IMG/VR virus record: IMGVR_UViG_3300025806_000250
Location: 1-22,298 of that record
Length of the DNA stretch: 22,298 bases
Direction: 5' to 3' (one strand)
Source: a virus
Position 1 is the stretch's first letter, and each line of letters opens with the position of its first letter. Made by a program: the position numbers and the translations under genes. Below, one piece after another: positions 1 through 22,298 of the stretch. Under the pieces are notes generated by a model, which did not search any database, was not told where the DNA came from, and saw nothing but the letters and a program-made list of their open reading frames with translations.

Positions 1-2
1 GG

Positions 3-1031
3 GACAAGGAAGCCACCGCAGCTTTAAAGTATGTTATCGGCGGAGCCAAAGACAGCGGAGAGAGGCTGGAGAAGCTGAGGCGGCAGTTTGAGCCTGATGA
101 ATATAATGTTATATCTGGCTATATGCTCGGAAAACTTGGCATGCCTGGAGCTGGAGCTGTTGGCGGCGCATTAGACGTTAGTGAGTCGATGGCTAGAGAG
201 GCTGGAGAGTCCATGGTCGGTCAGGGATTTTCTCCACACACATTTGTAAAGCGCTGGGAAAAAATATCTCCCGAAGCAAAGACAGCTCTATTTGGCGGAA
301 CAGAATATGCCGACCTGGCACCAGCTCTCGATGATCTGATATTTACTCTTAATCGTGTAGGTAAGACCGCTCAGCAAATGGCTAACCCATCCGGCACTGC
401 TAGGTTGTTAGGGGCAATGGGAACCTTTGGCCCCCTGGCTGCTGAAACAGGTAAGTTGATTGGAGGTGATGGCTTTGAATTTGGCTTGAGCGGCCTTATA
501 GCTCCTTATGCCTCAGCTAAGTTAATGACAAACCCATCGTTTGTGAAGTGGTTATCTGAAGGCGTTGAGATTGCAGCGTTTAAGCCTAATTCTTTTGGGC
601 AGCACATCCGCCGCCTGGTGCAGATATCAGAAGTTAATCCTGATATTCGTGATGAGGTGAAGGGTGTTATTCAGGGACTGAGCCAGGATGCTATTGAGCC
701 AATGGAATGGGAGAGCTCTACATCTCAGCAAAAGCCTAATGCAATCCCTGAGAACAATGAAGCGGCATTCCGCCAGGTTGTTCCAAAGAGCACTGCAGAC
801 AAGCTGCTGCCAAATAGAGAAGAGCTCATGGCGAGCCTGGACAGTGTTAAGATTCCCCAGGTAGGATCTGCAACTGGATCAATGTTTGAGCCGTTGCCTG
901 CTACTGGTGGAATAAGCGCACCTGGTTCTTTTCAATCGGCGCTATCACCGACTGTATTACCAAATGACGCAGACAGAGAATTAGCCTCGCGCATGCAGGC
1001 TGGTAGATCGGGTATTGCCGGACTGGTTTAA
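3..1031 (+). CDS. C-terminal part of large virion/ejection-like protein (5' truncated)
   Basis: The frame is open from base 3 with no start needed, so this is the last 342 residues of a longer protein cut by the window edge; the first internal ATG is at 123. The visible part is Gly/Ala-rich with amphipathic and hydrophobic helices and a linker-like, Pro/Ser-rich tail. It ends in a short block (SPTVLPNDADRELASRM then GIAGLV) of a kind I associate with the C-termini of large internal or ejection proteins of marine phages. No catalytic motif was seen in this part. Role in the virion or in DNA delivery is inferred from composition and from the phage setting. A tail-length or polyvalent protein is possible. 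It converges on the minus-strand gene at 1028, overlapping by 4 bases. Confidence 0.6.
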   Translation, partial: DKEATAALKYVIGGAKDSGERLEKLRRQFEPDEYNVISGYMLGKLGMPGAGAVGGALDVSESMAREAGESMVGQGFSPHTFVKRWEKISPEAKTALFGGTEYADLAPALDDLIFTLNRVGKTAQQMANPSGTARLLGAMGTFGPLAAETGKLIGGDGFEFGLSGLIAPYASAKLMTNPSFVKWLSEGVEIAAFKPNSFGQHIRRLVQISEVNPDIRDEVKGVIQGLSQDAIEPMEWESSTSQQKPNAIPENNEAAFRQVVPKSTADKLLPNREELMASLDSVKIPQVGSATGSMFEPLPATGGISAPGSFQSALSPTVLPNDADRELASRMQAGRSGIAGLV

Positions 1032-1276
1032 TCTTCGTCGTCGGATGGGGTAACAGAAATTACTGCACCGCTGACGTTGTAATCAAACTCATATCCCATG
1101 TAACGATTATCGTCACCCAGGTCAATAACCATATTGCGGCTTAACAGTCGCAACAATGCTGCCTGTTGATGCAAGGTCAATCTAGCAAACAAGTCAATAA
1201 CTTCGGAGGACTCAAGCACTGGCTTGTAGCTCTGAGGTATTGGCCTTTGGGACCCTGGCTTACTAAAAAGGTTCAC
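1028..1276 (-). CDS. hypothetical protein, 82 aa
   Basis: Not recognised. The start is GTG at 1276, which overlaps the stop of the upstream gene as GTGA, so translation is probably coupled; an AGGG lies a few bases before it. The protein has a leucine-rich helix in the middle (EVIDLFARLTLHQQAALLRL) followed by a short beta-rich part and an acidic tail (PSDDED). The competing plus-strand frame here lacks a ribosome site. It forms a two-gene minus-strand operon with the ribbon-helix-helix-like gene and could be its partner, but nothing in the sequence proves this. Confidence 0.6.
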   Translation of the reverse strand: MNLFSKPGSQRPIPQSYKPVLESSEVIDLFARLTLHQQAALLRLLSRNMVIDLGDDNRYMGYEFDYNVSGAVISVTPSDDED

Positions 1277-1458
1277 CCTTGGATCCCTGCAGCTAAGAAC
1301 AATCTATCGTGCTCATGCTCAATTAAAATCTTGAGCTGGTCAATCTTAGAGCGCCGCTGATCGAAGCAAATTTCCTGCAGCAAGTCATAGGTGTGCTGGT
1401 CAACAGCCAGGCTTTTGCGCTGGCGATCTGGTTGTGGTTTATCTTCTAAAGTAGTCAT
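1273..1458 (-). CDS. ribbon-helix-helix-like small protein, 61 aa
   Basis: I chose the ATG at 1458 because AGGA sits seven bases upstream; the frame is open further, to 1530, but that extension lacks a ribosome site and runs into the opposite gene. After a charged N-terminus the protein shows a strand-like segment (RKSLAVDQ), a helix (HTYDLLQEICFDQRR), a Ser turn and a second helix (KIDQLKILIEHE). This is the order of a ribbon-helix-helix DNA-binding domain such as MetJ/Arc. That fold call is pattern-based. The protein is a candidate repressor, perhaps of its own promoter, which lies in the shared upstream region with the oxygenase gene. Confidence 0.65.
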   Translation of the reverse strand: MTTLEDKPQPDRQRKSLAVDQHTYDLLQEICFDQRRSKIDQLKILIEHEHDRLFLAAGIQG

Positions 1459-1488
1459 TATGATTCCTGTCAAATTTGTCTGGACCAG

Positions 1489-1516
1489 TTTATAGTTTTG
1501 TGTAAGAATATGCAAA
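1489..1516 (-). promoter_or_regulatory. candidate leftward promoter for the RHH-like gene
   Basis: Read on the minus strand: -35 TTTGCA (1511-1516), 16-base spacer, -10 TATAAA (1489-1494). The TTTGCA..ATTCT..ACACA string resembles the one in the primase promoter at 6.49 kb. The -35 is poor, so this is tentative. Confidence 0.35.
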
Positions 1517-2235
1517 CTATGACTTATCAAATAAAGAATTATCTTCTTTCAATGCAGTCGAATTGGCCTATAAACCACGCCCTGTATGATGCCGTCCAGG
1601 ATTCTATCCCAGACATAGCCAGGTACAGGGCTAGTGAAGGTCGTGAAGACCTGGGTAAAACTCCAATCCATAAGATGTGCAAGAAGGTGTTTCCTGAGAT
1701 TTATACGGTTCCCCTCTTCCGCCGTCAGTGGTGCAAGATGATGGTCGAAGAGATCAAACTCATGGAGCAGCATGTAGCCTTTAAACCAAACGATGATGAG
1801 GATGAGCTGCGGCAGATCCCAGAGATTGTGCTGCGGGACCACTGCCCTGAGCTCTATAGCCGGATGTGGTTTGTTGTGCAGACGGTTCTCAACCCCATAT
1901 TCCTCAGCCTGTATCAGAGAGATTGCTTTGATATCTCCTCGGTTCAGATAGCAAACTACAACCCCAAGGACAAGCAGAAGGGTGCCTGGCACCACGATGA
2001 GTCTGCAGATATCTCGGTGGTTATTCCCTTGAACACTGGAGGGTATGTCGGTGGCGGTACTGAATTCCATAATCATGGAACGCTCAAGCCTTTGCCCTCT
2101 GGCCATGCCCTGATCTTCCCGTCCTTTACTAACCTCCATAGGGGCCTGGCAGTAGAGAGCGGAGACAGATATCTCCTGGTGTTCTGGCTGCATAACAAAC
2201 TCCGAAACCAACATCTTTATGAAGAGGTTGAGTGA
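1510..2235 (+). CDS. 2OG-Fe(II) dioxygenase (prolyl-4-hydroxylase-like fold)
   Basis: A predicted Fe(II)/2-oxoglutarate-dependent oxygenase, which would couple oxidative decarboxylation of 2-oxoglutarate to hydroxylation of a protein, nucleic acid or small molecule; the substrate is unknown. The facial triad is visible as HxD in WHHDESAD (H161, D163 from the 1510 start) and the distal His in NLHRG (H210). The co-substrate Arg is R220 in GDRYLLVFW, and the conserved GGGTEF and PLPSGHALIFP blocks lie between. The start is uncertain: TTG at 1498, ATG at 1510 and ATG at 1519 are all in frame and none has a good ribosome site. It is a lone plus-strand gene between minus-strand units, like a transferred single-gene cassette. 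Such oxygenases are common in marine phages, usually without a known target. Confidence 0.85.
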   Translation: MQTMTYQIKNYLLSMQSNWPINHALYDAVQDSIPDIARYRASEGREDLGKTPIHKMCKKVFPEIYTVPLFRRQWCKMMVEEIKLMEQHVAFKPNDDEDELRQIPEIVLRDHCPELYSRMWFVVQTVLNPIFLSLYQRDCFDISSVQIANYNPKDKQKGAWHHDESADISVVIPLNTGGYVGGGTEFHNHGTLKPLPSGHALIFPSFTNLHRGLAVESGDRYLLVFWLHNKLRNQHLYEEVE

Positions 2236-2468
2236 TCTCTGTGCTGCTGAAGTTTCACAGCGGACATAAACTTCTCAAGCGTGGCTTTACCGCTGCCCTG
2301 CCAGTGAGTGACCCAGATTGACTTGGAGCAGGACAGACCGACAAACCTGCATGGTTTACCTGATGGCCCACATCGCAACCATTGCCCTCGCTGCAGCTTG
2401 ACCTGGCCAGACTCAATATCTTCCTGAACGCCTTCCTGCCATAAATCTAAAACTTTTGAATACTTCAC
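2217..2468 (-). CDS. hypothetical protein, 83 aa
   Basis: Not recognised. The start is GTG at 2468, preceded by AGGAG with a seven-base gap; the out-of-frame ATG overlapping it would stop at once. It has three Cys (RCGPSGKPC, LSCSKS) and many Trp/Lys residues in a compact beta-type pattern, then an Arg/His-rich tail. It is second in the minus-strand operon after the 193-residue gene, with a GC-rich hairpin in the 36-base gap. Its 3' end overlaps the oxygenase gene tail to tail by 19 bases. Confidence 0.6.
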   Translation of the reverse strand: MKYSKVLDLWQEGVQEDIESGQVKLQRGQWLRCGPSGKPCRFVGLSCSKSIWVTHWQGSGKATLEKFMSAVKLQQHRDHSTSS

Positions 2469-2481
2469 ATTGATCTCCTAT

Positions 2482-2497
2482 GCCCCCCGAAGGGGGC
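2482..2497 (-). promoter_or_regulatory. GC hairpin with UUCG loop upstream of RBS
   Basis: On the minus-strand RNA this reads GCCCCC-UUCG-GGGGGC, a six-pair stem with a C(UUCG)G tetraloop. No U-tract follows, so it is not a normal intrinsic terminator; it ends just upstream of the AGGAG of the 83-residue gene. An mRNA-stabilising, processing or translation-modulating role is inference. Confidence 0.5.
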
Positions 2498-2504
2498 TGT
2501 TGGT

Positions 2505-3086
2505 TTAGTGTCCGTAACCCCAGGCGGTTTGATACTTAGGCTGCCCGCCGTAAGGGCTGGCGTTGCTACACTCATGAGCCTTGAAACCACCGTACTGGTT
2601 GATCCTCTTGGTCATGACCTCTCCTATCTTGCGCTCAGGGTTTGGGGCAACATAGTCACAGCTCTGGTTGCTTTCCACAGTCACCTGGCCAATCTTGATT
2701 ACGTCGATCACCTGACCCTTCTTGGCGACTACCTGGTAGAACTCAACATTGGTCTGGTCATAGCCCCAGCAAGTATCGAAGATATCTCCAACCTTTACAG
2801 TGTTGGCAGCCTCAGCCTTGGCAGCCTTAGCCTTGGCGGCCTTCTCCTTCTTGTATTCTGCGTTGGCCTTGACGTTACCGAAGATCTCCTGGACATACTC
2901 CTCTCTTCGCTCGACGCTCTTGAAAGAGTAGTGCTTGGCTGGCTTCTGCTGCTTGCCGATGAAGATCATGGCAGCTGGCTTACCGGCACCACTGTCATAG
3001 TAGTAGGCTACCGCATCAACACCTTCTGGCTTAACCTCAACAGAGTCCCCTGGGATATAAAATTCTCTAGTCATTGTTCTTCTCAT
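2505..3086 (-). CDS. conserved mobile-element protein with Ala/Lys linker, 193 aa
   Basis: The start is ATG 3086, with AAGGAG seven bases upstream. Three parts are visible: an N-terminal beta-type region (about 1-55); a highly charged Lys/Ala coiled linker (about 75-95, made of EKAAKAKAAKAEAA); and a C-terminal domain opening with VKVGDIFDTCWGYDQTNVEF. I associate that last block with uncharacterised proteins of plasmids, integrative elements and phages, where it is followed by a QVV..G..V.V beta pattern. It is led by the conserved-element promoter at 3125-3165 and followed by the 83-residue gene. The gene at 14927 has a similar Ala/Lys/Arg linker architecture and a similar promoter, suggesting a shared role in early takeover or DNA maintenance. 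No biochemical function can be assigned. Confidence 0.75.
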   Translation of the reverse strand: MRRTMTREFYIPGDSVEVKPEGVDAVAYYYDSGAGKPAAMIFIGKQQKPAKHYSFKSVERREEYVQEIFGNVKANAEYKKEKAAKAKAAKAEAANTVKVGDIFDTCWGYDQTNVEFYQVVAKKGQVIDVIKIGQVTVESNQSCDYVAPNPERKIGEVMTKRINQYGGFKAHECSNASPYGGQPKYQTAWGYGH

Positions 3087-3124
3087 CTCGATCTCCTTAA
3101 TTGCTAATTGATTACCACATAGCT

Positions 3125-3165
3125 ATATTCACATATATCGTGTCGTTGTGCAAGTGTTTGCACAA
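3125..3165 (-). promoter_or_regulatory. leftward promoter P1 with perfect operator palindrome
   Basis: On the minus strand: -35 TTGCAC (3148-3153), 17-base spacer starting AACGACACGATA, -10 GAATAT (3125-3130). The -35 lies inside a perfect palindrome TTGTGCAA-GTGT-TTGCACAA (3146-3165), so a repressor bound there would cover the -35. The transcript would run into the 193-residue gene. Confidence 0.75.
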
Positions 3166-3226
3166 ATATGTATAGAATAAAAAAGCATATGAAGTTAAAT
3201 CCTTATTACTTATCGGTCTAGGTGTA

Positions 3227-3267
3227 ATGTGCAAATATGTGTACAACGACACGGTATGTGCTATTAT
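3227..3267 (+). promoter_or_regulatory. rightward promoter P2, same regulon
   Basis: -35 GTGTAC (3239-3244), 17-base spacer starting AACGACACGGTA, -10 TATTAT (3262-3267). An imperfect operator ATGTGCAA-ATAT-GTGTACAA (3227-3246) covers the -35. The leader at 3271-3290, TATGTAGGGTAATTAATCAA, matches 19 of 20 bases of the leader of the 14927-15484 gene. It drives 3308-4265. Confidence 0.75.
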
Positions 3268-3307
3268 ATGTATGTAGGGTAATTAATCAATTTGAGGAGA
3301 GAGTGAG

Positions 3308-3496
3308 ATGGGACAAGCAATAGACATGTTCGGTAACGAGGTCCAGGAAAACCCAGGTCCAGCTGCGAAGATCAAGTTTCAGTTGCAGTTCATGGCCTTC
3401 ATGATGCAGTGCGGTAGAGATGAGGAGGCCACTGATGCCTTCAACAAGGCAATGGCCTTGTGTGATGAGATGATCGAAGCTGAGGGGGGTGAGTGA
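3308..3496 (+). CDS. hypothetical protein, 62 aa
   Basis: Not recognised. It is the first gene of a five-gene plus-strand operon behind P2, with GAGGAGAGAG before the ATG. After a short N-terminus (MGQAIDMFGNEVQ) the protein is one long Met-rich, probably helical segment (KIKFQLQFMAFMMQCGRDEEA, then FNKAMALCDEMIEAEG). The second half resembles a helix-turn-helix hairpin of the TPR kind, but it is too short to be sure. It overlaps the next gene by one base. Confidence 0.65.
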   Translation: MGQAIDMFGNEVQENPGPAAKIKFQLQFMAFMMQCGRDEEATDAFNKAMALCDEMIEAEGGE

Positions 3497-3687
3497 TGAT
3501 TACTGTTGAGATGGATACCTTTCACTGCAAAGGTGCGAAGAGCGGCCAGGATGACTTCAAGGTCATGCGGTTCCCCAACTGGGACCTGGCTTGTGAGTGG
3601 GCGGGCACTCAAACGATGGATGTGATGTGCCCCTTTGTTGTTCTTGAAATGCGTAATGCAATTACTGGTCAAAAGGAGTGGTTCTAA
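3496..3687 (+). CDS. hypothetical protein, 63 aa
   Basis: Not recognised. The ATG at 3496 shares a base with the previous stop (TGATG); a GTG one codon upstream is also in frame. The product is a small soluble alpha/beta protein with two Cys (FHCKG, MCPF) and Trp-rich spots (FPNWDLACEWAG). The last codons contain the AAAGGAG ribosome site of the next gene, and the two genes overlap at TAATG, so the set is translationally coupled. Confidence 0.65.
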   Translation: MITVEMDTFHCKGAKSGQDDFKVMRFPNWDLACEWAGTQTMDVMCPFVVLEMRNAITGQKEWF

Positions 3688-4037
3688 TGGGTATGTTAGT
3701 TAGTGTTTATAAGACAAGTTACGGTGCCGAGCCTTTCGGTGATGTGGACTGCACCGCTGGCGGTATCAGCAGCAAGGCCAATACGTTATGTGTCACCAAC
3801 GTCGATGGTCCATTTGATCCCAGTGATAAGCACCCCGCTGCTGTCTTGGTTATGGCAGAGCCGTGGGGCGGCAGAAAGATCTTGAGAATCGAGCCGGAAG
3901 ATGCAGGGAAGAAATGGACTTGCTTTGGTGGAAACTATGCAGCGACCAGCGACAGCCGTTTCACCAAGAAGTGTGAAGAGCTGTTAGGTGCTCCCTTCCA
4001 TGGGGCGGTTGCAATCCACGATAGGATTGAATGGTGA
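3687..4037 (+). CDS. conserved mobile-element hypothetical protein, 116 aa
   Basis: I prefer ATG 3687 to the in-frame GTG at 3678 because AAAGGAG (3671-3677) is correctly placed for it and it overlaps the previous stop at TAATG. The pattern GMLVSVYK, FGDVDCTAGGISSK, DGPFDP, a central GGRKILRIEP and FGGNYAATSDSRF, with a C-terminal AIHDRIE, resembles an uncharacterised family I have seen on conjugative plasmids and phages. Function is unknown. It sits in the P2 operon with other plasmid-like small genes. Confidence 0.7.
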   Translation: MGMLVSVYKTSYGAEPFGDVDCTAGGISSKANTLCVTNVDGPFDPSDKHPAAVLVMAEPWGGRKILRIEPEDAGKKWTCFGGNYAATSDSRFTKKCEELLGAPFHGAVAIHDRIEW

Positions 4038-4183
4038 TGGCTGAGTGGAAAGACCCAGACTGGCACCACGGTGACCTGGACTGGGTTGAGGCTGAGTTCT
4101 GTGAGAAGTGTGGCGAGGAGCTTACTACTGAGGATGACGAGGAGGGCAGGCCAATGCCCTGGTGCAAAACCTGCGATGATTGA
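4037..4183 (+). CDS. small acidic zinc-ribbon protein, 48 aa
   Basis: A short reading frame starting at ATG 4037, which overlaps the preceding stop as TGATG. It encodes two CxxC knuckles, FCEKCGEE (C22, C25) and PWCKTCDD (C43, C46), separated by an acidic loop. This is the layout of a minimal zinc ribbon. The N-terminus is Trp/His-rich (MAEWKDPDWHHGDLDW). It is probably a protein- or nucleic-acid-binding regulator; this is inference from the metal site alone. Confidence 0.7.
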   Translation: MAEWKDPDWHHGDLDWVEAEFCEKCGEELTTEDDEEGRPMPWCKTCDD

Positions 4184-4265
4184 TTTTTTACTTTTTTTAG
4201 ACTGTTTAATTGCGGTCTTAGTGATTCAAAACCTAGTTGATTGGTGGAGATTTAGAAATAAATAG
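4176..4265 (+). CDS. single-span membrane miniprotein, 29 aa
   Basis: ATG 4176 overlaps the end of the zinc-ribbon gene by eight bases (ATGATTGA). The whole peptide is a hydrophobic span (IDFLLFLDCLIAVLVIQNLV) followed by a basic/aromatic tail (DWWRFRNK), so an N-out/C-in single-pass topology is likely. It ends exactly where the terminator hairpin begins. Coupling and the clean span support it, but a protein this short could still be chance. Confidence 0.5.
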   Translation: MIDFLLFLDCLIAVLVIQNLVDWWRFRNK

Positions 4266-4288
4266 CCTGGTTACCCAGGCTTTTCTTT
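4264..4288 (+). terminator. intrinsic terminator of the P2 operon
   Basis: AGCCTGG (4264-4270), loop TTAC, CCAGGCT (4275-4281), followed by TTTTCTTT. It lies directly after the last stop of the plus-strand operon. It also overlaps the end of the convergent minus-strand gene, and the opposite side (CTATTTATTT) is T-rich, so it may work in both directions. Confidence 0.8.
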
Positions 4289-4477
4289 GGCCATACGCTG
4301 AGCGTAAGCCTCCAGGTTCTCTCCAAACATCTTCTCGAACCACTGGCCCCAAGTTTTGCCATGGCGTCCACTGGGGACTTCTTGGAAGCGCTTACGCCAT
4401 ACAGACCTGGCTGCATAATACTTCTTCTGAGCAGCCCAAAGGTCCTCCTTCTCCTGGTCCTCTTTAGTAAAGATCAC
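4271..4477 (-). CDS. hypothetical basic protein, 68 aa
   Basis: Not recognised. The start is GTG 4477; AAGGAG lies about ten bases upstream, inside the end of the RecE-like gene, which it overlaps by 14 bases. The protein is helical, basic and Trp-rich (DLWAAQKKYYAARSVWRKRF, TWGQWFEKMFGENLEAYAQRM). As last gene of the recombination operon it may be an accessory or nucleic-acid-binding factor, but nothing proves that. Confidence 0.65.
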   Translation of the reverse strand: MIFTKEDQEKEDLWAAQKKYYAARSVWRKRFQEVPSGRHGKTWGQWFEKMFGENLEAYAQRMAKEKPG

Positions 4478-5234
4478 CTACATCAAACTCCTTAATTCCT
4501 TCCTGGTTATACGGCAGATATATATCGCTCTCTCTGCAGGCCATGCCTATCGCCAGGGCTTGCTCATTCTTAGCGTCAGCGTAGGCTATGGCTTCGTCTG
4601 ACAAGGTATAGATAGCATAGGGATAGGGAGCCATCTTCTCTTGAGCCAGGAAGTAAAACTTCTCAGTGGGCAGGCCAACAGCTCGGCAGCCGGCAACATA
4701 ATAGGCTGCTTGCTGGTGGTACTTGAAGCTGTTGATAGCCGACTTGAATCCCCTGGGAGATGCGTCTCGGCATGTCTTCAGGTCCCAAATATCAGTACCG
4801 GTATGCCAATCTAGCTTACCCTTACATGGCTGCCCTAACCACTCCCAGCAAAGTGTGAGCTCTACTCGGTGCTCAGGCTTAGGGATGTACTCAGCAACCA
4901 CCTCTCGCCGCTCCATGCAGACTTCATACATATCTTGCTTGCAGGGGGTGCGGTCTCCCACGGTTGATAACCAGTCGGCATATTCATCTTTGCCCACCTT
5001 AGTACGCCGGTCTACATTGGGCTCCAGGGCAAACTCTTCATGAAACTTATGGTGCTCCAGGAAGACTGTGTGTTGGACCCTGCCCTCCAGAAGAGCCGGC
5101 GAGTTGTTAAACTTACGGTTCTTCCAGGTAAACGGGCACTTGGCTATAGAGGTTAAATCGTGGGATCTCCACGCTGGTATCGAGTCATAGGTAGGGTAAT
5201 CAAGGTCTTCATAAATACCTGGTTTAAAATCCAT
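4464..5234 (-). CDS. RecE-like PD-(D/E)XK exonuclease
   Basis: A 256-residue protein with the core of RecE/exodeoxyribonuclease-VIII-type nucleases (PF12684-like). Visible motifs are GRVQH (H55), E125 in VELTL, D142 in KGKLDW, the D-x-K pair DLKT (D151, K153) and the QxxxY helix YHQQAAYY. The family degrades dsDNA 5' to 3', leaving ssDNA for annealing or repair. ATG 5234 was chosen because AAGGA precedes it by five bases; the frame is open to 5420 but that extension is the coding part of the upstream gene in another frame. It follows SSB and HTH-DUF3310 genes in one operon, a typical phage recombination module, although no separate annealase is visible here. Confidence 0.85.
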   Translation of the reverse strand: MDFKPGIYEDLDYPTYDSIPAWRSHDLTSIAKCPFTWKNRKFNNSPALLEGRVQHTVFLEHHKFHEEFALEPNVDRRTKVGKDEYADWLSTVGDRTPCKQDMYEVCMERREVVAEYIPKPEHRVELTLCWEWLGQPCKGKLDWHTGTDIWDLKTCRDASPRGFKSAINSFKYHQQAAYYVAGCRAVGLPTEKFYFLAQEKMAPYPYAIYTLSDEAIAYADAKNEQALAIGMACRESDIYLPYNQEGIKEFDVGDLY

Positions 5235-5235
5235 A

Positions 5236-5679
5236 CTAATCCTTTCGGGGGTCGTCCCCCATTGAGTAACGTAGATACCACACCGCCTTCGCCTTATCCT
5301 GGTTGGGTTCGTTGTGGGCCTTTTTGCCGCATCTCCATTGGTACTTGAATGATGCAATCTCACTGTACTGCTGCACCCGCTCCAGACCAAAGGCTGCAAC
5401 CATGGCGTCAATACATTCAATCTCAGAGTCAGCGTAATGGCTTGGTGAGTTCACCATGTCATGAGCCTGGCACATTTGATCGTCAACTGGGTCAACGGTT
5501 ACGGAGATCTGTGTGAGCTTTTTATAGCTGCTTAGCCTGACCTTTTGACCATCCATTGCCCTTGACCAAACACCAGGGCTAACACCCAGGCGCTCGGACA
5601 TTGCAACATTGGTCAGCCCAAGAGCACGCTGCATAACCAGCAGGTTGTTCGCTTCGTCTGCACTTAATTGAACCTTCAT
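5236..5679 (-). CDS. HTH domain fused to DUF3310
   Basis: A 147-residue protein with AGGGGG before ATG 5679. Residues about 5-58 (ANNLLVMQRALGLTNVAMSERL, then GVSPGVWSRA) read as a Cro/XRE-like helix-turn-helix. Residues about 76-140 match the DUF3310 pattern: NSPSHYADSEIECIDA, then SEIASFKYQWRCGKK and DKAKAVWYL. DUF3310 proteins are common in phage replication regions and are often linked with nucleotide metabolism or kinase genes; their activity is not settled. The HTH fusion is the odd point and makes the protein a candidate DNA-binding regulator. It sits one base before the RecE-like gene and eight bases after the SSB gene. Confidence 0.8.
   Translation of the reverse strand: MKVQLSADEANNLLVMQRALGLTNVAMSERLGVSPGVWSRAMDGQKVRLSSYKKLTQISVTVDPVDDQMCQAHDMVNSPSHYADSEIECIDAMVAAFGLERVQQYSEIASFKYQWRCGKKAHNEPNQDKAKAVWYLRYSMGDDPRKD
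5247..5260 (-). promoter_or_regulatory. GC hairpin just upstream of the RecE-like RBS
   Basis: The minus-strand RNA reads GGGGG-ACGA-CCCCC (5256-5260 with 5247-5251), ending just before the AAGGA of the RecE-like gene and lying within the end of the preceding coding sequence. No U-tract is present. Placement mirrors the hairpin at 2482-2497. Confidence 0.45.
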
Positions 5680-5687
5680 ACAGCCCC

Positions 5688-6446
5688 CTAGAACGGAATG
5701 TCGTCGTCGATTAAGGGCTCATTCTTGGCAATCTCCGCAGCGGTTGCTGCAGCTGCTGCCTGGTCCTTGGCCATAGCTTCCAGGCCAGTGGTTCTTTGTG
5801 GCGCTGCTGCTGGGGCTGGTTCACCCTTCTTCTGAGCTGCTGCTACTTCAAAGCATGGGCGCACCTGGTCTTTATCGGGCTCATCGCAACCACCAATTCT
5901 CCACTGAATGAAGCGTGGCAGCTCTTCATATACATCGCACATTTGCTTGCTGGCTTCAGTAGCATCGCCGGTGAATTCTTTGCAGTATTCTTCCAGGTCA
6001 AACACGGAGGTTGGGTTGGTTGTTTCTACACGCTTGGCGCCGTTGTCTGAGCAAAATATGCCATCGACCTTGGCGTTGCCGTTGCTGTTTAGGACCACAT
6101 TGATCTTACAGGTAACTCCCAGGAGCTTTGTAAGGTCAAAAGCCTGCAGCTCATCTTCAGTGAACGGCTTGTTTCTCCATGCCTGGAGATCTCGCCGTAG
6201 ATTACTTCGCTCATTTAGTGACAAGGTGTACCCATGAAAGATAGAATACGGTCGGCCATCGCTCAGTGTGAGCTCAGGGATTTCCCAGAAGATGTAAATT
6301 TTATGCTTCTTGGATATCTCTCCTTTGTAATCTTCTTCCGCTGTGCCTGCATCGACAAGTCGATAGCAGATTGCCTCGTAAGAGCCTGGTGGTACGGTTT
6401 CAAAGGTTGATTCGCCGCCCGATCCTGCGCTTGCTGTTAGTGCCAT
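5688..6446 (-). CDS. phage single-stranded DNA-binding protein (SSB-like)
   Basis: A 252-residue protein whose N-terminal two thirds form a beta-rich domain (VPPGSYEAICYRLVDAG, then HKIYIFWEIPE and a tail around LLGVTCKINVVLNSNG). A disordered Ala/Pro/Lys linker follows, and the end is LIDDDIPF. An acidic terminus ending DDDIPF is the hallmark of SSB proteins and is used to recruit partner proteins. GAGAGGA precedes ATG 6446. It is first in the minus-strand operon with HTH-DUF3310 and RecE-like genes and is transcribed divergently from the primase-helicase, so it likely coats ssDNA in both replication and recombination. The fold is not the classic bacterial SSB sequence pattern; the call rests on tail and context. 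Confidence 0.75.
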   Translation of the reverse strand: MALTASAGSGGESTFETVPPGSYEAICYRLVDAGTAEEDYKGEISKKHKIYIFWEIPELTLSDGRPYSIFHGYTLSLNERSNLRRDLQAWRNKPFTEDELQAFDLTKLLGVTCKINVVLNSNGNAKVDGIFCSDNGAKRVETTNPTSVFDLEEYCKEFTGDATEASKQMCDVYEELPRFIQWRIGGCDEPDKDQVRPCFEVAAAQKKGEPAPAAAPQRTTGLEAMAKDQAAAAATAAEIAKNEPLIDDDIPF

Positions 6447-6470
6447 TTTACAATTCCTCTCATTTATGGG

Positions 6471-6499
6471 TTGTTGTTTGTAACTCTTTGCACTATTCT
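6471..6499 (+). promoter_or_regulatory. rightward promoter of the primase-helicase gene
   Basis: -35 TTGTTG (6471-6476), 17-base spacer, -10 TATTCT (6494-6499). The spacer contains TTTGCAC, a half-site of the regulon operator. Its -10 overlaps the -10 of the leftward promoter by five bases. Confidence 0.55.
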
Positions 6500-6522
6500 A
6501 CACATTCTACGCGGAGGATCAA
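6495..6522 (-). promoter_or_regulatory. leftward promoter of the SSB operon
   Basis: Minus strand: -35 TTGATC (6517-6522), 16-base spacer, -10 TAGAAT (6495-6500). Sharing the -10 region with the rightward promoter means only one polymerase could bind at a time. Confidence 0.5.
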
Positions 6523-6529
6523 CAAAATA

Positions 6530-8692
6530 ATGTCATTTCTAGTCAGTGCAACTAATCCAAAAGATAAATCTAGGCCCATAACGGGCAACTTCAGGCAAGA
6601 GTTTGAGGCGTTCCTGGCAGAAAATGGCTTGCAGCTGGACCATAAGAAGGGTCTGCTGGTCGATGGAAGTATAGGTAGAGCTTACATGGATGTCGATGGT
6701 AAGCATAAGCTCACTGGCTGGTATCAATTCTGGGCAGATCAATCAATCCCCTTTGGCCGCTGCGGTGACTACCGAGTAGACAGTGCCAACCCAACTGCAA
6801 CCTGGAAGCCGAACAACAGCGGCAACTACAAGATGACTGATGAGCAGCGAGAAGAGATTAAGCTGCTGCAGGATGAAGCCCAGGCAAAGAAGGAAGAGCG
6901 TAACAACAGAGCTGCCAAGCGCAGCCAGAATATTTGGGAGGCTGCTGCAGCGTGTACTGAGCACCCATACCTAACCAAGAAGAACGTGCCCAGCTTTGGG
7001 CTCAAGCAGCATAATGATGGCCGGCTGATGATTCCGCTTTTGGACTCTGCCCTGGTCATTGTTGGTCTTCAGTATATTGACGATGGTGGGGGGAAGATGT
7101 TCCTCACTGGTTCCAAGAAGAAGGCCAGCTTCTTCATCCTGGGCCAGGAGCTGCTCAAGGATGCCCACACTATCAACTACTGTGAGGGTTATGCCACTGC
7201 AGCTAGTTACTACCAGGATATGAACCAGCCGGTGGTGGTGAGCTTTGATGCTTACAATCTGGCTCCGGTAGCTGAGGTGATATTCAAGCACTTCGGTGAG
7301 GCCAAGCATGTATTCATCGCGGATTTCGACGACAACAGCACGGGTGAGAAGGAAGCAATCAAAGCTGCCCAGGCTGTTAAATCTGGGGGTGGCCAGGCTG
7401 AGGTATTCATGCCGCAGTCCAAGGGTGATTACAACGATCATAAAGAGCTGCTGCAGGGTGAGGTTATGCCGGCGCTGCAGGAGGTTTCGATTCCCCAGGA
7501 GTATGACTTTGAGCGCAACAGCAATGGGCGCTTCTTGCATACCAAAGACAATCACCGTGGCGTCCTGGTTACTAATCAGATCCAGGTGGACTACAACGTC
7601 ATAAAGAAAGCCATAGAGATTGAGATCCCTCACCAGAAGTTTATCGCTGACCTGAAGGATGATGCGGCGATCATTGAGATCGAGGATCGGTGTATCAAGA
7701 TGGGCATCCCTCATGAAAGGGTACGGTTTAATCTGAAGCTGCTGGCCAGGGAGTACAATCCGGTCAAGGAGTGGATGGAGAGTGTGCCCTGGGATGGCAA
7801 GACCAGGCTGCAGATGTTCCTGGACACTATCAAGAGTCCAAACGAGCCGCTCAAAGAGATGCTGATGAAGAAGTGGCTTCTAGGTTGTGTGGCTGCAGCA
7901 TGCGAGGAGGGCGGAGCTAATTTGGAAGGTATTTTGGTATTCCAGGGAGCCCAGGCAGTCGGAAAGACGCAGTGGTTTGGTAGCCTGGCACCGAACAAAG
8001 AGTGGCTGCTGGAAGGCGCTACCCTCAATCCCCAGGACAAAGACAGTGTGAAGCAGTGTGTTAGCCATTGGATCTGTGAGCTCGGAGAGCTGGGATCCAC
8101 CTTTAAGCGTGCAGATATTGACCAGCTCAAGGCGTTCCTAACCAAGCGCAGTGATGAGCTGCGGCTACCGTATGACCGAGCGTTTAGCAACTATCAGCGG
8201 CGTACTGCATTCTATGCCAGTGTGAATGAGAAGGAATTCCTTATTGATACCAGCGGCAACAGACGGTTCTGGGTTGTACCGGTGACGGCCATAGACTGGC
8301 GCCATGGTCTGAACATGCAGCAAGTGTGGGCTGAGATCAAGGAGACGATGTATGCCAAGGGAGATCGTAACTGGTTCCTCACAAGTGAAGAGCGGGTGAT
8401 GCTGCAGGATAGCAATGAGTTCTTTAGAACCCAGAGCGCGGTTGAGGACCTGCTGTTACAATACATTAAGTTTGATAGCGCAGACAAGAAGCCGGTCCAG
8501 ATGACGCACCTACTCAGAGACATGGGGATCAACAACCCCAGGATGGCGGACTTCAAGGATGCAGCACGGGTGCTCGCTGATCGCGGTGTTGAACCAAGAT
8601 ATAGCAATGGTAAGAAGATATATGACCTGGATTATGACGCGGTAATCACCGCAGATGACTCCTTCCCGCCGGCCCCAAAGTGGGATAACTGA
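6530..8692 (+). CDS. Toprim primase fused to VirE/SF3-type helicase
   Basis: A 720-residue replication protein. The start is ATG 6530 with GGAGG upstream; the frame is open earlier but that region is the opposite gene and the promoters. The N-terminal ~170 residues include a charged helix (EEIKLLQDEAQAKKEERNN). A Toprim region follows (about 210-300), with E219 in YCEGYATA and the acidic DFDD at 265-268, then KGDYNDH. The C-terminal half is a virulence-associated E (PF05272-like) helicase/ATPase with Walker A GAQAVGKT (473-480), a WICELGEL block, KRSDELRLPYDR and SGNRRFWVVPV. The protein probably primes and unwinds phage DNA. A zinc-binding domain is not evident. It stands alone, divergent from the SSB operon and followed by the AT-rich intergenic stretch. 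Confidence 0.9.
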   Translation: MSFLVSATNPKDKSRPITGNFRQEFEAFLAENGLQLDHKKGLLVDGSIGRAYMDVDGKHKLTGWYQFWADQSIPFGRCGDYRVDSANPTATWKPNNSGNYKMTDEQREEIKLLQDEAQAKKEERNNRAAKRSQNIWEAAAACTEHPYLTKKNVPSFGLKQHNDGRLMIPLLDSALVIVGLQYIDDGGGKMFLTGSKKKASFFILGQELLKDAHTINYCEGYATAASYYQDMNQPVVVSFDAYNLAPVAEVIFKHFGEAKHVFIADFDDNSTGEKEAIKAAQAVKSGGGQAEVFMPQSKGDYNDHKELLQGEVMPALQEVSIPQEYDFERNSNGRFLHTKDNHRGVLVTNQIQVDYNVIKKAIEIEIPHQKFIADLKDDAAIIEIEDRCIKMGIPHERVRFNLKLLAREYNPVKEWMESVPWDGKTRLQMFLDTIKSPNEPLKEMLMKKWLLGCVAAACEEGGANLEGILVFQGAQAVGKTQWFGSLAPNKEWLLEGATLNPQDKDSVKQCVSHWICELGELGSTFKRADIDQLKAFLTKRSDELRLPYDRAFSNYQRRTAFYASVNEKEFLIDTSGNRRFWVVPVTAIDWRHGLNMQQVWAEIKETMYAKGDRNWFLTSEERVMLQDSNEFFRTQSAVEDLLLQYIKFDSADKKPVQMTHLLRDMGINNPRMADFKDAARVLADRGVEPRYSNGKKIYDLDYDAVITADDSFPPAPKWDN

Positions 8693-8998
8693 CAGGTAGG
8701 GGTAGGGTGGGAAGGTAGGCATTTGATTGATATCATGTCGATGTATAAAGTTGGTATAAGTGGACACGATAATGTATAGAAGTTTGCACATTGAAGGTAG
8801 CTATACACTGTACACTGTTAAGGCATGAGCTAAGTCATTGATATGTGGGGTCTTTTTATATAGGTAGGGTAGGGTATAGTCTTTTAGGTAAGGTAGTTTT
8901 ATATAAGTATAAAGTAGAGTTATTTATAGTTTATATAGTGTTATATAGCCTTACTGTGAGACACCTACTATACCCTACACTGTACACTGGAGAATGAT
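8693..8998 (+). other. AT-rich, C-poor intergenic stretch, candidate origin
   Basis: About 306 bases without a gene. It opens with a G-run cluster (8695-8719) and contains a telomere-like GGTAGGGTAGGG (8863-8874). It then runs into very AT-rich DNA: 8881-8940 has 12 G and a single C. A 14-base direct repeat TACACTGTACACTG occurs at both sides. A GACACGATA element (8763-8771) and a TTTGCACA half operator (8783-8790) recall the regulon promoters. The position right behind the primase-helicase would suit a replication origin or a packaging signal ahead of the terminase gene; both are inference. Confidence 0.45.
8804..8989 (+). repeat. 14-base direct repeat pair TACACTGTACACTG
   Basis: Identical copies at 8804-8817 and 8976-8989, start to start 172 bases. 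Each contains CACTG twice (CACTGTACACTG), so each is itself a tandem of a short unit. They flank the AT-rich run and the second copy adjoins the ribosome site of the 58-residue gene, so they could be iterons or binding sites. Confidence 0.7.
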
Positions 8999-9175
8999 AT
9001 GGAAGAGTTTATTTATGAAGAAGAACAGGACTACCTGGATAATTACAGGCGGTGGCGGGAGATGAACAACGCAGAAAGAAATGCGTTTGGTGAGAGGCCG
9101 ATGGGCGAGGGTGAGGCCGAACGGATGTTCGCAAAAATGGTGGGGGATCTATGGCTGAAGAAGAAAAGAAAGTAG
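8999..9175 (+). CDS. hypothetical acidic/basic protein, 58 aa
   Basis: A short frame from ATG 8999 with GGAGA five bases upstream; another ATG just before it is out of frame. The product is charged and helical: acidic start (MEEFIYEEEQDYLDNYRRW), a Met/Arg/Glu-rich middle and a basic end (LWLKKKRK). It overlaps the terminase small subunit by 25 bases, with the terminase ribosome site inside its last codons, so the two are probably coupled. It is not recognised; a role in packaging initiation is only suggested by position. Confidence 0.6.
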   Translation: MEEFIYEEEQDYLDNYRRWREMNNAERNAFGERPMGEGEAERMFAKMVGDLWLKKKRK

Positions 9176-9678
9176 GCAGACCTAGGAAAGAAAAGCCCAA
9201 GCTCACCAATGCGCCCATTCAATTCGTCGCAGACGAGGAGCTGGGCATAACAGATATGCAAGCAGGGTTCGTCTGGCACTACACCGAAGGCGCATGCGGA
9301 CAGACTGAGGCAGCTCGAAGAGCAGGCTTCAGCTTCCCATCCAATGCTGCATCGAAGATGTTGAACGGTAGAGATCATCCGAAGGTAACAAAGGCAATAC
9401 GGATTGCCCAGGAAGAGCTGCGAGAGAAGTATGCAATCACGCCAGAGAAGACCGGTGCAATGCTATGGAACATAGCCGAGACTTCATTCGAGCAGGGTGC
9501 ATACAATGCTGCAGTGAGTGCAGTGAAGGAGCTCAACAGCCTAGCTGGACTGTCAATACAACGCAGCCAGAACCTTAACATCAATGCCAACCTGGACAAG
9601 ATGACCAAGGAGGATATCAAGGAGCGCTTGAACGACTTATTAGGTATCAAAAGTACCTTCGATGACAAAGATTTATAG
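9151..9678 (+). CDS. terS: terminase small subunit
   Basis: A 175-residue protein fitting the Terminase_2 (PF03592-like) pattern. A basic, Lys/Arg-rich N-terminus leads into a helix-turn-helix: ITDMQAGFVWHYTEG, QTEAARRAGFS and a partially conserved ASKMLNGRDHPKV. Then come helices with AITPEKTGAMLWNIAE and AVSAVKELNSLAGL that resemble the central oligomerisation domain. The C-terminus (MTKEDIKERLNDLLGI) may contact the large subunit. Small terminases recognise the packaging site and recruit the large subunit; no large subunit is visible, and the following 520 bases are non-coding, so the large subunit is elsewhere. GGGGG precedes the ATG at a suitable distance. Confidence 0.8.
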   Translation: MAEEEKKVGRPRKEKPKLTNAPIQFVADEELGITDMQAGFVWHYTEGACGQTEAARRAGFSFPSNAASKMLNGRDHPKVTKAIRIAQEELREKYAITPEKTGAMLWNIAETSFEQGAYNAAVSAVKELNSLAGLSIQRSQNLNINANLDKMTKEDIKERLNDLLGIKSTFDDKDL

Positions 9679-10025
9679 CGCGTAGCGCAAAGCAAACGGT
9701 GGGCGTAGGATGGTTGTATATAACCAAGAAAGGGGCGGCGCCCGCCCAGAGCCCAGGATTATAAAAAAAAGGCATAAAAAAGGGAATTCCCATAACTATC
9801 AGTGATGTAGGGCTGGTTTCCCTGGGGATTGAACACCCTGGTATGCGTCCCCTGTGAGCACGGGGGTCACAAACGGGGCAGATTGGGCCTGATTTGCTGG
9901 GATATGGGCTACCAGGGCAGCATTTTATTGGACCCCTATGGACCTGGGAATTAGAATCGAACATTGCTTGATTTTTTTGGGGGGCACCCCCCTAAATGCG
10001 GCGGCGGCCAGCGGGATAGGTTTAC

Positions 10026-10054
10026 TTGAGTTTTACACATTGAGTAACTAAAAT
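10026..10054 (+). promoter_or_regulatory. candidate rightward promoter for the 10.2-12.9 kb operon
   Basis: -35 TTGAGT (10026-10031), 17-base spacer, -10 TAAAAT (10049-10054). It lies upstream of the operator at 10091, which would sit in the transcribed leader. Strength is modest. Confidence 0.4.
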
Positions 10055-10090
10055 TCTGCAAGGGATAAACTCTTTCCCATCCCAGGTTTC

Positions 10091-10110
10091 ATGTGCAAAA
10101 GTTTGCACAC
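10091..10110. promoter_or_regulatory. operator palindrome of the regulon
   Basis: ATGTGCAA-AAGT-TTGCACAC: seven-base half-sites TGTGCAA and TTGCACA with the same four-base spacing as the perfect site at 3146-3165. It stands about 90 bases before the resolvase-like gene and downstream of the promoter-like pair, where a bound repressor could block elongation. Confidence 0.65.
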
Positions 10111-10198
10111 AATATGATCCAGGGGGGTAAACGCCAGGTACGTTTGGACTGCCTGGGGGTGAAAATTTTTTTCAATTTTTTAAATAAAAGGAAATGAC

Positions 10199-10648
10199 AT
10201 GGCTGATTCACGCAATAAAGGAGCTGCCTTCGAGCGTGATTTGGTCAAGCGCCTAAATACTTTTTTTGCAGATAATGACCTGGACCTGAGCTGTAAGCGC
10301 AATTTGGACCAGTATCAGACTGCAGGCATGTGCGATATTGAGATACCTGGCCATGCTATCGAGGCCAAAGCGTACAAGAGCGGCTGGTGGTATTCGCCCG
10401 CCTGGTGGGCCCAGGTGTGTGAAGCGTGCGGTGATCGGGTTCCGGTGCTGATTTACAAGTTTAACAACAAAGCCATAAGGGTTTGCGTGCCGATCTACGC
10501 GATTAGTCCTGGTTATGAGCGCGACAATGCTCAGACTGTGGTAATGACATTGGACCAATGGTTTATACTATTAGCTAAATACTTTAAGGAGGGTAGTTAT
10601 GGCGGTCAAAAAAAAATCGACGGTGAACGCTGCGGGCAACTATACTAA
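10199..10648 (+). CDS. PD-(D/E)XK nuclease, Holliday-junction-resolvase-like
   Basis: A 149-residue protein with AAGGAAA before ATG 10199. The nuclease core is visible as RNKGAAFERDL (E12), a central YQTAGMCDIEI (D46) and IEAKAY (E55, K57), i.e. E..D..ExK. An aromatic stretch WWYSPAWWAQV follows. This layout fits archaeal-type Hjc and phage Holliday-junction resolvases, which would cut branched DNA before packaging. A nicking or VRR-NUC-like role is an alternative. It opens the plus-strand operon reaching 12893 and overlaps the next gene by 50 bases, so the last ~16 residues (after the KYF region) are encoded in shared DNA. Confidence 0.75.
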   Translation: MADSRNKGAAFERDLVKRLNTFFADNDLDLSCKRNLDQYQTAGMCDIEIPGHAIEAKAYKSGWWYSPAWWAQVCEACGDRVPVLIYKFNNKAIRVCVPIYAISPGYERDNAQTVVMTLDQWFILLAKYFKEGSYGGQKKIDGERCGQLY

Positions 10649-10784
10649 GCCTGCTATGCGTAAGAACCTGTTCAATAAGATTAAAGCTGGAACCAAGGGT
10701 GGTAATGCGGGTCAGTGGTCTGGGCGCAAGGCTCAGATGTTGGCTAAGCAGTATAAGGACGCGGGTGGAGGCTATAAAAAATAA
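10599..10784 (+). CDS. small basic phage protein, 61 aa
   Basis: AAGGAGG precedes ATG 10599 closely. The protein is basic and Gly-rich with a pattern (KSTVNAAGNYTKPAMRK, then KIKAGTKGGNAGQWSGRKAQ and AKQYKDAGGGYKK) that I recognise as a recurrent small family in marine phages and environmental viral contigs, without a known function. Nucleic-acid binding is inferred from charge. It overlaps the nuclease gene by 50 bases and the next gene by one base (TAATG). Confidence 0.7.
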   Translation: MAVKKKSTVNAAGNYTKPAMRKNLFNKIKAGTKGGNAGQWSGRKAQMLAKQYKDAGGGYKK

Positions 10785-11029
10785 TGGCACTTAAAAAACC
10801 CCAAAAGTCCCTAAAGAAGTGGACTAAGCAGGAATGGACCACAAAATCCGGTAAGCCTAGCGCTGAAACCGGTGAGCGTTATTTACCCAAAAAGGCTATT
10901 AAGGCGTTATCTGCCAAGCAATATGCCGCAACCACCAAGAAGAAGCGTGCTGATACTGCCAAGGGTAAGCAGCATAGTGCTCAGCCTAAGAAGGTTGCAG
11001 CTAAGACTAGGGCGTATCGAAAGAAATAA
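10784..11029 (+). CDS. DUF5872-like small basic protein, 81 aa
   Basis: Strongly basic. The pattern KSLKKWTKQEWTTKSGKPS, ETGERYLPKKAIKAL, SAKQYAATTKKKRADTAKGK and QPKKVAAKT matches what I remember of the DUF5872 family, found in phages and large viruses; the name is from memory and unverified. Its high Lys content and position next to another basic protein suggest DNA binding or virion packing. The ATG shares a base with the previous stop. Confidence 0.65.
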   Translation: MALKKPQKSLKKWTKQEWTTKSGKPSAETGERYLPKKAIKALSAKQYAATTKKKRADTAKGKQHSAQPKKVAAKTRAYRKK

Positions 11030-11052
11030 TTCATAATTTGACGGAGGTTATC

Positions 11053-11235
11053 GTGAAAGGTGTAAATCATTACAAGAAGAATGGAAGTGTTCACAAGGGT
11101 GGCACTCACAAGATGCCTGATGGCTCGCTGCATTCTGGTAAGACCCATGGCAAGACCAGCGTGAAGCTGTTTCACTTTGGTGAGTTGACGGATAAGTCCA
11201 AGGCCGCTGCCAGGATCTCTCGGAAGAAGAAATAA
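11053..11235 (+). CDS. hypothetical His/Lys/Gly-rich protein, 60 aa
   Basis: GTG 11053 was chosen since GGAGG lies five bases before it; an in-frame TTG further upstream would overlap that ribosome site. The protein has a motif-like array HKGGTHKMPDGSLHSGKTHGK with four His, then a KLFHFGELTDKSKAAARIS tail. Paired His/Gly of this kind could bind metal. It is not recognised. It overlaps the next gene at TAATG. Confidence 0.65.
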   Translation: MKGVNHYKKNGSVHKGGTHKMPDGSLHSGKTHGKTSVKLFHFGELTDKSKAAARISRKKK

Positions 11236-11513
11236 TGACTGACTTTCGGAATGATGAAGAACCTGTAGCCCTGAAGGCCGATGGCTTTGATGATGCGATT
11301 ATTGGCTTCGGTGGCCAGTGGGGATCTTTTAACAGTGTGATTTATGATCGTGAGCGTTGTATTGCAATACTTGTTGAAAGAGACGACATGTCTTATGATG
11401 AAGCCTTAGAATTCTTTGATTTTAACGTGGCTTGTGCTTATGTTGGACCAGGCACGCCGATATTCATGCAGCCTATGACAGACCTGGATGAACTAGACGA
11501 ATTACTTGGTTGA
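11235..11513 (+). CDS. conserved phage hypothetical protein, 92 aa
   Basis: An acidic alpha/beta protein. The order DGFDDAIIGFGGQWG, VIYDRERCIAILVERDDMS, YDEALEFFDFNVACAYVG and TPIFMQ looks like a widespread phage family of unknown function in which a Tyr/Glu-rich helix is followed by FNVxxAYVGExTP. It ends in an acidic tail (DLDELDELLG). It is coupled to the previous gene (TAATG) and followed four bases later by a membrane miniprotein. Confidence 0.7.
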   Translation: MTDFRNDEEPVALKADGFDDAIIGFGGQWGSFNSVIYDRERCIAILVERDDMSYDEALEFFDFNVACAYVGPGTPIFMQPMTDLDELDELLG

Positions 11514-11517
11514 TGCT

Positions 11518-11622
11518 ATGGACGATTGGAAAGATCCTGATACCTGGAAAGGTCTGGCGCTTGCGCTAGTTGCCTTTGTCATTGTCCTGTGGGCAGTATT
11601 TTCTGGAGAAAGGCTCTCGTGA
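11518..11622 (+). CDS. single-span membrane miniprotein, 34 aa
   Basis: A short frame from ATG 11518. The peptide starts with an acidic/aromatic face (MDDWKDPDTWK) and then one hydrophobic span (GLALALVAFVIVLWAVFSG) ending in a basic tail (ERLS). The stop overlaps the GTG start of the next gene (GTGA), and the ribosome site GGAGAAAGG of the next gene is inside it. A pinholin-like or ejection-accessory role is possible, but position and topology are the only evidence. Confidence 0.55.
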   Translation: MDDWKDPDTWKGLALALVAFVIVLWAVFSGERLS

Positions 11623-12893
11623 ATAGGGATGATATTGACATATTTGGCTACAACCTGGGTGGCAGCGTCAGCGAAATGATGCGTAATCCTAAGTTGGAGC
11701 GTGATCCAATTACTCTTCCTACTGGCCCTCAAGTGGCTAATTTTTTATCGAACCTTGCTCCTGGTGCTGCGCTTCTTGATTCTACTGGCAATATGCCTGG
11801 CATGGTAGATCGTGATGCTGGGTTCACCGATATATTTGATGCTGAGAACAATCCTTCTATCCTGGAGAATATTCGCCAGGGCAACATCCTAGATCCTGCG
11901 CTGCAGGCGTTAGGCGTCCTGGGTGATGCCACATATGCGATTCCGCCGCTCGGAGCTACACTGGGGACCGCGTTGAAGGCGCCAGGGGCACTTAGAAAAG
12001 CCATGAAGCTGACCGGTGGAATTGATAATCTGCCCCAGGATGTTGCCAGGGTTGGTGATGGCGTTGAGGCTATTGACTCAGCCAGGTTGATTGCAGCGAT
12101 TGAGCAGGGCTCCCTGGTAGATGGTCCGATTAGAACCACCCCCGTATTCCAGGAACTAGGCATTGAGCGAGTGCGTGAGATTGAGGCTGCGCTTAAACGG
12201 CAGCAGGGCGATCTTAATTCGGTTGAAGCCATGGTCCAGCGAGCTAATACAGTAAATCCCTCCTTCCAGGCTAACATTGATTCAGTGGCTAAGTCAGTTG
12301 GTGGCAAGAAGGCTGATAAGTTTATCAACCTAAAAGATGGCAGCCAGTTTGATGTTGAGGTCAAGACGCCTGGCAGCATAGCCACCAAGGTTGAGCGCAA
12401 GGGCCTGAAGCCTGCAGACTTTACTGATGGCGTAAGAACAACGATCTACATAGATACTGCAGACCAGGCGGAAGAGGCTGTTAATCAGATTGGCCAGATG
12501 TACACGACTATTGACCGAGGTTGGCAGCGCATACCTGAGTCTGGTTACTTTGACCGCAAGATGAACGTCCTGGTTGATGATCCGGCTACCGGTAAGAAGA
12601 TTGTTGCCGAGATCCAGATTAAGACGCCTGAAATGTTTGATGCTGGGGAGCAGGGAGCTCACCGCTGGTATGATTACTCCAGGAAGTTGGAGGGAAGGTA
12701 TAACCATGAAATACCTGGCACTAAGTTGAAGCTATACAATAAGGCGCTTGCTGAGCAGAGGCGCCTCTTTGGTGCTGCCTTTGATGCAGCGGATCCTGCT
12801 ATTTTAGAGCAGCTTGTTGATAAGTTTATGCGAGGGGGAGCTGTGGTAGCTGGTCCCCAATCTTTCCGTATTTCATTTCAAAACTGGGCTTAG
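11619..12893 (+). CDS. virion-type protein with C-terminal RelA/SpoT synthetase-like domain
   Basis: A 424-residue protein. I chose GTG 11619 (GTGA overlap, GGAGAAAGG upstream) over the earlier in-frame ATG at 11589. Residues ~1-150 are Gly/Ala-rich with hydrophobic segments (NFLSNLAPGAALLD; ALQALGVLGDATYAIPPLG), like phage ejection or polyvalent proteins. Residues ~200-365 match the RelA/SpoT nucleotidyltransferase pattern: VKTPGSIATKVERK (K249, S253, K257), D270-GV-R273 followed by TTIYID, GYFDRKMNVLV, and the EIQIKT block (E331, Q333) with GAHRWYDY (H348, Y351). The domain transfers pyrophosphate from ATP to GTP/GDP, or to tRNA in toxic variants. Activity here is inferred. The HD hydrolase gene at 13061 lies convergently 170 bases away. 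Confidence 0.75.
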   Translation: MNRDDIDIFGYNLGGSVSEMMRNPKLERDPITLPTGPQVANFLSNLAPGAALLDSTGNMPGMVDRDAGFTDIFDAENNPSILENIRQGNILDPALQALGVLGDATYAIPPLGATLGTALKAPGALRKAMKLTGGIDNLPQDVARVGDGVEAIDSARLIAAIEQGSLVDGPIRTTPVFQELGIERVREIEAALKRQQGDLNSVEAMVQRANTVNPSFQANIDSVAKSVGGKKADKFINLKDGSQFDVEVKTPGSIATKVERKGLKPADFTDGVRTTIYIDTADQAEEAVNQIGQMYTTIDRGWQRIPESGYFDRKMNVLVDDPATGKKIVAEIQIKTPEMFDAGEQGAHRWYDYSRKLEGRYNHEIPGTKLKLYNKALAEQRRLFGAAFDAADPAILEQLVDKFMRGGAVVAGPQSFRISFQNWA

Positions 12894-13059
12894 ATAAAGA
12901 TTTCCCGTCTTTAAACCACTGAACTACGTCCCATTCAGTTTGTTTTTCCCATTCATCCGCGCCCTGGGGCAGATGAAATCCGCCGAAACTGTCATTACCG
13001 TAATCAACTAAAACGCCTGGCGCTTCGTCCCAGGTCCAATAACTCTCAATCTTTTCCAT
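12826..13059 (-). CDS. hypothetical protein, 77 aa, coupled to the HD hydrolase
   Basis: Not recognised. GGGAGAG lies four bases before ATG 13059, and the start is one base after the HD gene's stop (TAAAATG), so translation is coupled. The product is Trp-rich and acidic (SYWTWDEAPGVLVDYGN, EWEKQTEWDVVQWFKDG) with a Pro-rich tail. Its 3' end overlaps the end of the RelA/SpoT-domain gene by 68 bases in opposite orientation. It could assist the hydrolase or bind its partner; this is only context. Confidence 0.55.
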   Translation of the reverse strand: MEKIESYWTWDEAPGVLVDYGNDSFGGFHLPQGADEWEKQTEWDVVQWFKDGKSLSKPSFEMKYGKIGDQLPQLPLA

Positions 13060-13060
13060 T

Positions 13061-13501
13061 TTACTCTCCCGCCATTGCCAACGCAGCTGCGTACTTGGCT
13101 GTTAATCTAACTCTATCCTCTGGATTGGGTATATTGTGCAACCCACCGTAGTTATTTTGCAAGTCACAAACCTTAACAGCTTTGGCTATCGGATTGGCAA
13201 AACACCTGGGGATATATTCTTCCAAGTAATTCTCACTCTCCGCCTTGGTAACCGCTCTGACCGCAGCCTCAATCTCTGGTCCGAAGATCTCGCCGCAGCC
13301 GATGAAGTCTTCTTCAGTGTTCCAGGGGTTTTCGTAAGCGTCATGTAACAACCCAACTATAGCATGGGCCTCTCCATATTCCTCCATCATGGGCCTGGCA
13401 ACTGCCATCGCGTGGAACATGATGGGCAAACCGTTCTTGTCGAACAAGCCCTCATACTCAACGGCGGCAACCTCTAAAGCCTTTTGAAACCCAGCAACCA
13501 C
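13061..13501 (-). CDS. HD-domain (p)ppGpp hydrolase-like protein (MESH1/SpoT-HD type)
   Basis: A 146-residue single HD domain, the size of small alarmone hydrolases. Motifs of the SpoT hydrolase fold are visible in order: FHAMAVA (H30), the HD pair in LLHDAYEN (H53, D54, E57), FGPEIEAAVRAVTK, YLEEYIPRCFANPIA and VKVCDLQNN (D113, N116). The usual HDxxED reads HDAYEN, with the second acidic residue replaced by Asn. This family removes the 3' pyrophosphate from (p)ppGpp using Mn2+; some act on NADPH or on pyrophosphorylated tRNA. It has its own promoter (13529-13557) from the shared regulon and heads a two-gene unit with the 77-residue gene. The opposite-strand neighbour carries the synthetase-like domain. 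Confidence 0.85.
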   Translation of the reverse strand: MVAGFQKALEVAAVEYEGLFDKNGLPIMFHAMAVARPMMEEYGEAHAIVGLLHDAYENPWNTEEDFIGCGEIFGPEIEAAVRAVTKAESENYLEEYIPRCFANPIAKAVKVCDLQNNYGGLHNIPNPEDRVRLTAKYAAALAMAGE

Positions 13502-13528
13502 AACACACCTCCCTTCTCAATACAGTTT

Positions 13529-13569
13529 ATTGTAACACTTATCGTGTCGTTGTACAACTATTTGCAGCC
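13529..13569 (-). promoter_or_regulatory. leftward promoter P5 of the HD hydrolase, same regulon
   Basis: Minus strand: -35 TTGTAC (13552-13557), 17-base spacer starting AACGACACGATA, -10 TACAAT (13529-13534). Palindrome-like TTGTACAA-CTAT-TTGCAGCC (13550-13569) is a partial operator. It lies between the stop of the upstream small gene and the hydrolase start, so the hydrolase can be made separately from the long minus-strand operon. Confidence 0.75.
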
Positions 13570-13763
13570 TACTTAACACGACTGCGCTGCCCATCCGCGC
13601 CTATATGGTAGATCCCGTGGGGCTTCTTTTCCCTGGCCAGGATCTTGGCTCGCCTGGCGATAACCTCATCGTAACTGGCTTCGCCACATTTTCTTGTGAC
13701 AACGTACCCGCTGCCACTTTCTGCCTGGAAGAACTCTTCCAGCTCATATCTATCTGCACTCAT
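13569..13763 (-). CDS. hypothetical protein, 64 aa
   Basis: Not recognised. ATG 13763 was chosen over the longer frame to 13799 because it forms an ATGA overlap with the upstream stop and has AAGGAG at a good distance. It is a mixed-charge protein (DRYELEEFFQAESGSGY, YDEVIARRAKILAREKK) ending in a short HIGADGQRSRVK tail. It is last gene of the seven- or eight-gene minus-strand operon that starts at 15484. Confidence 0.6.
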   Translation of the reverse strand: MSADRYELEEFFQAESGSGYVVTRKCGEASYDEVIARRAKILAREKKPHGIYHIGADGQRSRVK

Positions 13764-13945
13764 GCTTTCTCTCCTTTGGCTTGCTCGCAATGTGGGCAAA
13801 CCATCTTGTTGGTTTCTTTCTCCTCAACCAGGCGCATATCATGCGCGTCACAGAATCGAGGATCGCTTGGCTTGGTGAAGATGCGGTCAAAATTGTCGCT
13901 AAAGCTCTTCATATTGGTCGGGCGCTGGGTATGTCCTTTGCTCAT
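13760..13945 (-). CDS. small zinc-knuckle protein, 61 aa
   Basis: The start at ATG 13945 has GGAGAG upstream. The C-terminal half carries C..H (FCDAHDMRLVEEKE) and CPHC (VCPHCEQAKGEKA), a likely metal site; the N-terminal half is basic (KGHTQRPTNMKS). It overlaps the upstream gene by 47 bases in another frame, which is unusual but both have good ribosome sites. A later start at the Met of MKSFSD (13912) would shorten the overlap but lacks a ribosome site. Confidence 0.55.
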   Translation of the reverse strand: MSKGHTQRPTNMKSFSDNFDRIFTKPSDPRFCDAHDMRLVEEKETNKMVCPHCEQAKGEKA

Positions 13946-14108
13946 CTTTTTGTTCTCTCCAGATCTTAACTATGTGTTTGGCTTCAGGTCCGGCGGAGTG
14001 ATGCACGTTCAGTGCTCGCTTGTAGACCCTCATCTTTTGTTTTTCAGTCATATTATGTTCCACATGGAACAAATGGGCCTGGTCCAGAGTGTCGAAATAC
14101 TTATCCAT
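13899..14108 (-). CDS. hypothetical basic protein, 69 aa
   Basis: Not recognised. AAGGAG precedes ATG 14108 by seven bases, and the start overlaps the end of the 37-residue gene by eight bases. It has an N-terminal acidic segment (MDKYFDTLDQAHLFHVEH), then a Lys/Arg-rich helix (MTEKQKMRVYKRALNVHHS) and an EAKHIVKIWREQKDEQ segment. The pattern suggests a nucleic-acid-binding small protein, but only by charge. Confidence 0.55.
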   Translation of the reverse strand: MDKYFDTLDQAHLFHVEHNMTEKQKMRVYKRALNVHHSAGPEAKHIVKIWREQKDEQRTYPAPDQYEEL

Positions 14109-14214
14109 TCTTCAGCTCCTTCAAGATCTCCCGCAGCAGCTGCAGTATTTCAGCATGATCTTCCAGGACCTTCTCAGCATCGTCCTTGTCTAGCTCAATA
14201 ATTATCTTGCTCAT
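14101..14214 (-). CDS. small coiled-coil protein, 37 aa
   Basis: A short frame from ATG 14214 with GAGGAAAG before it. After MSKIIIELDKDDAEKVLEDH it is an amphipathic Leu-rich helix (AEILQLLREILKELKNG), so a coiled-coil or oligomerisation peptide. It overlaps the 49-residue membrane gene by 20 bases and the next gene by eight, consistent with the tight packing of this operon. Confidence 0.55.
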   Translation of the reverse strand: MSKIIIELDKDDAEKVLEDHAEILQLLREILKELKNG

Positions 14215-14344
14215 GTCTTTCCTCGTTATTTCTGCTTTCCCATTCTTTTTGCTTGTCTTGAACAATTAACCAGGCCCCGTTTAGAAGTATCGGCAGGGCC
14301 GCTATGAGTCCGATTGTAATAATCATCTCCAGTATTTTTTCCAT
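14195..14344 (-). CDS. small membrane protein, 49 aa
   Basis: A short frame from ATG 14344 with a strong TAGGAGGGCGAG before it. It has one N-terminal hydrophobic span (ILEMIITIGLIAALPILLNG, then AWLIV) followed by a charged tail (QDKQKEWESRNNEERHEQDNY). Most of it lies inside the 63-residue frame at 14226-14417 but in another frame. A single-span protein with a charged soluble tail is compatible with a spanin- or holin-accessory role; no lipobox is seen. Confidence 0.55.
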   Translation of the reverse strand: MEKILEMIITIGLIAALPILLNGAWLIVQDKQKEWESRNNEERHEQDNY

Positions 14345-14417
14345 CTCGCCCTCCTAAAAGTAATGCCAAAACAGAACCTGCCATGCACACTATAAACAAA
14401 GTTGTTATTTCATTCAT
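14226..14417 (-). CDS. possible membrane protein, 63 aa, overlapping the 49-aa gene
   Basis: ATG 14417 starts 12 bases after the stop of the 166-residue gene. The first 22 residues are hydrophobic (ITTLFIVCMAGSVLALLLGG) and encode a clear membrane span; the rest is hydrophilic (GKNTGDDYYNRTHSGP...). Nearly the whole soluble part is shared, in another frame, with the 49-residue gene, whose ribosome site is inside this one. Only the span looks selected, and the ribosome site (GGGG) is weak, so either a true nested pair or a partly spurious frame is possible. Confidence 0.4.
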   Translation of the reverse strand: MNEITTLFIVCMAGSVLALLLGGRDGKNTGDDYYNRTHSGPADTSKRGLVNCSRQAKRMGKQK

Positions 14418-14429
14418 GTTAGCACGCCC

Positions 14430-14930
14430 CTAGAAGTGTGGGTTTCGGCAGTCATGGTGCCCCTTGGTCATGCTCCAGGTTCCTCCTGGTCTCGCCCAGG
14501 CAGTCCCGCAAGCACGACGATAAAATGTCTCGCCAGTGCTGCTGGTGATTTTCTTGAAAGTCTTGCTGATCTGGGCTATCTCACCGCAAGGATACCAGTC
14601 ACCGTTGAAGCCGTAGCTGATTGGCTGCCCAACTTCAGGCATTTTGAAAACTCGGAAGTTTGGCTTGGGCTCACTGTAAACGCCCTGGTCTCCGCTGAAC
14701 TCAAGCAGCTCACGCTGGTCTCGCCCGTTCTGAATGATCTGATAAGTACCGCCATCCTTTTCCATGGCAGCCTTGATTAACTCGGCGTCCTGGTATTCAA
14801 AGATCTCGCTCACCTCTTTGAATCCAAACTCAACAGGGTGGTGGCCCATCCCGCATGTTGGCTCGACAGCCTGGAGCTCGTCGCGCCCTTCGTAAAAAAC
14901 AACCTCACCTTTTTCTATTCGATAATTCAT
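14430..14930 (-). CDS. conserved mobile-element protein, 166 aa
   Basis: ATG 14930 overlaps the previous stop as ATGA. The C-terminal part (VGQPISYGFNGDWYPCGE, then ISKTFKKITSSTGETFYRR, GTAWARPGGTWSMTKGHH and RNPHF) matches a domain pattern I associate with uncharacterised plasmid and phage proteins. The N-terminus (YRIEKGEVVFYEGRDELQ, TCGMGHHPV) is beta-rich. No catalytic motif was recognised. It is the second gene behind the P3 promoter. Confidence 0.7.
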   Translation of the reverse strand: MNYRIEKGEVVFYEGRDELQAVEPTCGMGHHPVEFGFKEVSEIFEYQDAELIKAAMEKDGGTYQIIQNGRDQRELLEFSGDQGVYSEPKPNFRVFKMPEVGQPISYGFNGDWYPCGEIAQISKTFKKITSSTGETFYRRACGTAWARPGGTWSMTKGHHDCRNPHF

Positions 14931-15484
14931 GCTGCTTCTCCTAGCCTTTTGGCCTTAGTTGGTCTCTTGAAAAATCCAAACTTCTCATCATCATTGCTCA
15001 CCTGGACAGTAGCGTTGAAGCTCACCTTGCAACCTTTGATGGTCTCTTCACCATACAAGCTGGCAGGCATAGTGCCGTACACTTTCCAGCCCATCTCGCT
15101 TTCAACAATCATTTTGGTGACCCAGGTGTTGTAAGCGTAGCCCTCAACTTCTTTAAGACCAACAACAGTGCCGATGATCTCCTGCTTACCTGGCTCAATC
15201 GCTGCAGCCGCTGCATGCTTTGCAGCCTTTTCAGCTTCCCACTTTGCTTGACGCTCCGCCCTGGCAGCCTCTCTTACTGCAGCCTCAGCCATGCGCTTGA
15301 CTTGGGCGACCTCACGCTTGGCCTCACTTTTGGCTCGCGCTGCAGCCCTGACCTCTGGAGAGGTTTTGTATTCCCAAAGGCCGCTTCCGCCGCACTTAAA
15401 GCAAACGCCGTTTGCAACGTGGGCGTAGTAATAGATGTGGCCGTTGGGGTCCTGACATTTTGGACACGCTTCGATATAACCCAT
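14927..15484 (-). CDS. zinc-finger protein with Ala/Arg coiled linker, 185 aa
   Basis: AAGGAGG precedes ATG 15484. The N-terminus has two knuckles, CPKC (C7, C10) and CFKC (C28, C31), a DnaJ-like zinc finger. A long Arg/Ala/Glu helical linker (about 48-95) follows, and the C-terminal domain is beta-rich (IIGTVVGLKEVEGYAYNT, WKVYGTMPASL, KGCKVSFNATVQVSNDDEKF). It resembles plasmid and phage proteins of unknown function that bind nucleic acids through such an arrangement. It leads the operon driven by P3 and has the linker style of the 2505-3086 gene. Confidence 0.75.
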   Translation of the reverse strand: MGYIEACPKCQDPNGHIYYYAHVANGVCFKCGGSGLWEYKTSPEVRAAARAKSEAKREVAQVKRMAEAAVREAARAERQAKWEAEKAAKHAAAAAIEPGKQEIIGTVVGLKEVEGYAYNTWVTKMIVESEMGWKVYGTMPASLYGEETIKGCKVSFNATVQVSNDDEKFGFFKRPTKAKRLGEAA

Positions 15485-15517
15485 AACTACCTCCTTAATT
15501 AATTACCCTACATAGAT

Positions 15518-15558
15518 ATAATACACACTATCGTGTCGTTGTGCAACTATATGTGCAA
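15518..15558 (-). promoter_or_regulatory. leftward promoter P3, same regulon
   Basis: Minus strand: -35 TTGCAC (15541-15546), 17-base spacer starting AACGACACGATA, -10 TATTAT (15518-15523). The leader TATGTAGGGTAATTAATTAA (15495-15514) is nearly identical to that of P2. Half-site TTGTGCAA covers the -35; the second half (15551-15558) is degenerate. It drives the long minus-strand operon. Confidence 0.8.
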
Positions 15559-15580
15559 ATAAATTAAATTATATTTATGC

Positions 15581-15609
15581 TTGCACAACGACACGATATA
15601 GGATACATT
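15581..15609 (+). promoter_or_regulatory. rightward promoter P4, same regulon
   Basis: -35 TTGCAC (15581-15586), 17-base spacer starting AACGACACGATA, -10 TACATT (15604-15609). One TTGCACAA half-site (15581-15588) is intact, the partner is weak. It drives the operon ending in the serine recombinase. Confidence 0.8.
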
Positions 15610-15635
15610 AGCAATGTACTAATAAGGAGAAGGAA

Positions 15636-15890
15636 ATGAGTGTTTTAGTTAATGAGATCCAGGTCTTCGCTACCAAGTTTGGCGTTCCGCCGGCGGTTGC
15701 GATGATGTTGCCTGCGGTCTTCAACCAGGGCGCCGAGGAGGTTGGCATGACCACCAGTGAGTTGGTCAAGTTAGCGACCTATGGCGAGGAAGAGTTAGGG
15801 CATTACGTTGTCACTATCGCGGAAGAAGCTGCGAACAGTGAATTGGGAAAGGAAGTTTGGGCTGAATTTGAGGAGAAAGAAAATGGGTAA
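15636..15890 (+). CDS. hypothetical acidic protein, 84 aa
   Basis: Not recognised. AAGGAGAAGGAA precedes ATG 15636. It is first gene behind P4. The protein is mostly helical, with a hydrophobic start (SVLVNEIQVFATKFGVPPAV), an AMMLPAVFNQGAEEVGMTTSE segment and an acidic C-terminus (VWAEFEEKENG). It overlaps the next gene by eight bases. Confidence 0.65.
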   Translation: MSVLVNEIQVFATKFGVPPAVAMMLPAVFNQGAEEVGMTTSELVKLATYGEEELGHYVVTIAEEAANSELGKEVWAEFEEKENG

Positions 15891-16068
15891 CTGGGAAAAT
15901 ATGACCAGGGTAGAGCGTGAAAAGATGGTAAATGATTGCTTCATCCCTGGTAAGACGCCAAAGATTGTTAGGGTTGATTCTGTCGAGAAAGAGATCAAGA
16001 AGGACCCTCGTATCAAGGCGAAGGAAGCCAATATGATTCGTGCTCTTCTTCAAGGGAGGGCACGCTAA
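15883..16068 (+). CDS. hypothetical basic protein, 61 aa
   Basis: ATG 15883 was chosen over the upstream in-frame start at 15808 because GAGGAGAAA lies just before it. It is charged and mostly helical (WENMTRVEREKMVNDCFIPG, KKDPRIKAKEANMIRALLQG), with a basic end. It shares one base with the next start (TAATG). Not recognised. Confidence 0.65.
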   Translation: MGNWENMTRVEREKMVNDCFIPGKTPKIVRVDSVEKEIKKDPRIKAKEANMIRALLQGRAR

Positions 16069-16226
16069 TGAGGTGGCGCAAGTGGGAGTTGGAAAAGAAG
16101 ATCAAGCACCATGAAAAGCAGCGCGACTGGTACTGTAACGCTAGGGCAAAAAAGGTTTGGCAGAAAGATATAGACGCTCTTAAAAGGATTTTAAAATCAA
16201 TGGAGGCAAGCAATGCCAGTATCTGA
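16068..16226 (+). CDS. hypothetical basic coiled-coil protein, 52 aa
   Basis: A short frame starting at ATG 16068, overlapping the previous stop (TAATG). It is very basic and Trp-rich (MRWRKWELEKKIKHHEKQRD, WYCNARAKKVWQKDIDALKR) and probably one long helix. It overlaps the following gene by 14 bases and contains that gene's ribosome site (GGAGG), so the set is coupled. A nucleic-acid-binding role is inferred from charge. Confidence 0.6.
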   Translation: MRWRKWELEKKIKHHEKQRDWYCNARAKKVWQKDIDALKRILKSMEASNASI

Positions 16227-16467
16227 AGAAGCCAGGGTTAAGAAGGTTTATGCGAATCGCGTGCGCCGTATATGTAAGGCGCACAATATTGAGATTGTTT
16301 ATGACGGCGTGCCAAAGAATTACGCTGCAGTAGAGCTGGTCAAGAATGGCCAGGTAATGTTTGCTGACCGAGCCCCAGACCGGCGGCCTTTAAACATTGA
16401 TTGGCAGCGACTGTTTGTTGAAGTTACCGATTACGGATACAAGTGTAGGGAGAGAAAGATCATATGA
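16213..16467 (+). CDS. hypothetical protein, 84 aa
   Basis: GGAGG sits seven bases before ATG 16213. It is an alpha/beta protein with a basic helix (EARVKKVYANRVRRICKAHN), strands (IEIVYDG; YAAVELVKNGQVMFAD) and a C-terminal helix (WQRLFVEVTDYGYKCRERK). It overlaps the serine recombinase start by four bases (ATGA). It could be a DNA-binding accessory (directionality or regulatory) factor for the recombinase, which is inference from position. Confidence 0.65.
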   Translation: MPVSEEARVKKVYANRVRRICKAHNIEIVYDGVPKNYAAVELVKNGQVMFADRAPDRRPLNIDWQRLFVEVTDYGYKCRERKII

Positions 16468-17255
16468 TTAGTCCATTAAAACAAATTAACAATATCTATG
16501 GCTATGTCAGGGTATCTACCAAAGAGCAGGTCCGCTCTGGTGTATCTTTAGAGGTGCAGCAGCAGCAGATTACTGATTTTGTAAAAGAGAAGTATAACCG
16601 TAAGGTTTCAGGCTTCTTGATAGATGATGGAGTATCGGGCACCAGGCCAATTCTTGATCGACCAGGCAGCAAGGAGCTGACAGACATAATTGACCGTCAC
16701 GATGTAATAGTCTGCACTCGATTAGACAGATTGTCCAGGTCCAGCGCTGATTTACTGTCAATTATCCCTGTTCTGCAGGATATCGGCATTACATTGTTCT
16801 TTTGTGAGCAGTTTGGTGAGGTTCCGATTGTGTATCCTAAGCCAGAAGGCGCCAAGGGGCTGCGATCTAAGTTTGATATGAATGAAATGGCTAATCAGAT
16901 CATGTTGATGGTCCTATCTGCAGTTGCTGAGATTGAGCACTCAACGATTAAGGACCGATTCGGCGATGGCAAGGTAGACTGGGCTTCTCGCGGTTATTTC
17001 ATTGGTGGCAGCGCCCCATACGGGTACAAAAAGGTCCAGGAGAAGCATGGCAATAAGACCAGGACTCGCCTGGAGGAGATCCCCGAAGAGCAGGATGTGC
17101 TGCTGACTATATACAAACTGCGGGACCGAGGGCTGGGCCCCAGGAAGATTGCTAAGCAGGTCGCCTCGCTTCACACTTGCGCTGAAGACATAAGTTACTC
17201 TAAAGTACGCCGTATCCTGGATAGAAAATTCCAAGGTATCGGCGAAGCAGCATAG
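16464..17255 (+). CDS. serine recombinase (resolvase/invertase-type), 263 aa
   Basis: The N-terminal resolvase catalytic domain is clear: GYVRVSTKEQ with the nucleophile S18 and R16, a GVSLEVQQQQI helix, DDGVSG and the RLDRLSRS block (R86, R89, R92). A long helix (ANQIMLMVLSAVAEIEHSTI) leads into a C-terminal HTH-like part (RGLGPRKIAKQVASL, YSKVRRILDRKF). Lacking the long zinc/coiled-coil arm of large serine integrases, it is a small-to-medium recombinase that could invert, resolve or integrate DNA. Start ATG 16464 overlaps the previous gene by four bases. It lies at the end of the P4 operon, immediately before the structural genes, rather than next to an obvious attachment site. Confidence 0.9.
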   Translation: MISPLKQINNIYGYVRVSTKEQVRSGVSLEVQQQQITDFVKEKYNRKVSGFLIDDGVSGTRPILDRPGSKELTDIIDRHDVIVCTRLDRLSRSSADLLSIIPVLQDIGITLFFCEQFGEVPIVYPKPEGAKGLRSKFDMNEMANQIMLMVLSAVAEIEHSTIKDRFGDGKVDWASRGYFIGGSAPYGYKKVQEKHGNKTRTRLEEIPEEQDVLLTIYKLRDRGLGPRKIAKQVASLHTCAEDISYSKVRRILDRKFQGIGEAA

Positions 17256-17256
17256 G

Positions 17257-17264
17257 TGTATAAT
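17257..17264 (+). promoter_or_regulatory. candidate -10 for the structural genes
   Basis: TGTATAAT right after the recombinase stop, with a perfect TATAAT (17259-17264), but no convincing -35 at 16-18 bases. It could start transcription of 17287 onwards. Confidence 0.3.
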
Positions 17265-17286
17265 GGGGCTTCATTTGGAGATCGTT

Positions 17287-17430
17287 ATGAGCGCACTAGA
17301 AAATGTGGAATATGCTCTGACCAAGATTGACGGTATGCTTGAACAAGATTACATGACAACACCTGTTCGTCAGATCTTGACTGAGTGTAAAGAACATCTT
17401 GAAGAGGCGAAAGTAGAGCTCGGCGGGTAA
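17287..17430 (+). CDS. hypothetical acidic helical protein, 47 aa
   Basis: A short frame with GGAG before ATG 17287. The product is acidic and helical (SALENVEYALTKIDGMLEQD; LTECKEHLEEAKVELGG), with a Pro-containing turn between two helices. It shares the last base of its stop with the start of the repeat protein (TAATG), so it is the first gene of the structural operon. Not recognised; a chaperone or connector for the next gene is only conceivable. Confidence 0.6.
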   Translation: MSALENVEYALTKIDGMLEQDYMTTPVRQILTECKEHLEEAKVELGG

Positions 17431-18209
17431 TGGCTAACATTAACGGCTGGGGTCGAGGCACCTGGGGCGAAGGCGCCTGGGGTACTGCGCTGCCCGTAAC
17501 TTTATCGTCCCTGGCTATCACTTCGGCAGTTGGCAGCTTAACTGTTAATGCTGAAGCAAATATTACCACCCCCTCCCTGGCGATTACGTCCGGTATTGGC
17601 GCTACCCAGGTAGTAGCTGGCGCCGTGGTCCAGGTGACTGGACTATCCATGTCCTCAGCCATTGGCAGCGTAACGATTGACGCTGAAGCCAATGTTACTG
17701 CAGGCACTCTGGCAATTACTTCTGCAATCGGCAGCTTAGCGATAGATGCAGAAGCCAATATCACTATGCCATCCCAGGCAATTACTTCCGCCCTGGGGGC
17801 TCTTACTACAAATGCTGAAGCTGATGTTACTGTCGGCAGCCTGGCAATTACGTCTGGATTGGGCGCCCCAGCAGTCGATGCTGAAGCAAATGTTACGGCG
17901 CCTAGCCTGGCGATTACGTCTGGTTTAGGGGCAGTTGAAGTTTATCACAACGCATTCTTTGAGATCGTCGGCCTTGGCATGACCTCGGCTGTCGGTGAGG
18001 TAACGCTTAAATTAGGGGCATCCGCATTCCCAGTGGGCCTAGCTGTAAGTGTAGACTTGGGCGCCCCTTTGGTGTATGGAGAGATAGACACCAATCAAGA
18101 TCCAAACTACAATACTATAAATGATGGGCAAAGTCCTGGGTGGGCTTCTATATCAGTCTCGCAGTCCCCAGGTTACGAAGAAATTGACGCTGGGCGCGAT
18201 GCTGCTTAG
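17430..18209 (+). CDS. repeat-rich structural protein (beta-repeat), 259 aa
   Basis: The N-terminus has the Trp/Gly tandem GWGRGTWGEGAWG. Residues about 22-215 are nine degenerate repeats of 21-23 residues with a shared LAITSxxG motif followed by ..VxAEANVT, a likely beta-helical or beta-sandwich arm. The C-terminus switches to PNYNTINDGQSPGWASISVS repeats ending QSPGYEEID, a pattern I associate with marine-phage structural proteins. At DNA level the motif is recycled, as in CTGGCGATTACGTC at 17578 and 17907. It sits just before the tail fibre gene, so a baseplate, collar or fibre-attachment protein is likely. Confidence 0.7.
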   Translation: MANINGWGRGTWGEGAWGTALPVTLSSLAITSAVGSLTVNAEANITTPSLAITSGIGATQVVAGAVVQVTGLSMSSAIGSVTIDAEANVTAGTLAITSAIGSLAIDAEANITMPSQAITSALGALTTNAEADVTVGSLAITSGLGAPAVDAEANVTAPSLAITSGLGAVEVYHNAFFEIVGLGMTSAVGEVTLKLGASAFPVGLAVSVDLGAPLVYGEIDTNQDPNYNTINDGQSPGWASISVSQSPGYEEIDAGRDAA

Positions 18210-18225
18210 CAAGTGAGGAAATAAA

Positions 18226-21200
18226 ATGGCAACTTACGTTAATAACTTACGGCTTACAGAGCTTGCAACGGGTGAAGGATCTGGAACCTGGGGCACAACG
18301 ACAAACACCAACCTGGAACTGATTGGTGAAGCTCTCGGCTATGGTTCTGAAGCTGTTGCGAACGCCTCCACCCACACAATCACTGTTGCTGACGGAACAG
18401 CTGACTCAGCCAGGTCGTTTTACTTAAAGCTGACCGGCGGCGGCCAGGCTTGTACTGTTACCTTGGCACCCAATACCTTATCTAAAGTTTGGATGGTTGA
18501 GAACACCACCAACTCTACCCTTACCTTCTCCCAGGGCTCTGGCGCAAATGTTGCGATTGCTGCGGGCGCGGTGAAGATGATTGCCACAGATGGTGCCGGC
18601 AGCGGCGCTGTTGTTTATGACTTATTAGTTGATACTGACCTTACTGGCACCACCACGGTTGTCAACCTCACTTCTTCTGGCACTATTGACGCAGCCACTG
18701 TTGAGTTTAACTCTCTATCAGGTACTGGATCTGTTGCCATTACAGATATCCTGGACCAGGACAATATGTCCTCCAACAGCGCAACCGCCCTGGCAACGCA
18801 GCAGTCTATTAAGGCGTATGTTGATTCTTCAGTAGCATCTTTTGACACCCTGGCTGAGGTTTTAGCCCAGGGTAATACCACTGGATCAACTGATATAGAA
18901 GTAACAACCGCACAGAAAGTTCAATTCCGTGATTCAGCTATCTACATAAACTCTAGCGCTGATGGACAGTTAGACATTGTTGCAGACACAGAGATTCAGA
19001 TAGCCGCTACGACTATTGATATTAATGGAGCTATCAACGCAAGTGGTGAGATCATTGCGGCTAGTTTAGATATTAGCGGCAACATAGATGTAGATGGTGT
19101 AACAAACCTTGACGTAGTAGATATTGATGGTGCTGTGGATATGGCAAGCACTCTAGCGGTTGCAGGTGATGCAAACTTTGATAGTGGTACTTTATTTGTA
19201 GATGTTAGTGTTAACTCTGTTGGTATTGGCAATGGCACTACTGAACCAACAGCAACTTTAGATGTAAGAAGACCAGATGCCTCTGGTAAAATTGCAGAGT
19301 TTCATCAAAGCGCAGGTTTTGGATTAGAACTTGGTAGTTCTCAAGCTCAAGCATATATCCAAGCAGGTAGCAGTCAGACGCTACTTATGACAGTACCTTC
19401 AGACATGACTATTGACGCGGGTGGAGACATCATCCTTGATGCTGATGGTGGAGATTGGAGATTTAAAGATGCAGGTGCAGAAATATTTAAAATCTCTAAT
19501 GGGTCTGGATTTTTTGCAATAAAGTCTCAGGTGATAGATGCCGATATAAATTTTCTAGGCAGCGATGGCGGTAGTGAAATCACAGCCCTCACCCTTGATA
19601 TGTCAGACGGTGGTAGTGCAAGATTTGCTCACGATATAAGTCTAGTTGATAGCGGTCAAATTTTATTAGGTGCAGGACTAGATGGGAGAATTAGCAGTGA
19701 CGGCACGAATTTAAATATTCTTGCGAACAATGGCGACCTAACACTAGATGTTGCAGGAGACATTAACCTTGATGCAGATGGTGGAGATATACAACTATTA
19801 GATGGTGGCGTTTCCACAGGTAGATTAGGTCTTGAAAATGGCGATTTAAATATTGCCAGTATGAGACAAGACTATGATATTAGATTTAAAGGAATGGATG
19901 GAAACACAACTCCTTTTACAGCCCTCACCCTTGATATGTCAGCGGCTGGTGCGGCTACGTTTAATTCTACGGTGGGGATTGGTGTAGCGGCACACGCAAC
20001 GATACCAGTTTCGGCTTATGCTCCTGATGCAAGCGGCAATCTAAAACTCACCAGAGCAGGAACATCTGAAAGTTTAACGCTAGGTACTTACTATATAACT
20101 GCGTCAGGTAACGATTTAAATTTAAGCACTACAGGCGACCTAACCTTAGACGCGGCAGGAGACATTATTCTTGATGCAGGTGGTGCAGAAGTCAAACTAA
20201 AAGATGATGGCTTACAATTTGGACAGATTTATACATCATCTAACAATTTATATATTCAAAGCTCTATTTCAAATAAAGACCTAAAATTTGAGGTAAACGA
20301 TGCTGGCACTATACTTACTGCTCTTACTTTAGATGGTGCATCCGCAGGTGCGGCTACGTTTAATGCAGGTGCTACTTTTGGTGGAAGTATAACCACAACA
20401 GCGGCTGCCATAAATGGTCAGTTAAATGTTACTGGTACTACTAATAGTAATAATATCTTTGCCCAACAACTTTCCACGCAATTCGACACTAGCTCGTTTA
20501 TGAGATTTCACCCTTCATCGGTTACTAATAGCGGTGGTTTTACTAATATATTCTTTGGAACTAGCACTTCTAACAATTACGGTGTTGCTATTGGAGGTAA
20601 AAGAGCAGGAACAAATGATGAGCCTACCTTTGCAATAAGAATGCTTAACGACAGTACTACAGGAACTGAAGTTCTTAATATCGCTAATTCAGGTGCGGCT
20701 ACGTTTAGTTCTAATATTGTTTTTGGTGATGGTCATTTCATAGGCGATGACGCTGACGATAATTTATGGCTAGCGGGCGGCTCTAATGAAAACATAATAA
20801 TAGATTCTGCTGAAGACATTTTTCTTGATGCCGCAAACCAAAACATAAATTTAAGGGTGGCGGGTAGTGCTTTTGGAAGGCTGGTAAGAACCTCTAGTGC
20901 ATATTTATCTGTTCAATCGAATGGAGGTAATTTAAGGCTAGGAGCAAACAACACTGATTACTGGTCTATAGATGAATATAGACTCTACCCTGTAACCGAT
21001 AATGTAGATGACATCGGATTAGCAAATAATAGAGTAAAAGATTTATATTTATCGGGCGGAGTTTTCCTCGGCGGGACGGGCGCGGCCAATAAATTAGACG
21101 ATTACGAGGAGGGAACTTGGAGTCCTCAAATATATTATCAAAACAGTACAGACCAAGGCAATGCTAGTAATACAACTCAAACAGGTTTGTACACTAAAAT

Positions 21201-21504
21201 AGGCAGGGTAGTCACGGTAAATTTTCGGCTTATTTGGAACATCTCTGGAAGCCCTGCAACCGATAATATTGGTGTAAAAAATCTTCCCTTTACTGGCACG
21301 GGCGATACTTTTAGTTCGGCAGGCACTGCATTTCCTATAAATAACACTACGACTATTAATACAGTATTACTGGGAAAACCAGCTAGCGGAGGTACGCTTA
21401 CTATTTTTGAATCGGGAGACATGGCGGGGAACTTAGGGAACAAGTTTGGCTCTGGTAATAATAAAGAAATAAGAGGCACACTAACTTACTTCACTAGTCA
21501 GTAA
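18226..21504 (+). CDS. modular phage tail fibre protein, 1092 aa
   Basis: GAGGAAATAAA precedes ATG 18226. The N-terminal ~200 residues (NNLRLTELATGEGSGTWGTT, then ADSARSFYLKLTGGGQ) are a virion-attachment part. A coiled/hinge part follows (TALATQQSIKAYVDSSVASF). From about residue 230 there are many beta-repeats of the type LTLDAAGDIILDAGG followed by TALTLDMS..GAATF, forming the shaft. The C-terminal ~130 residues (YEEGTWSPQIYYQNS; TGLYTKIGRVVTVNFRLIWN) look like a receptor-binding tip. The protein should bind the host surface. DNA from roughly 18.9 kb on is much more AT-rich than the start: 60 bases at 18361 hold 33 G/C, 60 at 20221 hold 15. This suggests module exchange. Confidence 0.85.
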   Translation: MATYVNNLRLTELATGEGSGTWGTTTNTNLELIGEALGYGSEAVANASTHTITVADGTADSARSFYLKLTGGGQACTVTLAPNTLSKVWMVENTTNSTLTFSQGSGANVAIAAGAVKMIATDGAGSGAVVYDLLVDTDLTGTTTVVNLTSSGTIDAATVEFNSLSGTGSVAITDILDQDNMSSNSATALATQQSIKAYVDSSVASFDTLAEVLAQGNTTGSTDIEVTTAQKVQFRDSAIYINSSADGQLDIVADTEIQIAATTIDINGAINASGEIIAASLDISGNIDVDGVTNLDVVDIDGAVDMASTLAVAGDANFDSGTLFVDVSVNSVGIGNGTTEPTATLDVRRPDASGKIAEFHQSAGFGLELGSSQAQAYIQAGSSQTLLMTVPSDMTIDAGGDIILDADGGDWRFKDAGAEIFKISNGSGFFAIKSQVIDADINFLGSDGGSEITALTLDMSDGGSARFAHDISLVDSGQILLGAGLDGRISSDGTNLNILANNGDLTLDVAGDINLDADGGDIQLLDGGVSTGRLGLENGDLNIASMRQDYDIRFKGMDGNTTPFTALTLDMSAAGAATFNSTVGIGVAAHATIPVSAYAPDASGNLKLTRAGTSESLTLGTYYITASGNDLNLSTTGDLTLDAAGDIILDAGGAEVKLKDDGLQFGQIYTSSNNLYIQSSISNKDLKFEVNDAGTILTALTLDGASAGAATFNAGATFGGSITTTAAAINGQLNVTGTTNSNNIFAQQLSTQFDTSSFMRFHPSSVTNSGGFTNIFFGTSTSNNYGVAIGGKRAGTNDEPTFAIRMLNDSTTGTEVLNIANSGAATFSSNIVFGDGHFIGDDADDNLWLAGGSNENIIIDSAEDIFLDAANQNINLRVAGSAFGRLVRTSSAYLSVQSNGGNLRLGANNTDYWSIDEYRLYPVTDNVDDIGLANNRVKDLYLSGGVFLGGTGAANKLDDYEEGTWSPQIYYQNSTDQGNASNTTQTGLYTKIGRVVTVNFRLIWNISGSPATDNIGVKNLPFTGTGDTFSSAGTAFPINNTTTINTVLLGKPASGGTLTIFESGDMAGNLGNKFGSGNNKEIRGTLTYFTSQ
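19582..20707 (+). repeat. direct DNA repeats inside the tail fibre shaft
   Basis: GGTGCGGCTACGTTTA occurs three times, at 19948-19963, 20347-20362 and 20692-20707. A 25-base unit beginning ACAGCCCTCACCCTTGATAT occurs at 19582-19606 and 19918-19942. Both code for the TALTLDMS/GAATF linkers. Exact copies in otherwise diverged DNA could support recombination between modules. Confidence 0.8.
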
Positions 21505-21516
21505 CAATTAACCATA

Positions 21517-21536
21517 CGCCTAGTGGATTCTAGGCG
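21517..21536 (+). promoter_or_regulatory. hairpin between fibre and downstream gene
   Basis: CGCCTAG-TGGATT-CTAGGCG, a perfect seven-base stem, without a following T-tract. It might be a weak terminator or mRNA-processing/stability element between 21504 and the RBS at 21542. Confidence 0.4.
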
Positions 21537-21553
21537 CGGACAGGAGAAATAAA

Positions 21554-21820
21554 ATGGCAATAACAAAAGTAGTCGTAAACGACAAAAAAGAAGTAATGCT
21601 CAATGATGAGTGGAATTTTGTATACATTAACGTGCGCGTAGCAACCATCTTTCGGGAGGACGGTGTGGATGTGAGCCGATCTTTTCATCGGTATGTGTTA
21701 ATGCCAGATGCAGATTATTCGGCGCTACCTGCTGACGTTGTGGCGCTTTGCAACTTAGAATTTACAGACGAATGCAAGGCAAACTATCAACTATTCTTAG
21801 CAGCGCAACCAACGCCTTAA
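21554..21820 (+). CDS. hypothetical structural-region protein, 88 aa
   Basis: The ribosome site is GGAGAAATAAA before ATG 21554. The product is a mixed alpha/beta protein (EWNFVYINVRVATIFRED; SFHRYVLMPDADYSALPADV; CNLEFTDECKANYQLF). Its start region (24 bases from AGGAGAAATAAAATGG) is duplicated at 21821-21844 before the next gene. It follows the fibre gene and is probably a fibre-associated or assembly protein. It is not recognised with confidence. Confidence 0.65.
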   Translation: MAITKVVVNDKKEVMLNDEWNFVYINVRVATIFREDGVDVSRSFHRYVLMPDADYSALPADVVALCNLEFTDECKANYQLFLAAQPTP

Positions 21821-21832
21821 AGGAGAAATAAA

Positions 21833-22183
21833 ATGGCAATAACAGTAAATTGGTCTATTACAGACATGACACACGTTGATTCTGACGGTGGCGTTGTTAA
21901 AGCCTATTGGAGTTGTGTAGCAAATAGCGATGGCGATCCGTCCTATAGCGCACAGAACCAAAGCAAAATTATCTGCACTTACGATGCTTCGGCAGCGGGG
22001 TACATACCGTATGCGAGTCTGACTGAAAACGATGTTCTTGGCTGGGTTTGGGACAGTATGGCGACAGATGATGTAACGGCGGCGGAAGCAAAAGCTGCTC
22101 AAGAAGCCAACGTAACAGCGCGTGTACAAAATGAAATAGATGCTGCTGCAACGACAGCTTCAGGGGTTCCCTGGTCGTCTTAA
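21833..22183 (+). CDS. DUF7936-like phage protein, 116 aa
   Basis: The protein shows NWSITDMTHVDSDGGVVKAY, WSCVAN, TYDASAAGYIPYASLTENDV and LGWVWDSM, then a helical AAQEANVTARVQNEID segment and GVPWS at the end. This matches my memory of a family common near tail genes of marine phages and cyanophages (DUF7936). Function is unknown; a chaperone- or fibre-linked role is suggested by place. Confidence 0.75.
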   Translation: MAITVNWSITDMTHVDSDGGVVKAYWSCVANSDGDPSYSAQNQSKIICTYDASAAGYIPYASLTENDVLGWVWDSMATDDVTAAEAKAAQEANVTARVQNEIDAAATTASGVPWSS

Positions 22184-22215
22184 TCCACCGTGTTAAACTT
22201 TGAGATGCCAGGTAT

Positions 22216-22298
22216 ATGGATGGTCTTGACGCCATTGGGGCACTTTGGCCCATTGCATTAGGGTTTGTAACTCTAGTGATTGTGCTGGCTAAAATGCA
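22216..22298 (+). CDS. membrane/holin-like protein (3' truncated by window)
   Basis: The frame starts at ATG 22216 and runs off the window. It has a single hydrophobic span (LDAIGALWPIALGFVTLVIV) ending LAKM, of a kind seen at the N-terminus of small holin-like proteins of marine phages, which usually continue into a coiled coil. No strong ribosome site. Only 27 residues are visible, so the call is tentative. Confidence 0.5.
   Translation, partial: MDGLDAIGALWPIALGFVTLVIVLAKM

Follow-up and report, generated by a model that had tools for sequence, protein, structure and literature searches.

A conserved repeat array around an IHF-type site, next to the small terminase gene of mostly marine uncultured phages, as a candidate packaging-initiation site

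The window analysed here, a 22.3-kb IMG/VR virus record (22,298 nucleotides), contains at 8693-8998 a noncoding region that follows the gene for a primase-helicase and precedes that for the small terminase (TerS), which raises the question of which neighbour, if either, it serves. An earlier note had taken it for a replication origin on the strength of its place behind the primase-helicase. The region is exceptional within the window in composition, skew and repeat content. At 36% GC it is among the lowest 0.7% of the window's 306-bp windows, and its GC skew of +0.42, extreme in the direction that the note had described, is reached by only 0.3% of sliding windows, the maximum-skew one beginning at 8841, inside the region. 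The 14-base direct repeat TACACTGTACACTG is present at 8804 and 8976, 172 bases from start to start as reported, and among 1000 dinucleotide shuffles one produced an exact repeat of this length. The G-run cluster GGTAGGGGTAGGGTGGGAAGGTAGG (8695-8719), GGTAGGGTAGGG (8863-8874) and the motif fragments GACACGATA (8763) and TTTGCACA (8783) likewise lie where the note had placed them, and 8881-8940 does hold 12 G and a single C, with 20 A and 27 T. It had overlooked the IHF-type site, the alternating orientation of the repeats and their conservation. A reading as an RNA element was dropped, as the region has no Rfam match and only a weak predicted fold (z -1.5). The features of the locus are as follows.

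6533-8692, + strand: VapE/Toprim primase-helicase, upstream of the element (PF05272 VapE-like, PF13362 Toprim_3, phrog_2249)
8693-8998, no strand: the whole conserved noncoding repeat element (20-sequence alignment; 138 upstream regions, 48 non-redundant)
8695-8719, - strand: outer-left G-run cluster of degenerate reverse-orientation repeats, CAGGGTA in relatives (alignment)
8731-8771, no strand: degenerate inverted repeat, TATCATGTC (8731-8739) and GACACGATA (8763-8771) (alignment, motif scan)
8804-8817, + strand: left repeats TACACTG TACACTG (repeat scan)
8831-8843, - strand: IHF-type site, a reverse-strand match to WATCAANNNNTTR that reads TAAGTCATTGATA on the + strand (consensus scan)
8863-8880, - strand: centre repeats GGTAGGGTAGGGTATAGT, in reverse orientation (alignment, repeat scan)
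8881-8968, no strand: AT-rich segment from the centre to the right repeats (base counts)
8971-8989, + strand: right repeats TACCCTA/TACACTG/TACACTG, immediately followed by the ribosome-binding site for the open reading frame at 8999
8999-9175, + strand: 58-residue open reading frame overlapping the start of TerS, found in many, not all, relatives
9151-9678, + strand: TerS, 175 residues (phrog_51)
9679-10198, no strand: a further conserved noncoding region, past the end of TerS and containing palindromes (comparison of relatives)

The upstream protein matches PF05272 VapE-like (E 7e-51), PF13362 Toprim_3 (E 1e-8) and the phrog_2249 DNA primase family (E 4e-84). TerS matches phrog_51, terminase small subunit, with an E of 1e-9, a family match shared by 25/25 relatives; its match to Pfam Terminase_2 is below the Pfam cut-off, and its structure prediction was poor (pLDDT 64) and gave no match in the PDB. 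Nearly all relatives carry an AT-hook-like stretch (GRPKKEKP/RGRPKKER) at the N-terminus of TerS, which could contact the AT-rich segment. An equally long small open reading frame also overlaps terS in the pelagiphage HTVC027P. PF03354 found no large terminase (TerL) among 22 contigs; TerL was recognised on reading through G002, a complete relative (51,015 bp, its ends overlapping by 145 bp at 99.3%, hence a circle of ~50.9 kb), where a protein with a Terminase_6C domain (PF17289) is encoded ~15 kb beyond TerS. It is 57-60% identical to the TerL of HTVC023P-type pelagiphages and of phage DSL-LC04. Further along the window, a 434-residue protein at 11589-12893 has a RelA/SpoT-like region (PF04607, just over cut-off) and near it, at 13061-13501, lies an HD-domain-like protein (PF13328, under cut-off); from their domains the two are a possible alarmone pair.

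The earlier note had proposed a search for the repeat in relatives, and the element was found in some 150 of them in IMG/VR, members of a large group of uncultured phages that are mostly marine. Its unit is a short repeat, TAC(A/C)CTG, arranged in alternating orientation around an IHF-type consensus that is exact in the window. The order in the aligned relatives is conserved, running from reverse G-run repeats through a lineage-specific module, which in the window is a CGTGTC-type inverted repeat, to the left forward repeats TACACTG TACACTG, the reverse-strand IHF consensus, the centre reverse repeats AGGGTAGGGTATAGT, the AT-rich segment, the right forward repeats and the ribosome-binding site. 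Within the centre repeats GGGTAGGGTATAGT is invariant throughout the 20-sequence alignment. Across the 48 non-redundant elements, from which redundancy was lowered by an 8-mer overlap filter, the repeat was counted 242 times as against 21.8 +/- 4.5 in shuffles made without correction for relatedness. The left and right repeats are spaced 157 +/- 7 bp apart in those 25 elements whose left, centre and right repeats follow in strict order, and the segment from centre to right averages 68% AT in 25 relatives. The layout is roughly two-fold about the IHF site, with the window's outer arms ~134 and ~139 bp from the midpoint, a mirror-like symmetry that is only approximate, as an exact reverse repeat is present in the outer-left arm of just 11/25 relatives. 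The arms within one element share more 7-mers than do arms of different elements (3.96 vs 1.62; 0/5000 permutations as high), which base composition may partly account for. The repeat cluster is unique, occurring as a single copy in the complete 50.9-kb relative.

In all 22.3 kb, both strands considered, the one exact match to the IHF consensus is that at 8831-8843. On the reverse strand of the 48 non-redundant elements the exact consensus was found 18 times where 0.7 would be expected, again from shuffles without a relatedness correction. Allowing up to one mismatch, 19/25 strict-order elements have the site, where shuffled intervals give ~1.5, and its distance from the left repeat is mostly 20 bp. 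The fit to the consensus and the conserved offset together predict a DNA-bending site at 8831-8843.

Iterons with an IHF site and an AT-rich segment are typical of the R6K, pSC101 and SaPI origins. The element, with repeated short direct repeats and an AT-rich region, has these classic parts, which describe iteron origins just as well and so count against assigning it to packaging, and an approximately two-fold layout besides. If it were a replication origin, the VapE-type primase-helicase, directly upstream in most relatives, would bind the repeats as iterons, IHF would bend the array and the AT-rich part would melt; this we consider a real but rather doubtful possibility. The divergence of the element follows the primase as well as it follows TerS (partial r of 0.44 with primase identity and 0.43 with TerS identity), a tie that suits an origin, speaks against packaging and led us to discard co-divergence as a test of the binding partner.

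As primase-helicase, element and TerS form a contiguous block in most relatives, co-occurrence with TerS is by itself a weak argument, and the case depends on those relatives in which the primase is displaced. In the relatives examined that had enough sequence, the element immediately precedes the TerS unit, with the primase next to it or not. The gaps between primase and TerS span 272 to 2536 nt, and the primase is displaced from the element by up to ~2 kb in several relatives (gaps of 2536 nt in L034, 2052 in L045, 1693 in L058, 1649 in L054, 1173 in L160, 1087 in L050 and 1021 in L040). The intervening genes are methyltransferases and small accessory open reading frames, and the element is still found before TerS, as it is also in L172, L188 and L207. 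In L176, a short locus, methyltransferases take the place of the other genes and then primase seen in L207. L204 carries TerS and the element in full, while the VapE primase is absent both from the 2.1 kb upstream and from the whole of its 12.4 kb; upstream there is instead a homolog, judged by eye, of the window gene at 14927-15484. That accessory genes part the primase from the element while TerS stays adjacent, and that L204 has no primase nearby, argues against an origin. Origins need not adjoin the gene for their initiator, so the displacement weakens that reading and does no more. Of the earlier note's account, the repeat array, its cis-acting appearance and the AT-rich segment are real, while the step from a place behind the primase-helicase to an origin has lost weight. 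The note had also suggested the cumulative GC skew of a complete genome as a check; for G002 this could be computed, and it climbs almost throughout with small dips over leftward genes. As the skew follows the mostly one-directional genes it gives no origin signal and is uninformative on this point.

A DNA-only pattern, GTACMCTGN38-66AGGGTAGGGTA, was scanned across 2.9 million viral contigs and matched 80 loci, 4 of which end before any TerS could lie there. Among the 76 with enough DNA, a same-strand TerS lies close downstream in 72, and the remaining 4 look like chance or an opposite-strand match. An IHF site, allowing no more than one mismatch, was present in 68 of the pattern loci not judged to be chance (the 76). 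The same pattern gave 16 matches in bacterial and archaeal genomes, none with the right repeats or a TerS, which look like chance, and a TerS profile search of genome contigs found no prophage or host relatives; on these two grounds such relatives were rejected. The bacterial matches bear also on a recombination site of the res or att type, for which the window encodes a candidate enzyme, a serine recombinase (PF00239, 16464-17255) that is present in relatives too. Sites of this type have a multi-subsite layout, which the element resembles. The gene for the recombinase lies 7 kb from the element, the element goes with TerS, the genome has no second copy of it and the bacterial matches appear fortuitous, all of which makes this explanation very improbable.

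The element is located at or next to terS across the relatives, as would be expected of a pac- or cosB-like site, and we put the chance that it is a TerS-linked packaging-initiation site at about even, ahead of a replication origin. In such a site TerS oligomers would bind the short TAC(A/C)CTG repeats, and an IHF-type protein would introduce a bend between the left and the centre group of repeats, uniting the repeat arms around the TerS assembly. TerS would then recruit TerL, which would make the first cut in the concatemers, and headful-type packaging would proceed. The identity of the repeat-binding protein, the binding of IHF and the start of packaging at this place are what we infer.

Of the known systems, lambda cosB and the SPP1 pac site are most like the element in their workings, and a packaging-initiation site is therefore favoured. 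In lambda cosB (R3-I1-R2-R1) the IHF site lies between the TerS sites R3 and R2 (PMC4856287), and the element resembles it in having short repeats close to the TerS gene and an IHF site that separates groups of them (PMC4856287). Here, in contrast, the repeats on either side of the IHF site switch between forward and reverse across ~300 bp, neither the element nor its vicinity shows signs of fixed cohesive ends, and TerL is ~15 kb away. The direct repeats of SPP1 pac span the promoters and start of terS (PMC4737164). Like the element, its pacL-pacC-pacR arrangement has direct repeats just before terS and two arms around a central segment, and it serves headful packaging, as is proposed here (PMC4737164, PMC4856287). 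The repeat sequences differ, an IHF-type site is a feature of the present element, and a cut of the pacC type would be putative here. Work on SPP1 and SF6 found the box repeats to be of little importance in TerS binding (PMC4737164), which counts against the packaging reading. The iteron origins of R6K, pSC101 and SaPI share with the element short iterons, an IHF site, an AT-rich segment and a primase-helicase gene nearby, and differ in that the element stays with terS and not with the initiator gene when the two separate, and in that its repeats alternate between forward and reverse.

The HTVC023P-type pelagiphages are alike in TerL (57-60% identity, as above) and in having TerS apart from TerL, and in both HTVC023P and phage 023Pt_psg01 a long unannotated stretch precedes terS. 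The TerS of HTVC027P is just ~34% identical, and the repeat array was absent upstream of terS in the four related isolates or genomes found via TerL. HTVC023P differs in having several repeats of its own, CTAGGAAA, directly before terS (by eye). Phage DSL-LC04 has, upstream of its terS unit, an inverted repeat of ~30 bp with the copies ~180 bp apart, also seen by eye; this repeat and the CTAGGAAA repeats of HTVC023P are at L169:20590-20790 and L170:11680-11780.

Contig ends are scattered, with no accumulation inside the element or past TerS, and a cos site with fixed ends was rejected for this reason. G002 assembles as a circle opened away from the element, which together with the spread ends is compatible with circularly permuted ends. 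No circular ends were found in seven other long contigs.

The link to a regulon motif drawn in the earlier note is real. A motif, TATCGTGTCGTTGTGCAA / TTTGCACA, of the CGTGTCG type recurs in intergenic regions at 3139, 3247, 13543, 15532 and 15589 and, within the element, at 8731-8771. Close relatives have there a full ATCGTGTC..GACACGAT inverted repeat; in the window's version the left arm (8731-8739) is mutated, while the right arm (8763-8771) is intact. From its kinship with the other sites the inverted repeat is probably an operator, and the motif as a whole likely represents operators or promoters of a phage regulator, for which the DUF3310 protein at 5236-5679, with an HTH-like start, is a candidate. 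The whole element might be the promoter or operator of the terS unit, its repeats binding TerS or another regulator of terS with no part in packaging or replication. The gene that it immediately precedes has a ribosome-binding site, it holds half-sites of the motif from other intergenic promoter regions, and in SPP1 there is overlap between pac and the terS promoters (PMC4737164). No sigma-70-like promoter was found in 8693-8998 at the scan threshold, ~300 bp with a fixed left-right spacing of 157 +/- 7 bp is large for an operator, and the repeat cluster is found nowhere else, and we think a purely regulatory role improbable.

In the relatives checked, the second noncoding region (9679-10198, ~520 bp) lies between TerS and a RusA-like/PDDEXK gene. 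It contains the near-palindromes CCCCTGTGAGCACGGGGG, GGGGGGCACCCCCC and TGTGCAAAAGTTTGCACA and one hairpin, weakly covarying. In 35 relatives the DNA behind TerS has 10 IHF matches on the + strand and 4 on the - strand as against ~0.5-0.6 expected for each (14 vs ~1.1), mostly 106-132 nt past the TerS stop, and the window's own copy of the region has no exact match. It is conceivable, if unlikely, that the locus is a packaging site of a new layout, in which the roughly two-fold symmetric reverse-forward-IHF-reverse-forward repeats before terS and the IHF-bearing palindromic region behind it act together, possibly as a joint origin and pac site.

Few uncultured marine phages have had their packaging or origin sites located from sequence. 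The combination of repeat, IHF-type site and fixed spacing is a DNA signature that finds these phages, with TerS accompanying 72/76 of its matches that extend far enough downstream, and the motif could help to detect satellites that exploit the packaging of such phages.

Follow-up and report, generated by a model that had tools for sequence, protein, structure and literature searches.

The gene for the small terminase subunit (terS) of an uncultured phage is followed by a 520-nt gene-free region, which we propose to be a composite of cis-acting DNA signals, its main conserved part being a candidate pac site. The window, by which we mean the whole 22.3-kb stretch of DNA analysed, is a virus record from IMG/VR, as are the relatives with which it is compared, and some of its small genes resemble those of HMO-2011-type marine phages. 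In the proposed pathway, TerS from the upstream gene would assemble on a rigid core in the 3′ part of the region (blocks D, F and G, Table 1) and would recruit the large subunit (TerL), encoded ∼15–19 kb downstream in relatives; TerL would make the first cut in the concatemer at the core, and headful packaging would proceed from that cut. A hairpin near the 5′ end is the probable terminator of the primase-terS transcript. The 3′ end of the gap, with an operator, an AT-rich run and a ribosome site, probably controls the next unit. We infer these steps, from TerS binding through the cut to headful packaging, and both transcription roles from the comparisons below, and we regard the chances that the gap is a pac-type site with operon-boundary signals around it as even. 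A cos site and a non-coding RNA are both unlikely.

Recognition of pac by TerS is called unclear and controversial in the available part of a 2022 review (PMC9611059). More than 120 unique natural candidate sites (122 in all) can now each be matched to the TerS of the same phage, and the blocks of likely contact and their spacing are marked in them; these pairs make pac recognition directly testable by swaps. If the proposal is true, it also supplies a packaging signal in a group of uncultured marine phages whose genome ends we found nowhere mapped; the parts of the literature that were searched hold no description of the element or of a pac site in this group.

The gene-free region and its neighbours

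The preliminary description had remarked on half a kilobase without a gene directly after terS, and the gap is real, running from the stop of the terS-like gene at 9678 to the next ATG at 10199. The longest open reading frame contained entirely within it has 41 codons' worth of product (41 aa), and the only longer frame that overlaps it (9647–9964, minus strand, 105 aa) extends into terS; the longest frames in the gap are not the same ones across relatives. Most relatives have a gap of 465–840 nt at this place, reaching 1.7 kb where a gene is inserted, and a long gap is not peculiar to the window phage. It is bordered by terS on the 5′ side and a nuclease gene (nuc) on the 3′ side, with the primase-helicase gene further upstream.

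Table 1. Positions of genes, conserved blocks and other features in and around the gap.
Feature	Coordinates	Strand	Basis
Primase-helicase gene, Toprim and VapE-like domains	6371–8692	+	PF05272, E 7.6e-51; PF13362, E 1.1e-8
terS, small terminase subunit, 175 aa	9151–9678	+	phrog_51 terminase small subunit profile, E 1.1e-9
Gene-free region between terS and nuc	9679–10198		ORF calls; same place in relatives
Conserved ∼330-nt element	9727–10058	+	nhmmer profile; 127/127 deduplicated terS loci
Block A, GC-rich hairpin ∼55 nt past the terS stop	9733–9747	+	significant dyad in 22/53 representatives
Block B, short dyad TGTGAGCACA, either orientation in relatives	9851–9864		alignment of relatives
Core block D, TTGGACCCCTATGGACC	9926–9950	+	alignment; fixed spacing to F
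Core block F, conserved GGCACCCCCC, right arm of GGGGGGCACCCCCC	9979–9993	+	alignment
Core block G, family consensus GCTATAGCtgAGTTTGGCaCATtcAat...AAAA	10013–10056	+	alignment
Palindromic operator TGTGCAAA-N2-TTTGCACA, upstream of nuc	10092–10109		near copies elsewhere in window
nuc, PDDEXK / RusA-like nuclease gene	10199–10648	+	PF24608, 28.7 bits (cut-off 27); phrog_244, E 5e-15

The TerS assignment comes from the PHROG profile, and the protein misses the curated cut-off of Terminase_2 (PF03592), with 22.3 bits against 26.1. Its predicted model is of moderate quality (mean pLDDT 73.7); a Foldseek search with this model ranked an SPP1-like TerS first, with E > 1, and the helix-turn-helix (HTH) region matched the DNA-binding domain of SF6 TerS with a TMt of 0.81 but an E of 4.7. 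Because both E values are above 1, the likeness of the predicted fold to SPP1/SF6 TerS is a hint only of kinship. A scan of genome contigs with the TerS profile gave three weak partial matches and no clear prophage of this phage group.

Two further genes of the window may be mentioned. A 434-aa protein (11589–12893) has a RelA/SpoT-like region barely over its Pfam cut-off (27.3 against 27 bits) and also a weak match to a head-morphogenesis PHROG, and a serine recombinase (PF00239, phrog_95) is encoded at 16464–17255.

A conserved element in the gap

Comparison of the gap across related genomes, which the preliminary description had proposed, reveals a conserved element of ∼330 nt. A nucleotide profile (9725–10060) built from 35 representatives finds it at E < 1e-3 beside terS in all 127 deduplicated loci with at least 700 nt downstream of the gene, a count to be read with the facts that those 35 gaps are among the ones scored and that some loci were fetched via block G itself. 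Among the loci anchored on TerS in IMG/VR, 80 of 99 were kept, and the four of these that lack a profile hit are all contig-end cases: L005, L027 and L045 stop 2, 4 and 8 nt past terS, and L074 stops within it. The full-length elements comprise 122 unique sequences, of which 53 are below 85% mutual identity. The profile gives a single strong hit per locus and a single place per near-complete relative, as is expected of a pac site; the weak second hits seen in many loci are the same palindromic block on the other strand. With the consensus of block G alone, the best match (of 30 positions) stands clear of the next in G003 (23), G014 (26) and G002 (23), against 18–19, and by a narrow margin in G011 (22 against 20) and G006 (21 against 20); in G010 the element is cut off by the end of the contig. 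The more distant phages HTVC027P, 023Pt_psg01 and DSL-LC04, which have TerS relatives, gave no profile hit at E ≤ 10 in the stretches searched, and it is accordingly within the closer group that TerS and element are conserved together.

The three conserved blocks of the 3′ core (9926–10056) are held at nearly constant distances, as measured from the alignment. Block D (family form GGACCCCTATGG) lies 51 nt from block F in 47 sequences (interquartile range 51–51, range 47–53), and block F lies 30–33 nt from the dyad of block G, a block that can also be rendered GCTATAGC..AGTTTGGCACATTCAAT...AAAA and that has internal spacings of 14 nt in 46/47 and 18 nt in 47/47 sequences. The distance from block B to block D, in contrast, varies from 19 to 106 nt, and the element thus consists of a rigid core of ∼130 nt and a loose 5′ half. 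In seven loci (L054, L056, L057, L076, L077, L212 and L216) a distinct conserved word near TAACTGACGTAAATTTGCATTTAAGGAAGTTA replaces the region before block D.

Inverted repeats had been listed among the features of the gap. The three perfect repeats (9733–9747, 9782–9791 and 9979–9992) are exact, and such GC-rich repeats are enriched, with five placements that overlap, where shuffled sequence averages 0.24; of 168 windows of 520 nt taken along the contig, two reach this number. However, they are for the most part not what is conserved: the first is a significant dyad in many representatives (block A, Table 1), but the second, GGGAATTCCC, occurs in 3 of 53 (the window, L006 and L007; three further sequences carry different dyads at this place), and of the third, GGGGGGCACCCCCC, only the right arm is general, the dyad being significant in 9 of 53. 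Repeated words of 7–9 bases are not above shuffle level: a k-mer search found no 8–9-base word three times and no 7-base word four times in the gap; repeated words of the GGGACCCC/AGGGGTACC type are found in some other clades and are absent from the window.

Association of the core with TerS

Among 75 contigs with the block G pattern, terS is present in the fetched stretch of 70, nuc in 68, and the primase gene in 58. The distance from the site to terS is 260–560 nt in most of them, that from block G to nuc is anywhere between 76 and 1314 nt, and the position of the primase gene is likewise variable; in L193, L220 and L228 it is further off and the element is still with terS. The variable distance to nuc is in several cases due to an inserted Gly/Gln/Pro-rich gene of 240–350 codons, which is inserted ∼115–147 nt after block G in L177, L179, L183, L190, L224 and L233. 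Two loci (L189 and L230) have ∼1.4 kb of other genes between terS and block G, which is the one part of the element that can still be recognised there. Three others (L191, L201 and L217) have none of the three genes and no profile hit, and their block G matches are probably due to chance.

The divergence of the element was compared with that of the neighbouring proteins using distance matrices calculated for the 80 loci in which every part is present, with partial rank correlations given the other proteins. The core follows TerS (partial correlation 0.36, equalled in 0 of 199 permutations) more than the nuclease (0.14) or the primase (−0.05), and follows the N-terminal, HTH-bearing part of TerS (0.36) more than the rest of the protein (0.22). 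For the 5′ half the corresponding values are 0.09 for TerS, 0.22 for the nuclease and 0.20 for the primase. Since it is the core that tracks TerS and not the 5′ half, although the latter lies nearer to terS, the pattern argues for recognition of the core by TerS and not mere neighbourhood. The co-divergence is modest, and poorer alignment of the 5′ half could exaggerate the contrast; with 50 non-redundant loci the values for the core are 0.31 (TerS), 0.09 (nuclease) and −0.01 (primase), and the difference between TerS and nuclease is just above zero (5–95% interval 0.01 to 0.41).

The preliminary description had suggested that the gap is a cos or pac site of the neighbouring small terminase. 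The pac form of this suggestion is the best supported, with the element beside terS, in single copy by profile and with a core that co-diverges with TerS, whereas the cos form is disfavoured (see below). A point against a pac site is the length of the element, which at ∼330 nt exceeds the 22 bp of the P22 pac as given in the accessible part of PMC9611059.

Transcription signals around the element

A different explanation is that the gap is a hub for transcription, containing the terminator of the primase-terS unit, operators, and the sole promoter or antitermination leader of the long structural operon, with the conserved blocks binding regulators instead of TerS. We consider this possible but rather doubtful. 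In its favour, block A is a terminator-like hairpin and the probable terminator of the primase-terS unit; in L007 the hairpin is followed by a T run, and the window itself has no good T run on the plus strand. The operator that the preliminary description had reported in the gap is present, and copies of the palindrome recur at several intergenic places (3147–3164, 3228–3245 and 8773–8790 in addition to that in Table 1, four at ≤3 mismatches against 0.17 expected) and probably constitute the regulon of a phage repressor. In G014, most of the long open reading frames past the gap are co-directional over ∼40 kb, and a promoter-like sequence, TTGAGT-17-TAAAAT, lies inside block G. However, promoter-like sites are at chance level (three against 1.5 expected), a leader would be one with no shared RNA structure, and the operator is clade-specific and lies outside the conserved element. 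Furthermore, the wide range of block G to nuc distances, and a core that follows TerS more than the downstream nuclease, fit poorly with control of the next gene as the function of the blocks.

An origin of replication

The gap could also be a replication origin, in which an AT-rich 5′ or middle part would be melted by the nearby primase-helicase; we think this improbable. The element adjoins the primase-helicase module, an AT-rich stretch is present (9759–9781), and the divergence of a middle segment (9771–9845) tracks that of the primase (partial correlation 0.30). Nevertheless, the element remains with terS in the three loci where the primase gene is farther away, the gap is without the repeated words noted above, and the GC skew has no switch at the gap in G014 or G003, although the skew is uninformative here because it mostly follows the coding strand.

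Because the divergence of the 5′ and middle part goes with that of the primase, and the divergence of the core with that of TerS, both functions could be combined in one 330-bp element with two coupled switches, the 3′ core read by TerS as pac and the AT-rich 5′ part read by the primase-helicase as origin. Were this arrangement true, the initiation of replication and that of packaging would be decided on the same 330 bp, but we judge it distinctly improbable. In more general terms, pac, late-operon control and origin functions may overlap.

Genome ends and the large terminase gene

The absence of the large terminase gene had been pointed out, and there is indeed no TerL in the window. It is not missing from the phage group, however: in a relative with a TerS 95% identical to that of the window (G003), TerL starts 14.5 kb downstream of terS, and as the window contig stops 12.6 kb past terS it ends too early to include the gene. 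The TerL of G003 is 57–61% identical to those of Pelagibacter phages HTVC027P and HTVC023P, phage 023Pt_psg01 and phage DSL-LC04. The PF03237 profile found no TerL in 20 records, although it was positive in 6 of 14 control genomes; queries with a protein located TerL in 10 of 14 long records, 14.5–19.0 kb downstream of terS in four and 32.7–35.4 kb upstream in six, with none found in the remaining four. These two arrangements correspond to one circular map of ∼50–55 kb.

A cos site would have fixed cohesive ends cut in the gap, and this is very unlikely. The region adjoins the TerS gene, as a cos site could, and the three contigs that stop just past terS (L005, L027 and L045) are from different clades. 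These stops may be an assembly effect at the passage from conserved coding to variable sequence, and are otherwise due to chance or to a real end. The other contig ends are scattered, with no clear excess in the gap, most contigs run through it, and the near-complete relatives are circular permutations of one map; these are ends of contigs and not of virion DNA, and circular or concatemeric intracellular DNA would look alike. With permuted relatives and no clustering of contig ends in the gap, the data agree better with headful packaging from a pac site than with cos.

The other idea in the preliminary description, a structured non-coding RNA, is barely credible: the plus strand of the gap has a folding energy z of −2.5 against shuffles, but the terS gene alone, as a control, reaches −2.1 on its minus strand; RNAalifold predicts 69 pairs for 11 close relatives, nine with any double change, but 0 shared pairs over 47 homologues; an Rfam scan gave no match; and two of the three cited hairpins have arms that lack conservation. 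With no shared RNA pairs, and z-scores little beyond those of the coding control, the element would appear to act as DNA.

CCNGG bias

A dense set of CCWGG pentamers had been described in the gap, and there are nine against 1.7 expected from shuffles. This is mostly a genome-wide property of the clade and not a feature of the gap, as the whole window contains 177 CCWGG against ∼52 expected and no CCSGG against ∼25 expected; within nine genes there are 93 CCWGG against 29.9 ± 4.2 with synonymous shuffling. Among 80 loci, 19 (the window clade) combine CCWGG excess with CCSGG loss, 56 have CCWGG loss, one has the excess only, and four have neither; CCWGG is entirely absent from most relatives over as much as 55 kb (G003, G002, G014 and G011 were compared). 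A phage-encoded cytosine methylase or Vsr does not explain the bias, since neither PF00145 nor PF03852 was found in eight records. Host restriction/modification that differs between clades is the likely source of the CCNGG losses, and does not explain the CCWGG excess. Other words are also depleted: GCWGC occurs once in G014 against 176 expected, GGWCC 0–1 times in G011, G010 and G006, and GATC 0 times in the 17 kb of HMO-2011 examined.

Comparison with known packaging systems

No similarity to isolate-phage DNA was found within the gap itself. The cos site of lambda is likewise recognised by TerS, and the window hairpin GGGCGGCGCCC resembles the lambda overhang (PMC9611059, in the part available); this likeness is not conserved in relatives, whose maps are permuted. 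The pac of P22 lies inside the TerS gene, according to the same partial source.

In HTVC027P, 023Pt_psg01 and DSL-LC04, annotated TerS relatives, found by profile, are separated from TerL by ∼3–5 kb, a separation shared with the window group; HTVC027P and 023Pt_psg01 differ from the window in having a convergent gene after terS. Sinorhizobium phage PhiM6, of the HMO-2011 group, has a pac predicted by PhageTerm and set as position 1, as stated in the accessible part of PMC6256558, and its record (MH700630) has no annotated gene from 66224 to 68176 and from 1 to 600, with TerL starting at 1082. The predicted pac is thus in a long gene-free stretch, as in the window, here just before the TerL gene; the terminase of PhiM6 is of another lineage with an adjacent TerL, and a search of two stretches with the element profile gave no match.

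Counterparts in layout are the Bacillus phages SPP1 and SF6, in which headful packaging starts from a pac sequence (PMC6316719 and PMC4737164, both in part). The pac of SPP1 overlaps promoters and the start of gene 1, and TerS binds two flanking parts between which TerL cuts (PMC6316719, same extract). The arrangements differ in that the TerL gene of SPP1, gene 2, is by its name the next one, whereas the window element is 3′ of terS and TerL is 15–19 kb away. What they have in common, in the portions of PMC6316719 and PMC4737164 available, is a multi-part region beside the TerS gene, overlapping transcription signals and a TerS with an HTH; the TerS proteins themselves are related by weak similarity of fold and profile only.
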